Shown here: one piece after another, positions 1-64,000 of the stretch | How the letters are laid out: each line of letters opens with the position of its first letter | Numbering within the stretch: position 1 is the first letter of the stretch | The notes under the pieces: model-generated | What the model was told of the DNA's origin: nothing | Databases searched by the model: none | What the model saw: only the letters and a program-made list of their open reading frames with translations | Made by a program: the position numbers and the translations under genes | NCBI RefSeq assembly: GCF_014930455.1 | Contig: NZ_JAAIYO010000001.1 | Coordinates: forward strand, 1,364,001-1,428,000 | Length of the DNA stretch: 64,000 nucleotides | Origin: Corallococcus soli | Lineage (GTDB): Bacteria; Myxococcota; Myxococcia; Myxococcales; Myxococcaceae | Reading direction: 5' to 3'

Positions 1-1
1 C

Positions 2-1033
2 CGCGCCCACTTCCAGGCCCTGGGAGAGGACCTGCTGTGGGCCGCCCGGGGGAGGGAGCTGGTGGTGGTGTCCAGCGGCGCCATCGCGCTGGGCATGGAG
101 CGGCTGGGGCTGCCCGCGCGGCCCCGGGACATCCCAGGCAAGCAGGCGTGCGCGGCGGTGGGGCAGAGCCGCCTGATGCAGGCGTACGAGGAGGCCTTCG
201 GCCACGCGGCCCGCGCCGTGGCGCAGGTGCTGCTCACCCATGAGGACGTGCAGGAGCGGCGGCGCTACCTCAACGTCAAGCACACCCTGGACCGGCTGCT
301 GGCAGCGGGCGTGGTGCCGGTCATCAACGAGAACGACACCGTGTCGGTGGACGAGCTCAAGTTCGGCGACAACGACACCCTGGCGAGCCTGGTGGCCGGC
401 GTGGTGGAGGCCGACGCGCTGGTGCTGCTGTCCGACGTGGAGGGCCTGTACACCGCCGACCCCCGCCGCGACGCCGAGGCGCGGCTGATGTCCACCGTGC
501 CGGGCGTCACGCCGGAGGTCCTGGCGCTCGCCGGGGACGCCACCAGCGCCGTGGGCACCGGAGGCATGGCGTCCAAGGTCCGCGCCGCCGCGCGCGCCGC
601 GGAGCTGGGCATCCCGTGCGTCATCACCTCCGGCGCGGTGCCCGGCCGGCTGCGCGGCGTGCTGGAGGGCGAGCCCGTGGGCACGCTCTTCGAGCCCGCG
701 GGCAGCCGCCGCAGCGCGCGCACCGCGTGGATCGCCCACGCCCTCAGGCCCCGGGGCCGGCTGGTGGTGGACGCGGGGGCCCGGGAAGCCATCGTCACCG
801 GCAAGCGCAGCCTGCTGCCCAGCGGCGTGAAGGGCGTGGAGGGGGAGTTCAGCCGGGGCGACCCCGTGGACCTGGCGGATGCGGCCGGGACGGTGTTCGC
901 CCGGGGGCTCTCCACCTACGACGCCAGCGACCTGCGGCGCATCGCCGGACGGCGCAGCGCGGACATCGAAGGGGTGCTGGGCTACCGCTACCTGGACGAA
1001 GCGGTGCACCGCGACGATCTGGCGGTGCTGTAG
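2..1033 (+). CDS. proB: Glutamate 5-kinase ProB, 5' end outside the window
   Basis: Phosphorylates L-glutamate to glutamyl 5-phosphate, the first committed step of proline synthesis in the cytoplasm. The reading frame is open from base 2, so the N-terminus lies upstream. Visible landmarks are VVSSGAIALG near the nucleotide-binding face of the amino-acid kinase fold, NENDTVSVDELKFGDND (glutamate site), the LLSDVEGLYTADPR segment and GTGGMASKV. A C-terminal PUA domain starts near RGRLVVDAGAREAI. This is the full-length kinase-plus-PUA arrangement of most bacteria. The gene ends 33 bp before the convergent secreted-protein gene. Whether proA is adjacent cannot be seen. Identity is certain on motifs; only the start is missing. 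Confidence 0.96.
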   Translation, partial: RAHFQALGEDLLWAARGRELVVVSSGAIALGMERLGLPARPRDIPGKQACAAVGQSRLMQAYEEAFGHAARAVAQVLLTHEDVQERRRYLNVKHTLDRLLAAGVVPVINENDTVSVDELKFGDNDTLASLVAGVVEADALVLLSDVEGLYTADPRRDAEARLMSTVPGVTPEVLALAGDATSAVGTGGMASKVRAAARAAELGIPCVITSGAVPGRLRGVLEGEPVGTLFEPAGSRRSARTAWIAHALRPRGRLVVDAGAREAIVTGKRSLLPSGVKGVEGEFSRGDPVDLADAAGTVFARGLSTYDASDLRRIAGRRSADIEGVLGYRYLDEAVHRDDLAVL

Positions 1034-1066
1034 CGGGAGGCGCAACGGCCGCAGGCCCCGGGCCGC

Positions 1067-1543
1067 CTAGATGGAGGAGGACACCGACTGCACCGTGCCG
1101 GGCGCCTCTTCCGTGAGCCGCATCAGCGCGCGGAACTCCGGCGAGTCCACCTTCATCAGGAGCAGCGATACCTCCAGCTCCCCGGGCACCCGGCCGAGCT
1201 GGAACTTGCGCTCCTGGCCGTGCAGCAGGGCGAGCCGCGAGTGGCCTTCGGCTTCGGGCAGCGACAGGTCCAGCTCCAACTGGAACGCGTCCCCTTCACC
1301 CCGCGGCGTGAGCACCAGGCGGTAGTCCGGGGCCAGGGCGCCCGGACGGCGGCGCTCGGCGCGCAGCGTGCGGCCGGACTGGCCCAGCAGCTTGGGTTGG
1401 GCGATGAGCCGGCCGTCGCGGCGGACCTCCAGCGCGAAGTAGAGCGGTTCGGAGCGCGCGTGCGCCGGGGGCGCGGCGAAGAGGGCCAGCAGCACCAGCG
1501 CCAGCCCGGGAAGCCATGTCTTCAGCAGGGAGGTGCGGTCCAT
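1067..1543 (-). CDS. Small secreted protein of unknown function
   Basis: 158 residues. The N-terminus is a typical Sec signal: basic MDRTSLLKTW, a hydrophobic LPGLALVLLALFAA core, and cleavage probably after AHA (about residue 29). There is no lipobox cysteine, so the product is probably periplasmic or secreted. The mature part is mostly predicted beta, with alternating hydrophobic residues (EPLYFALEVRRDGRLIAQP, YRLVLTPRGE, FQLELDLSLP) and no cysteine. The ATG at 1543 is preceded by GAGGGG at a suitable distance. It stands alone, convergent with proB. I do not recognise a family. The beta pattern resembles small periplasmic sandwich proteins, but that is only an impression. Confidence 0.75.
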   Translation of the reverse strand: MDRTSLLKTWLPGLALVLLALFAAPPAHARSEPLYFALEVRRDGRLIAQPKLLGQSGRTLRAERRRPGALAPDYRLVLTPRGEGDAFQLELDLSLPEAEGHSRLALLHGQERKFQLGRVPGELEVSLLLMKVDSPEFRALMRLTEEAPGTVQSVSSSI

Positions 1544-1905
1544 GGGTGAGCCCCTCGTCTAAAGCATCCGTCCGCCGCGTCGGCCCCACGGCAGCCAACG
1601 GACCCGCGAAGGTCCGCCGTCGCTTCGCACTCATTTCGACAATTCCCAAGGAATAACCCAGACGCGCCCCGAGTGCGAGCCCCACGCCCCTGGTTGTCTG
1701 CTGCCTTGCGGACGAATCAGGGGGGCTTTGCCGATACCTGCTTGCCTGTTCAGGTGGGGGAGGCTATCCCTTCCGGACGGGCGCGGCCTTCCGCGCTGTT
1801 CATGGAGCTGTCCCTTCCCTGGCCCATGTCCCCCCAAAACCTCCCGGAAGTACCCGGTCTGCTTGATCTCCCGGGTCCTGTCCGCCATCGTCACCGATCT
1901 TCTGA
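1544..1905. other. Intergenic region between divergent genes
   Basis: About 360 bp with clearly lower G+C than the flanking genes. It must hold the promoters of the secreted-protein gene (minus) and the WYL operon (plus). I see an inverted repeat with ACCCGG and CCGGGT arms at about 1852-1876, close to the WYL start, but no convincing -35/-10 pair. A minus-strand reading frame (1631-1888) was considered and not accepted. Confidence 0.5.
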
Positions 1906-2931
1906 ATGGACCGCACGGAACGCATCCTTGATCTCGTGGCACTGCTGCTCGACGCGCGGGAACCCATCTCGTGGGCGGAGCTGCGCGAGCACTTCCCCGC
2001 CGACTACGGCGGTTCGGATGACGCCGCGGAGCGCAAGTTCGAGCGCGACAAGGCGGAGCTCGTCGAGCTGGGCTTCCCCCTGAGCTACGTGCAGGGCGAC
2101 GACGAGCGGCGCGACGGCTACCTCGTCGACCGGAACGTCTACTACCTGCCGGAGGCGGACCTCACGAAGGAGGAGCTGGCCGTGCTCTACGCCGCCGGCT
2201 CCGCCGCGCTGGCGTCCGGGGCCTTCCCGGGCCGGGACGACCTGGCGCACGCGCTGCGCAAGATCGGCTTCTTCGCCGGCGAATCCCTGCCCACCCCGCG
2301 CGTGCGCATGGAGCTGGGCACCGGCCAGGAGGGCCAGGAGAAGGAGGTCTCCGCCCGGCTGGAGACGCTCTGGGAGGCGTGCTCCGCGCACAAGTGGGTG
2401 CAGCTGACCTACGGCAGCCCCAAGCAGGTGGGGGTGACGGAGCGGCGCGTGGACCCGTATGGGCTCGCGCTCCGTCGCGGCGTGTGGACGCTGGTGGGCT
2501 ACTGCCATCTGCGCCAGGGCCTGCGCACCTTCCACGTCCACCGCATCCGCGAGCTGAAGGCGAACACCGCCCGGCCGCGCACCCCGGACTTCGAGGTTCC
2601 CGCTGACTTCTCGCTGGACGCGCACGTGGCCTACTTCCCGTGGCAGTACCGCTTCCATGAGCCCATGGAGGTGACGCTGCTGCTGACGGGGCCGCTGGCC
2701 TCGCGCGCGGGCTCGCTGTTCCCCGGCGCGGCGCTGGAGCCGGTGGGGGAGGGCGTGACGCGCGCCCGCTTCCCGGTGACGTTCGTGGACGGGCTGGCGC
2801 GGTTCGTCCTGTCGCTCGGCGCGGACTGCCGCGTGGAGGGACCTCCGGAGGCGCGCGAGCGGCTGGAGCGGATGGCGGCGCGCATCCTGGAGAAGCACGC
2901 GTTGGTGGAAGGCCCCCGGGTGAGCGCATGA
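1906..2931 (+). CDS. WYL-domain transcriptional regulator, PafB/PafC-like (first of pair)
   Basis: 341 residues. The N-terminal ~60 residues (MDRTERILDLVALLLDAREP, then WAELREHFP) form a winged-helix DNA-binding domain. A WYL domain follows at about 158-215 (LTYGS, then RRGVWTLVGYCHLRQGLR), with a beta-rich C-terminal extension ending near EGVTRARFPVTFVDGLARFV. WYL domains bind ligands, in several families nucleic acid, and control the attached helix-turn-helix. The stop overlaps the next WYL gene (ATGA), so the two are translationally coupled, as in actinobacterial pafB-pafC. The target is unknown; involvement in a damage response is only an analogy. ATG 1906 begins directly with the helix-turn-helix. 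Confidence 0.88.
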   Translation: MDRTERILDLVALLLDAREPISWAELREHFPADYGGSDDAAERKFERDKAELVELGFPLSYVQGDDERRDGYLVDRNVYYLPEADLTKEELAVLYAAGSAALASGAFPGRDDLAHALRKIGFFAGESLPTPRVRMELGTGQEGQEKEVSARLETLWEACSAHKWVQLTYGSPKQVGVTERRVDPYGLALRRGVWTLVGYCHLRQGLRTFHVHRIRELKANTARPRTPDFEVPADFSLDAHVAYFPWQYRFHEPMEVTLLLTGPLASRAGSLFPGAALEPVGEGVTRARFPVTFVDGLARFVLSLGADCRVEGPPEARERLERMAARILEKHALVEGPRVSA

Positions 2932-3857
2932 GCAACGTCCACGAGCGGCTGCGCCGCCTGCTGTTCCTCGTCCCCTACGTCTCCAAGCACCCGGGCGTCA
3001 CGGTGGAGGCCCTGGCCAAGGCGCTCACCATCAGCCGCGAGGACCTGCTGGAGGAGCTGGACCTGCTCACGTGCGTGGGCCGGCCGCCCTTCAACCCGGA
3101 CGACTACATCGACATCTACGTGGACAACGACCGCGTCTACGTGGACCTGGATCAGCGCCTGTACGCGCCGCCCCGGCTGACGGCGGGCGAGGCCGCGGCC
3201 CTGGCCGCCGCGGCGGAGCTGCTGCGCCCGGCCACCGGGGATGCGCTCCAGAGCGCCCTGACGAAGCTGGAGAACATCATCCCGCCCGCCGCGCGCGAGC
3301 GCTTCCGGGACATGTACCGGAAGATCGACGCCACGGGCGAGGCGCCCCTGGCGCTGGGGCCGCTCACCCGGGCCATCCTGGAGCGGCTGGAGGTGACGTT
3401 CGCCTACGCCAGCCCCGGCCGCCCGTCCGAGCCGCGCCGGGTGCGCCCCTACGAGCTGCTCAGCAACCGGGGCCAGTGGTACCTCCAGGGCTTCTGCCAC
3501 ACCCGCCAGGACGCCCGCCTGTTCCGGCTGGACCGGATGGAGGACCTGGGCGTCACCAGCACCGGCTTCCAGCCCCCGGCGGATGCCCGCGCGGACGTGC
3601 CCAACCCGGCGCGCGGCGCGAGCGAGGCCTCCGTGCGGGTGCGCTTCTCGCCCACGGCCGCACCCTACGTGAAGGAGCGCTTCGGGCAGGACGCCCGCCC
3701 GCTCGCTGACGGAGGGGTGGAGGTGCGCGTGGCCGGAGACAGTGAGCGCTGGCTCACCCAGTGGGTGCTATCCTTCGGCGGCGAGGCGGAGGTGCTGGAG
3801 CCGGCGAGCGCTCGCGCCGCCGTTGCCCGAGCCGTGCATGCCTCGATAGGCTCCTAG
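2928..3857 (+). CDS. WYL-domain transcriptional regulator, PafB/PafC-like (second of pair)
   Basis: 309 residues. It opens with a winged helix (RLRRLLFLVPYVSKHPGVTV, then ALAKALTISREDLLEELDLL). A WYL domain lies at about 148-204, containing NRGQWYLQGFCHTRQDARLF, where the W-Y-L signature is literally present. A C-terminal WCX-like region follows (VRVRFSPTAAPYVKERFGQ). The start overlaps the upstream WYL gene by four bases, which suggests the products are made in step and act as a heteromer. The FHA gene begins only 6 bp after the stop, so a three-gene operon is likely. Second-member WYL proteins in actinobacteria act with the first in a LexA-independent DNA-damage response; nothing here proves that role. 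Confidence 0.88.
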   Translation: MSNVHERLRRLLFLVPYVSKHPGVTVEALAKALTISREDLLEELDLLTCVGRPPFNPDDYIDIYVDNDRVYVDLDQRLYAPPRLTAGEAAALAAAAELLRPATGDALQSALTKLENIIPPAARERFRDMYRKIDATGEAPLALGPLTRAILERLEVTFAYASPGRPSEPRRVRPYELLSNRGQWYLQGFCHTRQDARLFRLDRMEDLGVTSTGFQPPADARADVPNPARGASEASVRVRFSPTAAPYVKERFGQDARPLADGGVEVRVAGDSERWLTQWVLSFGGEAEVLEPASARAAVARAVHASIGS

Positions 3858-3863
3858 GACGAC

Positions 3864-5468
3864 ATGGCTTTCCAACTGACGATCTCCGAGGGAAAAGACG
3901 CTGGCAAGGAGTTCGTCTTCGACCAGGACTCCGTGCTCATCGGTCGCACCTCCGAGTGTGACGTGGTGCTGTACGACCCCGGTGTGTCCCGCCGCCACTG
4001 CCGCATCGTGAAGATGGGCGAGGGCTACGGGGTGGAGGACCAGAAGAGCGCCAACGGCACGCTCATCAACGGCGCGGCGGTGCAGAAGCACGAGCTCGTC
4101 GACGGGGATGCCATCACGCTGGGGCCGGTGACGTTCCTGTTCGCCATCGCGCAGGACGAGGCGCAAACGGGCGAGGACGACGCGCCCCAGGAAGACGGCG
4201 CCAACAGCACCCGCATCGTGTCCATGGACTCGCTGCGCAAGCAGCGCAACAAGAAGGCCGCCGCGGCGCTGGCTCCGGAAGGCGCCGACGAGGAGGAGCT
4301 CCAGGGCATCCGCGCGGAGTCCACCCGCATGAACATGCGGGCGATCCGCCGGCCCACCACGAACCCCCAGCGCGCCGCCCTGCCGCCCCCCGACGAGGAC
4401 GCGCCCCAGGCGCTGGCGCCGCGTCCGTCCGGGGCGTCCTCCCCCGCGCGCCGCACGGGCGCCCAGTCCTCCCGGTCGGTGGCCCGCGCGTCGTCTCCGC
4501 GCGCCGGCACCGGGGGCGGCCTGTCCGCCGCGGAGCGCGCCCGCATCCGCCGTGAGACGCCGGGCATCGCGGCCAACCTGCGCCTGTTCTGGGCGGAGGC
4601 CAACGCCAAGGTCCGCGGGGTCGTCATGGCCGGCGGCGCCGTGGTGGTGCTGGGCCTCTTCGGCCTGCTGTACTGGCTGGTGCTGGGCGGCGGTGAAGAG
4701 GTGCAGCGCGGCGAGGAGCCGGTACGCCTGAGCAACCAGCCCATCAACGATTCGTTCGGCCTGGGGCCCGGCGTCACCTGGAACCGGCCGGACATGAAGG
4801 TCTTCGAGTGGGAGTTCGTCGCCGCCACGCGCGCGGTGGTCATCCTCCACTACCAGGCGCAGGGCATCTCCAAGGACGAGATCGTGGTGAGCGTCAACGG
4901 CGTGGACGTGGGCAAGGTGCCCCCGGACACGCTGGCCAGCCAGGAGCGCTCGCTGGAGCTGATGATCCCGCCCCAGCACCTGCGCAAGGGCGAGCCCAAC
5001 CGCATCATCTTCGACAACACCCGCAACCCGCCCGGCGAGGACCCCTGGCGCGTCTGGAACGTCTGGGTGGAGCGCGCCCTGCTGCCGGAGCAGCTCTCCA
5101 CGGTGCAGCTGGTGCAGATGGCCAGCGAGTCCTACAAGAAGGGCCGCAAGAAGTTCGAGACGCCGGACATCGGCGCGGGCAACCGCTACGAGGCGTGGAA
5201 GTCCTTCCGCGAGGCGTGGCTGATGCTGGAGGCCCACCCGGACCCCAAGCCGGACCTCTACTTCGAGGCCCAGGAGCGCATGAAGGCCGCCCAGCAGGAG
5301 CTGGACCGGACGTGCTCCAAGCTGCTGCTGGAGGTGGAGGGCTACTACAACCAGAGCCAGTACAAGCAGGCCGCCGCCACCCTGAACCACATGCGCGAGT
5401 ACTTCCCCGAGTACGACCAGCCGTGCGCCACGCGCGCGGAGAACAAGCGCACCGAGTACGGCCTGTAG
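3864..5468 (+). CDS. FHA-domain single-pass membrane protein
   Basis: 534 residues. Residues about 1-100 form a forkhead-associated domain with GRTSECDV, SRRHC and NGTLING, the phosphothreonine-recognition motifs. A proline/alanine/arginine-rich cytoplasmic linker follows to about residue 250. One transmembrane helix is at about 251-275 (VVMAGGAVVVLGLFGLLYWL). The C-terminal half is probably periplasmic: a beta domain (FEWEFVAATRAVVILHYQAQ) and then a helical TPR-like tail with YEAWKSFREAWLMLEAHP and YNQSQYKQAAATLNHMREYF. The layout resembles inner-membrane ring or signalling scaffolds that respond to Ser/Thr kinases, which myxobacteria have in large numbers. It follows the WYL pair with a 6-bp gap. 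Partner kinase and exact role are unknown. Confidence 0.85.
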   Translation: MAFQLTISEGKDAGKEFVFDQDSVLIGRTSECDVVLYDPGVSRRHCRIVKMGEGYGVEDQKSANGTLINGAAVQKHELVDGDAITLGPVTFLFAIAQDEAQTGEDDAPQEDGANSTRIVSMDSLRKQRNKKAAAALAPEGADEEELQGIRAESTRMNMRAIRRPTTNPQRAALPPPDEDAPQALAPRPSGASSPARRTGAQSSRSVARASSPRAGTGGGLSAAERARIRRETPGIAANLRLFWAEANAKVRGVVMAGGAVVVLGLFGLLYWLVLGGGEEVQRGEEPVRLSNQPINDSFGLGPGVTWNRPDMKVFEWEFVAATRAVVILHYQAQGISKDEIVVSVNGVDVGKVPPDTLASQERSLELMIPPQHLRKGEPNRIIFDNTRNPPGEDPWRVWNVWVERALLPEQLSTVQLVQMASESYKKGRKKFETPDIGAGNRYEAWKSFREAWLMLEAHPDPKPDLYFEAQERMKAAQQELDRTCSKLLLEVEGYYNQSQYKQAAATLNHMREYFPEYDQPCATRAENKRTEYGL

Positions 5469-5617
5469 TCCGCCGGGTCCGGTAGACAACGGTGCAACCC
5501 CGCCTGGGAGGCGGGCAGGGCCCGTCCGGGTTGCCGGCCCCCCCTTCCGTTCCCACCCTGAAAAGGGTGATGCGTGAGCTTCGGGGGGAGGAGGGCGGAG
5601 GGGAAGGGCAGGCTCCC

Positions 5618-6856
5618 ATGGGGGCCCGGTCGGTGAGGGCCGAGCGCCTGGCGCGCAGCCCGGGGCCGGTGCCGGAGCACGGGCCGGTGTGGAACCCCGG
5701 CGTGTCCCGGCGGCTGCTCGCCCGCTACTACCTGCCCCAGCGCCACACCACGCTCCAGGGCAACGCGTGCCGCCTGCTGCGCGACGGCGTGGAGGCCTAC
5801 CCGGAGATGCTGGAGGCCATCCGCCGGGCGCGCCGCTCCATCCGCCTGGAGACGTACATGTTCGTCACCGACGCGGTGGGCGAGCTGTTCGGTCAGGCCC
5901 TGGCGGAGGCCGCCGAGCGCGGCGTGCACGTGAAGGTCCTCTACGACGCGGTGGGGTCGTGGACCAGCCGCCGGAGCTTCTTCGAGGGCCTGCGCCAGCG
6001 CGGCGTGGACGTGCGGGCCTTCAAGCCCTTCAGCCTGTCGCGCGGGCTGCGCCACCTGTTCCGCCGCGACCACCGGAAGATCCTCGTGGTGGACGGCACG
6101 GTGGCCTTCACGGGCGGGGTGAACATCGCCGCGCACTGGGCGCCGGAGGGGCAGGGCGTCGCGTGGCGCGACGACGTGCTCAAGATTGAAGGCCCCGCGG
6201 TGCACGAGCTGGAGCGCCGCTTCCTCGCCACCTGGCGGATGATGTTCCAGGACCGGCTGAGCCGGCTGCGCCGCCGCATCCAGGGCGTGCCCGTGCCGCA
6301 GGCCGGGCCCCGCCGGGGCGACGTGGGGCTGGCCGTGCTGTCCAGCCGGCGCAGCATCCACCGCGCCTACCTGCACGCCATCCAGCGCTCGCGCCAGAGC
6401 GTGCTCATCGCCGCGGGCTACTTCGTGCCGGACCGCCGGCTGGTCGCCGCGCTCAAGGACGCGGCGAGGCGGGGCGTGGAGGTCAGCCTGCTGCTCAACG
6501 GCGGCAAGAGCGACCACCCCTTCCTGGAGCACGCGACGCGCGCCTTCTACGAGACGCTGATGGGCGCCGGCATCCGCATCTTCGAATGGCAGCGCGGCGT
6601 GCTGCACGCCAAGACGGCCGTGGTGGACGGCATCTGGGGCACCATCGGCTCGTTCAACCTGGAGCGGCTCTCCCTGGCGTTCAACCACGAGGTCAACGCC
6701 GTGTTCGCGGACCCGCGCCTGGGCCGCGAGCTGGAGGATTCCTTCCGCACCGACTGCGGCGACTGTCGCGAGGTGGACCTGACCGTCTTCCGCCGCCGGC
6801 CCCTCTGGCAGAAGGCCGTGGAGCGGGTGCTGTACTTCTTCCGCAAGGTGCTCTGA
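5618..6856 (+). CDS. Cardiolipin synthase-like phospholipase D family protein
   Basis: 412 residues from the chosen start. Two HKD motifs are intact: HRKILVVD with His about 152, and HAKTAVVD with His about 330. Each is followed by the usual glycine/asparagine segment (GGVN; GSFNLE). This is the cardiolipin synthase/PLD architecture, transferring a phosphatidyl group between phosphatidylglycerols at the membrane. No N-terminal transmembrane helices are present, unlike Cls-A, so it is closer to the ClsB type. I chose ATG 5618 because GGAGGGGAAGGG lies about 9 bp upstream. In-frame ATG 5570 and an earlier start near 5492 are possible but have poorer ribosome-binding sites. It stands alone. Confidence 0.87.
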   Translation: MGARSVRAERLARSPGPVPEHGPVWNPGVSRRLLARYYLPQRHTTLQGNACRLLRDGVEAYPEMLEAIRRARRSIRLETYMFVTDAVGELFGQALAEAAERGVHVKVLYDAVGSWTSRRSFFEGLRQRGVDVRAFKPFSLSRGLRHLFRRDHRKILVVDGTVAFTGGVNIAAHWAPEGQGVAWRDDVLKIEGPAVHELERRFLATWRMMFQDRLSRLRRRIQGVPVPQAGPRRGDVGLAVLSSRRSIHRAYLHAIQRSRQSVLIAAGYFVPDRRLVAALKDAARRGVEVSLLLNGGKSDHPFLEHATRAFYETLMGAGIRIFEWQRGVLHAKTAVVDGIWGTIGSFNLERLSLAFNHEVNAVFADPRLGRELEDSFRTDCGDCREVDLTVFRRRPLWQKAVERVLYFFRKVL

Positions 6857-7021
6857 GCCCGACACCGGGGCCGGCCCTGGAGTCGCCTCCGGAGCCTCTG
6901 GGGAAACAGGGGGCTCCGGGCAACCGTCCACCGCCTGCAACGCGGTGCAGGAACCCTTTGCATGCTGGGTGCGAGGGCCATAGAAGTTGCCTCATTCCGG
7001 CACGGAAGGACGGCAACGAAC

Positions 7022-9760
<2,739 letters not shown>

Positions 9761-9782
9761 CGCACCTCCGGAGTCTGTCTTT

Positions 9783-9822
9783 CGGCCCGGCCGCCCTCGC
9801 TTCACGGAGGGTCGCCGGGCCG
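9783..9822. terminator. Bidirectional hairpin terminator between acnA and the HD-domain gene
   Basis: The left arm CGGCCCGGCCGCCCTC (9783-9798) pairs with GAGGGTCGCCGGGCCG (9807-9822), with two central mismatches and an 8-nt loop, followed by a T-rich TCGTCTTTCC. It lies between convergent genes and can end both transcripts. Confidence 0.8.
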
Positions 9823-9848
9823 TCGTCTTTCCTGGGGCCGGCCGGCGG

Positions 9849-10271
9849 CTACTCCGCGCGCAGGCGCGTCCAGGCGGCCACGTAGCGCGACAGCCTCTCG
9901 GCGTCCTTGGGCGTGACGGCGGACAGCCGCCGCACGTCCATGTTGTCCTCCAGGTCCGCCAGCTTCACGCGGCGGGCCAGGGGGTGGGGCAAAAGCCTTT
10001 CGATGAAGGCCTCGTAGGATTCCCCCTCGCGCTTCGTGAGGCAGTCCAGCGCGGACAGGACGTCCTCCGCGTAGCCCAGCTCGCGCAGCCGCTCCAGCGT
10101 GTAGGGCGTGTCCTCCACCACGTCGTGGAGGACGGCCACGGTGCGCTCGGCGTCCGAGGACAGGCGCAGCATCACCCGCAGCGGGTGGAGGATGTAGGGC
10201 TGTCCTGCCTTGTCGCGCTGACCCTGGTGCGCGGCCACCGACAGGGCGATGGCGTCTTCGAGCGTGGGCAT
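9849..10271 (-). CDS. Small HD-domain hydrolase, RelA/SpoT-hydrolase-like
   Basis: 140 residues. The pattern matches the N-terminal HD hydrolase domain of SpoT/Mesh1-type proteins: AAHQGQRDKAGQPYILHPLR (second His 29), then AVLHDVVEDT (His49-Asp50, Glu53-Asp54), and a later LTKREGESYEAFI. No synthetase, TGS or ACT domain is present, so it is a stand-alone hydrolase-type protein that could remove the 3'-pyrophosphate from (p)ppGpp or act on a related nucleotide. Start ATG 10271 is where the homologous domain begins; the longer frame runs into unrelated sequence. It is transcribed in the same direction as the pilus operon that ends 50 bp upstream, so readthrough is possible. Confidence 0.8.
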   Translation of the reverse strand: MPTLEDAIALSVAAHQGQRDKAGQPYILHPLRVMLRLSSDAERTVAVLHDVVEDTPYTLERLRELGYAEDVLSALDCLTKREGESYEAFIERLLPHPLARRVKLADLEDNMDVRRLSAVTPKDAERLSRYVAAWTRLRAE

Positions 10272-10321
10272 GGCGAGCAGCTTCGCACGCCCGCCCGAGG
10301 CCCGTTCCAAGGTTCCGGGGC

Positions 10322-10957
10322 TCAGCGGTTCAGGTTCCCGGAGCCCGTGCCGCCCGCGTTCTGCGCGGTGTAGGCCTGCCCGCCACCGTTGTATTGGAGG
10401 ATGCCCTCCACGGCGAGGCCGTTGGGGTCCTGCTGGTTGTTGTTGCCCCGGCGTGGAATCAGCGTCTCGCTGATGCACAGCGCGCCCACCACCACCTGCT
10501 GGTCATTGTCGCGCGTCCAGTCGTTGTCCAGCGGCTTGAACTCGTCCTCGTTGTCGCGGATGTAGATGTAGACGTCGTCCTTCCCGTCTCCGTCCAGGTC
10601 CGCGAACAGCGCCGGGTTGACGGCCTTGATGGCGTTGCGCCCCGTGGCGGCCGTGGGGTCGCGCGGCATGGCGGGCGCGGTGTTGGTGGACGAGGCGACC
10701 GGGTCGTAGGCGGACGGCGCGGCGAGGAAGGTGTTCCACTGGGCGTAGTTGCGGCCGAAGTAGCCGCGCGCCAGTTGCAGGCCGCTCTCCGCGCAGCTCT
10801 GCCTTTGGCCGGCGCGGCTGTAGGAGACGGCGCGGGTGCGCTCGCTGCTGGCGTAGGCCATCACGCCCGCCACCAGCCCCAGCAGCACGGTGACGAGCAG
10901 CACGACGAGCAGCAGCGTGGCGCCGCGGGCGGAACGGGAGGAGGGGCGCTGGGACAT
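10322..10957 (-). CDS. pilX: PilX-like minor pilin with a calcium-type loop
   Basis: 211 residues. The N-terminus RSARGATLLLVVLLVTVLLG is a class III prepilin leader: cleavage after Gly12, then a hydrophobic helix. Residue +5 of the mature protein is Leu, not Glu, as in GspK/PilX-type tip subunits. Residues 120-128 read DLDGDGKDD, the DxDxDGxxD pattern of calcium-binding loops, followed by VYIYIRDN. Two cysteines (55 and 161) could form a disulphide. It is last in the pilY1-pilV-pilW-pilX series, 8 bp after pilW. In other bacteria these subunits with PilY1 form the priming complex and tip of type IV pili. The symbol is assigned by position and architecture. Confidence 0.8.
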   Translation of the reverse strand: MSQRPSSRSARGATLLLVVLLVTVLLGLVAGVMAYASSERTRAVSYSRAGQRQSCAESGLQLARGYFGRNYAQWNTFLAAPSAYDPVASSTNTAPAMPRDPTAATGRNAIKAVNPALFADLDGDGKDDVYIYIRDNEDEFKPLDNDWTRDNDQQVVVGALCISETLIPRRGNNNQQDPNGLAVEGILQYNGGGQAYTAQNAGGTGSGNLNR

Positions 10958-10965
10958 GGGCGGAC

Positions 10966-12075
10966 TCACAGGCGGGCCGACGCCAGGTTGGGCAGCTCCG
11001 CCCGGCGCTGGAAGAGGCTGCGGAAGTAGCCGTCGGGGGTGGCGGTGGCGGGTGGGGTGTGGTTCTCCACGGCGATGGGCAGGTCCTCGGCGAGCACGGC
11101 CTGGTTGCGCGTGTCGCGCCGGGGCGTGCGGCCGGTGGCCACCACGCTGATGCGCACCGAGCGCAGGCCGGGGGTGTATTCGGGCGACAGGCCGTTCTGG
11201 AAGACGTACTGGGCGGGGTCCCCCGTGGTCGCGGCGTCCACGCCGAAGGCCACCTGGAAGTCCTCCACGAAGTCCTGCACCACCAGGGGGTCGCCCATGT
11301 CCATGAAGGGGCGCCCGGCCGCGTCGGTGGCGGGGATGCCCTCCGCGCGCATCAGCGCCTTGCGGTTCGTGGTGGGGTTCTTCGCGATGAAGAAGTGCAG
11401 CAGGCGCGCGGCGTACACCAGGTCCCCGCGCTGGAAGCCGCCCTTGTGGGGCGCGTTGGAGAAGCCCGGCACGCCCGACTCCAGGTAGCTCACCGTGGCG
11501 GTGGGCGGGTTGCTCGTGACGGTCGCCTGGGTGAGGAGCGCCGCGCTCTTCATGTTGCTGGCCACCAGCATGGCGTTGGCGCCGGGGGCGGTGCTGGGCG
11601 TGCCCACGCAGTTGACCTGCAGCGTGCCGGTGCCCGGCTTCACCACCGTCATCGCCGCGCCCGGCGCGCAGTCGCGGCCCAGGTATTCGCGGTCCGGCAC
11701 CACCAGCCACAGGTCGTCGGTGCCGTCGGTGCCCGGCACGTTGCCGGTCGTGGTGGCGGCCAGCAGGCCGGAGCCCGCGCCGTCCCCGCCGAAGACGGGG
11801 TTGATGCGCTGGGGCACGCCCCCGGACACCACCCAGAGGCCCTCGGACATGCCCGCGCCGGCCTGACGCACGGCCGACAGCAGGGCCTCTCCGGCGAGCC
11901 GCGCGTGGTCGTGGCTGTCCCCCACGTGCTCCGTGTTGTGCACCACGCGCCCGCCCGCCATCAGCAGGGCCGCGGCGGCCGCGAGGACGAAGGTGGCGAG
12001 GGCCGCGGCCACCATCGTCTCCAGCAGCGTCATGCCGCGCGGGGCCTGCGTCGTCTGCATCCGGGAGCGCGTCAT
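10966..12075 (-). CDS. pilW: PilW-like minor pilin
   Basis: 369 residues. The prepilin leader is long and basic (MTRSRMQTTQAPRG), with cleavage expected between Gly14 and Met15. Mature residues MTLLETMVAAALATFVLA have Glu at +5, needed for N-methylation and assembly. The remainder is a large globular domain rich in beta segments, with few cysteines, matching PilW/ComGF-type subunits. It overlaps pilV by four bases (ATGA) and precedes pilX by 8 bp. Minor pilins of this type are inner-membrane helices until assembled at the pilus tip with PilY1. Assignment to PilW rather than another minor pilin rests on size and gene order. Confidence 0.82.
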   Translation of the reverse strand: MTRSRMQTTQAPRGMTLLETMVAAALATFVLAAAAALLMAGGRVVHNTEHVGDSHDHARLAGEALLSAVRQAGAGMSEGLWVVSGGVPQRINPVFGGDGAGSGLLAATTTGNVPGTDGTDDLWLVVPDREYLGRDCAPGAAMTVVKPGTGTLQVNCVGTPSTAPGANAMLVASNMKSAALLTQATVTSNPPTATVSYLESGVPGFSNAPHKGGFQRGDLVYAARLLHFFIAKNPTTNRKALMRAEGIPATDAAGRPFMDMGDPLVVQDFVEDFQVAFGVDAATTGDPAQYVFQNGLSPEYTPGLRSVRISVVATGRTPRRDTRNQAVLAEDLPIAVENHTPPATATPDGYFRSLFQRRAELPNLASARL

Positions 12076-12674
12076 TGGACGAACACCTCGCTGTGGACGG
12101 CGGCGCGCTCCAGGCTGTCGCCCTTGCGGTACACGCGCGTCCAGACGGTGAAGGGCATGGCGCCCGGGGGCACCAGCGCCTGGGATTCGGGCGGCAGGTC
12201 CTGGGGCAGCCCCTTGGTCACCAGGACTTCACGGCAGTAGACGTCCTTGGGCAGCACCGCGTCCGGGGTGGAGTCCAGGCAGGGCGTGTTGGCGGGCACG
12301 CCCGTCATGGGCTCCACTTCCCCGGTGGGCTTCACGCGGAAGTAGGCGCCGGTGCCCGTGTCCGTCGCGGAGGCCGGGCTCGGGTCCAGCTTCCATGGCG
12401 CCGTGCCGAAGGGGATTTCGGTGGGGAAGGTGCCCGGCCGGTCCACGGCCTGGAGCAGCAGCTCCGACTTCGACGCCAGCCACAGCCGCTGGACGCGGGT
12501 CTCCAGCAGCATGCGCCGGCCCTGGAGCACCTGGCCGTCCTTCACGTCGCGCGTGGCGGCGACCATGCCCATCACGGCGCCCACGGCGGCCAGCGCGAGG
12601 ATGCCCATGGAGATGAGCACCTCCAGCAGGCCGCTGCCGCGCGCGCGGCGCGGGGAGAGGAGGGGGGCGCTCAT
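12072..12674 (-). CDS. pilV: PilV-like minor pilin
   Basis: 200 residues. Leader MSAPLLSPRRARG is followed by SGLLEVLISMGILALAAVG, with Glu at +5 and a hydrophobic N-terminal helix, so it is a prepilin-peptidase substrate. The globular part has few conserved features; cysteines in NTPCLDS and DVYCREVL could pair. The start overlaps the pilY1 stop (ATGA) and the stop overlaps the pilW start, so the genes are translationally coupled. Size and order match PilV, the subunit thought to help recruit PilY1 to the tip. A FimU-like subunit is not encoded next to it. Confidence 0.82.
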   Translation of the reverse strand: MSAPLLSPRRARGSGLLEVLISMGILALAAVGAVMGMVAATRDVKDGQVLQGRRMLLETRVQRLWLASKSELLLQAVDRPGTFPTEIPFGTAPWKLDPSPASATDTGTGAYFRVKPTGEVEPMTGVPANTPCLDSTPDAVLPKDVYCREVLVTKGLPQDLPPESQALVPPGAMPFTVWTRVYRKGDSLERAAVHSEVFVQ

Positions 12675-15600
12675 TCGAAGAGCCTCTGGCTCCAGTTGAG
12701 CAACTGGTAGAGCACGCCGTTGTCGCCGTTCACGGAGTCCTTCGGGTTGGGGCTGGAGGGGCCCTCGGTGGTGGCGTTGTCGATGCGGGTGACGCGCAGG
12801 GCGCTGACCTCCGCGCCCACCACGAAGTCCTGGGACGCGCCCCCGCTCTCGCGGTGGTAGACGGCCACGCCGCCGTAGTTGGCGAGCGTCGCGCCCGCCA
12901 TCGGCCGGAAGCCGCTCGCGGACGTGGGCGCCTCGCCCAGGTCGAGGCTGTAGGTGGCGCCCCGGATGGAGCCGCTCAGCAGCATGGGGTCGTTCACCGA
13001 CTCCTGGGCGGTGCTGAAGTACACGGTGCGCCCGGCGATGGTGATGTTGCCGTAGACGTGCTCCGGCGGGCTGAAGACGAGCGGGAAGGGCGGCGGTTCG
13101 CGCAGGACGCCGTAGGTGGTCGCCTCCGTGTGGACCACGCCCGCGGGGATGGGCGTGACGCCGTCCAGCTGCTTGCCGTCCAGGCCCAGGGGCAGCCGGT
13201 ACTCCGCATCCAGCAGGAGCACGTGGAAGCGGCCCGCCACCGAGTCCGGCACCCAGTCCATGCCGGCCGTGCCCACCAGCGCCACGAGCTTGCCCGGGTA
13301 GTTGGCGAGGGCGGACGCGCCGTCCACCCCTTCGCGGGGGATCCGCGCCAGGCCCACGTTGGTGCTGATGGGCTGCGACGTGGCGGGCAGCGTGCCGATG
13401 TTCATCGCCGTGTACTTGCAGGGCGTGGCGTCACTGCACGCGGGGCCCAGGCGCGCGACGTTGACGTTCATGCCGGTGGACGCGTCCAGCTCCCACAGCC
13501 GGCCCTCCATGTCGCCCACGTAGAGGCGCGCGGCGCCGCTCATGTCCTGCGACACGGTGGGCGCGGCGGGCGCGCTGTTGTCCACGCCCGTCGTGTAGCC
13601 CTGCTGCCACTGCCACAGCTTCTGGCCGTTGGCCGCGTCGATGGCGAACACCTGCACGCCCTTGGCCGGCGTCCCCGGCGCGCCGGAGCTGCTGGACGCG
13701 ACGAACACGGTGTAGACGGGCTCCAGGCCCAGCCGGCCCACGCCCACCGACAGGCCGCGCGAGCCGCCCAGTCCGCTGTAGTCGTAGAGGCCGCTGGCGC
13801 TGCGGCCCGGGTCCGCCCCGGGCGGCAGCTTGAAGATGCTGGTGGCCTCGTCCCAGGTGTACGTCCAGTCCGTGCCGCCCTGGCTGCGGTCCGCGAGCGC
13901 CACCGCCGTGTGCGGCGCGCTGGCGCTGCCGTAGTGGCTGCCCACCAGGTGCCACAGCAGCACCGGCTTGAGCGGGTTGGTGACGTCCATGGCGAACAGG
14001 TCGCGGCCCGTCTGGCCCACGTTGGTCACCAGCACGGTGTGCCACTCACGCCGGCCGCTGCCCACGAAGTCCGCGAACACGTCGAACACCACGGGCGCGC
14101 TGTTCACCCGCGCGGTGTTGTTGCGCAGGCCCACCAGCTGCGTGGCCGGCAGGAAGCTCCAGAGCTCCGTGCCCGCGGGCGGCGTGGTGCCGCCGCGGAA
14201 GGCCGCCGCGTGGTTCGTCTTGAAGCGCGCGGTGGCGTCCGGGTTGGGGAACTGCAGGTCCTCCCGGGGGCCGTCGTACTGCTTGCCGCCGGAGACGTAG
14301 AAGGCGTGCAGCTGGCCGTCCAGGCCCGCCGCGTACGCCACCGTGGGACGCGGGCTGCCCTTGTCCGGGATGTTGGCGCTGGGGGGCACGACCACCGGGG
14401 AGGAGTGGATGAAGCCGCCCAGGTGCGCGCGGTTGTCCGCGTCCTCGTTGTTGCACTGGTTGTCATTGGGCTCCAGCACCGGGGTGCCGCTGCCGTCGCG
14501 GCGGGTGGAGGTGGCGAAGCAGAAGCCGCGCACGCGCTGGAGCATCTGCGACACCGCGCGGAAGTCGAGCGCGAGCTGGGTCTGGTTGAGCAGCAGGTTG
14601 GTCACGCCGAAGTCGGCGCCGCCCACCTGCGGCGTGTACTGCGTCGCCTGCTGCAGGTCGCACACGCCGTCCGCGCCGCGCACGAAGTCGTAGCGGAAGG
14701 TGCCGTCGCGCGACGTGGCGCGGCCCAGCTTCAGCACGTCCACGCAGCCGGTGTTGGGGACGTTGGCGTAGTTGCTGTTGATGCGGGTGCCGGACACCTC
14801 CTCCGGCACCCAGCCCACCTGGAGCACGCCGCGGGGCGCGGTGCGGTTGGGGGCCAGCGCCGGGTTCTCCGTCACCTCACCGCCGAAGTAGGTGAAGAGG
14901 TTGCGGGCGCCCGGCAGGGGCATGCGCGCGTCCGCGTTCCAGAGGGTGCCGTCCGACAGCGAGTTCTCCCCGACGGACAGCGCGGTGCCGCCGATGAGCG
15001 AGTGCGCGCGCAGCGTGCCCGGGTAGTAGGGGAACACCCAGTGCGAGCCCTGCGCGGGGGTGTACGTGTCCGCGCCGGGCGGGTAGCCCGACACCGCGTC
15101 GTAGGACGTCTTGAACAGCAGGGCGCGCGACCCGTTCGCGTCGCTGCCGTTGGTGTCGTCCAGCGTCACCGGGGCGGAGACGGTGCGCTCGCTCTGGAGC
15201 GGTTCGGAGCCCAGGTTGAGCAGCGTGTTGAGCACGATGCGCGTGCCCGCGACGCTCTCCTTGAAGTCGTGGCCCGCCAGGTAGACGACCGTCGCCTTCT
15301 GCGGGTCGTTGTCCTTCTGGTTGAAGGAGAAGAAGTCATGGCCGCGCGTGCTGGGGCCGCGCGCCACGTCCGTGGGGTTGTCGTAGCGCTCGCCCAGCGT
15401 GTAGTCCCGCCAGCTCACCGCCAGCCGCCGCACGCCGTCCTTGTAGAGGTCTGCCCGGTAGTTGTCCGTGTGGCCCACCACGTTGCGGTAGCGGAAGTCC
15501 CCCATCTGGGAGAACGGGTCGCCCGGGTTCGGGTAGAGCATGCACTGCGGCCGGCCGCGGCTCTCGCTCAGGTAGTCCGGGTCCGTGCAGTTGCGGCCGT

Positions 15601-16903
15601 CCCAGGTGGAGCCGGGTTTGCCCATCTGGTTGATCTGGAAGTTGGCGTCGCCCTGGAAGCGCGAGCGCGGCATGGCCGAGCCGTCCGGGCGCGTGCTCGT
15701 CTCATAGGACCAGATGCTGGCGCACTCGGCGAACAGGCCGTTGCCGCGCTGGTCGGCGAAGTAGGCGATGTTGTTGAGCACGTTCTCGCGCTGGTTGACG
15801 GCGCCGTCCCCGTTGGCGCTGTACTCCGTGCGGTTGCTGTTGCCGATCTCCCAGTGCGGCGCCCAGAACACGCGGTAGCGCGGCCGCTGCGTCGCGGGGT
15901 CCACAGCGTTGAGCAGGCCGTGGGGGAACGCGGCGGTGGAGATGAGGTCCGCGTTGGCGTGGAGCGCGTCGTAGATGAGCCCGGGGCGGCCGCCGTTGAG
16001 GTTGCAGGTGGTGCTGGTGCCCGCCGGGCAGCCGCCGGCGCCGGGGAAGTCCAGGCCCGCGTTGCGCAGGTAGTCGTCCAGCATGCCGCCCTTCACGTAC
16101 GACTTGTCGTTGTTGTCGTTGTCGTGGCGATCCAGCAGGGCGATCTTCGGGGGCACGCGGTTGAGGCGCCGGCCGATGGGCGCGTTGAACTCGATGGTGG
16201 CCTGGTGCATGCGCACGTAGAAGCAGCCGATGCCGTTGCGGAACGTGTCGCAGGAGCACTCGGTGCGGAACTTGTTCGGCGCGTCCGCGCCCGCGGCGGA
16301 GTTCAGGAAGTCGAGCGCGTGCTTCGCGTCCTTCGCGTCGATGATGAAGCTGCCGCCCATGTACTGGACGTCGCGGAAGCCGCTGGCGGTGTTGAGCGTC
16401 GCCTTGCGGAAGTTCGGCCGGGCCTCACCCGTGGTGGTGGTGAAGTTCTCGACGTCGTCCTCGGGGAACAGGCCGCTGGGGGGCAGCGACGCCAGCGCGG
16501 GCACCGGCACCACGGGCGCCGCGTCCGCGCGTGAGATGTGGAAGTCACAGCCGTCGTTCCACTGCGGATCATTCCACTGGCCGTTGTTGGGCGCGGGCGG
16601 CAGGTGCTTGTTGGTGGGCACGCACCGGTTGGGCGACTTCTTCGTGTCGTCGATGGCCAGGTACACCGTCACCGGGTGCGCCGCGTTGAAGCCGCCCGGC
16701 TCGTTGGCCTGCAGCAGGCGCCACACCAGCCCGTAGGCGGACAGGCTGCCGCAGCCCTGCTGGAACGTGGCCTGCTCGGGGATGATGAGCGAGCCCTGAC
16801 TGAAGGTGACGATGTCCGTGGCCGACGCGGGCGCGGCCACCAGCAGCGCCAGGCCCAACAGGGCGCGCCGCCAGGAGGATGCTGCGAAGGGGGAGTGTGC
16901 CAA
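12671..16903 (-). CDS. pilY1: PilY1-family type IV pilus tip adhesin
   Basis: 1410 residues with a Sec signal (WRRALLGLALLVAAPASA, cleavage about residue 28). The C-terminal ~600 residues carry the PilC/PilY beta-propeller pattern: repeated strands such as RPTVAYAAGLDGQLHAFYVS, TVLVTNVGQTGRDLFAMDVT and AARLYVGDMEGRLWELDAST. The N-terminal ~700 residues are more divergent and cysteine-containing, as is usual for PilY1 where this part varies and mediates adhesion. No von Willebrand A domain motif is obvious. An aspartate/asparagine-rich stretch (DRHDNDNNDKSY) could bind calcium but does not match the EF-hand-like loop well. First gene of the four-gene operon. PilY1 primes pilus assembly and caps the tip. 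Confidence 0.9.
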   Translation of the reverse strand: MAHSPFAASSWRRALLGLALLVAAPASATDIVTFSQGSLIIPEQATFQQGCGSLSAYGLVWRLLQANEPGGFNAAHPVTVYLAIDDTKKSPNRCVPTNKHLPPAPNNGQWNDPQWNDGCDFHISRADAAPVVPVPALASLPPSGLFPEDDVENFTTTTGEARPNFRKATLNTASGFRDVQYMGGSFIIDAKDAKHALDFLNSAAGADAPNKFRTECSCDTFRNGIGCFYVRMHQATIEFNAPIGRRLNRVPPKIALLDRHDNDNNDKSYVKGGMLDDYLRNAGLDFPGAGGCPAGTSTTCNLNGGRPGLIYDALHANADLISTAAFPHGLLNAVDPATQRPRYRVFWAPHWEIGNSNRTEYSANGDGAVNQRENVLNNIAYFADQRGNGLFAECASIWSYETSTRPDGSAMPRSRFQGDANFQINQMGKPGSTWDGRNCTDPDYLSESRGRPQCMLYPNPGDPFSQMGDFRYRNVVGHTDNYRADLYKDGVRRLAVSWRDYTLGERYDNPTDVARGPSTRGHDFFSFNQKDNDPQKATVVYLAGHDFKESVAGTRIVLNTLLNLGSEPLQSERTVSAPVTLDDTNGSDANGSRALLFKTSYDAVSGYPPGADTYTPAQGSHWVFPYYPGTLRAHSLIGGTALSVGENSLSDGTLWNADARMPLPGARNLFTYFGGEVTENPALAPNRTAPRGVLQVGWVPEEVSGTRINSNYANVPNTGCVDVLKLGRATSRDGTFRYDFVRGADGVCDLQQATQYTPQVGGADFGVTNLLLNQTQLALDFRAVSQMLQRVRGFCFATSTRRDGSGTPVLEPNDNQCNNEDADNRAHLGGFIHSSPVVVPPSANIPDKGSPRPTVAYAAGLDGQLHAFYVSGGKQYDGPREDLQFPNPDATARFKTNHAAAFRGGTTPPAGTELWSFLPATQLVGLRNNTARVNSAPVVFDVFADFVGSGRREWHTVLVTNVGQTGRDLFAMDVTNPLKPVLLWHLVGSHYGSASAPHTAVALADRSQGGTDWTYTWDEATSIFKLPPGADPGRSASGLYDYSGLGGSRGLSVGVGRLGLEPVYTVFVASSSSGAPGTPAKGVQVFAIDAANGQKLWQWQQGYTTGVDNSAPAAPTVSQDMSGAARLYVGDMEGRLWELDASTGMNVNVARLGPACSDATPCKYTAMNIGTLPATSQPISTNVGLARIPREGVDGASALANYPGKLVALVGTAGMDWVPDSVAGRFHVLLLDAEYRLPLGLDGKQLDGVTPIPAGVVHTEATTYGVLREPPPFPLVFSPPEHVYGNITIAGRTVYFSTAQESVNDPMLLSGSIRGATYSLDLGEAPTSASGFRPMAGATLANYGGVAVYHRESGGASQDFVVGAEVSALRVTRIDNATTEGPSSPNPKDSVNGDNGVLYQLLNWSQRLFE

Positions 16904-17107
16904 GGTTCACCGGGGGTGGAGGGGCCAACCAACCCCTGTGGGGTCAGGGGCTACCCGCGATGTGCACACCGTATGCCTTCCGGGCGACGGTTCCGCCCGG
17001 AGGAGGCACCTGGAAAGCAACCGTGTCGTTGTGGCCAGGCGACGTCAGCGGCTACGCAAACCTTGCGAGGTCCGCACCGGCTGCGTAGCGGCCCGGTCCC
17101 AGGCCGC

Positions 17108-17497
17108 CTAGTCGGCGACGCGGCCGCCCCGGCCCGCCTTCTTCTCGGAGGTGCGCTTCTTCTCCTCCAGCCGGCGCCGCTTGGAGCCCAGGGTGGGGCG
17201 GGTGGCCTTGCGCACCTTGGGCACGAACGTGAGGGCCTGGAGCCCCGCGCGCAGGCGGCGCACGGCGGCGTCCTTGTTCTGGGACTGGCTGCGGCGCTCG
17301 GTGGCGGTGACGGACAGCTCGGTGGGCGGGTGGCTCAGGCGCACGCCGCTGGCGGTGGTGTTGCGGTGCTGTCCACCGGGGCCCGACGCGATGAAGAACT
17401 CCACGTCGCAGACCTTCAGCAGGGCCTCGTCATCCAAGGCGAGGGCCGCCCGGGCGGCCTGGCGTCGTGCGGGAGGGATGGGCGTCGTCGGCGTCAT
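17108..17497 (-). CDS. arfB: ArfB-type peptidyl-tRNA hydrolase (stalled-ribosome rescue)
   Basis: 129 residues. The GGQ motif is present in SGPGGQHRNTTASGVRL, the catalytic loop that hydrolyses peptidyl-tRNA. The C-terminus is a basic tail (GSKRRRLEEKKRTSEKKAGR) of the kind ArfB/YaeJ inserts into the empty mRNA channel of stalled ribosomes. There is no codon-recognition domain, so it is not RF1/RF2. ATG 17497 has GAGGA five bases upstream; a TTG four codons earlier is a weaker choice. It is a single gene, divergent from the pirin gene. It releases nascent chains independently of stop codons, as a back-up for tmRNA. Confidence 0.92.
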   Translation of the reverse strand: MTPTTPIPPARRQAARAALALDDEALLKVCDVEFFIASGPGGQHRNTTASGVRLSHPPTELSVTATERRSQSQNKDAAVRRLRAGLQALTFVPKVRKATRPTLGSKRRRLEEKKRTSEKKAGRGGRVAD

Positions 17498-17569
17498 GGC
17501 AGTCCTCAACGTAGCGTCGGGGGGACGACACGGGTACCGCCTCCCTGACGTGGATCCCCACCTTCCGCC

Positions 17570-17602
17570 GGAGTCCTCCGCCCGCCGGGCCGGGAGGACT
17601 CC
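17570..17602. other. Strong hairpin in a divergent promoter region
   Basis: Arms GGAGTCCTCC (17570-17579) and GGAGGACTCC (17593-17602) pair perfectly around a G/C-rich 13-nt centre. It sits between divergent arfB and the pirin gene (the 17498-17783 gap), where no terminator is expected, and is followed by CTGATTGA rather than a T tract. It could be a regulatory stem or the end of an unannotated short transcript. Confidence 0.55.
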
Positions 17603-17783
17603 CTGATTGAGCGGCCGGCTTCTCGATTTGAGAGGGTGGCGCGGGCTGTCCTGGGACTGGTCTCAATGATTCCAGCAGGTTGGGCCCTGGCCTGGAGGTT
17701 GCTCCAGGAGGAGGCAGCCTGCCGGTTCATCTCGCATGCGGCGGGGAGCGGTGAGGCGCAGTGAAGAAGCAGGGAGCGACACC

Positions 17784-18479
<696 letters not shown>

Positions 18480-18533
18480 CGCCGCAAGCTCGGACGTTCC
18501 AACGTACGGACGTTCCGGAGCGCACCCGGGACG

Positions 18534-18559
18534 AAGCAGGCTCGCAAGGGGGCCTGCTT
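18534..18559. terminator. Hairpin terminator between pirin and lipoprotein genes
   Basis: AAGCAGGC (18534-18541) pairs exactly with GCCTGCTT (18552-18559) across a 10-nt loop, between convergent genes. A direct repeat of CGGACGTTCC (18491-18500 and 18507-18516) lies just before it. Confidence 0.65.
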
Positions 18560-18585
18560 GCGTCTCCGGGTTCGGGGTCCGGAGC

Positions 18586-19293
18586 CTAGAAGTTGCGCAG
18601 GTTGAACGTGAAGCCGGTGCTGGCGGTGCGGCCGTCCGGGGCGGTGGCCACGAACCGCGTGATGATGGGCACGTAGCCGAGCGAGCGATCCGTCGAGACG
18701 AAGATTGGGGCGCTCGTCTGGCCCTCGGCCAGGGTGAGCGCCTCGGCGCTGAGGCGCTGCGTGGGCGACTCGAGCGTGATGACGAGCGGGCCGGTGAAGC
18801 CCTCCGCGCGGGTCACGGTGACGACCGTCTGGGCGCGCGCGCCCGGGAGGGGGTCCACCTGCCTGGGCGTCACCGCGATGGAGAAGTCCGGCTGGGGCTC
18901 GGGCGGCTCCAGGATGGCGATGGCGACGCCGCTGCTGGCGGTGACGTCGTTGGCGGGATCCTCGGCGACGAGCCGCACCCCGCCCACGCCGAAGGCGGTG
19001 GTGTTGGCCGCGACGTCGATGGTGAGGGTGGACTCGATGAGGGTCTGTCCTTCGGGGAGGACGAAGTCCGGGCCCACGGTGACCCCTTCAGGGGCGCCCG
19101 TCACGCGGACGCGCACCTCGCCCGGGTTGTCCGCGATGCGCTGGACGGTGATGGGGTAGGGGATGGAGTCCCCCGGCGCCACCGTCACCGTGTCCGCGCC
19201 CGCCCAGTCCAGACGGTAGTACGGCGCCCCACTGCCACAGCCCAGCAGCAGCGCGCAGGCGAGGATGGCGAGACGGGACAGGGGTTGCGGCAT
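18586..19293 (-). CDS. Lipoprotein with Ig-like/Calx-beta-type repeats, function unknown
   Basis: 235 residues from ATG 19293, which has AGGAGA six bases upstream. The signal is lipoprotein type: LSRLAILACALLLGCGSG, lipobox LLGC, so the mature protein is lipid-anchored. The remainder is all-beta with two similar halves: YPITVQRIADNPGEVRVRVT, then FSIAVTPRQVDPLPGARAQT. Both have the alternating pattern of Ig-like or Calx-beta sandwich domains common in myxobacterial surface proteins. No catalytic motif is visible. Convergent with pirin; the HDAC-like gene lies 84 bp upstream on the same strand. Likely a cell-surface or periplasmic structural protein. Confidence 0.78.
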   Translation of the reverse strand: MPQPLSRLAILACALLLGCGSGAPYYRLDWAGADTVTVAPGDSIPYPITVQRIADNPGEVRVRVTGAPEGVTVGPDFVLPEGQTLIESTLTIDVAANTTAFGVGGVRLVAEDPANDVTASSGVAIAILEPPEPQPDFSIAVTPRQVDPLPGARAQTVVTVTRAEGFTGPLVITLESPTQRLSAEALTLAEGQTSAPIFVSTDRSLGYVPIITRFVATAPDGRTASTGFTFNLRNF

Positions 19294-19377
19294 GGGGGCT
19301 CTCCTGGGTGACGAAGCGGCGTTCAGCATGGGCCGGGGGTGAAGGCCCCCGCAAGCGGCCAGAGGGAAGGGGGGACG

Positions 19378-20277
19378 TCAGCGGAACAACGAACAGGCCA
19401 CCACATAAGTCCCGACGTGGGCCTCCAGCGAAGGCGTCAACGGCTTCGCGTAGCCGCCGCCCAGCGTGAGCACCGCGGGCAGTCCCCGCTCGCGCGCCGT
19501 CCTCAGCACGCGCAGGTCCCGCTCCCGCAGGCCCGCGTGGGTGAGGGACAGCCGGCCCAGGGTGTCCTCCGCCAGCGGATCCACGCCCGCCTGGAAGAAC
19601 AGCAGGTCGGCGCGGGCGGACTCCAGGACGTGGGGCAGGTGGGCGTCGAGCAGGGCCAGGTACTCCGCGTCCCCCGCGCCGTCCTCCAGTCCCAGGTCCA
19701 GGTGCGAGGGCTGCTTGCGGAAGGGGAAGTTGCGCTCGCCGTGCATGGAGAAGGTGAAGACGGACGGGTCGCCCGCGAAGGCGGCCGCAGTGCCGTTGCC
19801 CTGGTGCACGTCCAGGTCCACCACCACCGCGCGCTGGATGGCGCCTTCGGCCTGGAGGACGCGGATGGCCACGGCGATGTCGTTGAAGACACAGAAGCCC
19901 TCCCCATGGTCGGGGAAGGCGTGGTGGGTGCCGCCGGCCAGGTTGGCGCCGAAGCCGCCCTCCAGCGCCGCGCGGGCGGCGGCCAGCGTGCCCCCCACGG
20001 AGGCGCGCGCGTTGTCTACGAGCAGGGGCGACCAGGGGAAGCCCAGCCGCCGCAGCTCCGCGTCGGTGAGGGTGCCGCCGAAGAAGGCGTCCAGGTAGCG
20101 CTGAGTGTGCACGCGCTCCAGGTCGGCCCGCTCCACCCGGGGCGCTTCAAGGAGGGACGCGGGGGACAGGATGCCGCGCTCCAGCAGGGCTTCGCGCAGC
20201 AGGCGGTACTTCTCCATGGGGAAGCGGTGGCCCGCGGGGAGGGGAACGGCGTACCGGTCGGAGTGGAAGACACGCAC
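19378..20277 (-). CDS. Histone-deacetylase-family amidohydrolase (AcuC/APAH-like)
   Basis: 299 residues. The zinc-deacetylase motifs are all visible: GGTHHAFPDHGEGFCVFND (tandem His of the charge relay), DLDVHQGNGTA (Asp and His zinc ligands), QAGVDPLAEDTLG (third ligand Asp and adjacent) and LGGGY. Bacterial members remove acetyl groups from lysines (for example acetyl-CoA synthetase, AcuC) or from acetylpolyamines. GTG 20277 begins MRVFHSDRY, the normal start of the fold; I see no clear ribosome-binding site before it. Divergent from the VWA gene at 20407. Substrate cannot be told from sequence, as no acuA or acs is adjacent. Confidence 0.9.
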   Translation of the reverse strand: MRVFHSDRYAVPLPAGHRFPMEKYRLLREALLERGILSPASLLEAPRVERADLERVHTQRYLDAFFGGTLTDAELRRLGFPWSPLLVDNARASVGGTLAAARAALEGGFGANLAGGTHHAFPDHGEGFCVFNDIAVAIRVLQAEGAIQRAVVVDLDVHQGNGTAAAFAGDPSVFTFSMHGERNFPFRKQPSHLDLGLEDGAGDAEYLALLDAHLPHVLESARADLLFFQAGVDPLAEDTLGRLSLTHAGLRERDLRVLRTARERGLPAVLTLGGGYAKPLTPSLEAHVGTYVVACSLFR

Positions 20278-20406
20278 GGGACCCGGGGCGTAACGCCGCG
20301 CGGGGAGGGCCGCAACCCAAGGGCGTAGACCTTTCGGCGGGCCTGTTCGTTACAGGAGCAGGCGGCGCGAGGTGCCCGCCCCCGCCGCTCAATTCCGGAG
20401 CCCACC

Positions 20407-21825
20407 ATGAACCTGAAGCCCCTCTCGCGGGCCGTCCTGACGGCCGCGCTCGCCACCGGTCTGTCCGCCACCTCCGCCCTGGCCGTCACGCCCGTCCTGG
20501 CTCCACCGGCGGCCACCGCCTCGAAGCCCGGCGTCGTCGCCGTGCCCGCGCCGCCCACCGACGCGAAGGCCGCCGCCACGAAGCCGGCCGCCACCCCCAC
20601 CGCCGCGCCGCCTTCCGCCGCCACGAAGCCCGGTGTCCACGCGATGCCCGCACCGCCCCCGGCCGTGAAGCCCTCCGGCACAGGAGCGCCCGCGCCGCAT
20701 GCGCCCGGGCAGCCCCCGGCGGCCCCGGACAGCCAGAAGCAGGAGGTCCCCGGAGGCCCGTCGCAGAACGCCCGGCCGGAGATTGAAGTGGCCTTCGTGC
20801 TGGACACGACCGGGTCCATGGGCGGGCTGCTGGAGGGCGCGAAGCAGAAGATCTTCTCCATCGCGTCGCGCATCGCGAAGGGCAAGCCCACGCCGCACCT
20901 GAAGGTGGCGCTGGTGGCGTACCGCGACGTGGGCGACGCCTACGTGACGAAGCGCTTCGACCTGAACGACGACCTGGACGCGGTGTTCGCGGAGCTGCGC
21001 AAGCTCCAGGCGAACGGCGGCGGGGACTCCCCCGAACACGTGGGACGCGGACTGGGCGAGGCGGTGTCGCTGCTCAAGTGGAACCAGGACCGCGAGGTGA
21101 TGAAGGTCATCTTCCTCGTCGGTGACGCGCCCCCGGCCCGGCGCGAGGCGGCCTGGGACTTCAAGCTGTGGTCCCAGCGCGCGAAGGAGCGCCACATCGT
21201 GGTGAACACGGTGCGCTGCGGTGGGGACGACGCCACCGAGGCCTCCTGGCGCTACGTGGCGAAGCTGACGGACGGCACGTTCGACTCCATCGACGCGGCG
21301 GGCGGCATGGTGGCGGTGGCCACGCCGTTCGACGCGGAGCTGTCCCGCACGAACGCGGAGCTGGCGTCGAAGACGCTCTACGCGGGCCGCAAGGAGGCGC
21401 AGGCGATGAACAAGGCGCGCGCGGATGTGATGAAGGGCATGAGCGCGGAGGCCGCCGCGGACCGCATCAGCTACATGAAGACCAGCCGGAGCGCGGGCAA
21501 GGCAGGCGCCGCCGCCGCGGAGGTGAGCAGCGCGCCCTCGGCGATTGGCGGCGCGGTGGATCTGCTGGAGCAGCCGGCCGCGCTCGCCTCCATCCAGGAC
21601 GACGAGCTGCCCCCGGAGCTCCGGGGCCTGAAGAAGGAGGAGCAGTCCGCGAAGGTCAAGCAGCTCGCCACCGAGCGCAAGGCGCTGGAGCAGCAGGCCG
21701 CGAAGCTCGCCAGCGACCGCGACCAGTGGCTCACGAAGAACGCGCCCCCCAAGGAGGACGCCTTCGACGCCAACGTCATGAAGAGCGTGAAGACCCAGGC
21801 GGCGAAGTTCGGCGTGGCGTACTGA
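20407..21825 (+). CDS. Secreted von Willebrand factor A-domain protein
   Basis: 472 residues. A Sec signal (LSRAVLTAALATGLSATSALA) is followed by about 90 residues of Pro/Ala-rich sequence with two copies of a KPGV-x-A-x-PAPP unit. A VWA domain runs from about 125 to 310: IEVAFVLDTTGSMGG gives the MIDAS D-x-T/S-x-S pattern, with a later Asp in VIFLVGDAPPARR. The C-terminal ~160 residues are charged and helical, with a coiled-coil look (KVKQLATERKALEQQAAKLA). VWA domains bind proteins through a metal ion. ATG 20407 has CCGGAG upstream. Probably periplasmic or surface-exposed. No partner MoxR or protease gene is nearby. Confidence 0.86.
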   Translation: MNLKPLSRAVLTAALATGLSATSALAVTPVLAPPAATASKPGVVAVPAPPTDAKAAATKPAATPTAAPPSAATKPGVHAMPAPPPAVKPSGTGAPAPHAPGQPPAAPDSQKQEVPGGPSQNARPEIEVAFVLDTTGSMGGLLEGAKQKIFSIASRIAKGKPTPHLKVALVAYRDVGDAYVTKRFDLNDDLDAVFAELRKLQANGGGDSPEHVGRGLGEAVSLLKWNQDREVMKVIFLVGDAPPARREAAWDFKLWSQRAKERHIVVNTVRCGGDDATEASWRYVAKLTDGTFDSIDAAGGMVAVATPFDAELSRTNAELASKTLYAGRKEAQAMNKARADVMKGMSAEAAADRISYMKTSRSAGKAGAAAAEVSSAPSAIGGAVDLLEQPAALASIQDDELPPELRGLKKEEQSAKVKQLATERKALEQQAAKLASDRDQWLTKNAPPKEDAFDANVMKSVKTQAAKFGVAY

Positions 21826-21846
21826 GCCGCCCCCTCCAGCGTGCGC

Positions 21847-23505
21847 CTATTCGCGCGTCACCGCCCGGAGCACCAGCTCCCGGCGTTGATCCAACAGGCG
21901 CATCGCCAGCGGGCGCACCGCCAGGTAGACGAGGAAGTGGAGCACCGCGCACCCGGCGATGAAGGCGACGGACTGCCACCCCGGCCCGTCCTTCCCCGCG
22001 AGCTTCAGCGCATGGCCAAAGGGCATGCAGCCCACGCTGGCGGCGAGGATGCCCAGCATCGACGCGGTGAGCGGCACCTTGTCCCGCCGCTTGAGGCTCG
22101 CGTGGAACTTCACCGGGAAGTACAGCGACAGGAAGTTGCCCGCGGCCAGCAGCAGGGGCACCACCGCCGCCACCGCCGCCATGGCGCACAGGAAGTCCAC
22201 GAGCGTGCCCGCGCCGAAGTAGACCCGGTAGAACAACCCCACCAGCACCGCCATCCCCAGCGCCGCCACGCCCTGCACGCGGTTCTTCGCGCGCAGCACG
22301 TCCGCCAGGTCCAGGGGCGCCGCCAGGAACACCGCGAAGCCGTGCCCGTCGTACGCGAACGTGTTCTGGGAGAACGTGGAGGCGATCACCACGGCGCCAT
22401 AGATGCTCAGGCCGCCCATCACCCACGCGTCCGCGCTGTTGCCCAGCAGGTACACGAAGAGGTCCCGCCCGGACAGCAGCTTCAGCAGGATGGCCAGGAT
22501 GAAGGGCACCGCCGCCAGCAGCCGCGCGCGCGGATTTCGCCACAGGTCCAGGACCTCGCGCCGCAAGAGCGTGTCGAAGCGCGTGCGCGTGGTGGCGAAC
22601 GGGTCGCTGTCCGCGCCGTCCACCCGCGCGCCGCCGGAGCGGCCCGACTGCCGGTGGAAGCGCAACAGCAGCGCATACGCCACGGCCATGCCCACGCCGG
22701 TGAAGAACAGCAGGCCCGCGGCCTCCAGCAGCGCGATGCGCACGCGCCCGTGGGCCAGCTGCCCCAGCCCGTCCCCGAAGTAGCCCGGCGGCACCTGGCT
22801 GAGCGCCACCGCCGCGTTGATGATGAGGCTCATGTCCAGCGCGCCCACGCCCGCCTCGCCCACGCTCGTCAGCCACGACGTGTCGATGGGCGGGATGAAC
22901 GACGCGGCCACGAGGAACGCCAGCATCCCGCCGCCCATGATGCGCGCGCTGTGCTTCGCCTTCAGCACGTTGATGACCGTGTAGAGGCCCACCCGGCTCC
23001 ACGCCGCGCAGAACAGCGCGAACAGCACGTAGAGCACCGCCGCCAGCCAGGGCGCCGCCAGCCGGTGGCGTGACGCGTAGCCCACCGCCGCGCCGGTGAG
23101 GGGCGCGTAGAACACGAGCGCGCGGGGCTCGAAGAGGCTGGCCACCGTGGAGCCGATGAGCAGCCGGAACGGGGAGATGGGGAACGCGGCGTAGCGGGAC
23201 AGCTCGGAGTGGTCATCCACGCCCGCGGACAAGAGGGGCCAGGTCACCCAGGTGGCGGCGGTGACGAAGCACAGCAGGTTGAGGATGAAGTAGGGCCACA
23301 CGTTGCTGTGCGCGATGGTGCCCAGGCGCATCAGCTTGAAGAAGGACAGGCCCAGCAGCACGCCCGGCGCGCTGGAGCCCAGGAACGCGGCCACCGCGAG
23401 CAGCCGGCTCTTGCCCGGGCCCTGGTTGAGGCCCAGGTGCAGGCGCAGGCCCCAGAGCAGCAGCAGGTGGCGGAAGAACCCCGGGACGGGCGGGCGGGGG
23501 CTCAC
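21847..23505 (-). CDS. ABC transporter permease, large multi-pass membrane protein
   Basis: 552 residues with about a dozen hydrophobic segments (for example FILNLLCFVTAATWVTWPLL, AAVLYVLFALFCAAW, LLFFTGVGMAVAYALLL, MAAVAAVVPLLLAAGNFLSL). GTG 23505 overlaps the stop of the ATPase gene (GTGA), so the two are coupled. The size and charged central loop are like ABC-2-type permeases of myxobacteria and other deltaproteobacteria. Export of an unknown substrate, possibly peptide, lipid or antibiotic, is the best guess. No substrate-binding protein is encoded nearby, which also favours export. Confidence 0.82.
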   Translation of the reverse strand: MSPRPPVPGFFRHLLLLWGLRLHLGLNQGPGKSRLLAVAAFLGSSAPGVLLGLSFFKLMRLGTIAHSNVWPYFILNLLCFVTAATWVTWPLLSAGVDDHSELSRYAAFPISPFRLLIGSTVASLFEPRALVFYAPLTGAAVGYASRHRLAAPWLAAVLYVLFALFCAAWSRVGLYTVINVLKAKHSARIMGGGMLAFLVAASFIPPIDTSWLTSVGEAGVGALDMSLIINAAVALSQVPPGYFGDGLGQLAHGRVRIALLEAAGLLFFTGVGMAVAYALLLRFHRQSGRSGGARVDGADSDPFATTRTRFDTLLRREVLDLWRNPRARLLAAVPFILAILLKLLSGRDLFVYLLGNSADAWVMGGLSIYGAVVIASTFSQNTFAYDGHGFAVFLAAPLDLADVLRAKNRVQGVAALGMAVLVGLFYRVYFGAGTLVDFLCAMAAVAAVVPLLLAAGNFLSLYFPVKFHASLKRRDKVPLTASMLGILAASVGCMPFGHALKLAGKDGPGWQSVAFIAGCAVLHFLVYLAVRPLAMRLLDQRRELVLRAVTRE

Positions 23506-24347
23506 GCGGACTCCCGGCGCAGCGGCACCACCGTCGCGACGGGCTCCGCGTAGAAGGACAGCTTCGCGTTGCGCGCGGCCGGCACGGCGACCAGCTTCTC
23601 GAACACCGCCTCCAGCGTGGGCGCGCCGTGGCGCTGGCGCAGCGCCTCCACCGGGCCCTGATCCAACATGCGCCCGCCCCGGATGACGCCCGCGTGCGTG
23701 GCCAGCCGCTCGGCGATCTCCAGGACGTGCGTGGTGAGCAGCAGCGTCACGCCCCGGCGGCTCAATTCGCGCAGCAGCTCGCGGATGACGCCCGCGGCCA
23801 GCACGTCGATGCCTTCAAAGGGCTCATCCAGCAGCACCAGCTCCGGCCCGTGGATGAGCGCCGCGGCGATGGCCAGCCTCCGGCGCATGCCCTTGGAGTA
23901 CTCCGCCACCAGCGCGCCGGCCTTGTACGTGAGCTCCGTCAGCTCCAGCAGCTCCACCGCGCGCGCCGCGGCCTCCGCGCCGCTCAAGCCGTACATGCGC
24001 GCGCAGAAGGTGAGGTATTGGCGGCCGGTGAGGCGCTCGAAGAGGCTCAGCTCCTCCGGCACCACGCCCACGCGCTGCTTGATGTCCAGGGGCCTGGCCA
24101 CCGCGTCCACGCCGAGCATCCGGATGGAGCCCGCGTCCGGGCCGTACACGCCGGTGAGCAGCGCGATGGAGGTGGACTTGCCGGCGCCGTTGGGGCCGAG
24201 GAACGCGTAGAAGGCGCCCTTGGGAATCTGGAGGTCCAGCCCGTCCAGCGCGGTGAAGCCACCGAAGCGCTTGACGAGTCCACGGGCGTCGATGGCCAGC
24301 TCGGGGCTGGTGGGTTCGGGAAGGGGGGGCGTCATGAAGGACGCCAT
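23502..24347 (-). CDS. ABC transporter ATP-binding protein
   Basis: 281 residues. Walker A GPNGAGKST at 51-59, signature EYSKGMRRRLAIAAALI (degenerate SKGM in place of SGGQ, common in ABC-2 ATPases), Walker B ELVLLDEPFEGID and a switch His in LLTTHVLEIAE. It powers the permease encoded directly downstream, with which it overlaps. I take ATG 24347 as the start: a GTG one codon earlier and an internal ATG at 24335 are alternatives, and AGGGA lies about 8 bp before 24347. The C-terminal ~40 residues (FYAEPVATVVPLRRESA) are an extra tail. Confidence 0.9.
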   Translation of the reverse strand: MASFMTPPLPEPTSPELAIDARGLVKRFGGFTALDGLDLQIPKGAFYAFLGPNGAGKSTSIALLTGVYGPDAGSIRMLGVDAVARPLDIKQRVGVVPEELSLFERLTGRQYLTFCARMYGLSGAEAAARAVELLELTELTYKAGALVAEYSKGMRRRLAIAAALIHGPELVLLDEPFEGIDVLAAGVIRELLRELSRRGVTLLLTTHVLEIAERLATHAGVIRGGRMLDQGPVEALRQRHGAPTLEAVFEKLVAVPAARNAKLSFYAEPVATVVPLRRESA

Positions 24348-24419
24348 CACACCACGTTCCCTGGGGCCGCCGACAATCCTCGGGTTGACGGATGTCGCAG
24401 CCTGCCTGCTGCTCGCGAC

Positions 24420-24797
24420 TCAGTGCACCATGGCGACTTCGGGCGGCCCGACGATCTGCTGCACCGTGGTGCGCACCTTGTCCAGGTCCACGGGCTTGGA
24501 GATGTAGCCGGCGGCGCCGACGAGCTCCGCCTCCCACTCAAAGCCGTAGCCGGAGATGATGATGATGGGCAGGTTGCGCGCGCGGGGCATCTTCTTGAGC
24601 GCGTCCAGCAGGCCCCAGCCGCTCATCACCGGCATCCGGAGGTCCAGCAGCACCGCGCCCGGGATGTCCTCCTCCAGCAGGTCCAACGCCTCGCGACCGT
24701 TGGCGGCCTCGATGGTGTCGTAGCCCATCTCCTGGAGGGCATCGCAGATGAGCGTGCGGTGACTCGCGTCGTCGTCGACGACCAGGATGTTCGACAT
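24420..24797 (-). CDS. Single-domain response regulator (receiver only)
   Basis: 125 residues, just a receiver domain: acidic triad Asp8-10 (VVDDD), phospho-acceptor Asp52 (VLLDLRMPVMSG), Ser82 (IIIISGYG) and Lys101 (ISKPVDL). There is no output domain, so it works like CheY or Spo0F by binding a partner after phosphorylation. No histidine kinase is encoded beside it, so it belongs to the many orphan regulators of myxobacteria. A TAGAAT -10-like box on the minus strand (24845-24840) and an inverted repeat CTTCC/GGAAG (24869-24883) lie upstream, suggesting its own promoter. The ABC ATPase gene follows 72 bp downstream. Confidence 0.93.
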   Translation of the reverse strand: MSNILVVDDDASHRTLICDALQEMGYDTIEAANGREALDLLEEDIPGAVLLDLRMPVMSGWGLLDALKKMPRARNLPIIIISGYGFEWEAELVGAAGYISKPVDLDKVRTTVQQIVGPPEVAMVH

Positions 24798-24898
24798 GGG
24801 TATGGCCTCTGGGATGGCGGCGTCTGCTTGGGGACCGCGATTCTATGGGCACGAAGATGGGAATGCCTCTTCCATTGCGGAAGGGGTTGCGTTTCTTT

Positions 24899-25912
24899 TC
24901 AACATCCGACCTCCCCGTAGAGTTTCAAGGCATTCCCTCCCAGCATCCCCGCCAGCGCGTCCCCGCCCGGCCTCAGGTCCACCAGCGCCTTGAGCTCCCG
25001 GTCCCACGCATACGGGATGTTGGGGAAGTCCGTCCCGTACAGGATGCGCTCCGGCCGCACCTCCAGCACCTGGCGGGGCAGGGGCACGGGGAAGTAGCCG
25101 CCCACCGTCATCGTGGTGTCCAGCCAGAGCGTGTCATGGCGCTCCAGCAGGCGCGCGTAGGCGTCGAACTCGTCCGCCCCCAGGTGGGGCACGCACAGCT
25201 TCAACTTCGGATGATCCTTCAGCACCCGCTCCACCCGCTCCGCGGAGCACAGCGCGTAGGGATCACACGGGTAGCGGGGGCTGGCCGGCTCGCGGCCCGC
25301 GTGCATGACGAGCGGCTTGCCGGCCTGGGCGCAGACTTCGTAGAGCTCCTGCAGCGCGGGCGCGTCCGGGGCGAAGCACTGCACGTGGCAGTGCAGTTTC
25401 ACGCCCTTCAGTCCCAGGGCGAAGGCCTCCGCCAGGATGTCCGTGGCGCCGGGCTCCCCCGGGAAGACGGTGGCCAGCCCGATGACGCGGGGCTCGTCCT
25501 TCGCCACCTGGGCCACGTAGGCGTTGAGGGCGCGCGCCATGCCCGGCTTGTGCGCGTAGTGCAGGGCGACCACGCGCTCGACGCCCCGGGACAACAGGAA
25601 CGACAGGACGTCGGGCGTGTGCAGTTTGTAGCGGATGGGCCAGCCGTGCTGGTCGAACCAGCGCCACACCGCCTCGAAGACGCGATCGGGGAACAGGTGC
25701 ACGTGCGCGTCCACGACGGGCGGCAGGCCGGGGGCGACACGCGGCCCTTCCTCGTCCGCCAGCGCGGGCATGGGCAGGCGGATGCCCAGCTCCCGCCACG
25801 AGGGCGCCGACGCCAAGCACGGCGCCGGGACGTCGTCGTCCGGCGCGGCATGCGGGGCCCCGGACGGCCCGCCCGAAAGCGTGGAGGCCGCTTCCGGGGG
25901 GGACCGCGTCAT
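24899..25912 (-). CDS. Amidohydrolase family protein (TIM-barrel, ACMSD/decarboxylase type)
   Basis: 337 residues. The metal-site opening is VDAHVHLFPDR (H-x-H) at about residue 60, with later KLHCHVQCF, PLVMHAGREP and the C-terminal YGTDFPNIPYAW, which carries the conserved Asp. This is the amidohydrolase_2 pattern of ACMSD-like decarboxylases and lactonases. An N-terminal ~50-residue extension is low-complexity. The start overlaps the upstream small gene by four bases (ATGA at 25909-25912), so they form an operon. The substrate is unknown; a metal-dependent hydrolase or decarboxylase of a small carboxylic acid is the fair general call. Confidence 0.87.
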   Translation of the reverse strand: MTRSPPEAASTLSGGPSGAPHAAPDDDVPAPCLASAPSWRELGIRLPMPALADEEGPRVAPGLPPVVDAHVHLFPDRVFEAVWRWFDQHGWPIRYKLHTPDVLSFLLSRGVERVVALHYAHKPGMARALNAYVAQVAKDEPRVIGLATVFPGEPGATDILAEAFALGLKGVKLHCHVQCFAPDAPALQELYEVCAQAGKPLVMHAGREPASPRYPCDPYALCSAERVERVLKDHPKLKLCVPHLGADEFDAYARLLERHDTLWLDTTMTVGGYFPVPLPRQVLEVRPERILYGTDFPNIPYAWDRELKALVDLRPGGDALAGMLGGNALKLYGEVGC

Positions 25913-26163
25913 CCGCCGCCCGCGCCAGACGGGCCGGACTTCGAGGCGTCGTCCGCCTCGTCGGCTTGATCCATGCGCCGCAGGTAGCTGTTGTGCGCGT
26001 AGCCCTTGCGCTCCAGCCGCTGCGCCTCGATGGCGTCCGCGACCTTCGTGCACACCTGACCGAGCACGCGCAGGGACTCGGCGATCACCCGCTCCGCGTG
26101 CTCCTGCGCGTTGGCGGACGCAATCGTGGGTCGGTCGCGACGGAACAGGAGGGGCAACTTCAT
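25909..26163 (-). CDS. Small helical protein, function unknown
   Basis: 84 residues, translationally coupled to the amidohydrolase (ATGA overlap). Predicted mostly helical: AQEHAERVIAESLRVLGQVC then DAIEAQRLERKGY. The tail is acidic and glycine-rich (DQADEADDASKSGPSGAGGG). No transmembrane segment, signal or cysteine pair is evident (one Cys). The third-position G/C bias is coding-like and the start ATG has a clear frame, so I accept it as real. It could be a small partner of the amidohydrolase, but the sequence gives no family. Confidence 0.65.
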   Translation of the reverse strand: MKLPLLFRRDRPTIASANAQEHAERVIAESLRVLGQVCTKVADAIEAQRLERKGYAHNSYLRRMDQADEADDASKSGPSGAGGG

Positions 26164-26489
26164 CCGGTGGAATCTAAGGGATGCCCCGCCCGCGTGCCAT
26201 GCGTCCGCCCCACCCCGGATTCCCCGGTCGCTCCCCAGGCCCCGACCCAGCGCCCGAAGTGTTGACAGCGCAACGCGGCATCGCCCCCGGGGCGGGGTTA
26301 ACCGCGTTGACAGTCATGAACTTTACATTTTGCGCCGGCCCGGTCCGGCGGTGGCCTCCACGCTCCCCCTGGAGTGCCTTCAACCCTATGGAATCATGGA
26401 GGGTTTACGAATTTTCAAGCAGGGGGATGACAGCGCCCGGATTCGACTCTACATTGCCTCCGTCGGATCCCCCACGTGAGGAGCTGCGC
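26164..26489. other. Intergenic region with promoter and duplicated TTGACA boxes
   Basis: Divergent spacing between two small genes. GTTGACAG occurs twice, its TTGACA core at 26262-26267 and 26307-26312, 45 bp apart. A TACATT sequence follows the second but at non-canonical spacing. The clearer promoter for the plus-strand gene is at 26427-26455 and is listed separately. The repeats may serve a minus-strand or second promoter, or be operator sites. Confidence 0.45.
26427..26455 (+). promoter_or_regulatory. Predicted sigma-70-type promoter
   Basis: ATGACA (26427-26432; five of six to TTGACA), then exactly 17 bp, then TACATT (26450-26455; four of six to TATAAT). Transcription would start near 26462, giving a leader of about 28 nt with GAGGAG before ATG 26490. 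Confidence 0.55.
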
Positions 26490-26765
26490 ATGGCTTACGA
26501 CGGCGAGCTTGTGAAGATGCAGAACGGTCGCTGGGCGCGGTTCCAGCGGTGCCAGGTGTACCGGCCGGGCGTCACGGACGCCGGTGAGACGATGCTGCTG
26601 ATCGCCGTGGAGCTGGAGGACCGCTACCAGCAGCTGCTCGACGAGGCGGCGGATTCCCTCGCGGAGTACCGCTCCCAGGGCGTCCCCGTGCAGGTGCGGC
26701 TGGCGCCGGACGCGCAGGCCATCACCCTGCACCCCGAAGCGTCCGTCTCCGTGTCGGTGAACTAG
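26490..26765 (+). CDS. Small conserved-looking protein, function unknown
   Basis: 91 residues. ATG 26490 follows GAGGAG with 6-bp spacing, an almost ideal start, and the frame has strong coding bias, unlike the longer upstream extension. Predicted mixed alpha/beta: MAYDGELVKMQNGRWARFQR is beta-like, LEDRYQQLLDEAADSLAEYR helical, and VPVQVRLAPDAQAITLHPEA beta. No signal, membrane segment or cysteine pair (one Cys). Cytoplasmic. It is a single gene with its own promoter and a GC-rich hairpin after the stop. I do not recognise the family. Confidence 0.75.
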   Translation: MAYDGELVKMQNGRWARFQRCQVYRPGVTDAGETMLLIAVELEDRYQQLLDEAADSLAEYRSQGVPVQVRLAPDAQAITLHPEASVSVSVN

Positions 26766-26773
26766 GTCCTCGC

Positions 26774-26789
26774 GGCACCCTCGGGTGCC
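26774..26789. terminator. Short perfect hairpin after the 91-residue gene
   Basis: GGCACC and GGTGCC arms enclose CTCG, eight bases after the stop. There is no T run, so it would need Rho or acts mainly to stabilise the mRNA end. A second inverted repeat follows (see next entry). Confidence 0.45.
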
Positions 26790-26803
26790 GGTGGGTCCAT
26801 GCG

Positions 26804-26855
26804 TTGTAAATCCCGGGCCTCGCGCTTCACCGCGCGGGGCCCGCTGCATTTACAA
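26804..26855. repeat. Interrupted inverted repeat TTGTAAAT...ATTTACAA
   Basis: Perfect outer arms TTGTAAAT (26804-26811) and ATTTACAA (26848-26855), with inner arms that also pair imperfectly (CCGGGCCTCGCG against CGCGCGGGGCCCG). The A/T-rich outer arms stand out in this genome. It could be a terminator for either flanking gene or a protein-binding palindrome. Confidence 0.5.
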
Positions 26856-26919
26856 GCCCTGGCGCCCGGGTGCCTTTTCAGGCGGCGGGCGCCACCCGCA
26901 CCGGGCGCGCTTGTCGCGC

Positions 26920-27702
26920 TCAGTCGTGGATCTGGAAGAAGGTCGCGGCGTTGTCGCGGGTGACACGGCGCACGAGTCGCTCGGACAGCTTCGCCTTGCC
27001 CAGCAGGTTGGCGGTGCGCGCGAGGCCCAGGATGTCCCCCGCGCCGTCGCCCGCGTCCGAGTCCAGCACCAGGCGCTCGCTGCCCAGCCGCCGCACCAGG
27101 GCCACCGCCCGGTCCGCCTGGAGCGCCTCCGGGTGCAGCGTCAGCCCCGCCCAGTGGCCCACCTCCAGGATGGTGCGCACGGTGCGCCCGTTGGCGTGAT
27201 CCACCAGCGCACGCGACGGCGCGAGCCCGGACTGGCGCAGCAGCGTGAGGATGCGCCGCGTGTGGCGCTCCTTGTCCTTCAGGGGCGTGTGCACCACCAC
27301 GCGCAGCTTGAGCTGGCGGGCCAGGGCCAGCTGTTCGAGGAACGCCTCCTCCTCCTCCTCGCCGCCCGCGTGCAGCCCCGTCTCGCCCAGGGCCACCACG
27401 CGGCCACCCTCGAAGTAGTCCGGCAGGTGGCTCAGGACCTCCGACAGGCCCCGGCGGGGGATGCAGCGCGGGTGCACACCCAGGGCGGCCCAGGCGCGGA
27501 TGCCCAGCCGCTCCAGCCGGGGCAGCTGTCGCTCGACCAGGTGGTCGAAGTGCTGACGCAGGCCCTTGGCGGTCGGCTCCGGGAAGTGATGCGCGACCAC
27601 CAGGGCCCGCTCCACGCCGAAGAAGCGCATGGACTCCAGGTCCTGGTCGGTGAGGGCCTCCGGGTGGAGGTGCGCATCGAAGAGCGGCAGCGGCTCGGGC
27701 AC
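26920..27702 (-). CDS. TatD-like metal-dependent hydrolase
   Basis: 260 residues, TIM-barrel family. Opening LFDAHLHPE gives the H-x-H metal site; VVALGETGLH supplies the conserved Glu, VVVHTPLKD and VDHANGRT supply His residues, and VLDSDAGDG the final Asp. This is the TatD/amidohydrolase arrangement, whose members act as DNases or as phosphoesterases of unknown substrate. It starts 13 bp after the gamma-glutamyltransferase stop and probably shares its transcript. The precise substrate cannot be told. The length is normal for TatD. Confidence 0.85.
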   Translation of the reverse strand: MPEPLPLFDAHLHPEALTDQDLESMRFFGVERALVVAHHFPEPTAKGLRQHFDHLVERQLPRLERLGIRAWAALGVHPRCIPRRGLSEVLSHLPDYFEGGRVVALGETGLHAGGEEEEEAFLEQLALARQLKLRVVVHTPLKDKERHTRRILTLLRQSGLAPSRALVDHANGRTVRTILEVGHWAGLTLHPEALQADRAVALVRRLGSERLVLDSDAGDGAGDILGLARTANLLGKAKLSERLVRRVTRDNAATFFQIHD

Positions 27703-27715
27703 GGTGCTCCTTCCT

Positions 27716-29494
27716 TCAGTCCTGGCCCAGCGCGGCGCCCTCGTTGCGCGGGTCGCTGGATGAATAGCGCAGGTTCGTGCGCGGATCGCTGTAGACGGCC
27801 TCCGCGTCCCCCCACGCCTCCAGGCGGCGAATCTTATGGCCGCGGGCCTCCAGCGTGGCCAGCGTCGCGGGCTCCAGGCCCCACCGGTCCACCCACAATT
27901 CGTCCGGGAGGTACTGGTGGTGCAGCCGGCCGGCGCCCACCGCGCGCGTCACGTCCATGCCCTGGTCCACCACGTTGGTGATGGCCTGGATGACGGTGGT
28001 GGGGATGGTGGAGCCGCCGGGGCTGCCCACCGCCATCATCACGCGCTTCGGGTCCTCCCTGGCGAACACCAGCGTGGGGGACATGGAGGACAGGGGCACC
28101 TTGCCGGGCTGGATGGCGTTGGGTTCGCCCGTGACGAGCCCGTACGCGTTGGGCACGCCCGGCTGCGCGGCGAAGTCGTCCATCTCGTCGTTGAGGAGCA
28201 CGCCGGTGCCCTTGCCCACGAGGCACGAACCGAAGCTGTAGTTGACCGTCGTCGTCAGGGCCACCGCGTTGCCGTCCTTGTCGATGACGGAGATGTGCGT
28301 GGTGTTCTTCTTCTCCGGCTCCGGCGTGAGGGGGCCCCCATCACGGCGCAGCGTGGAGGCCGGGCCGCCCGTCACTGGCGCCAGCAGCGAAGCGCTCGCG
28401 GTGGCCTTCTTCGGGTCGATGCTGCCCGCCAGGTCCGCGATGTGGCCGGGCGACGTCAGCCGCTCCAGCGGCACCTGCACGAAGGCCGGGTCGCCCAGGT
28501 ACTTCGCGCGGTCCACGTAGGCGCGCCGCACCGCCTCCACGTAGAGGTGCAGCGAATCCGGGTCGCGGTACGGCACGCCCTGGGGCCGCAGCTGCTGCAG
28601 CATGCCCAGCACCTGCACCACGGCCAGCCCTCCGGCGCTCGGCGGCGGCATGGTGAGGATGCGGTGGCCCCGGTAGGTGGTCTCCAGCGGCGTGGCCTTG
28701 CGCGTCTTGTACGCCGTCAGGTCCTCCTGGGTGAGCACGCCGCCCGCGTCCTTCACCGACTTCACCATCGCCTGCGCCACCGGGCCTGAATAGAACGCCT
28801 TCGCGCCGCCCTTCGCGATGAGGCCCAGCGTGCGCGCCAGGTCCGGCTGCTTGAGCAGGTGGCCCACGGGGGGCACCCCGAACGCGCCCTGCGCGTCCTT
28901 CACCAGGAAGATGCGCGCGGCCTCCGGGTCCTGGCGCAGGCACTCCGCGCGGCCCGTCGCCATCTGCTGGTACTTGGGCGTCACCCAGAAGCCCTGCCGG
29001 GCCCACTGGATGGCCGGGGCCAGCACCACCGCGGGCTTGAGCTTGCCGTGCGTGGCGAGCAGCTCCAGGTAGCCCGCCACCGCGCCCGGCACCGCCACGC
29101 TCAGGGCGCCGTCCGTGGACAGCCCCGGCACCAGCGCGCCGTCCTTCAGGTACATGTCGCGGGACGCCGCCTTGGGCGCCACCTCGCGGAAGTCCAGCAC
29201 GCGCGTGTCGCCCGTCTTCGCCTCGTGCACCAGCGCGAACCCGCCGCCGCCCACCCCGGAGTGATAGGGACCCACCACCGCGGCCACGAACGCGGCCGCC
29301 ACGGCCGCGTCCACCGCGTTGCCGCCCTTCTCCAGCATCTTCAGCGCGGCCTCGCTCGCGGGTGGGTACGCGGTGGCCACCGCACCTCCCCGGTAGGGCC
29401 GCGCCGCCAGGGACGGCGCCGTCGCCAGTAGCACCGCGAGTCCTACCGCCCGGGCAAGTCCAGACCCGACAGCTCCAATGTGTGTATTTCCCAC
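27716..29494 (-). CDS. ggt: Gamma-glutamyltransferase
   Basis: 592 residues. Sec signal (LARAVGLAVLLATAPSLAA), so periplasmic. The precursor is normally cut before the Thr of NTTHIS; here Thr398 becomes the N-terminal catalytic nucleophile of the small subunit. SSMSPT and PGGSTIPTT are the substrate-binding loops. It hydrolyses or transfers the gamma-glutamyl group of glutathione and related peptides. GTG 29494 is chosen because AAGGAAAGG stands seven bases before it and the signal peptide follows directly; the frame extending upstream to 29656 lacks coding character. The TatD-like gene follows 13 bp later. Confidence 0.93.
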   Translation of the reverse strand: MGNTHIGAVGSGLARAVGLAVLLATAPSLAARPYRGGAVATAYPPASEAALKMLEKGGNAVDAAVAAAFVAAVVGPYHSGVGGGGFALVHEAKTGDTRVLDFREVAPKAASRDMYLKDGALVPGLSTDGALSVAVPGAVAGYLELLATHGKLKPAVVLAPAIQWARQGFWVTPKYQQMATGRAECLRQDPEAARIFLVKDAQGAFGVPPVGHLLKQPDLARTLGLIAKGGAKAFYSGPVAQAMVKSVKDAGGVLTQEDLTAYKTRKATPLETTYRGHRILTMPPPSAGGLAVVQVLGMLQQLRPQGVPYRDPDSLHLYVEAVRRAYVDRAKYLGDPAFVQVPLERLTSPGHIADLAGSIDPKKATASASLLAPVTGGPASTLRRDGGPLTPEPEKKNTTHISVIDKDGNAVALTTTVNYSFGSCLVGKGTGVLLNDEMDDFAAQPGVPNAYGLVTGEPNAIQPGKVPLSSMSPTLVFAREDPKRVMMAVGSPGGSTIPTTVIQAITNVVDQGMDVTRAVGAGRLHHQYLPDELWVDRWGLEPATLATLEARGHKIRRLEAWGDAEAVYSDPRTNLRYSSSDPRNEGAALGQD

Positions 29495-29861
29495 CTGGAC
29501 GCCTTTCCTTGTGATTTCCGGCCGTTCCCTAATGCACCAAGCCTCGCACCAGGACCAGGGTTTCAACTGGACGACATTTTTTTCCTTGGATTGTGATGGG
29601 AGCCAAGGCACTCTTGGGGCATGTGTAGCGACTGGTGGCGTCCATGAGTCCTCCAAACCCCAGTGAAGCGCCGGCCCCGGTGCCGGCCCCTGCTCCGGTG
29701 CGGCTGACGACGTTCCTGAAGCCGCGCTACGGCATCACCGTCCAGCGCAACACGTTGTGTGTGGCAGTCAGCGTCCGGCCTTCTCCTGAAGGCCCCCGGC
29801 CCGTTTTGACGCCCGCGCGCGGTTGACGAGTTGATCGGCGGTCCCTAATTCTCCGCCGCAT
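29495..29861. other. Intergenic region upstream of ggt and glmU
   Basis: Contains a possible 60-residue ORF (29644-29826, listed), a GG-N10-GC element at 29607-29620 reading GGCACTCTTGGGGC that resembles a sigma-54 -24/-12 promoter, and TTGACG at 29823-29828 just before glmU. The ggt promoter on the minus strand should lie around 29520-29600, where the DNA is A/T-rich. Confidence 0.4.
29644..29826 (+). CDS. Possible small protein or gene remnant
   Basis: 60 residues. The central stretch APAPVRLTTFLKPRYGITVQ has coding-like third positions, while the ends do not. GGTGG lies five bases before ATG. A sigma-54-like GG-N10-GC element is about 25 bp upstream of the ATG. It may be a small protein, or the 5' stub of a decayed gene. 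No family recognised. Confidence 0.3.
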   Translation: MSPPNPSEAPAPVPAPAPVRLTTFLKPRYGITVQRNTLCVAVSVRPSPEGPRPVLTPARG

Positions 29862-31262
29862 ATGACAGCTTTGGCAGCGGTGGTCCTGTGCGCGGGCAAG
29901 GGCACGCGGATGAAGTCGGAGAAGGCGAAGGTCCTTCACCCCATCCTCGGTCGTCCCATCTGCGCCTATCCCTTGAAGCGGGCCCTGGAGCTGGGCGCCA
30001 CGTCCGTGGTGCCGGTGGTGGGACATCAGGCCGCGGAGGTGGAGAAGTCCATCCGCGCCCACTTCCCGGACGCGCCCCTGCGCTTCGCGCTCCAGAAGGA
30101 GCAGCGCGGCACGGCGGACGCGGTGAAGGCCGCCCAGGACGCGCTGAAGGGCCACGACGGCCGCGTGCTCATCCTCTACGGAGACGTGCCGCTGCTGCGC
30201 AAGGAGACGCTCCAGGCGCTCCTGTCCGCGCATGACGCCGCGGGCGGGGTGCTGGCCATGGTGTCCACCACCCTGGAGGACCCGACGGGCTACGGCCGCG
30301 TCATCCGCGAGGGCGGCAAGGTGTCCCGCATCGTGGAGCACAAGGACTGCACCCCGGAGCAGCGCGCGGTGAAGGAGTGCAACGCGGGCATCTACTCCGT
30401 GGACGCGGCCTTCCTGTGGAAGGCGCTCGCGGAGATCAAGCCCGTCAACGCGCAGGGCGAGTACTACCTCACCGACCTGGTGGAGATGGCCGCGCGCCAG
30501 GGCCCCGTGGGCGCGGTGGACGCGGACGCCACGGAGACCGCGGGCGTGAACGACAAGGTGGAGCTGGCGGCGCGCGCCCGCGTCCTCCAGCAGCGCATCA
30601 ACGAAGCCCACATGCGCGCGGGCGTGTCCATCCAGGACCCGGCCACCGCGTACATCGAAGAGGGCATCACCATTGGCACCGACACGGAGATTGGCCCCAG
30701 CGTCACGCTCGCGGGCGGCACCGTCGTCGGCAAGAACGTCATCATCGGCCAGGGCAGCGTGCTGACGGCCTCCCACGTGGAGGATGGCACGCACATCAAG
30801 CCCTACTCGGTGCTGGAGGAGGCGCGGGTGGGCGGCCGGTGCGTCATTGGCCCGTTCTCCCGGCTGCGGCCCGGCACCGAGTTGGCAGAGGACGTGCATC
30901 TGGGGAACTTCGTGGAGACGAAGAAGGCCCGCATTGGCAAGGGCAGCAAGGCCAACCACCTGACTTATCTGGGGGACGCGAACATTGGCGCGGGCTGCAA
31001 CATCGGCGCGGGCACCATCACCTGTAACTATGACGGGGTGAACAAGCACCTGACGGAGCTGGGCGATGGGGTCTTCATCGGCTCTGACTCGCAGCTCGTC
31101 GCGCCGGTGAAGGTGGGGGACGGCGGGTATGTCGGCGCGGGCACCACGGTGACGAAGAATGTGCCTCCGGGGAGCCTCGCTGTGTCCCGTGCGCCGCAGG
31201 TGGTGAAGGAGGGTTGGGTGGCGGGCAAGAAGGCGCGGCAGGCGAAGGTGAAGGCAGGCTGA
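29862..31262 (+). CDS. glmU: Bifunctional GlmU: N-acetylglucosamine-1-phosphate uridyltransferase / glucosamine-1-phosphate acetyltransferase
   Basis: 466 residues. The N-terminal pyrophosphorylase domain has [19 protein letters not shown] (an L-x-A-G-x-G-T-R-M signature) and the usual Lys. From about residue 255 a left-handed beta helix of hexapeptide repeats ([20 protein letters not shown]) forms the acetyltransferase. It makes UDP-GlcNAc for peptidoglycan and LPS. TTGACG at 29823-29828 with a weak -10 would start transcription almost at the ATG, and no ribosome-binding site is visible, so a leaderless mRNA is possible. glmS follows after about 100 bp. Confidence 0.96.
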
Positions 31263-31365
31263 GTCCTGACGCCTGCCTGGTGGTCGGACGGTAGGGCGTG
31301 GTTGGGCGTGACAAGGTTTCCCGTGGTTTGCTCTGGCGGGCGCGGGTCGAGAAAGAGGCAGGAAC

Positions 31366-33201
<1,836 letters not shown>

Positions 33202-33236
33202 CGACACGGCGCTTCAACGCCTGACGCAACGAAAGA

Positions 33237-33270
33237 GCCCGGTCCCCTCCAGCAGGGGCCCGGGCTTCTT
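33237..33270 (+). terminator. Intrinsic terminator after glmS
   Basis: GCCCGGTCCCCT (33237-33248) pairs with AGGGGCCCGGGC (33254-33265), one mismatch, 5-nt loop, followed by TTCTTCGTTT. It ends glmS and separates it from the convergent ECF operon. Confidence 0.85.
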
Positions 33271-33306
33271 CGTTTCCTCACGGTGGTCAGACGCCTCCGG
33301 GGCCGC

Positions 33307-33642
33307 TCAGGGGGCGTCTTCCGCCAGCTCCAGCAGGACTTCCAGGTCCGCCGCCGCGTCCAGCGACTCCAGCAGCTCCAGGTTGTCCACCACCTCGCGG
33401 TCCTCGTCGGTGAGCACTGGCTCCTGGCGGCGCGCGTCGGTGGGGGCGGGGCGCGCCTGGCCGGTGGGCGCGGGCTCCTCGCGGCGCGCATCGGTGGTGC
33501 TGGTGCGAGCCTCCGTTCCGGTGCTCGCGGGCCCGTCGCGGCGGATGTCGGTGGTGGCGGGCTGCTCCGGAACTCTCTGCGCCCAGGCGGGCAGGGCGCC
33601 CGCGAGCGCGAACAGCAGCAGCCACCGGGGGGCGAGCGTCAC
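33307..33642 (-). CDS. Small secreted acidic protein, last gene of ECF operon
   Basis: 111 residues. Sec signal (LLLFALAGALPAWA), then an Arg/Pro/Thr-rich low-complexity region with repeats (TDIRRDGPA, TDARREEPA, TDARRQEPV). The C-terminal 40 residues are an acidic leucine-rich stretch: REVVDNLELLESLDAAADLE. The same NLEL-x-E type segment appears at the C-terminus of the anti-sigma factor two genes upstream. The start overlaps the DUF3106-like gene (ATGA). Probably periplasmic. I know no function; the shared motif suggests that it competes for, or joins, the same interaction as the anti-sigma tail. Confidence 0.72.
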   Translation of the reverse strand: MTLAPRWLLLFALAGALPAWAQRVPEQPATTDIRRDGPASTGTEARTSTTDARREEPAPTGQARPAPTDARRQEPVLTDEDREVVDNLELLESLDAAADLEVLLELAEDAP

Positions 33643-34142
33643 TTGCGCCGCCTTTCGCGCAGCCGCTCGCGAGCCTCCTGCCGCTCCTCGGCGGACATCT
33701 GCCGCCAGCGGCGCAGGTTCTCCATGATCTGCTCGCGCCGCTCCGGGTGTTCCTTCAGGTAGGCGCGCATCCGCTGGCGCAGCTCCGCGCGGCGCTCCGC
33801 GGACTGGCCGCGCAGGTCGCGCACGTGTTCGCGCACCGCCTGTCGCTCCTTGGGCGACAGGCGCCGGAATTCGCGCAGGTTGGTGCGCAGCCGCTCCCGC
33901 TCCTCGGGTGGGAGCTGCCGCCAGCGCCGGAGGTTCTCGCGCACGCGCGCCTGCTCCTTGGGCGGCATCGCCTTGAACTCACGCAGCTTCGCGCGCAGGG
34001 CTTCCTTCTGCTCCGGCGGGAGCTGCTCGAAGCGCTCCGCGGCCGTGGGCGTCGGGGCGTTCGCCGCGCGGGCCGCCGTGGCCGGCAGCAGGGCCAGCGT
34101 CACCGCCACGGCCAGGGCCGCCAGGGTCGTTCTTCCCACCAT
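33639..34142 (-). CDS. DUF3106-like periplasmic protein with seven 18-residue repeats
   Basis: 167 residues. A signal peptide (TLAALAVAVTLALLPATAARA) is followed by a short linker. From residue 42 to the last residue there are seven consecutive 18-residue repeats, with no gap; the third reads PPEERERLRTNLREFRRL. The pattern is P/S-P-x-E/K-E-R-x-x-L-R-x-N-L-R-x-x-R-x, a charged, Arg-rich helix each. This fits DUF3106-type proteins that accompany sigma/anti-sigma pairs and resembles CpxP/Spy-like helical envelope proteins. ATG 34142 overlaps the anti-sigma stop. It is probably a periplasmic sensor or chaperone that tunes the anti-sigma factor. Confidence 0.82.
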   Translation of the reverse strand: MVGRTTLAALAVAVTLALLPATAARAANAPTPTAAERFEQLPPEQKEALRAKLREFKAMPPKEQARVRENLRRWRQLPPEERERLRTNLREFRRLSPKERQAVREHVRDLRGQSAERRAELRQRMRAYLKEHPERREQIMENLRRWRQMSAEERQEARERLRERRRK

Positions 34143-34621
34143 CACGGCGTCCCCAGTTCGTGGAGGTTCTCGACGACCTCCAGGTCGTCGGAGCTGTCGA
34201 GCCCCAGCACTTCGTAGTCCTCGACCAGCTCCAGGTTCGTCGCCACCTCGAACGCGCCCGCGTCCAGTTCGTCCAGCGCCGCGGGCTCCACGCCGCCCCT
34301 CCCCATCACGAGCAGCGCCAGCACCGCCGCGGCGGCCACGCCCAGCGAAGGCACCAGCAGGCCTGGCCGCAGGAGCGCCGCCAGCCGTTCGCGCCAGGTG
34401 GGCGGCAGGGCGTCCAGCCTCGCCAGCACGTCGCGGCGCGCGGAGGGGGAGGGCGTGAAGGCGGGCAGCCGCGCCATCCTCGCGACGGTGACGCGCAGCA
34501 GCCGCTCCGTCCCCTGGCAGGCCGCGCAGGTGCCCAGGTGGGCCTCCACGCGGGCGCGGTGCGGGGGCGGCAGCTCCCCGTCCACGTAGGCCGTCAGGTC
34601 TTCTTCGTACGCACAGCTCAT
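34142..34621 (-). CDS. Anti-sigma factor, zinc-finger (ZAS/zf-HC2) type, single-pass membrane protein
   Basis: 159 residues. The N-terminal anti-sigma domain holds His28-x3-Cys32-x2-Cys35 (EAHLGTCAACQ), the ZAS motif that binds zinc and ECF sigma factors. One transmembrane helix lies at about 94-112 (LVPSLGVAAAAVLALLVMG). The periplasmic tail is acidic and leucine-rich (NLELVEDYEVLGLDSSDDLE), repeated in similar form and matching the C-terminus of the operon's last gene. Overlaps the sigma gene (ATGA) and the downstream gene. It holds the cognate sigma factor inactive until an envelope signal, likely sensed through the downstream proteins. Confidence 0.9.
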   Translation of the reverse strand: MSCAYEEDLTAYVDGELPPPHRARVEAHLGTCAACQGTERLLRVTVARMARLPAFTPSPSARRDVLARLDALPPTWRERLAALLRPGLLVPSLGVAAAAVLALLVMGRGGVEPAALDELDAGAFEVATNLELVEDYEVLGLDSSDDLEVVENLHELGTP

Positions 34622-35232
34622 GCCCGACTCCTCGCGGGCACGGTGCCCGCCTGCAACGCTTCAATCCTGCGCGCCACCGCCAGGGTGGCCCGGTGGATGA
34701 GGCTCTTCACGGCCGCCTCGCTGGCCTCCAGCGCCTCCGCGATGTCCCGGTACGCCATGCCCTCGAAGCGGCACATGGTGAAGGCCGCGCGCTCGCGGTC
34801 GCTCAGGTCCCCCAGCGCCACGCCCACGGCCGCCTCCAGCTCCCGGCCACTCAGCGCCTGGTCAGGCCGGTCTCCGTCGGGCCCGGGCACTTCCACCGCC
34901 CCCGCCGCGTCTTCGTCCGCGTCCGTGTCCGGGGCCTTCACGAGGGAGCGCGCCACGCGGTACTCCCCGCGCCGCATCTCATTGAGGCAGTGGTTGGTGG
35001 CCACCCGGAAGAGGAACGTCTTGAACTTCGCCGTCGGCTTGTAGGCGCGCGCGTGGCGGTAGAGCTTCACGAAGATGTCCTGGGTCAGCTCCTCCGCGCG
35101 CGCCGGGTCGCCCACGAAGCGGAACGCGAAGCGGGCCACGCTCGCGTGGTGACGGTCGAAGAGCCAGGCGAAGGCCTGCTTGTCGCCCGCGGCCACCTTC
35201 AGCAGCGCCTGCGTGTCCGGGTCCCATTCCAT
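34618..35232 (-). CDS. ECF-type RNA polymerase sigma factor
   Basis: 204 residues. Region 2 is ARFAFRFVGDPARAEELTQD then IFVKLYRHARAYKP and FKTFLFRVATNHCLNEMRR; region 4 is LSDRERAAFTMCRFEGMAYR then DIAEALEASEAAVKSLIHRA. The linker (DADEDAAGAVEVPGPDGD) is acidic and longer than usual. Regions 1 and 3 are missing, as in group IV (ECF) sigma factors. First gene of a four-gene, fully overlapping operon with its anti-sigma factor, a DUF3106-like protein and a secreted acidic protein. Probably autoregulated; I could not identify a secure -35/-10 pair. Confidence 0.94.
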   Translation of the reverse strand: MEWDPDTQALLKVAAGDKQAFAWLFDRHHASVARFAFRFVGDPARAEELTQDIFVKLYRHARAYKPTAKFKTFLFRVATNHCLNEMRRGEYRVARSLVKAPDTDADEDAAGAVEVPGPDGDRPDQALSGRELEAAVGVALGDLSDRERAAFTMCRFEGMAYRDIAEALEASEAAVKSLIHRATLAVARRIEALQAGTVPARSRA

Positions 35233-35321
35233 CCGTCAGGCATCAACCCCGTTGCCCGGTGGAAGTTGCGGGCGTCTCCACTTTGAACCCCGAGGGCCGC
35301 CCCGGTTACAGTTTCGCCACC

Positions 35322-36086
35322 TTGAGTGACGCCTCCCGCCCACGTCCGCGCACATCCTCCTCCGCCGTTGAAGGCGGGGAGGGGGCCCCGTCGGACCTGG
35401 CGGCCTGGGAGCCCGAACCTTCGGCCCAGGGCGGCACGCCCACCCCGCCGCTGGGCTCGCCGCTGCCCATGCTCCTGCTGGCGCAGCAGGCCCGGCGGGC
35501 CTCCGGGGCGGAGCGGCTGCGGCTGGCGGCGCAGCTCAACGAGCTGCTGGCGGACCTGGCCGCGGAGGGCGGGGGGCGGGTGGAGGCGGACGCCTTCCAC
35601 CGGCTGCTGGAGGGCGGCACCCTGGAGGGGCTGGTGGACGCCGACGGGCGCACCTGCCGCGCCGCGGCGGTGGAGTCGCTGCTGGCGCTGGGCTTCCCCT
35701 ATGCCCTGGAGGTGCGCCCGGAGGACCTGGAGCACCTGCGGAGCACGCCGGTCCTGGGCACCCAACTGTCGCCGCCCCGGGGCGGGCCCTTCCCGGCGCT
35801 GGCGGTGGGCCTGGGGGCGCTGGCGGCCCAGGTGCTGCTGCACGCGACGGGGCTCGTCCCGCCTGGCGGGTTGCTCATCCTCCAGGGGCTCCTGACCCTG
35901 GTCTCCCTGGCGCTGCTGACGGTTGCCTCGGTGGGCTCCGCCCTGTATCGCGGAGCCCTGGCGCTGCTCACCGTGGTGTCCGGGCTGGGGTTGGGGATGT
36001 TGCTGGTGCCGGACGTCCCGGCCGGTTGGGCAGCGGGGCTGGGGGGGCTGGTGGCCGCCTTCCTGGCCGCCCTGCGCAAGAGCTGA
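35322..36086 (+). CDS. Membrane-anchored protein of unknown function
   Basis: About 254 residues from TTG 35322; a GTG at 35259 is possible but the codons between are not clearly coding. The N-terminal half is soluble and helical ([20 protein letters not shown] then [13 protein letters not shown]). The C-terminal ~90 residues have three or four hydrophobic helices ([73 protein letters not shown]). Lies between the divergent ECF sigma gene and recA. No recognised motif. It may be regulated by the neighbouring sigma factor, but no promoter element proves it. Confidence 0.65.
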
Positions 36087-36142
36087 CCGGCAGAACCCAA
36101 AACGGATGTCAGAGGGGTGGACTAGGGTCTACCCATCGCGTA

Positions 36143-36159
36143 CTAAAAGCGCGTTCAGG
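36143..36159 (+). promoter_or_regulatory. LexA box upstream of recA
   Basis: CTAAAAGCGCGTTCAGG matches every position of CTRHAMRYBYGTTCAGS, the Myxococcus LexA-binding motif as I remember it. It begins 56 bp before the recA ATG and overlaps a possible -10 (TACTAA, 36141-36146), whose -35 would be TGGACT (36118-36123) at 17-bp spacing. LexA binding there would block the promoter. Confidence 0.75.
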
Positions 36160-36198
36160 TGGGCCGGGGTGGCCCACTCTTCCAAGGAGCGACGAGAA

Positions 36199-37284
36199 AT
36201 GGCCGTGAATCAGGAGAAGGAAAAGGCGATCGAGTTGGCGCTGGCCGCGGTGGAGCGCCAGTTCGGCAAGGGTTCCATCATGCGGCTCGGCAACGACGAG
36301 CCGATGATGAAGGACATCCAGGCCATTTCGACGGGCTCCATCTCGCTCGACATCGCGCTGGGCGTGGGCGGCGTGCCGCGAGGGCGCATCATCGAAATCT
36401 TCGGGCCGGAGTCCTCCGGCAAGACGACGCTCTGCTTGCACATCGTCGCGGAGGCGCAGAAGCGCGGCGGCGTGTGCGGCTACATCGACGCGGAGCACGC
36501 GATGGACGTGGGCTACGCGCGCAAGCTGGGCGTGCGCACGGACGACCTGCTCCTGTCCCAGCCGGACACCGGTGAGCAGGGCCTGGAGATCGCGGAGATG
36601 CTGGTGCGCTCGGGCGCCATCGACGTGCTGGTGGTGGACTCGGTGGCCGCGCTCGTGCCGAAGGCGGAGCTCGAAGGCGAGATGGGCGATGCGCACATGG
36701 GCGTGCAGGCGCGCCTCATGAGCCAGGCGCTGCGCAAGCTCACGGGCACCATCTCCAAGAGCCAGACGTGCGTCATCTTCATCAACCAGATCCGCATGAA
36801 GATTGGCGTGATGTTCGGCAACCCGGAGACCACCACGGGCGGCAACGCGCTGAAGTTCTACGCGTCGCAGCGCATGGACATCCGCCGCGTGGGCGCCATC
36901 AAGAACGGCGAGAGCGTGGTGGGCAGCCGCACCCGCGTGAAGGTCGTGAAGAACAAGGTCGCGCCCCCGTTCAAGGAAGTCGAGTTCGACATCATGTACG
37001 GCACGGGCATCTCCCGTGAGGGCGACCTCATCGACCTCGCCTCCAACGAGAACATCGTGGAGAAGAGCGGCAGCTGGTTCTCCTTCAAGGGAGAGCGCAT
37101 CGGCCAGGGCCGGGAGAACGCGAAGGAGTACCTGCGCGAGCACCCGGAGACCCAGAAGGAGATCGAAACCCTGGTGCTGGAGAAGTACGGCATCGGCAAG
37201 GCGGCTCCTGGCGCGCCCGCCGCGGATGCCCCCGCGGAGCCCGCGGAAGGGGAGAAGCGTCCCCGCGTGAAGGCCGTGAAGTAG
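36199..37284 (+). CDS. recA: Recombinase RecA
   Basis: 361 residues. Walker A GPESSGKT at 69-76, [20 protein letters not shown] (Walker B and L1), and the L2 segment ending [17 protein letters not shown]. RecA forms filaments on single-stranded DNA for recombination and stimulates LexA self-cleavage. The C-terminus has an Ala/Pro/Glu tail ([20 protein letters not shown]) longer than the E. coli form. ATG 36199 has AAGGAGCGACGAG upstream; the longer open frame from 35923 lies inside the previous gene region and is not coding. LexA box directly upstream. Myxococcus carries two recA genes; which one this is cannot be fixed without alignment. Confidence 0.97.
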
Positions 37285-37350
37285 GGCCTCACGCCGCAGC
37301 CACATCCGGTCCGCCGCGTTCCTCCGGGGGGAGCGGCGCGCGCGGACCTG

Positions 37351-37398
37351 AAGGAAGGGGCCGGTCGCCATTCACGGGCGGTCGGCCCCTTTCCTTTG
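37351..37398 (+). terminator. Terminator after recA
   Basis: AAGGAAGGGGCCG (37351-37363) pairs with CGGCCCCTTTCCTT (37383-37396), one bulged base, across a 19-nt loop. Confidence 0.75.
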
Positions 37399-37536
37399 CG
37401 GGGCAGGGCCCGGGGTGCGTGACGCGCGAGGTCATGCGGGCGTGTGGCGGGGATGTTTCGTCTGGAGGGGGAAGCACCTCTAGACTCCCGGGCCCGGGAA
37501 ACCCCCTTCACCTGCTTCCCGCTGGAGCCCATCGCC

Positions 37537-39666
37537 TTGTTCAACCCCTTCAAACGCCGCACGTTCCTGCAAGCCGTGGTTGCTGTCGCGGCGACGACGA
37601 CCTTTGGATGCTCCGACGACGAGACGTCGCTCACGTCGGATGGCTCGCCCTACTTCCCGCAGTCGCTGGCGTCGGGGGATCCGCGTCCGGACAGCGTGGT
37701 GTTGTGGGTGCGCGTGGAGGACACCGCGCGCGCCGGGGAGGACCTGCCCCTGCGGCTGGACGTCTCCACGACGGAGGACTTCTCCTCGCTGGTGGTGGAC
37801 AAGCTGGAGGTGACGGCGCTGGCGGCGCACGACCACGCGCTGAAGGTGAAGGTGACGCGCCTGTCACCGCGCACGACGTACTACTACCGCTTCACCTACG
37901 AGCAGGGCGGCCAGAAGCACACCACGCGCGTCGGGCGCACGCGCACGGCGCCGGCGGCCGGTGACGACGTGCCGGTGAAGTTCGCCTTCGCCAGCTGCCA
38001 GGACTTCATTGGCCGCTACTACAACGCGTGGCAGCGGCTGGTGCAGTTGGGCGAGGACCTGGACTTCGTCGTGTTCCTCGGGGACTACGTCTACGAGACG
38101 ACGGGCGACACGTCCTTCCAGTCCTCCGGCGGCGGCCGCTCCGTGCGCTTCAGCGAGCCCCAGGGCGCGCTGGCGCAGGGCACGGGCGTCACCGCGTTCC
38201 TGGCGGCCAACACCCTGTCCAACTACCGCGACCTGTACAAGACGGTGCGCAGCGACCGGCAGTTGCAGGCGGCGCACGAGCGCTACCCGTTCATCATCAC
38301 CTGGGACGACCACGAGTTCTCCGACGACTGCTGGAGGGACGTGGCGACGTACGAGGACGGCAAGCGGGACGAGACGCAGCTGGAGCGCAAGCACAACGCG
38401 GAGCAGGCGTTCCTGGAGTTCATCCCGCTGGACACGGCGCAGACGTCCGAGGGCGTCGTCAACGTGGACAGCGAGCCGCGCTTCCCCAGCACCCGCATCT
38501 TCCGTGACTTCGAGTACGGCCGGCACCTGAAGCTGCTGGTGACGGACTACCGCAGCTACCGGCCGGACCACCTCATCCCGGAGGACGCGTACCCGGGCGC
38601 GGTGGCGCTGGACGCGGCGGTGCTGGCGACCCTGCCGGCGCCCGCGCAGCAGGCCTTCTCCGGGGACACGTTCGCGTACGTGAACATCGATGACCCGGCC
38701 TATGTGCAGCACAAGCAGGTGCTCCAGGGCGTGTACCTGAGCCAGGCGAAGGCCGCGGGGCTGACGGACGCGGAGGCCGCGCAGAAGGTGGGCACCTGGG
38801 TGAAGGGCCCGCTGGCGCTCTTCTACGTGAACCAGGTGTTCAAGGCGGCGGGCTTCGGCGCGCTGGAGATCCCCACGACGGGCGCGCCCCGGGGCATGGC
38901 GTACGTGCACATGGGCAAGAGCGCGCTCTTCAACATCCAGGGCTCGCGCTACGTGGTGGTGAAGGACACCTTCGACGTGTTCGCGGCGGTGAAGTACGGC
39001 GCCACCGCGGGCGAGAGCGAGAACGTGTTCGGCCCCGAGCAGGAGACGTGGTTCAACCAGACGATGACCACGGCGACCAACACCTGGAAGATGGTGGTGA
39101 GCTCCACGTCGCTGTCGGCGCTCATCTGGGACCTGCGCGCGAAGACGGACATCTACGACCCGACGCTGCGCCAGCGCTTCTACTTCAGCGTGGACCAGTG
39201 GGACGGCTTCCCCACGAAGAAGAAGGTCATGCTCAACACGCTCAAGGCCAAGGGCGTGACGAACACGCTGTTCCTCTCCGGCGACATCCACGCGTCGTTC
39301 GCGTCGGTGGAGGAGGGCGTGCCCACGCTGACGGCCCCGGCCATCACCTCCGGCTCCATCAAGAGCCTGGCGGGCCTGGCGCTGCTGGGCGCGGGCTACG
39401 CCCCGGGCGCGCCCGTGTACCAGTACGCCGTCACGAACATGGAGAAGACGCTCCAGGACTCCAACCCCGGCCTGCGCTTCGCGGACGCGGACTCGCACGG
39501 CTTCGTGGTGGTGGAGGTGAAGGCGGACGAAACGCTCGCCACCTTCCACCTCATCCCCGCCGGCGAGGTGAGCAAGGACTACTCCAAGCGCGACGGCAGC
39601 GAGCTGGAGTCGAAGTTCACCGCCCGCACCTTCCGCGTGAAGAACAGCGACATCCAGCCCGTCTGA
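37537..39666 (+). CDS. phoD: PhoD-family alkaline phosphatase, Tat-exported lipoprotein-like
   Basis: 709 residues from TTG 37537. The start gives MFNPFKRRTFLQAVV, a twin-arginine signal, followed by TTTFGC, a lipobox, so export by Tat with possible lipid anchoring. Metal-site motifs of PhoD are present: FASCQD, VFLGDYVYE, TWDDHEFSDD and SGDIHAS. PhoD removes phosphate from mono- and diesters using Ca and Fe; Tat export fits cofactor loading in the cytoplasm. It is longer than typical PhoD because of an insertion around residues 330-450 (after the VTDYRSYRP segment). GTG 37444 and ATG 37453 are in frame but would bury the signal. A perfect terminator follows. Confidence 0.88.
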   Translation: MFNPFKRRTFLQAVVAVAATTTFGCSDDETSLTSDGSPYFPQSLASGDPRPDSVVLWVRVEDTARAGEDLPLRLDVSTTEDFSSLVVDKLEVTALAAHDHALKVKVTRLSPRTTYYYRFTYEQGGQKHTTRVGRTRTAPAAGDDVPVKFAFASCQDFIGRYYNAWQRLVQLGEDLDFVVFLGDYVYETTGDTSFQSSGGGRSVRFSEPQGALAQGTGVTAFLAANTLSNYRDLYKTVRSDRQLQAAHERYPFIITWDDHEFSDDCWRDVATYEDGKRDETQLERKHNAEQAFLEFIPLDTAQTSEGVVNVDSEPRFPSTRIFRDFEYGRHLKLLVTDYRSYRPDHLIPEDAYPGAVALDAAVLATLPAPAQQAFSGDTFAYVNIDDPAYVQHKQVLQGVYLSQAKAAGLTDAEAAQKVGTWVKGPLALFYVNQVFKAAGFGALEIPTTGAPRGMAYVHMGKSALFNIQGSRYVVVKDTFDVFAAVKYGATAGESENVFGPEQETWFNQTMTTATNTWKMVVSSTSLSALIWDLRAKTDIYDPTLRQRFYFSVDQWDGFPTKKKVMLNTLKAKGVTNTLFLSGDIHASFASVEEGVPTLTAPAITSGSIKSLAGLALLGAGYAPGAPVYQYAVTNMEKTLQDSNPGLRFADADSHGFVVVEVKADETLATFHLIPAGEVSKDYSKRDGSELESKFTARTFRVKNSDIQPV

Positions 39667-39695
39667 CGCTGACGGCTGAAGCCTGAAGGGCCTTC

Positions 39696-39728
39696 GGGGC
39701 CGCGTGGGGACACTCCCCACGCGGCCCC
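39696..39728 (+). terminator. Perfect 15-bp hairpin terminator after the phosphatase gene
   Basis: GGGGCCGCGTGGGGA (39696-39710) and TCCCCACGCGGCCCC (39714-39728), with a CAC loop, then GGGTGTTTC. Confidence 0.8.
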
Positions 39729-39847
39729 GGGTGTTTCAGGTGGGCTTTTCGTTCTTGCTGGTTTGTGCTGTTTTGCGTGGATACGGCTCCCTTTGCGATG
39801 AAACACGGCCGGGGGAGCCCGGACCCGTCAGCGGGGAGGAGTTCATC

Positions 39848-41920
39848 GTGGGCGCACGCAAGGGATTGCAGGGGCTGCTGGGAGCGGGGCTGGGGTGGAT
39901 GCTGGCGGTGGGGACGCCGGTGGCCGTGCAGGCGGCGCCGTGGCGGAGCGTGCTGTATCCGGAGGGCTGGCAGCCGGGGGACACGCGGCCGGGCAACGCG
40001 TCGCAGTTCCTGCATGACTTCTCCTATGCGGGCTACCGGCAGCGGCAGGCGGAGCCGCCGGTGCGGATGGACCGGGTGCTGGACGTGACGCAGGCGCCGT
40101 ACTTCGCGGACAACACGGGCGCGTCGGACGTGACGGCGGTGTTGCAGCAGGCCCTCAACGACGCGGGGGCGGTGGCGGGCGGCGGGGTGGTGTACCTGCC
40201 CCGGGGCACGTACCGGGTGGCGCCACCGACGGGCAAGGGGTACGCGCTGCACATCGGCAAGAGCAACGTGGTGCTGCGCGGGCAGGGCGCGACGGCGACG
40301 TTCCTCTACAACGCGGCGACGGACATGCGCTTCAAGCGGGTCATCCTGGTGGGCCCGCGCGAGTCCACGGTGTCCTGGACGTCCGCGGCGACGGCGTCGG
40401 TGGCGCTCACGCAGGACGCGCCCAACCAGGCGACGCGCGTCCAGGTGGCGAGCGTGGCCAGCTTCCCCGTGGGCTCGTGGGTGGTGGTGCGGGCGGACCT
40501 GACGGCCGCGCGCAGCGGGGAGCTCAACATGGGCACCTCGTGGACGTCGCTGCCGGGGCCGTCCTTCTACCGGCGGGTGGTGGCGGTGGACGCGGCCACG
40601 CGGACGCTGACGCTGGACATCCCGCTGCGCCAGGGCCTGCTGATGCGCGACGCGGCGCGCGTGTATGGCATCCCCGCGCACCTGACGGAGGTGGGCATCG
40701 AGCACCTGTCCATCGGCATGCGGGAGAACCCCACGCCGGGGACGCGCGAGGAGGACCACAGCGTGCCGGGCACGGGCGCGTATGAGATGCACGACGCGGC
40801 GGCGGTGCGGATGAACCACGTGGTGGATGGGTGGGTGCGCGGCGTCAATTCCTACCGGCCTCCGTCCAACACGCAGGACGTGCACCTGCTGTCCAACGGC
40901 ATCGACCTGGATTACTCGCGCAACGTCACCGTGGACGCGTGCCAGATGGAGAAGCCGCAGTACATGGGCGGTGGCGGAAATGGCTACCTGTATTCGATTC
41001 GCGGCAGTGACAGCCTCTTCAAGGACAGCGTGGCGTTTGGCGGGCGGCACAACTTCGACTTCCGCTCCATGCACACCACCGGCAACGTGCTGTTCAACAA
41101 CCGGTCGTCCAACGGGGACAAGGTGTCCGACTTCCACATGCACCTGAGCGCGGCGAACCTGGTGGACAACACCACGCTCTACCTGGAGCGCTTCGAGGCG
41201 GCGGACCGGACGCCCTACGGCTCCGTGAGCCACGGCGTCACCACGACGCAGAGCGTGTTCTGGAACACCAACGGCGCGAAGCCCCCGGCCTATGGGGGCT
41301 CCAGCATGGTGCGCTCACAGCAGTACGGGCAGGGCTACGTGATTGGCATGCGTGGCAGCGCGACGAACGTGGACGTGTCGGTGACGACGAAGACGGCGCC
41401 AGCGGACCTGGCGGAGGTGGCGACGTCCGGCAACGAACTGGTGCCGCAGTCGCTCTACGTGGACCAGACGCAGAAGCGCCTGGGGCGCGCGGTGGAGCAC
41501 GACGCGCGGGCGCTGGTGTACCAGGCGGAGAACCTGAAGCCGACGAGCGCCGGGGACCTGTCGTCCACGACCGTGGAGACGGGCGCGGAGCTGGGCGGCA
41601 TCCGCTACCACAACACGAACGCCGTGGGCGCGAAGGTGACGTACACCCTCTATCCGCGCACGGTGGGCACGTTCGCGGTGCGGGTGCTGACCAAGCGCAA
41701 CAGCGGGCGGGGGCAGTACCGGCTGGACGTGGGGGGCGTGGCGGTGGGCGGGACGCGGGACGAGTACTCCAGCGGCACGGCGTATGCGGAGGTGGAGCTG
41801 GGGACGGTGACGTTCACCGACCTGGAGCCCAAGCTGTTCACCTTCACGGTGGTGGGGAAGAACGCGGCGAGTACGGGTTACAACGTCGCATTGGACGCCA
41901 TCCGACTCGTCCGGCGGTAG
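39848..41920 (+). CDS. Secreted right-handed beta-helix protein (pectate-lyase-like) with C-terminal carbohydrate-binding-like domain
   Basis: 690 residues from GTG 39848, which has GGGGAGGAG six bases upstream; the longer frame from 39704 runs into the terminator. A Sec signal (LQGLLGAGLGWMLAVGTPVA) leads to VTAVLQQALNDAGAVAGGGV, then VYLPRGTYRV, the pectate-lyase-3/glycosyl-hydrolase-28-like start of a beta-helix, followed by rungs such as VGIEHLSIGMRE, NGIDLDYSRNVTVDACQMEK and RHNFDFRSMHTTGNVLFNN. The last ~130 residues (ALVYQAENLKPTSAGDLSST) form a jelly-roll-like domain of the CBM6/35 kind. No enzyme activity can be assigned; polysaccharide binding or cleavage is likely. Confidence 0.8.
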   Translation: MGARKGLQGLLGAGLGWMLAVGTPVAVQAAPWRSVLYPEGWQPGDTRPGNASQFLHDFSYAGYRQRQAEPPVRMDRVLDVTQAPYFADNTGASDVTAVLQQALNDAGAVAGGGVVYLPRGTYRVAPPTGKGYALHIGKSNVVLRGQGATATFLYNAATDMRFKRVILVGPRESTVSWTSAATASVALTQDAPNQATRVQVASVASFPVGSWVVVRADLTAARSGELNMGTSWTSLPGPSFYRRVVAVDAATRTLTLDIPLRQGLLMRDAARVYGIPAHLTEVGIEHLSIGMRENPTPGTREEDHSVPGTGAYEMHDAAAVRMNHVVDGWVRGVNSYRPPSNTQDVHLLSNGIDLDYSRNVTVDACQMEKPQYMGGGGNGYLYSIRGSDSLFKDSVAFGGRHNFDFRSMHTTGNVLFNNRSSNGDKVSDFHMHLSAANLVDNTTLYLERFEAADRTPYGSVSHGVTTTQSVFWNTNGAKPPAYGGSSMVRSQQYGQGYVIGMRGSATNVDVSVTTKTAPADLAEVATSGNELVPQSLYVDQTQKRLGRAVEHDARALVYQAENLKPTSAGDLSSTTVETGAELGGIRYHNTNAVGAKVTYTLYPRTVGTFAVRVLTKRNSGRGQYRLDVGGVAVGGTRDEYSSGTAYAEVELGTVTFTDLEPKLFTFTVVGKNAASTGYNVALDAIRLVRR

Positions 41921-41971
41921 GGCGCGGTGCGCCTCTGGGAGGCGCGGGCGGACCGGGGTATAGACGGGCCC

Positions 41972-44320
<2,349 letters not shown>

Positions 44321-44352
44321 CGGGGCACCGTCCCATCGGAGGGGAGTTCGAC

Positions 44353-44463
44353 ATGGCGTACTTCCAGGATCTCTCTCCGTGCTTCTGCTTTGGCCAGTGG
44401 GAAGAGTTGTTGCTCGCGGTGGGATGGCTCGACAGCGAGCACGGCTTCACTGAATCACTCTGA
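44353..44463 (+). pseudogene. Truncated DUF7919-like gene (36 codons)
   Basis: ATG 44353 is preceded by GGAGGGGAG with ideal spacing, and the product begins MAYFQDLSPCFCF then LLLAVGWLDSEHGF, which matches the N-terminus pattern I know for DUF7919 proteins (M-x-Y-x-D-L-S/T-P..., then VGWL-x-x-x-H-x-F). Frame ends at TGA 44461 after TESL, far short of the family's usual length. It is therefore likely a 5' remnant of a gene, or a deletion joint. It lies in a lower-GC patch directly beside the convergent DUF6714-like gene. Confidence 0.6.
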
Positions 44464-44465
44464 AC

Positions 44466-44936
44466 TCAGAGTGTGTCCCAATATGTCTCCAGTGCCTGGG
44501 ACCAATGGCGACGTGCGATAGGCCCTGGGGCATCGTCTCGCATCCTCCGCAAGAACGTTTGGACCACGTTCCTCTGTTTGGGAGGAAGGGTGTCGAACCG
44601 ACTCTTGAAGTGGGTTCGCAGCTCCGGGTGTGATTCATCCGGGATGCTCAATTGGGACAAAAGGAAGTCGCGGACGTCGGGGTCCGTGAGCGCTGCCAGC
44701 AGATAGGCTGGAAGGTAGTAGCGAAGCGCCTCTGGACTGAGCAGCGACAGATGCGCCGCATGCTGACGGATCCGTTCCGCTGGAACATCCTTCCAGTGCA
44801 TGCCCCGGAAATCCCTGCTGAGTTCCGTTGCCTCCCAGGCATCCGGTGCATAAGCGATGCGGCTGTCATCGGGACGGGGCACATCCGAGAAGGCATCCTC
44901 GATCTGCTGTCGGAGCAAGGCTTCTTGCGCACTCAT
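44466..44936 (-). CDS. DUF6714-like protein
   Basis: 156 residues. Pattern LLRQQIEDAFSDVPRPDDSR, then WKDVPAERIRQHAAHLSLLS and PEALRYYLPAYLLAALTDPD fits DUF6714, a small cytoplasmic helical family of unknown role. I take ATG 44936; the upstream extension to 45038 overlaps other sequence and is not coding-like. G+C is about 62-63% in the two 60-base rows I counted, well below its neighbours, and codons are less biased, suggesting recent transfer. It lies between the truncated DUF7919-like gene and the HSP90-partner gene. Such solitary low-GC genes are often immunity or accessory genes, but no toxin is seen here. Confidence 0.7.
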   Translation of the reverse strand: MSAQEALLRQQIEDAFSDVPRPDDSRIAYAPDAWEATELSRDFRGMHWKDVPAERIRQHAAHLSLLSPEALRYYLPAYLLAALTDPDVRDFLLSQLSIPDESHPELRTHFKSRFDTLPPKQRNVVQTFLRRMRDDAPGPIARRHWSQALETYWDTL

Positions 44937-44949
44937 TGATGGGCCCAGC

Positions 44950-46059
44950 TCAATCCAACGGAAACAGCAGCGCTTCCTTCGCCAGCACCTCATTGCGCGC
45001 CAGCAACTCCATGAACCGCGCCGTCCCATTGCGCGCATCGAACCGTGCCGCGATGTCGCGCGCCTGCGTCTCCAGCCAGTCCCGCAGGGCCCGTGTCGCG
45101 TACCCGCCGTCCACCGCGTGCAGCGGGAACGCCTGGGGCAGACGCAGGCTCACTTCTTCCCGACCGTCCTGGGTCACCTGTCCCAGCAGGAACGACCCCG
45201 CCGCGTAGAAGGTGAAACGGTCGCGGTGGCTTGCGTGATCCAACGCCCAGCCCAGGTGCTTCTCCAGCAGCGTCAGTCCGCGCGACAGGTTGCCCGTCAG
45301 CGCCAGGAATTCCAGGTGCTCGCCCACCGTGGCCAGGAACTCGCGGTTCTTCGCCACCATCGCGTAGCCGCGCACGTGGCAGGCCCGCGCCTCCTCCATC
45401 CGCTCCAACTTGAAGAACGGATACAGCAGCGTGCCCAGCGTCAGGTGCGGGATCTCCGCGCAGGACTGTCGCCCGTCCAGGATGGGCTTGGCCTTCTTGA
45501 TGGCCTGCTCCCACTCCCCCCGGTCCACGTGGTGGTCCAGCTCGTCGTCCAATTCACAGACACGGCAGTCCGTCAGGTGGTCCCGGGGCGCCACCAGCCA
45601 CGCCTCCCACAGGCGCTCCGCCTCGGCGGTGTCCCCCATGTCCCGAGCCATCTGGTAGCGCAGCTTCAGCGCCGCCCGTCGGCCCGCGTCCAGCTTCGCG
45701 AAGCTCTGCTCCACGTCATCCAGCGCGTCGGAAATCTGCTTGCGGCTGATGTGCGGGAACTCGTCCAGCCGCCCCACCACCCACTTCTGCTTCCAGAGCA
45801 TGTCCTCCGGGTCGAACCGCTGCGGGTCCTTCTTCTGCTGCCCACGGCACCACGCGAACGCCACCAGCGCCTTGTCCGGGAACCCGCCGAAGGTCGCCGC
45901 GTCGATGAGCCCATCGCGCAGCGCGTACCCCAGCGGCACGTCCCCGTGCGTGTCCGCCAGCCGCACGGCCTCCTCCATCGTGCGCACCTTGGCGTCGCCC
46001 TCGGGCAGTTCTTCCGCTCGCTCGCGCAACGCCTCCACCTGCTGGCGCCAGTCCCCCAT
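44950..46059 (-). CDS. Helical TPR-like protein coupled to HSP90-like chaperone
   Basis: 369 residues, no signal or membrane helix. Nearly all helical with a repeat rhythm: ALRERAEELPEGDAKVRTME, ALKLRYQMARDMGDTAEAER, HHVDRGEWEQAIKKAKPILD and FFKLERMEEARACHVRGYAM are TPR/HAT-like pairs of helices. A CRVCELDDELDHH segment has Cys and His residues that could bind metal. The start overlaps the stop of the HSP90-like gene by one base (TGATG), so it is translationally coupled and probably made in step. HSP90 proteins often work with TPR co-chaperones, so a partner role is a reasonable inference, not shown. Confidence 0.75.
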   Translation of the reverse strand: MGDWRQQVEALRERAEELPEGDAKVRTMEEAVRLADTHGDVPLGYALRDGLIDAATFGGFPDKALVAFAWCRGQQKKDPQRFDPEDMLWKQKWVVGRLDEFPHISRKQISDALDDVEQSFAKLDAGRRAALKLRYQMARDMGDTAEAERLWEAWLVAPRDHLTDCRVCELDDELDHHVDRGEWEQAIKKAKPILDGRQSCAEIPHLTLGTLLYPFFKLERMEEARACHVRGYAMVAKNREFLATVGEHLEFLALTGNLSRGLTLLEKHLGWALDHASHRDRFTFYAAGSFLLGQVTQDGREEVSLRLPQAFPLHAVDGGYATRALRDWLETQARDIAARFDARNGTARFMELLARNEVLAKEALLFPLD

Positions 46060-47909
46060 CAGTGCATCCCCCGCGAGCCCGACCCGGATGAGCCACTCCC
46101 ACCACCTTCATCCAGCCGCGCCGCGATGAGCCCCAGGAGGCCGTGGTTCAACAGCGCCATCTCCTGTGCGTTCAGCGGGTGCTGCCCCAGGAGCAACGCC
46201 TGCACGTAGAGCATCTCCACCGACAGCTTCAGCAGCTCCCGGCTCTCCACCGCCGCCAGCCGCCGCACCACGGGGTTGTGCAAGTTGAGGCACAGCTGCG
46301 CCCGCTCCCCGCCGCCCACCCCCGTCATCACCCCATCCAGCACGCCCGCGTACAGGTCGTCCGACTCCTCGCGCGCCCGCTCCGCGTCCCGCCGGAACGC
46401 CCCTTCCGCGTCCGAGCTGTAGAGCGTGGGCACCTCCGCCGGGAAGAACTTCTTCACCTCCACCCCGCAGCGGAACGGCGCCAGCACCCCTTCGGCCAGG
46501 CGCAACAACGGGTAGATGGCCTCGCGCTCGTCCAGCGTCAGCTCCTCGAACGTCTGCGGCAGGTCCGCCGACGAGAAGGGCGCCACCTGCGCGTCCGGCA
46601 CCACCTGCGGCAGCTTCTCCAGCAGCGCCGTGTCATGCGTGTACGCCGCGTTCAGCACACACAGCCCCTGCGCCGCCGCCACCCGCGCCACCTGCCGGAA
46701 CCCATCCATCGTCGGCGTGTAGCGCACCACCGGCCACGAACGTCGGTAGTCCGCCAGCGTCATCATCCCCAGCGACGTCTCGAAGGGCAGCCAGTCGATG
46801 ACCAGCCGGTAGAAGTCGTCGTCGTCCAGCGCCAGCCCCTTCACCGACAGGCCATGCAGCGCGATCAACCGCTGCAATGCCCGGGGCTCCTCGCGCGCCA
46901 GGTCCATCAGGTACTTGCGCAGGGACTGTCCCAGGGCCTCGCGCGCCCGCGACAGCACCGCGTCCTCGTAGAAGGACTCGCGGCTCGCGGTGGGCCGCAG
47001 CCCGTTCGCGTTCACCACGCACTTCACGAAGAAGGCCCACTCCGGCAGCAGGTTCTCCGCGTTCTCCGCCAGGAGCATGTGCTTCAGGTACACGCGGTGC
47101 TTCTGTTTGGCATTGAAGTGCGGCGACGCCGGCAGCACAAACGCCACCCCGTCCACGTCCCCCGCCTCCGAACGCAGCGGAATCACATCCAGGAAGTCCG
47201 TGCCGAACACCTCGCGCCCGTACGCGAGCAGCGCCTGCCGCTTGTCGCCCGCCGTCTCATACAGGCGGCGCCAGGGCGGGCCGTCCAGGTTGAGCTGCTC
47301 CGTCCTTCCTCCCACGGTGAAGTGGACGGGGAAGGGCAGCAGGCCGCCGTAGTGGAGCGCGAGCTGCCGCACCCGCTCCGGCGCGAACCACTCCGCCATG
47401 TCCGCGCGGGCCACCAGGTAGACGTGCGTGCCGGGCGCGTCCAGCGGGTGTTCGGAGACGCGCACGCCGTAGGTGCCGTCATGCCGGCCCCGCCACTCCA
47501 GCGTGCGTCCATCCCCCTTCGCCGAGCGCGTCACCACCAGCAGCTCGTCACACACCGTGAAGCACGACAGCAGGCCGATGCCGAACTGACCGATGAAGTC
47601 GTTCCTCCGCGCCTCCAGCACCTCGCGCTTGGAGGACTCGCCGATGGTCGCGAGGAAGCGGTGGATCTCCTCCTCCGTCAGGCCCACGCCCTCGTCGGTG
47701 AAGAGCAGGGTGGGGGGCCCGCCGTCCTGCTTCTCCCGCAGCTCCAGCCTCACCGAACCGGAGGCCCCGGGCTCCAGCTGCTGCCGGGCGCGCAGCGCGT
47801 CCGTGGCGTTCTGGAGCAGCTCCCGCACGTAGACCCCCGGCGAGCTGTACAGGTGGTGGGACAGGAGGTCGATGACCCCGCGGAGGCTGACTTGGAATCG
47901 ATGGTCCAC
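46059..47909 (-). CDS. HSP90-family chaperone, divergent from HtpG
   Basis: 616 residues from GTG 47909. GHKL ATPase motifs: E30-x3-N34-A-x-D37 in VRELLQNATDAL, DEGVGLTEEEI (Asp72), GQFGIGLLSCF (107-112). The middle-domain arginine is in RPTASRESFYED. ATIGESSKR replaces the HtpG TIAKSGT lid segment, and the C-terminal region is short of the usual HtpG dimer signature and ends with a Gly/Ser-rich GGGSGSSGSGSRGMH tail. It is likely an active cytosolic HSP90 paralogue. Coupled to the helical gene downstream. The extended frame to 48107 overlaps the divergent gene and is rejected. Confidence 0.87.
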   Translation of the reverse strand: MDHRFQVSLRGVIDLLSHHLYSSPGVYVRELLQNATDALRARQQLEPGASGSVRLELREKQDGGPPTLLFTDEGVGLTEEEIHRFLATIGESSKREVLEARRNDFIGQFGIGLLSCFTVCDELLVVTRSAKGDGRTLEWRGRHDGTYGVRVSEHPLDAPGTHVYLVARADMAEWFAPERVRQLALHYGGLLPFPVHFTVGGRTEQLNLDGPPWRRLYETAGDKRQALLAYGREVFGTDFLDVIPLRSEAGDVDGVAFVLPASPHFNAKQKHRVYLKHMLLAENAENLLPEWAFFVKCVVNANGLRPTASRESFYEDAVLSRAREALGQSLRKYLMDLAREEPRALQRLIALHGLSVKGLALDDDDFYRLVIDWLPFETSLGMMTLADYRRSWPVVRYTPTMDGFRQVARVAAAQGLCVLNAAYTHDTALLEKLPQVVPDAQVAPFSSADLPQTFEELTLDEREAIYPLLRLAEGVLAPFRCGVEVKKFFPAEVPTLYSSDAEGAFRRDAERAREESDDLYAGVLDGVMTGVGGGERAQLCLNLHNPVVRRLAAVESRELLKLSVEMLYVQALLLGQHPLNAQEMALLNHGLLGLIAARLDEGGGSGSSGSGSRGMH

Positions 47910-48109
47910 GCTGGAATCGAGCGTAGCGCGCGGGCCCCGCCCCCGGGGCCGCAATCCCCCGGCGAACGCTTCTGTCCTGCCGGGGGCGGCCGGACACGCC
48001 TGCCCCTTCCTGCCCCCTCGGAGGGTGCTATGTGGCGCCCGGCCGTGTGGCGCCTCCCTGGCGGCACGGCGACATGTCGTCCCTTTCCTCCCTCCTGGAG
48101 CAGACAACG

Positions 48110-48958
48110 ATGCGGACCAAGCTGAAGGCAGTGGTGGTGGGCGCGGTGCTGGGTGTCACGGGCGCGGCGTTCGCGCAGGGCACGCCGACGACCCCGGCGG
48201 CCCCCAAGGCGGCGGCCCCGGCGGGCAAGGCCGCTGCCAAGGCGACCGCGGGCAAGACGGAGGTGACGTGGTGGGGCCACGCCGCGTTCGTGGTGAAGAC
48301 GCCGGGTGGCGCGGTCATCGCCATCGACCCGTGGTTCACCAACCCCAAGGCGCCCCAGGGCGCGACCTGGCCGGAGGCGGTGGACGCCATCCTCGTCTCC
48401 CACGGCCACTTCGACCACGTGGGCGAGGCGAAGGCCCTGGCCCAGAAGACGAACGCGAAGGTGTTCGGCTCCTTTGAGCTGGTGACGCTGCTGGCCCTTC
48501 CGGAGGCGCAGGGAATGGTGGGCAATGTGGGCGGCACCTTCCAGGTGAAGGACGCCACCATCCACCTCGTGGAGGCGGTGCACTCCAGCAGCTATCAGGC
48601 GGACCCCAAGGCCCCGGCGCATTACTCCGGCGCGGCGCTGGGCTTCGTCATCGAAATCGCCAACGGCCCCACGCTGTACCACTCGGGTGACACGGGGGCC
48701 TTCCAGTCCATGGCCCTCATCGCCGAGCAGTTCAAGCCCACCGTGGCCATGCTCCCCATTGGTGGCGTGTTCACCATGGACCCCGCCCAGGCGGCTGTTG
48801 CCGCGAAGCTGCTCAAGGTGAAATCCGTGGTGCCCATGCACTACGGCACCTTCCCCGCCCTCACCGGCACGCCGGACGCGCTCACCGCCGCCGTGAAGAA
48901 GGGCCGGGGCACCGCCAAGGTGCTCTCCCTGGAGCCCGGCAAGGCCACCGCCCTGTAG
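48110..48958 (+). CDS. Exported metallo-beta-lactamase-fold hydrolase (UPF0173-like)
   Basis: 282 residues. Sec signal (LKAVVVGAVLGVTGAAFA) and an Ala/Pro/Lys-rich linker, then the MBL fold: TWWGHAAFVVKTPGG, AIDPWFTNP, the zinc motif VSHGHFDHVG (H-x-H-x-D-H), LYHSGDTG and VVPMHYGTFPAL. UPF0173 enzymes are cytoplasmic in most bacteria; here the signal peptide predicts periplasmic export, which is unusual. ATG 48110 has TGGAG ten bases upstream. Divergent from the HSP90-like gene. Substrate unknown. Confidence 0.88.
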   Translation: MRTKLKAVVVGAVLGVTGAAFAQGTPTTPAAPKAAAPAGKAAAKATAGKTEVTWWGHAAFVVKTPGGAVIAIDPWFTNPKAPQGATWPEAVDAILVSHGHFDHVGEAKALAQKTNAKVFGSFELVTLLALPEAQGMVGNVGGTFQVKDATIHLVEAVHSSSYQADPKAPAHYSGAALGFVIEIANGPTLYHSGDTGAFQSMALIAEQFKPTVAMLPIGGVFTMDPAQAAVAAKLLKVKSVVPMHYGTFPALTGTPDALTAAVKKGRGTAKVLSLEPGKATAL

Positions 48959-49160
48959 TCCTCCGCTGCGTCCGCTCTGGCGGAATCCCCGCGCTCGTCC
49001 ATCGACGCCGATGGCCGGGCGCGTTGCTTCTCCGCGCCATCGCCTCCTTCCGCTGGAGGACGTGCACCGCCGACCGGGGTCGGGTGGCGTCCCGAATGCG
49101 ACTGGGTTATTCCCCGCCTCATCGCGCACCGGAGGGGTCCGGCCGCGCGTCTCGTGGGGT

Positions 49161-50567
49161 GTGCCGGTGGCGGTGCTGGTTTTCGGACGGGGGACCTGGC
49201 TGGCCACGCTCCTGGCGGACGTGGTCGCCGCGCATGCACGCGCCCCCGGTCCGGAGGTGCCCCCCGCCGTGTCCCCTCCCGCGTCCGGCCGCGCCCGGGG
49301 CCGGGCCTTGCTGCGCCGCACGCTGCGGGCCTCCGGTCTGGTCTACGGCACGCCCGTGCCGCTGCCTTCGCCGGTGGATGGGGTGGAGCCCTTCGACGTC
49401 CCGGCGCGCGCGGTGGAGCACGAGCTGTTCCACGCCGTGGTGCGCACGCTGGCGCGCATGGCGCTGGACCTGGCGCGGGTGATGGACGCGCCGGAGGGCC
49501 CCCGCGCGGAGCAACTGCTGGTGCTCTTCGCGGTGCTCGCGGGCGAGCTGGACCTGGCGCAGGCGCTGGACGCGCGGCTGGCGGCCGGGCTGCCGGTGCC
49601 CCGGCGGCTGGTGGGGCGCGTGGAGGACGCGCTCGACAAGCGGGCGCCGTCGCTGGCCGGGGATCCGGTGTACGGCCTGGTGCTGCACAACGGCGCGCAG
49701 TACGCGGACGCGCAGTTGTTCTGCCGGCAGGCCATCGACCTGTTCTCCCGGGGGCGGCTGTCGCGGGTGGTCGCGGAGCGGCGGCTGGACTTCGCGGCGC
49801 GGCAGAAGGCGCTGCTGGTGGACGTGCTCACCGCGCTGGCGTGCGTGGACCGCGAGCCGGGGCTCCCCGCGCGCCGCGCCATCCTCCGGCAGGTGGAGGG
49901 GCTGCGCCTGCCGCACGCGCTGGAGGGCGAGGTGAAGGCCGCGGTGCGGCAGTCCTTCGAGCGCAAGCGCGACGTGCGCGACGTGGTGCGCAAGGTGCGC
50001 AGCGTGGACATGCGCCACCTGCTGCTGGAGCAGACGCTGCTGGCGGCCCTGGTGGACGGTCGGCGGACGCGGCGGGAGCGGGCCTTCATCGACACGCTTG
50101 CGGGCGCGCTGCACGTGCCTCAGGCGGAGCTGCGGCGTCTGGAATTGGAGATGGCGGAGTTCTACGCGCGGCACCGCTCGCTGGTGGATGTCTTCACCGT
50201 GTCGGACGCGGCGGGCGCCATGGGCGAGGACCTCATCACCGGCATGCAGGAGACGCTGGAGAAGAACTTCCACCGGCTGATGCAGGAGGCCCGCGAGACG
50301 GGCGACCTGGCGGTGCTGCTCACCAAGGCGGCGCGGCGCCAGAAGCTCACCGCCGACGAGCGCCAGCGCATGCGCGCCCAGCTCATCGACGTGGCGAAGG
50401 CCATCCCCGCGCTCGCCATCTTCGCCGCGCCCGGAGGCATCCTGCTGCTGGCGGCCCTGGCGAAGGTGCTGCCCTTCAGCCTGCTGCCCAGCGCCTTCCA
50501 GGAGGTCCCCGCCGTGGTGGACATGGACACCGACGGCGAGGACACCGCCGAGCGCGAGGTGGGGTAG
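49161..50567 (+). CDS. TerB-like / LETM1-like domain protein
   Basis: 468 residues from GTG 49161 (an upstream ATG at 49011 exists, but the codons include TTA and poor bias, so it is unlikely). The middle (about residues 290-350) has a TerB-like segment: LLLEQTLLAALVDGRRTRRE then LHVPQAELRRLELEMAEFY. The C-terminal ~80 residues resemble LETM1: LLTKAARRQKLTADERQRMR then AKAIPALAIFAAPGGILLLA and a hydrophobic LLAALAKVLPFSLLP. LETM1 proteins in mitochondria are inner-membrane ion exchangers that also bind ribosomes; bacterial forms are little studied. The protein is mostly soluble with one hydrophobic C-terminal stretch. Function inferred by fold only. Confidence 0.72.
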   Translation: MPVAVLVFGRGTWLATLLADVVAAHARAPGPEVPPAVSPPASGRARGRALLRRTLRASGLVYGTPVPLPSPVDGVEPFDVPARAVEHELFHAVVRTLARMALDLARVMDAPEGPRAEQLLVLFAVLAGELDLAQALDARLAAGLPVPRRLVGRVEDALDKRAPSLAGDPVYGLVLHNGAQYADAQLFCRQAIDLFSRGRLSRVVAERRLDFAARQKALLVDVLTALACVDREPGLPARRAILRQVEGLRLPHALEGEVKAAVRQSFERKRDVRDVVRKVRSVDMRHLLLEQTLLAALVDGRRTRRERAFIDTLAGALHVPQAELRRLELEMAEFYARHRSLVDVFTVSDAAGAMGEDLITGMQETLEKNFHRLMQEARETGDLAVLLTKAARRQKLTADERQRMRAQLIDVAKAIPALAIFAAPGGILLLAALAKVLPFSLLPSAFQEVPAVVDMDTDGEDTAEREVG

Positions 50568-50668
50568 GGCGCCTTGCGCGCGGAGCTGGCGCGCTCCCGG
50601 GACCTTCCGTCGGAGGAAGGGAGGCCGCGTCTTGCGGGAGTGACGCGGAGGGTGGAAGGGTGCGGGCC

Positions 50669-51163
50669 ATGACAGACATGGACACGCGGCGGATGTCGGA
50701 TTGGATTGCCATCCAGGACCTGGTGGCGGAGTACGGGCAGTCGCTCGACGCCTGCCGGGACTCCGGGGACTGGAGCCACTGGGCGAGCATCTTCGCGCCG
50801 GAAGTGACGGCGGACCTCACGCGCGTGATGGGCGGCGAGCCCATCACGCTGCCTCGCGAGCACCTGGCGGAGTTCGCCCGGGGCTCACTGCTCCCGTTCC
50901 AGCGGACGCAGCACGCCACGGCGACGACGGTGCGCATCCGCTTCGAGGGTGAGACGCAGGCGACGGCGCTGGCGTACTCGGAGGTGTCCCACTACTTCAC
51001 GCTGGGCGGTGCCACGCAGGAGTGGACCCTCGTCGCGCGCAACACCTTCGGGATGGTGAAGACGGACGAGGGGTGGAAGATCGCCCGGTACTCGCTGGAC
51101 CCCATCCACCACCGCGGCAACGCCCTGGGGCTGGAGTTGTTGAAGGGCAAGCGGCTGGGCTGA
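50669..51163 (+). CDS. SnoaL-like/NTF2-fold protein
   Basis: 164 residues. ATG 50669 has GGAAGGG upstream. AIQDLVAEYGQSLDACRDSG followed by WSHWASIFAPEVTADLTRV is the opening of the SnoaL_4 fold (cone-shaped NTF2 barrel), and SYFTLGG-like and VARNTFGMVKTDEGWKIARY strands complete it. Such proteins are polyketide cyclases, dehydratases or limonene-epoxide-hydrolase relatives; the active site residues differ with substrate. No secondary-metabolite genes are nearby, so the role is open. A hairpin terminator follows at once, before the convergent aldo/keto reductase. Confidence 0.82.
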   Translation: MTDMDTRRMSDWIAIQDLVAEYGQSLDACRDSGDWSHWASIFAPEVTADLTRVMGGEPITLPREHLAEFARGSLLPFQRTQHATATTVRIRFEGETQATALAYSEVSHYFTLGGATQEWTLVARNTFGMVKTDEGWKIARYSLDPIHHRGNALGLELLKGKRLG

Positions 51164-51182
51164 AGCGGCGGGAATGGCGCCA

Positions 51183-51227
51183 GCGCCCCTGGTGGCTCCC
51201 GCAAGCGCGCAGGAGCCACTGGGGTGC
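51183..51227. terminator. Hairpin terminator between SnoaL-like and aldo/keto reductase genes
   Basis: CCCCTGGTGGCTCC pairs with GGAGCCACTGGGG, with a one-base bulge, between convergent genes. Confidence 0.7.
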
Positions 51228-51246
51228 GGCGTGGCGCACTCAGGCG

Positions 51247-52125
51247 TCAGCGGCCCGACGCCTGCGCGTCCACGGCGGCCAGCTCTTCCTTGCCGAGCTT
51301 CAGCTCCGCGCCGGCCAGGTTCTCCTCCAGGTGCTTCACGGAGGACGTACCCGGGATGGGCAGCATCACCGGCGAGCGCTCCAGCAGCCACGCGAGGGCA
51401 ATCTGGGAAGGCGTGGCGTTGTGCTTCTTCGCCACCGAGTCGAGCGTCCCGCCCGGCTTCGCCAGCCCACCCGTCGCCAGGGGGAACCAGGGGATGAAGC
51501 CCAGCTTCTCCTTCTCGCAGTAGTCCAGCACCTTCTCGTGCACGCGGTCGGTCAGGTTGTAGCGGTTCTGCACCGACACGATGTCCACCACCTTGCGCGC
51601 CTGTTCAATCTCCGCGACCGACACCTCCGACAGGCCGATGTGGCGGATCTTCCCTTCCTGCTGGAGCGCCTTCAGCTCGCCCAGCGACTCCTCCACCGGG
51701 ACCTTCGGGTCGATGCGGTGCAACTGGTACAGGTCGATGCGCTCCAGCTTCAGCCGGCGCAGCGACAGCTCCAGCTCCTGGCGCAGGTACTTGGGCGCGC
51801 CCACCGGGTGCCACTCATTGGGGCCCGTGCGCACTAGGCCCGCCTTGGTCGCCACCACCACACCCTTCGCGTACGGGTGCAGGGCCTCCGCGATGATCTC
51901 CTCGCTGTAGTAGGGCCCGTAGGAGTCCGCCGTGTCGATGAAGTCCACGCCCAGCTCCAGCGCGCGCCGCAGCACGCGCACCGCCTCCGCCCGGTCCTTG
52001 GGCGGGCCCCAGATGCCGGGGCCGGTGAGCTGCATGGCGCCGTAGCCCAGGCGGTGGACGGGCAGGTCGCCGCCCAGCTTGAAGGTGCCGCTCTTCTCCA
52101 CGGGACGCGTTGAAGTGCCGCTCAT
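51247..52125 (-). CDS. Aldo/keto reductase
   Basis: 292 residues. [16 protein letters not shown] (catalytic Asp and Tyr), VVATKAGL (Lys) and [10 protein letters not shown] (His) are the AKR tetrad regions, and [14 protein letters not shown] is the cofactor loop. The (beta/alpha)8 barrel reduces carbonyl groups with NADPH. ATG 52125 has AGGAGGAAGCACC upstream, a strong ribosome-binding site. It lies 56 bp after the SDR gene on the same strand, so both may share a transcript and act on carbonyl stress. The substrate is unknown; it resembles the AKR13/YakC type. Confidence 0.9.
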
Positions 52126-52181
52126 GGTGCTTCCTCCTGACGGGTGCTCGTTGTTCTTCAGTGAAATGAAGCGGGGCTGCG

Positions 52182-52970
52182 TCAGCTCCCGCCGGGGACC
52201 CGGTAGCGCCCGGCGAGGGTGTTCTTGTTGCCTCGGAACATCCCGGCCTCGGCCTGCTCCAGGACCGCGAGCGCCTCCTCGGCCTCCAGTCCAGGCACGC
52301 AGACCGTCTCACCGCGCTCCAGCGCCAGCAGCGAGGCGGTGACGACGTCCTCCGGCGGCATCGCGCCGACATAGCCGCCGTTGAATTCGGTGGAGGTCAT
52401 TCCCGGGCAGACGACCTGCGCGCGCACCGGCGTGCCGCGCAGCTCCCCCGCGAGCGTGCGCGTGAAGTGGACGAGGAACGCCTTCGCCCCCGCATACGTG
52501 GCCCGGTGGGGCAGGGGGACCGGAGGCAGGGCGCCGGAGAAGGCGAGCAGGGAGGCGACGTTGATGACCGCGCCCCGGCCCCGCGCCAGCATGCCCGGCA
52601 GCGCCGCCCGGGTGGCCAGTAGGGGCGCCAGGATGTGCAGCTGCGTGAGGCCCTCCAGCACCGCGGGCTCCACCTGCGCGAAGGGGCCGTAGCCACCCAC
52701 GCCCGCGTTGTTGATGACGAGCGAGATGTCCTCGCCCGCCGCGCGCCCGGCCACCCGGTGGATGTCCGCATCCTTCGTGAGGTCCGCTCGCAGCACCTCC
52801 GCTCGGATGCCGTGCGCCGCCGTGAGTTTCTCCGCGAGCGCTTGAAGCCGCTCCTCCCGACGGGCGACGAGGACCAGGTCATGCCCCAGCGCCGCCAGCC
52901 GCCGCGCGTACACCTCTCCGATTCCCGCGGACGTGCCCGTCACCAATGCGGTCCCTCGACTGCCTGCCAT
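52182..52970 (-). CDS. Short-chain dehydrogenase/reductase
   Basis: 262 residues. TGTSAGIG (cofactor glycine motif), NNAGVGG, ser-containing [12 protein letters not shown], and Tyr-x3-Lys in ATYAGAKAF, a complete classical SDR active site. C-terminal residues after 210 differ from common families ([20 protein letters not shown]). NADP preference is suggested by ARREERL after strand 2. First of two oxidoreductase genes on the minus strand. Substrate unknown. Confidence 0.9.
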
Positions 52971-53256
52971 GCCTGCTCCCTGGGGAAGTGGAGGCGGGGC
53001 CGTACCCCGCCGAAATGAATGCTGGAGACGGCGACCGCCTCCGCGAAGCGCATGGGCCCCGGTGCTCCCGGGGCCGCACCCTTGCCCGCCAGCTAACGGA
53101 GGCAGGGTGTGCGCGCAACCCGCCCGTGTCTTCTCCGCGCATATGCGTCGGCTTCACCACGCAGCGCCAACCCATTAGTGGGGGGCAGCACAGCGGCATG
53201 TCGCCCCGGACGGCCCCGCATGCCGTGGGGCCGCTGGATGAGAGGCCCGCGCGGCT
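52971..53256. other. Intergenic region, no feature recognised
   Basis: About 285 bp between the SDR gene and the ABC exporter operon (both minus strand). It should hold the SDR promoter. I see no clear hairpin, palindrome or gene. Confidence 0.5.
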
Positions 53257-55068
53257 TCAGCCCATCGCCTGGGTCGGCCCGGGCGTGTCGCGGAACTGCT
53301 GCTGGTGGAGGTCCGCGTACAGGCCCCCCTTCGCGAGCAGCTCCTCATGGGTGCCCCGCTCGACGACCGCTCCCTGCTCCAGCACCAGGATGAGGTCCGC
53401 GTGGCGGATGGTGTTGAGCCGGTGCGCGATGACGATGCTCGTCCTGCCCGACAGCAGCCGCCCCAGCGCGAGCTGGATGAGCGCCTCCGTGCGCGTGTCG
53501 ATGTTGGCCGTCGCCTCGTCGAGGATGAGCACCCGGGGCTCCGCGATGACCGCGCGCGCGAACGCGAGCAGCTGTCGCTGGCCCTGGCTGAGCGTCGCGC
53601 CGCCTTCGCCAATCACGCTGTCGTAGCCCTGCGGCAGCCGGGTGATGAAGTCGTGCGCGTGCACCGCCTTCGCCGCGGCCTCCACGTCCTCGCGGGTGGC
53701 GCCCGGCTTCCCGTAGGCGATGTTGTCCGCCACCTTCCCGCTGAAGAGGAAGGGCTCCTGGAGCACCATGGCCATCTGCCGGCGGAGGCTCGCGCGCGTC
53801 ACCTGCCGCACGTCCTCTCCGTCGACGCGCACCGTGCCCCCTGTCGCGTCGTAGAAGCGGGGGACCAGGCTCGCCACCGTCGTCTTGCCCGCGCCCGTGC
53901 GGCCCACCAGCGCCAGCGTCTGGCCGGGCTCCAGGCGGAAGGACACGTCGCGCAGCACCGGGCGCTCCGGGTCGTAGCCGAAGGAGACCCCCTCGAACAC
54001 CACCTGGCCCTTGAGCGGCCCCAGCTCCACCGCCCCCGCCGCGTCCGGCGGCTCCGGGGGCTCGTCCAGGATGCCGAAGATGCGCTCCGCCCCCGCCAGC
54101 GCGGACTGCATCAGTGTGGCCACCGACGCGGCCAGCTGCACCGGCCGGAAGAACTGCTGCACGTAGATGAGGAACGCGGCCACGCCCCCCACCGTGAGCC
54201 GCCCGTCCAGCACCAGCGCGCCGCCGTAGCCGATGACCAGCGCGGTGGAGAGCGTGGACAGCAGGTCGATGGCCGGTGAGAACGCGGAGGTGATGCCCAC
54301 CGCCGCCACGTTCGCGTCGCGGTTGGCCGCGTTGCGGTCCCGGAAGCGCTCGATGTTCTTCTCCGTGCGGTTGAACGCCTGCGCCTGCCGCACGCCTCCA
54401 ATCTCCTCCTGGAGGTTGGCCGTCACGTCGCCCACCGTCTGGCGCGTCTTGCGGTAGGCCTCGCGCGCCCGCGACGCGAAGAACCACGTCGTCACCACGA
54501 TGACGGGGATGAGGGAGAAGCACGCCAGCGCGAGCCGCGCGTTGAGCACCAGCATCGCGGTGAGCACGCCTACGAGCCCCAGCATCGCCCCCAGCAGCTG
54601 CGTCAGCCCCTGCGCGAAGAGCTGGTTGAGCGTGTCCACGTCGCTGAGCAGGCGGCTCATCAGGTCGCCCAGGGGCCGGCGGTCGAACCAGGACAGCGGC
54701 AGGTGCTGGAGCCGCTCGAAGAGGCGCCGCCTCAGCTCCGCCAGCACCTTCTGCCCGGTGTGGCCCACGCGCCACGTCTGCGCCCGCTGCACCAGCGCGC
54801 CCACCGCGTAGACGACGAGCAGCGCCGCCAGCGTCTGGACGAGCCCGCGCCCATCCCCAGAACCGATGTCGTGGTCGATGGCCCGGCTCACCAGGTACGG
54901 CCCCACCGCCTGGCACACCGCGCCCACCAGGATGAACCCCAGCGCCACGCCCATCAGGCGCGCGTGCGGACGCAGCTCCCCCAGCAGCCGCCGCAACACC
55001 CTCCCGCGCTGCTGGGCCCGCCCGGCCTCCAGCTCCGCCAGCGACTCGGTGCCTCCCGGTCGCCTCAC
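53257..55068 (-). CDS. ABC exporter half-transporter, catalytic subunit (membrane plus ATPase)
   Basis: 603 residues: six transmembrane helices (for example LMGVALGFILVGAVCQAVGP) followed by an ATPase domain. Walker A VGRTGAGKTT, signature LSQGQRQLLAFARA (Gln replaces the second Gly of LSGGQ), Walker B VLILDEATANID with the catalytic Glu intact, and switch His in VIAHRLNTI. GTG 55068 overlaps the upstream half-transporter (GTGA). Together they should form a heterodimeric multidrug or lipid exporter such as TM287/288 or LmrCD; this subunit supplies the catalytic Glu. Confidence 0.9.
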   Translation of the reverse strand: MRRPGGTESLAELEAGRAQQRGRVLRRLLGELRPHARLMGVALGFILVGAVCQAVGPYLVSRAIDHDIGSGDGRGLVQTLAALLVVYAVGALVQRAQTWRVGHTGQKVLAELRRRLFERLQHLPLSWFDRRPLGDLMSRLLSDVDTLNQLFAQGLTQLLGAMLGLVGVLTAMLVLNARLALACFSLIPVIVVTTWFFASRAREAYRKTRQTVGDVTANLQEEIGGVRQAQAFNRTEKNIERFRDRNAANRDANVAAVGITSAFSPAIDLLSTLSTALVIGYGGALVLDGRLTVGGVAAFLIYVQQFFRPVQLAASVATLMQSALAGAERIFGILDEPPEPPDAAGAVELGPLKGQVVFEGVSFGYDPERPVLRDVSFRLEPGQTLALVGRTGAGKTTVASLVPRFYDATGGTVRVDGEDVRQVTRASLRRQMAMVLQEPFLFSGKVADNIAYGKPGATREDVEAAAKAVHAHDFITRLPQGYDSVIGEGGATLSQGQRQLLAFARAVIAEPRVLILDEATANIDTRTEALIQLALGRLLSGRTSIVIAHRLNTIRHADLILVLEQGAVVERGTHEELLAKGGLYADLHQQQFRDTPGPTQAMG

Positions 55069-56861
55069 GCGGCACCTTCCTGGGACGCGGGCTGGAGCTG
55101 CGAGCCGAGGATGTCGTTGTACAGCTCGCTTGAGGCCCTCAGCTCCTCATGCCGCCCCTTCGCGACGATGCGCCCCTCGTCCAGCACGAGGACCAGGTCC
55201 GCGTCCCGCACGGTGCTGATGCGCTGGGCGATGACCAGCGCCGTCCTGCGCTTGTCCCGCATCAGCGTGTCCAGCGCGCCCTGGATGGCCTCCTCCGTCC
55301 GCGCGTCCACCGCCGACGTGCTGTCGTCCAGGATGAGCAGGCGCGGGTCGGTGAGCAGCGCCCTCGCGATGGCCAGCCGCTGCCGCTGGCCGCCGGACAG
55401 TCCCACGCCCCGCTCGCCCACCACCGTGTCGTAGCCCTGGGGCAGCGCGCGGATGAACTCCGCCGCCTGCGCCGCCTCCGCCGCGGCCTCCACCTGCGCC
55501 TGCGTCGCGTCCGGGTGGCCGTAGGCGATGTTGTCGCGCACCGTGCCTGAGAACAGCAGCGCGTCCTGCAACACCACGCCCATCTGCGAGCGCAGGCTCG
55601 CGAGCGTCACGTCCCGCACGTCGTGCCCGTCCAGCAGCACCGCGCCCCCGGTGACGTCGTAGAAGCGCGGCAGCAGGTTGATGAGCGTGCTCTTGCCGGA
55701 GCCCGTCGTCCCCAGCACCGCCACGAGCTGACCGGGCTCCAGCGTCACGCTCACCCCGCGGAGGATCTCCCGCTCGCTGCCCGCGTAGCGGAAGCGCACG
55801 TCGCGCAGCTCGATGTGGCCCTGGAGCGGCGGCAGGGGCACCGCGCCCGGGCGGTCCGCCACCTCCACCGCCGTGTCGAGCAGCTCGAAGACGCGCAGCG
55901 CGGAGGCGCTGGCCCGCGACAGGCTGGACGCGAGGAAGCCCAGCGTCATCAGCGGCATCAACAGGAAGGCCAGGTAGCTGTTGAAGGCCACCAGCTCCCC
56001 CAGCGTGAGCCTCTGGTGGAAGATGCGCCAGCCGCCCACGCCCACCACCATCAGCGTCCCCAGGTTGGAGAAGAAGGTGACGAAGGGGAAGTTGTTGGCC
56101 ACCGCGTCCACCAGCTTGAGGTTCTGCGCCTGGAGCTTCGCGTTCGTCTCCCCGTAGCGCGCCAGCTCCCGCGCCTCGGCGGAGAAGGCGCGCACCACGC
56201 GCAGCCCGCGCAGGTCCTCCTGGAGCGTGGTGTTGAGCGTGCCCAGCAGCGCCTGGAGCTGGCCGAACAGCGGCCGCATCTTCGTCACGAACGAGCGCAG
56301 CACGAAGAGGATGGGCGCCACGGCCGCGAGCGCCGCCAGCGCCAGCACCGGATCCAACCAGAGCAGCAGCCCCGCGCAGCCCACCAACATCGCCGCCGAC
56401 GCCGCGAACTGCACCACGCCGCTGCCCACGAAGGTGCGCACCGCCTCCACGTCGCTGGTCAGCCGCGTGAGCAGCTGCCCCGTCTGCGCCTGGTCGTAGT
56501 AGCTGAAGGAGAGCCGCTGGATGCGCGCGAAGAGCGCGTCGCGCAGGTCGAACGCCACGCCCTGCGACGCGCGCTCGGCCAGGTAGCCCTGGAGGAAGTT
56601 GAACAGGCCCCGCCCCAGCGCGATGGCGACGAGCCCCCCCACCGCCAGCCACACCGGCCGCTGCTCCCCGCGCGCGAGCCCCTGGTCGATGGCGATGCGG
56701 ATCATCTGCGGGGCACCCAGGTTCGCCACCGACACCACCAGCAGCGACAGCAGCGCCCCCAGCGACTCCAGCCGGTAGCGGCGCAGGTAGCGCAGGGCCC
56801 TGAGGATGGCGGCGAGGCCTCCCGCGGGGCGGCCGGATGCGGGTGCTGCGGACGTGCTCAC
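55065..56861 (-). CDS. ABC exporter half-transporter, degenerate-site subunit
   Basis: 598 residues from GTG 56861. Six-helix membrane domain (LGALLSLLVVSVANLGAPQM) and an ATPase domain with Walker A GTTGSGKST and a canonical signature GLSGGQRQRLAIARAL. Walker B reads LLILDDSTSAVDA: the catalytic Glu is replaced by Asp, the hallmark of the degenerate site in heterodimeric exporters. VIAQRISTV carries Gln in place of the switch His, another degenerate-site change. Coupled to its partner by overlap. The long frame to 56939 adds 26 residues without coding bias. Confidence 0.9.
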   Translation of the reverse strand: MSTSAAPASGRPAGGLAAILRALRYLRRYRLESLGALLSLLVVSVANLGAPQMIRIAIDQGLARGEQRPVWLAVGGLVAIALGRGLFNFLQGYLAERASQGVAFDLRDALFARIQRLSFSYYDQAQTGQLLTRLTSDVEAVRTFVGSGVVQFAASAAMLVGCAGLLLWLDPVLALAALAAVAPILFVLRSFVTKMRPLFGQLQALLGTLNTTLQEDLRGLRVVRAFSAEARELARYGETNAKLQAQNLKLVDAVANNFPFVTFFSNLGTLMVVGVGGWRIFHQRLTLGELVAFNSYLAFLLMPLMTLGFLASSLSRASASALRVFELLDTAVEVADRPGAVPLPPLQGHIELRDVRFRYAGSEREILRGVSVTLEPGQLVAVLGTTGSGKSTLINLLPRFYDVTGGAVLLDGHDVRDVTLASLRSQMGVVLQDALLFSGTVRDNIAYGHPDATQAQVEAAAEAAQAAEFIRALPQGYDTVVGERGVGLSGGQRQRLAIARALLTDPRLLILDDSTSAVDARTEEAIQGALDTLMRDKRRTALVIAQRISTVRDADLVLVLDEGRIVAKGRHEELRASSELYNDILGSQLQPASQEGAA

Positions 56862-57036
56862 GTGGTGGGACCCCGCCTCCCCGCCGAGGGCACGGGGGGC
56901 GCGCGCATGATGGGCGGGCCCCTGCTCCGCTTCAAGCACGACACGCGCGACGTGGGGCCGCGCGAACAGGGTTGCGCCAGGCGCCAGCCCCCGTTAGGTC
57001 GCCGGCCGGATTTCGGTTCGTCACGAGGTGAACGTC

Positions 57037-58071
<1,035 letters not shown>

Positions 58072-58079
58072 ACCAAGCC

Positions 58080-58114
58080 CCGTCACGATGGGCATTGCGC
58101 GCCCGTCGTGACGG
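58080..58114 (+). terminator. Hairpin terminator after aldo/keto reductase
   Basis: CCGTCACGA (58080-58088) pairs with TCGTGACGG (58106-58114), extended by GGGC/GCCC inside; there is no T run after it. Confidence 0.65.
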
Positions 58115-58275
58115 AAGGGAGCGGACGGGGCCCGGGTCCGCCCGGCTCCACCTGGAGGGCAGGTGCCGCTGCCCCCTGGGACTGAGCACTTCACGTTCAC
58201 GGAGTCACTGTCGGCGTGCCCGCAGGTCCCGGGCCGCCAGGCAGGGCTCCGCTTCGCGTGGAGGCGCGCCCGCTC

Positions 58276-60630
58276 ATGTCCCTCAAGGAATACAAGCCTG
58301 GCAGACCCTTTCCCGGTGTCATCGGCCGCACGTGGGAGCAGTCCTCTCCCGCCTGGCCCTCGCCGTTGCGCTCGAAGCCCGGCGCCCCCAACGTCCTGTT
58401 CATCATCCTGGACGACACGGGCTTCGGGCACCTGGGCTGCTATGGCTCGCCCATCCGCACGCCGAACCTGGACAGGCTGGCCCGGGGCGGGCTGCTCTAC
58501 AACAACATGCACACCACCGCGCTGTGCTCGCCCACGCGCTCGTGCATCCTCACCGGCCGCAACCACCACTCCAACGGGATGGCCACCATCACGGAGACGT
58601 CGCTCGGCTACCCCGGCTACAACGGCACCATCCCCTTCGAGAACGGCCTCCTCTCCGAGATGCTCATGGAGGCCGGCTACAACACGTATGCCATTGGCAA
58701 GTGGCACCTGGCCCCCGCGGAGCAGACGAGCGCCGCCGGGCCGTACTCGCGCTGGCCGCTGGGGCGAGGCTTCGAGCGCTTCTACGGCTTCCTGGGCGGG
58801 GACACCCACCAGTACTACCCGGACCTCGTCCACGACAACCACGCCATCCGCGCGCCCGCGACGCCGGAGGAGGGCTACCACCTCACGCCGGACCTGGTGG
58901 AGAAGGCCATCGACTGCATCGCGGACTCCAAGCAGGTCGCGCCCGACAAGCCCTTCTTCCTCTACTTCGCCACGGGCGCCATGCACGCCCCCCACCATGT
59001 GCCGAAGGAGTGGGCGGACCGCTACGCGGGGCAGTTCGACGACGGCTGGGATGCGTACCGGCAGCGGGTGTTCCAGAAGCAGCTGGAGCTGGGCGTGCTG
59101 CCGAAGGGCACGCAGCTGTCCCGCCATGACCCCGACGTGCAGGACTGGGACACGCTGCCCCCGGAGGAGAAGCGGCTCTACGCGCGCATGATGGAGGTGT
59201 TCGCGGGCTTCCTGGAGCACACGGACCACCACATCGGGCAGCTGCTGAAGTTCCTGGAGGACACGGGTGAGCTGGACAACACGCTCATCATGGTGCTGTC
59301 CGACAACGGCGCCAGCGCGGAGGGCGGGCCGCACGGGTCGGTGAACGAGCTGAAGTTCTTCAACAACACGCCGGAGTCGCTGGAGCAGAACATGGCGGCC
59401 ATCGACGGGCTGGGCGGACCGAAGTACTTCAACCACTACCCGTGGGGCTGGGCCTGGGCGGGGGACACGCCGTTCCGCCGCTGGAAGCGGGAGGTGTACC
59501 GGGGCGGCACCACCGACCCGTTCCTCGTCCACTGGCCCAAGGGCATCCAGGCGAAGGGCGAGGTGCGCTCGCAGTACGCGCACGCCATCGACATGGTGCC
59601 CACGGTGCTGGACTGCCTGGGGCTGGAGCCGCTGGCGGAGATCCGGGGCGTCACCCAATCCCCCATTGAAGGCGTCAGCTTCAAGCACACGTTCAACGAC
59701 GCGAACGTGGAGAGCCGCCACCACACGCAGTACTTCGAGATGTTCAGCAACCGCGCGCTCTACCACGACGGCTGGCGCGCGGTGTGCCCGTTCCCCGGGC
59801 CGTCCTTCACGGAGGCCGGGGAAGGCTTCGGCGAATCGACGCTCACCGAGGACCGGCTGCGCGAGCTGGATGCGCAGGGCTGGGAGCTGTACCGCGTCTC
59901 CGAGGACGCCTCCGAGACGAAGAACGTGGCGCAGGAGAACCGGGGCAAGCTCATCGAGATGATCGCCCTCTGGTACGCCGAGGCGGGGCGCTACCAGGTG
60001 CTGCCGCTCGCGTCGCCGACGCGCGCCGTGTTCGCGCAGGAGCGACCGCAGATCACCCAGGACCGCAAGCGCTACGTGTACCGCCCGCGCACCTCACCCA
60101 CGCCGGAGAACGCGGCCGTTCACGTGCTCAACCGGCCCCATACCATCACCGCCGAGGTGGACCTGAGCGGCGAGGCGGAAGGGGTGCTGCTGTGCCATGG
60201 CGGCCTCACCGGCGGCTACACCTTCTTCATCCAGGGCGGGAAGCTGCACTACGTCTACAACTTCGTCGGCGAACAGGAGTTCCACATCGAGTCCGCGGTG
60301 GAGGTGCCGCGGGGGCGCTCGGAGTTGAAGTTCTCCTTCGAGCCCACCGGCAAGCCCGACCTGAAGGCGGGGCGGGGCGCGCCCGGGCGGGGCCGGCTCT
60401 ACATCAACGAAGACCTGGTGGCCCAGAGCGACATCCCCGCCACCATGCCGCTCATCCTCAGCCTGGGGGAGGGGCTGACGTGCGGCCGGGACGAGAACTC
60501 CGCCGTGAGCCAGCTCTACACGGCGCCCTTCGAGTTCACCGGCACGCTCTTCCAGGTGACGGTGGACGTCTCCGGCAAGCACCTGCGCGACGCGAAGGCG
60601 GAGCAGAAGGCGGCGATGGCGAAGCAGTGA
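58276..60630 (+). CDS. Arylsulfatase (formylglycine-dependent sulfatase)
   Basis: 784 residues. The sulfatase active site CSPTRSCILTGR has Cys84 of C-x-P-x-R, converted to formylglycine by a maturase. Metal ligands: LDDTGFG (Asp46-47), VLSDNGASAEGG (Asp and Asn), and GKWHLAP (Lys). The C-terminal ~150 residues (LFQVTVDVSG and EGVLLCHGGLTGGYTFFIQG) are the usual extra domain of arylsulfatase A-like enzymes. ATG 58276 begins SLKEYKPGR. No signal peptide, so it may be cytoplasmic or use another export route. The maturase gene (FGE/anSME) is not in the window. Confidence 0.92.
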   Translation: MSLKEYKPGRPFPGVIGRTWEQSSPAWPSPLRSKPGAPNVLFIILDDTGFGHLGCYGSPIRTPNLDRLARGGLLYNNMHTTALCSPTRSCILTGRNHHSNGMATITETSLGYPGYNGTIPFENGLLSEMLMEAGYNTYAIGKWHLAPAEQTSAAGPYSRWPLGRGFERFYGFLGGDTHQYYPDLVHDNHAIRAPATPEEGYHLTPDLVEKAIDCIADSKQVAPDKPFFLYFATGAMHAPHHVPKEWADRYAGQFDDGWDAYRQRVFQKQLELGVLPKGTQLSRHDPDVQDWDTLPPEEKRLYARMMEVFAGFLEHTDHHIGQLLKFLEDTGELDNTLIMVLSDNGASAEGGPHGSVNELKFFNNTPESLEQNMAAIDGLGGPKYFNHYPWGWAWAGDTPFRRWKREVYRGGTTDPFLVHWPKGIQAKGEVRSQYAHAIDMVPTVLDCLGLEPLAEIRGVTQSPIEGVSFKHTFNDANVESRHHTQYFEMFSNRALYHDGWRAVCPFPGPSFTEAGEGFGESTLTEDRLRELDAQGWELYRVSEDASETKNVAQENRGKLIEMIALWYAEAGRYQVLPLASPTRAVFAQERPQITQDRKRYVYRPRTSPTPENAAVHVLNRPHTITAEVDLSGEAEGVLLCHGGLTGGYTFFIQGGKLHYVYNFVGEQEFHIESAVEVPRGRSELKFSFEPTGKPDLKAGRGAPGRGRLYINEDLVAQSDIPATMPLILSLGEGLTCGRDENSAVSQLYTAPFEFTGTLFQVTVDVSGKHLRDAKAEQKAAMAKQ

Positions 60631-60642
60631 CAGGCAACGACA

Positions 60643-60675
60643 GGCCCGGACGGGAGGGGGAAGCCCGTCCGGGCC
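60643..60675. terminator. Bidirectional terminator between arylsulfatase and M4 peptidase
   Basis: Perfect arms GGCCCGGACGGG (60643-60654) and CCCGTCCGGGCC (60664-60675), 9-nt loop, between convergent genes. Confidence 0.8.
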
Positions 60676-60690
60676 CTGAAGCGAAAGCGA

Positions 60691-62499
60691 CTACTTCACG
60701 CCGACGGCGGTCCAGGCGTCCTGGACCTTCTTCACTTCGACGGAGTCCTTGCCGTACAGGTCGGTGGCGGACTTCACGGTGGCCGCGCGGGCCTCGGAGA
60801 AGTTCGTCTGCGGCGTCATGTACGTGGTGAGGGCGCGGCCGAAGATCTTCAGGCTCTTGTCCATGCCGATGCCGTCCTTCACCTCCAGGCCGGACGTCCT
60901 GTTCTTGCCGCCCTCCGTCAGCAGGTAGAAGGCGTTGTTGGCGATGCCGCTGGAGCCGTGCACCTCCGTCATCTTCGGGTAGTTCTTGTAGTTGTCGATG
61001 GAGTACCCGTCCGCCGTCGGGTCGTTCATGTAGCGGAGGGCGTCCGTGCTGTCGCCGTTCTTGGGCGTCCACGCGTCCTCGCCCACGGCCCAGTCGAACT
61101 TCACCGCGCCGTTCTTCTGGCTGGCGTACCACTCCACGCCCGTCCCGATGATGTCGCTGAAGGACTCGTTGAGGCCGCCGGACTCACCCGAGTACTCCAG
61201 GTCGGCGGTGCGCTGGGTGAGGCCGTGCGCGATTTCATGGCCGGCGATGTCCAGCGTGGTGAGCGGGCCGGCGTCCTTCCCGTCGCCGTCGCCGTACTGC
61301 ATCTTCTCGCCGTCCCAGAACGCGTTCACCAGGTTGTTGTCGGTGTGCACGTAGGAGATGAGCTTCTCTCCCTTGCCGTCGATGGAGTCGCGGCCCAGCA
61401 CGTCCTTCATGAAGTCGTAGGTCATCGCGGCGCCGTAGTGCGCGTCCACGCCCGCATGGGCGCGCGCCGGGTCCGTCTTCTCACCCCAGACGTCGTTCTT
61501 GTCGGTGATGGCGGTGGTGCCGGACGCCTCCGGGCGGTTCTTCGCGTCGTACGTCACGATGCCCTTGCCGCGCGTCTTGTCCTCCAGCGCGTACGTGCCG
61601 TCCTTGCCCTGGGTGGTCTGCAGGTCCACCTTGCCGCTGTACATCGTCTGGTCGTCCGCCACGCGGTCCGCCGTGGCGCCGCCCGTGGCCGGGGTCGCGC
61701 CCGGGGTGGCGGCGGTGGACGGCGGCCGGGCCGCGGCGCCACCCGAGTGGGCGGCGTGCGCGGAGCCACCGGCGCAGCACTGGCTGATGGTGTTGAACTG
61801 CTTGATGGACTCGCCGGTGTTCGCGTCGATGAAGTAGTTCATCGAGCGGGGCTGCTTGCCGCCGTTCACCGACGTGTCCGTCAGCGTCACGTGGAAGGCC
61901 GCGCGGTACTGGCCGTCCGGGCCCTTCACGATTTCGCGCTCCACGGTGGGCGCGCGCGACGTGCTGCCGTTGAAGTCCTTCTGCGCCGTCGCCAGCGCGT
62001 CCTTCGCCGTCAGCTTCGTGGGCGCCTTGCCCAGGCCCGCCGGGATGTCGGACACGTTGCCCGTCAGGCTGTCGAACTGGCCCTTCGCATCCAGGTGGCC
62101 GATGACCTGCTCACCGGAGACCTTCACGCCCTCGTGCATGCGGTCCAGGCGCACGTGCGTCATGCCCAGCTGGTCCCGCTCCACCGAACGGGGGGAGAAC
62201 GCCGCGCCGCCGGTGATGCCGCCCAGCTGCGGGTGCTTCTGGTTCACGTACGACACCGTCTGCTGCACGGCCTGCTGCGCCTGGGGGCTGCTCAGGCTCA
62301 CCGGACCCGGCGTCACCTTCGTGCCCACGCCGTTCAGCGCCACCGCCGCCTTCGCCTTGGAGGGCGCGCCGGCGCTGAAGCTGGACTGGGAGCTCATCCC
62401 CACCGGGCCCGCGGGCTTCGCGACGGTGTTCGTCGCCTTGGTGTCGGTGCGCTGGGAGGGGACGACGGCGGGCTTCGAGAGGTCGGTGCGAAGGGCCAT
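60691..62499 (-). CDS. M4-family zinc metallopeptidase (thermolysin-like), no Sec signal visible
   Basis: 602 residues. FTP/PepSY propeptide region to about 235 (PTKLTAKDALATAQKDF), then the M4 catalytic domain: zinc motif HEIAH at 421-425 (DIAGHEIAHGLTQ), the third-ligand Glu in GGLNESFSDIIG, and the active-site His in EVHGSSGIANNAFYLL. The C-terminus SATDLYGKDSVEVKKVQDAW is the normal M4 ending. The N-terminus MALRTDLSKPAVVPSQRTDT is polar, with no hydrophobic core, although M4 enzymes are normally secreted. The ATG at 62499 has no clear ribosome-binding site. It may be exported by a non-Sec route, or the start may be wrong. Confidence 0.9.
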   Translation of the reverse strand: MALRTDLSKPAVVPSQRTDTKATNTVAKPAGPVGMSSQSSFSAGAPSKAKAAVALNGVGTKVTPGPVSLSSPQAQQAVQQTVSYVNQKHPQLGGITGGAAFSPRSVERDQLGMTHVRLDRMHEGVKVSGEQVIGHLDAKGQFDSLTGNVSDIPAGLGKAPTKLTAKDALATAQKDFNGSTSRAPTVEREIVKGPDGQYRAAFHVTLTDTSVNGGKQPRSMNYFIDANTGESIKQFNTISQCCAGGSAHAAHSGGAAARPPSTAATPGATPATGGATADRVADDQTMYSGKVDLQTTQGKDGTYALEDKTRGKGIVTYDAKNRPEASGTTAITDKNDVWGEKTDPARAHAGVDAHYGAAMTYDFMKDVLGRDSIDGKGEKLISYVHTDNNLVNAFWDGEKMQYGDGDGKDAGPLTTLDIAGHEIAHGLTQRTADLEYSGESGGLNESFSDIIGTGVEWYASQKNGAVKFDWAVGEDAWTPKNGDSTDALRYMNDPTADGYSIDNYKNYPKMTEVHGSSGIANNAFYLLTEGGKNRTSGLEVKDGIGMDKSLKIFGRALTTYMTPQTNFSEARAATVKSATDLYGKDSVEVKKVQDAWTAVGVK

Positions 62500-62841
62500 G
62501 GTGGTTTTCTCGGGGGAAGGGGACGGACAAATTGATTCTCGGGTCAGCCGCCCGAAGGTTGCGCGTGGGTTGAATTCCGACAGGGGGATCTGTCGCTCAA
62601 CCTCATGATTTTACTGGTGAAGTGTTCGGCCTACATTTCCCGCAAATAAACCTTCCGACCGGTAGGGAGGTGACCGGGCGGGCTGTATTTCGAAGCATTT
62701 TCGAGCCCTCCCTGGCCCGCCGTCCACCCACGCCCGGTGGCTGGAAGCTTGACCGCCCGCTCCCTTTGCAGGTATTGAAATTGATAGTGATTATCAATTT
62801 CAAGTTGGCCCAGGCCAACCCGTAGGACGGAGGGACACGCC
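62500..62841. other. Divergent regulatory region between M4 peptidase and S4 paralogue
   Basis: A/T-richer than most of the window. Contains a CGACAG/CTGTCG hairpin (62578-62595) in the M4 leader, the 29-bp palindrome at 62775-62803 (listed), and GTTGGCC/GGCCAAC (62804-62819) directly after it. No gene is accepted here. Confidence 0.5.
62775..62803 (+). promoter_or_regulatory. Fur/Zur-type operator palindrome upstream of S4 paralogue
   Basis: Left arm TTGAAATTGATA (62775-62786) is the exact reverse complement of the right arm TATCAATTTCAA (62792-62803), with spacer GTGAT. The core TGATAGTGATTATCA matches 14 of 15 positions of the Fur 7-1-7 core TGATAATNATTATCA. It lies 38 bp before the start of a zinc-ligand-poor S4 gene, so a Zur (zinc) role is likely; Fur is possible. 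Confidence 0.75.
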
Positions 62842-63474
62842 GTGGCACGAGAACTGGGACCGCGAGGGAAGATGTGTCGTCGGTTGGGCATCCCGCTGTC
62901 GCGCATCAGCGCGAAGGATCCCGACAAGGACCCGGTGTTGCGCCGGCCGTATCCGCCCGGGCAGCACGGCGCGACGGCGCGCACGTCGGTGAGCGACTTC
63001 GCGCAGCGGCTGCGGGAGAAGCAGAAGCTGAAGCTGTACTACGGGCTGCTGGAGAAGCAGTGCCGCAGCGCCTTCCTGGAGGCGCGCCGGTCGCCGGGCA
63101 ACACCGGCAAGGTGCTGATGCAGCTGTTGGAGAGCCGGCTGGATGCGCTGGTGCTGCGCGCGGGCCTGGCGACGAGCATCCGCCAGGCGCGGCAGTTCGT
63201 GCGCCACGGCTACTTCCAGGTGGATGGGCGCAACGCGGACATCCCGAGCATCCGCCTGAAGCCGGGCAACGAGGTGCGCTTCCACCCCGCGCACCTGAAG
63301 CTGGCGGCGGTGCAGGACGCCTTTGGCCGGATGAAGTCCCGGCAGGTGCCCGCCTACGTGCAGGTGCTGGGCGCGGGGGAGGGCATGCGCTTCGTGCGCC
63401 TGCCGGAGCGCGAGGAGATCCCCGTGGACGTGAACGAGCCCTTCATCGTCGAGTACTACGCGCAGCGCAGCTGA
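62842..63474 (+). CDS. rpsD: 30S ribosomal protein S4 paralogue lacking zinc ligands
   Basis: 210 residues. It has the S4 fold and motifs ([39 protein letters not shown]), with an intact S4 RNA-binding domain. The N-terminal region reads [20 protein letters not shown] and lacks three of the four Cys that bind zinc in Thermus-type S4: only Cys12 remains. It stands alone, outside the usual rpsK-rpsD-rpoA operon. It is preceded by a Fur/Zur-type palindrome and GGACGGAGGG. This suggests a zinc-independent replacement protein made when zinc is scarce. The GTG start fits the known S4 N-terminus. Confidence 0.93.
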
Positions 63475-63553
63475 GCCACCGGCCCCCCTGCCGTCCGTCC
63501 GCGAGGCATGCGGGCAGGCAGGGGAGGTCCGGGGCGCCCGCGCACCCCATCTT

Positions 63554-63573
63554 CCTCAAGGACCTTCTTGAGG
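63554..63573 (+). promoter_or_regulatory. Hairpin just before the ribosome-binding site of the last gene
   Basis: CCTCAAG (63554-63560) and CTTGAGG (63567-63573) with a GACCTT loop, directly followed by GGAGGAG and ATG 63587. It may be a terminator of the S4 gene without T run, or control translation of the next gene. Confidence 0.45.
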
Positions 63574-63586
63574 GAGGAGCAGCGGG

Positions 63587-64000
63587 ATGCGCGGGGACGG
63601 GGCGGAGCCGGCGGAGGGGTGGGTGGCGCCGCGCGGGGTGGCGGCCCGGGGACACCTGCCCCGTCACGTGGCCGGCCTCTTCCGCTTCCAGCCGGGCCGG
63701 CCCGCGGTGGCGGCGGGGCTGAGGACGGCGCTGGCGTTGGGCGTCCCCCTGCTGGTGTCCGCGCTCCTGCAACTGCCGCAGGCGGCGTGGGCGGGCATGG
63801 CGGGGCTGTTCGTGGCGCTGGTGGACAAGGGCGGGCCGTACCGCACGCGGGCCTGGGCCATGGGCGCGATGACGGTGCTGGGCGCGCTGGTGGGGCTCAT
63901 CATCGCGCTGCCCAGCCCCTTCTGGGTGGACGTGGCGCTGACGCTCCTCTGGGTGACGGCGTGCGGCTTCGCGCGCAGCTACGGCGACACGCCGGGCATC
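63587..64000 (+). CDS. FUSC-family-like inner-membrane protein, 3' end outside the window
   Basis: First 138 residues; open to the window end. ATG 63587 has GGAGGAG seven bases before it. A polar start (FRFQPGRPAVAAGLRTALAL) is followed by hydrophobic helices: LALGVPLLVSALLQLPQAAW, GMAGLFVALVDKG, AMTVLGALVGLIIALPSPFW, VALTLLWVTACGFARSYGD. The pattern of FRFQPGRPAVAAGLR then AWAGMAGLFVAL is like the FUSC/YccS aromatic-acid-exporter fold. Since the rest is not visible, the family call is provisional. Confidence 0.65.
   Translation, partial: MRGDGAEPAEGWVAPRGVAARGHLPRHVAGLFRFQPGRPAVAAGLRTALALGVPLLVSALLQLPQAAWAGMAGLFVALVDKGGPYRTRAWAMGAMTVLGALVGLIIALPSPFWVDVALTLLWVTACGFARSYGDTPGI

Follow-up and report, generated by a model that had tools for sequence, protein, structure and literature searches.

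An ECF sigma factor operon of Corallococcus soli encodes a putatively secreted small protein that carries the acidic motif of the anti-sigma tail

INTRODUCTION

How might the release of an ECF sigma factor be controlled when its own operon encodes both a membrane-bound anti-sigma factor and a second, putatively secreted protein that ends in a segment resembling the anti-sigma tail? This question is raised by four genes in a window of 64,000 nucleotides from Corallococcus soli (contig NZ_JAAIYO010000001.1, positions 1,364,001 to 1,428,000), in which a basic protein of the DUF3106 family is encoded between the two acidic segments. The initial annotation of this DNA proposed a charge-based periplasmic complex in which the secreted protein competes with the anti-sigma tail for the basic protein. 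In Pfam, DUF3106 is listed as a protein of unknown function, and literature searches on DUF3106, on PF11304 and on DUF3106 together with sigma factors found no paper.

RESULTS

Organization of the operon

The operon lies on the minus strand and comprises four genes with overlapping ends, which run from an ECF sigma factor through a zf-HC2 anti-sigma factor and a DUF3106 protein to a small protein (Table 1). It is flanked by glmU-/glmS-like genes and a plus-strand recA-like gene (29862–33201; 35923–37284), identified by eye. The sigma factor exceeds the Pfam cut-offs in both region 2 (64.4 bits; cut-off 24) and region 4 (52.4 bits; cut-off 25.7), and among the best 25 of 104 NCBIfam rows only the general sigma-70 ECF family TIGR02937 is over its cut-off. 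The anti-sigma protein, whose named relative among the matches listed is from Corallococcus llansteffanensis (91% identity), combines a zf-HC2 domain (45.8 bits; cut-off 22.2) with one strong hydrophobic stretch at residues 88–106 and a C-terminal tail of residues ~108–159. It therefore has the make-up of a zf-HC2 membrane anti-sigma factor, a domain above the cut-off followed by a membrane stretch (by hydropathy), and gene order suggests that it would inhibit its cognate sigma factor.

The DUF3106 protein (78.5 bits against a PF11304 cut-off of 24.3) starts either at GTG 34145 or at ATG 34142 and overlaps the anti-sigma stop codon, and the GTG start of the small protein in turn overlaps the DUF3106 stop codon. 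The small protein consists of a signal-peptide-like start, a linker with three short repeats and a C-terminal acidic motif. Its best Pfam match has an E of 0.37, none of its matches exceeds the cut-off, and at E up to 1 NCBIfam gives nothing. The linker repeats (33409–33555) are imperfect and of the TDARRxEPxxT type; one unit of this type also occurs within the 75 residues displayed of the tails of loci L018 and L022. By hydropathy alone, both DUF3106 and the small protein have hydrophobic N-terminal stretches. Together with the hydrophobic stretch of the anti-sigma factor, these predict that the anti-sigma tail, DUF3106 and the small protein should all be located in the periplasm.

Table 1. 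Features of the ECF sigma factor operon and its upstream region (positions within the window).
Feature	Position	Strand	Basis
ECF sigma factor, 204 aa (P0004)	34618..35232	(-)	Sigma70_r2 8.3e-18, Sigma70_r4_2 4e-14
zf-HC2 anti-sigma factor, 159 aa (P0001)	34142..34621	(-)	zf-HC2 6.5e-12; hydropathy
Anti-sigma tail past the hydrophobic stretch, with acidic motif	34145..34300	(-)	Translation, motif statistics
DUF3106 protein (P0002), signal-peptide-like start and basic 18-residue repeats	33639..34145	(-)	PF11304 6e-22
Small, putatively secreted protein, 111 aa (P0003)	33307..33642	(-)	Translation; secretion from signal-peptide-like start
C-terminal acidic motif of the small protein	33310..33411	(-)	Motif profile of homologues
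Candidate ECF-type promoter, GCAACTT-N8-CAACGGGGTT	35245..35269	(-)	Exact match; adjoins sigma gene upstream

An acidic motif occurs in both the anti-sigma tail and the small protein

Both segments quoted by the initial annotation are present on the minus strand: NLELVEDYEVLGLDSSDDLE occupies anti-sigma residues 129–148 (34178–34237), and VVDNLELLESLDAAADLE occupies residues 84–101 of the last protein (33340–33393), with residues counted by hand. The NLEL(L/V)E core that the two were said to share is real in both proteins; the description of the likeness by this core alone was too narrow, as it extends over ~30 residues. In a local alignment of the window's pair, none of 200 composition shuffles reached the observed score (z 4.3).

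Profile comparison strengthens this observation. When the tails and small proteins of 51 of the 67 paired homologues were compared profile against profile (the other 16 pairs were excluded by hand, as their tails contain additional residues that displace the motif), the two families matched with a probability of 91.2 and a score of 29.4. This score was reached by none of 300 column shuffles and by none of 300 shuffles that preserved the hydrophobic/polar pattern (maximum 25.6), and reversed profiles scored 11.7 and 11.4. The paired homologues are related to each other; what these shuffles test is solely how alike the two protein families are. Alignments of single loci are weaker: in 32 of the 67 loci none of 200 shuffles attained the score, with a median z of 3.5, and in the remaining 35 at least one did (worst, L069 with 77 of 200). 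Among 15 representatives of 10 numbered families, own pairs stood above all 300 shuffles in nine. A core pattern, composed post hoc with the sequences already known, matches 76 of the 92 anti-sigma tails; among the small proteins it matches 53 of the 67. Over 200 rounds of shuffling the maxima were 5 and 4, respectively.

Among the 15 representatives, own tail/small-protein pairs did not score significantly higher than mismatched pairs (mean z 4.4 and 4.0, respectively; permutation p 0.12). The motif thus behaves as a module common to the two proteins, and nothing points to co-adaptation of the pairs. Taken together, these comparisons confirm the acidic motif in the anti-sigma tail and in the small protein as a genuine and conserved feature.

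The two acidic segments and DUF3106 are oppositely charged

The opposition of charge on which the proposed complex was based was borne out wherever it was measured. In the window, the last 45 residues carry a net charge of –14 in the anti-sigma tail and –12 in the small protein, and the last 141 residues of DUF3106 carry +17. Across the loci collected from Myxococcota (see below), DUF3106 is net positive in 98 of 98 (+4 to +36), and the anti-sigma tails are net negative in 92 of 92 (–17 to –3), as are all 67 small proteins that lie directly downstream (–17 to –2). The mean net charges of the two acidic segments are –11.5 and –10.0.

Predicted structure of DUF3106

The AlphaFold model of DUF3106, calculated from 85 sequences (pLDDT 90.7, pTM 0.53), consists of a short first helix followed by seven helices of 15–16 residues that recur with a period of 18 and are parted by turns of two or three residues. 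In this model the helices are predicted securely, but not their mutual packing. In the alignment, the distant homologue L099 has a gap of exactly 18 residues. Given the helix repeats and this missing unit, several binding sites on DUF3106 are plausible. Searches for a known fold returned nothing convincing (Foldseek, best E 4.6; VIA-align, 12 chains, best Z 3.0), and comparison of the DUF3106 profile with solved structures gave weak matches to helical proteins, the best being amyloid-like protein 1 (E 2.2e-4).

In five genomes of family f2, DUF3106 and the small protein lie in one reading frame, separated by a single stop codon. One of these loci, L058, was used as a docking model by reading this stop as Gly (231 residues, 70 aligned sequences). 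An earlier alignment for this read-through model was dropped as it placed lone small proteins onto the N-terminal repeats. The resulting model has a pLDDT of 89.5 and a pTM of 0.55, compared with 0.53 for the window's DUF3106 alone. In it the motif falls within a helix at residues 189–220, with a pLDDT of ~80 that declines to 64 at the end, and no contacts were reported; only five of the aligned sequences reach the small protein, and the signal peptide in the linker is a confounder.

The motif protein is conserved across Myxococcota in changing gene order

DUF3106 was detected in at least 84 of the 145 genomes of the order and in 99 of the 195 genomes of the phylum set, which includes the order's 84. 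Loci were collected around DUF3106 matches, leaving out a weak match in G175, four duplicates (L001, L011, L088 and L089) and L086, which has no DUF3106 by profile. The final set contains 98 loci, two of them from one genome (G032). Profile and position identify an anti-sigma factor in 92 of these loci, and in 67 a small protein immediately follows DUF3106.

Loss of the motif in homologues had been set as a refutation test; the motif survives in both proteins across the phylum. With the window's own locus excluded, a motif protein is found near DUF3106 in 88 of 97 loci. The profile used here was built from the tails of the 67 directly downstream small proteins and ten typed peptides, so that training loci match by construction: 76 of the 88 positive loci had trained it and 12 had not, namely ten f3 loci, L092 and L101; an earlier small-protein profile had already touched some of these 12. 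The motif protein directly follows DUF3106 in 68 of the 97 loci, lies past one intervening gene in 10, between the anti-sigma gene and DUF3106 in 5 and upstream of the sigma gene in 5, and is absent from 9. Among the motif-negative loci, the sequence ends within 217 bases past DUF3106 in L048, L049, L053 and L060, and little sequence is available on one side in L025, L091 and L098; L096 and L100 have no motif protein despite ample sequence on both sides. Its occurrence in four gene arrangements argues against hitch-hiking in one fixed order and points to a component that is kept while its place changes.

In the loci displayed of the ten in f3, the motif protein ends ~1.8–1.9 kb past DUF3106, and the gap fits one gene of ~540 codons with a signal-peptide-like start (L036:3344–4972, L062:3331–4911); neither of these two genes matches a Pfam family at E up to 1, and a search with the L036 gene found no relative in the window's genome. 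In L093, L094, L095, L097 and L099, loci of distant families, the motif-protein gene is located between the anti-sigma gene and DUF3106, a placement that would fit an origin of the motif protein by duplication of the anti-sigma 3' end. In L032 (G065), the part of the small protein preceding the motif is unlike that of its relatives and the frame offset to DUF3106 differs, with the motif intact, which reflects either a frameshift or an assembly error.

The motif is specific within genomes of the family

In the 96 genomes of the family, a whole-genome motif profile (26 rows, the window's small protein among them) matched 60 genomes at E < 1e-3, once each; no second match fell below E 0.03, the next anywhere being 0.033. 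The window's small protein scored 4.6e-9, and the only other match in its genome 0.345. Of the 59 genomes with DUF3106, 58 have a motif match. An anti-sigma match that extends to residue 156 or further occurs in the same genomes as DUF3106, at least 59 of the 96 when the genome lists are compared; both searches scored some of the first-look candidates, which leaves any single absence uncertain.

The discordant genomes can be described individually. In G060 and G066, which have a motif protein without a DUF3106 match, the motif lies at the start of a contig (G060:C401:78–161 and G066:C388:22–105); with the matches confined to the first 161 and 105 bases, a break in the assembly is probable there, and both assemblies probably lack the DUF3106 gene. 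G138 has the anti-sigma factor without DUF3106, and its anti-sigma match stops 151 bases short of the contig end. G124 gave no motif match in the genome search, and its locus (L069) has a related tail. In G102 the motif match is on another, short contig. No DUF3106 match was found on plasmids at E 1e-3.

In the window's genome, at least 22 zf-HC2 matches were obtained from the 150 of 242 first-look candidates scored; among the 21 parsed, 7 of which have C-termini outside the fetched stretch, a simple pattern for the motif occurs in one, the anti-sigma factor of the operon. A genome search with the anti-sigma tail alone matched only the tail itself, and missed the small protein because the first look gave one candidate.

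A candidate promoter upstream of the sigma gene

The element GCAACTT-N8-CAACGGGGTT is found upstream of the sigma gene, with at most 4 mismatches in 17 positions, in 43 of 58 same-family loci and 2 of 24 loci of other families, and in none of 82 shuffled upstream regions (one shuffle each) at the same threshold. The copy in the window looks like an autoregulatory ECF promoter. In the whole genome, the strict pattern has one exact copy, its own site, and one copy with two mismatches, which does not indicate a wide regulon, although a looser promoter would escape such a search. A shorter pattern, GCAACTT-N13-GGGTT, has two genome sites compared with one for the control, and we claim no regulon from either pattern. 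The second site of the shorter pattern is L131 (G000:C16:174802–174826).

DISCUSSION

The best explanation of this cassette is envelope signalling around an ECF sigma factor. In the mechanism that we propose, the anti-sigma factor would retain the sigma factor in the cytoplasm and display its acidic leucine tail in the periplasm, where the basic helical-repeat protein DUF3106 would serve as the receptor for the tail. The small protein, carrying the same motif behind a flexible linker, would then be a soluble second ligand of DUF3106 and would most likely compete with the tail, giving a threshold or a feedback of sigma release. The occurrence of one motif in two proteins encoded by the same cassette, alongside a basic partner, is most simply accounted for by a shared binding site on that partner, and on these sequence features DUF3106 as the receptor, with competition by the small protein, appears to us nearly as probable as not. 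We infer the binding of both motifs to DUF3106, their competition and any effect on sigma, as well as export and membrane topology. The wider proposal, namely that the operon makes a secreted mimic of its own anti-sigma tail, that DUF3106 is a helical-repeat receptor reading both, and that this periplasmic titration switch has been kept across Myxococcota while the surrounding gene order was shuffled, is put forward more tentatively.

Other arrangements of the same parts would also give rise to a shared motif. The tail and the small protein may sit side by side on one DUF3106, with the small protein acting as a co-sensor or scaffold; the predicted array of seven similar helices and the homologue that is shorter by exactly one 18-residue period would suit such a bridge, which we consider rather unlikely. 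The small protein might instead bind the anti-sigma tail directly through leucine packing and leave DUF3106 to another target, such as an anionic envelope polymer. The likeness of the two motifs is compatible with this arrangement, and DUF3106, being basic, could bind anionic polymers, but both segments are strongly acidic and their pairing would be repulsive without a counter-ion, so that direct pairing is unlikely.

Regulated proteolysis is a frequent means of release for anti-sigma factors that have periplasmic tails, which lends some appeal to the idea that a periplasmic protease recognizes the motif, with the small protein as a decoy or sensor substrate and DUF3106 shielding the site on the tail. 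Pseudomonas MucE would be a precedent: according to excerpts of PMC3819740, the AlgW protease becomes activated through this small envelope protein. The f2 loci have residues beyond the motif, unlike a C-terminal PDZ ligand, and we regard a protease site as distinctly improbable. Least probable of all, and by some way doubtful in our judgment, is that the two segments are alike merely as acidic amphipathic helices with no common partner. Biased composition speaks for such a likeness, and in 35 of the 67 loci some shuffles attain the single-sequence score; against it, none of the 300 shuffles with the hydrophobic pattern preserved attains the profile score, reversed profiles fall short of it as well, and in the 96 genomes a second match to the small-protein motif never falls below E 0.03.

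With competition for DUF3106 as the favored reading, the family gains a concrete candidate role as a receptor for anti-sigma tails, and the cassette suggests an unusual control of sigma release through a secreted decoy that copies the anti-sigma tail. Furthermore, the short motif may be used to find an extra partner of such sigma systems in other genomes.

The cassette can be likened to RseB/MucB, CnrX and MucE by function only, as the sequence features of these systems that were searched for here were absent or below the cut-off. With RpoE/RseA/RseB and AlgU/MucA/MucB it has in common an ECF sigma factor, a membrane anti-sigma factor and a putative periplasmic protein acting on the anti-sigma factor; in E. 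coli K-12, rpoE, rseA, rseB and rseC are adjacent. As a guess by analogy, DUF3106 bound to the tail might protect the anti-sigma factor, as RseB and MucB do. Lipid signals antagonize MucA–MucB binding, as stated in excerpts of PMC7400510. No RseB-type Pfam domain was present among the 25 matches of the DUF3106 protein or the 2 matches of the small protein at E up to 1. Unlike RseB and MucB, DUF3106 is a predicted 18-residue helix repeat, and a putatively secreted protein with the tail motif is added here.

In the metal-sensing CnrH/CnrY/CnrX system, a helical periplasmic sensor acts on a membrane anti-sigma factor, and the pairing of a helical periplasmic protein with a membrane anti-sigma factor recalls the present cassette. 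DUF3106 was considered as a metal sensor of the CnrX type and rejected as a member of that family, as Metal_resist (PF13801) scored 18.3 bits, below its cut-off of 29.2. No conserved set of His or Cys was seen in the 12 DUF3106 sequences displayed, and no chain of the CnrX/Metal_resist fold was among the Foldseek or VIA-align results given above.

MucE offers a further comparison, being a small envelope protein tied to a sigma factor system. In excerpts of PMC3819740, MucE leads to sigma release and its expression depends on the same sigma factor, and in excerpts of PMC8545111 the PDZ domain of AlgW binds the MucE C-terminus. By comparison with MucE as these excerpts describe it, the small protein has a motif that is like the anti-sigma tail and may stand short of the protein's very end: in the five f2 read-through loci, residues follow the motif, where a MucE-like signal would lie at the extreme C-terminus. 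Judged by its sequences, the cassette is of a known kind, comprising an ECF sigma factor, a membrane anti-sigma factor and a putative periplasmic regulator, and its new element is a putatively secreted protein that bears the motif of the anti-sigma tail.
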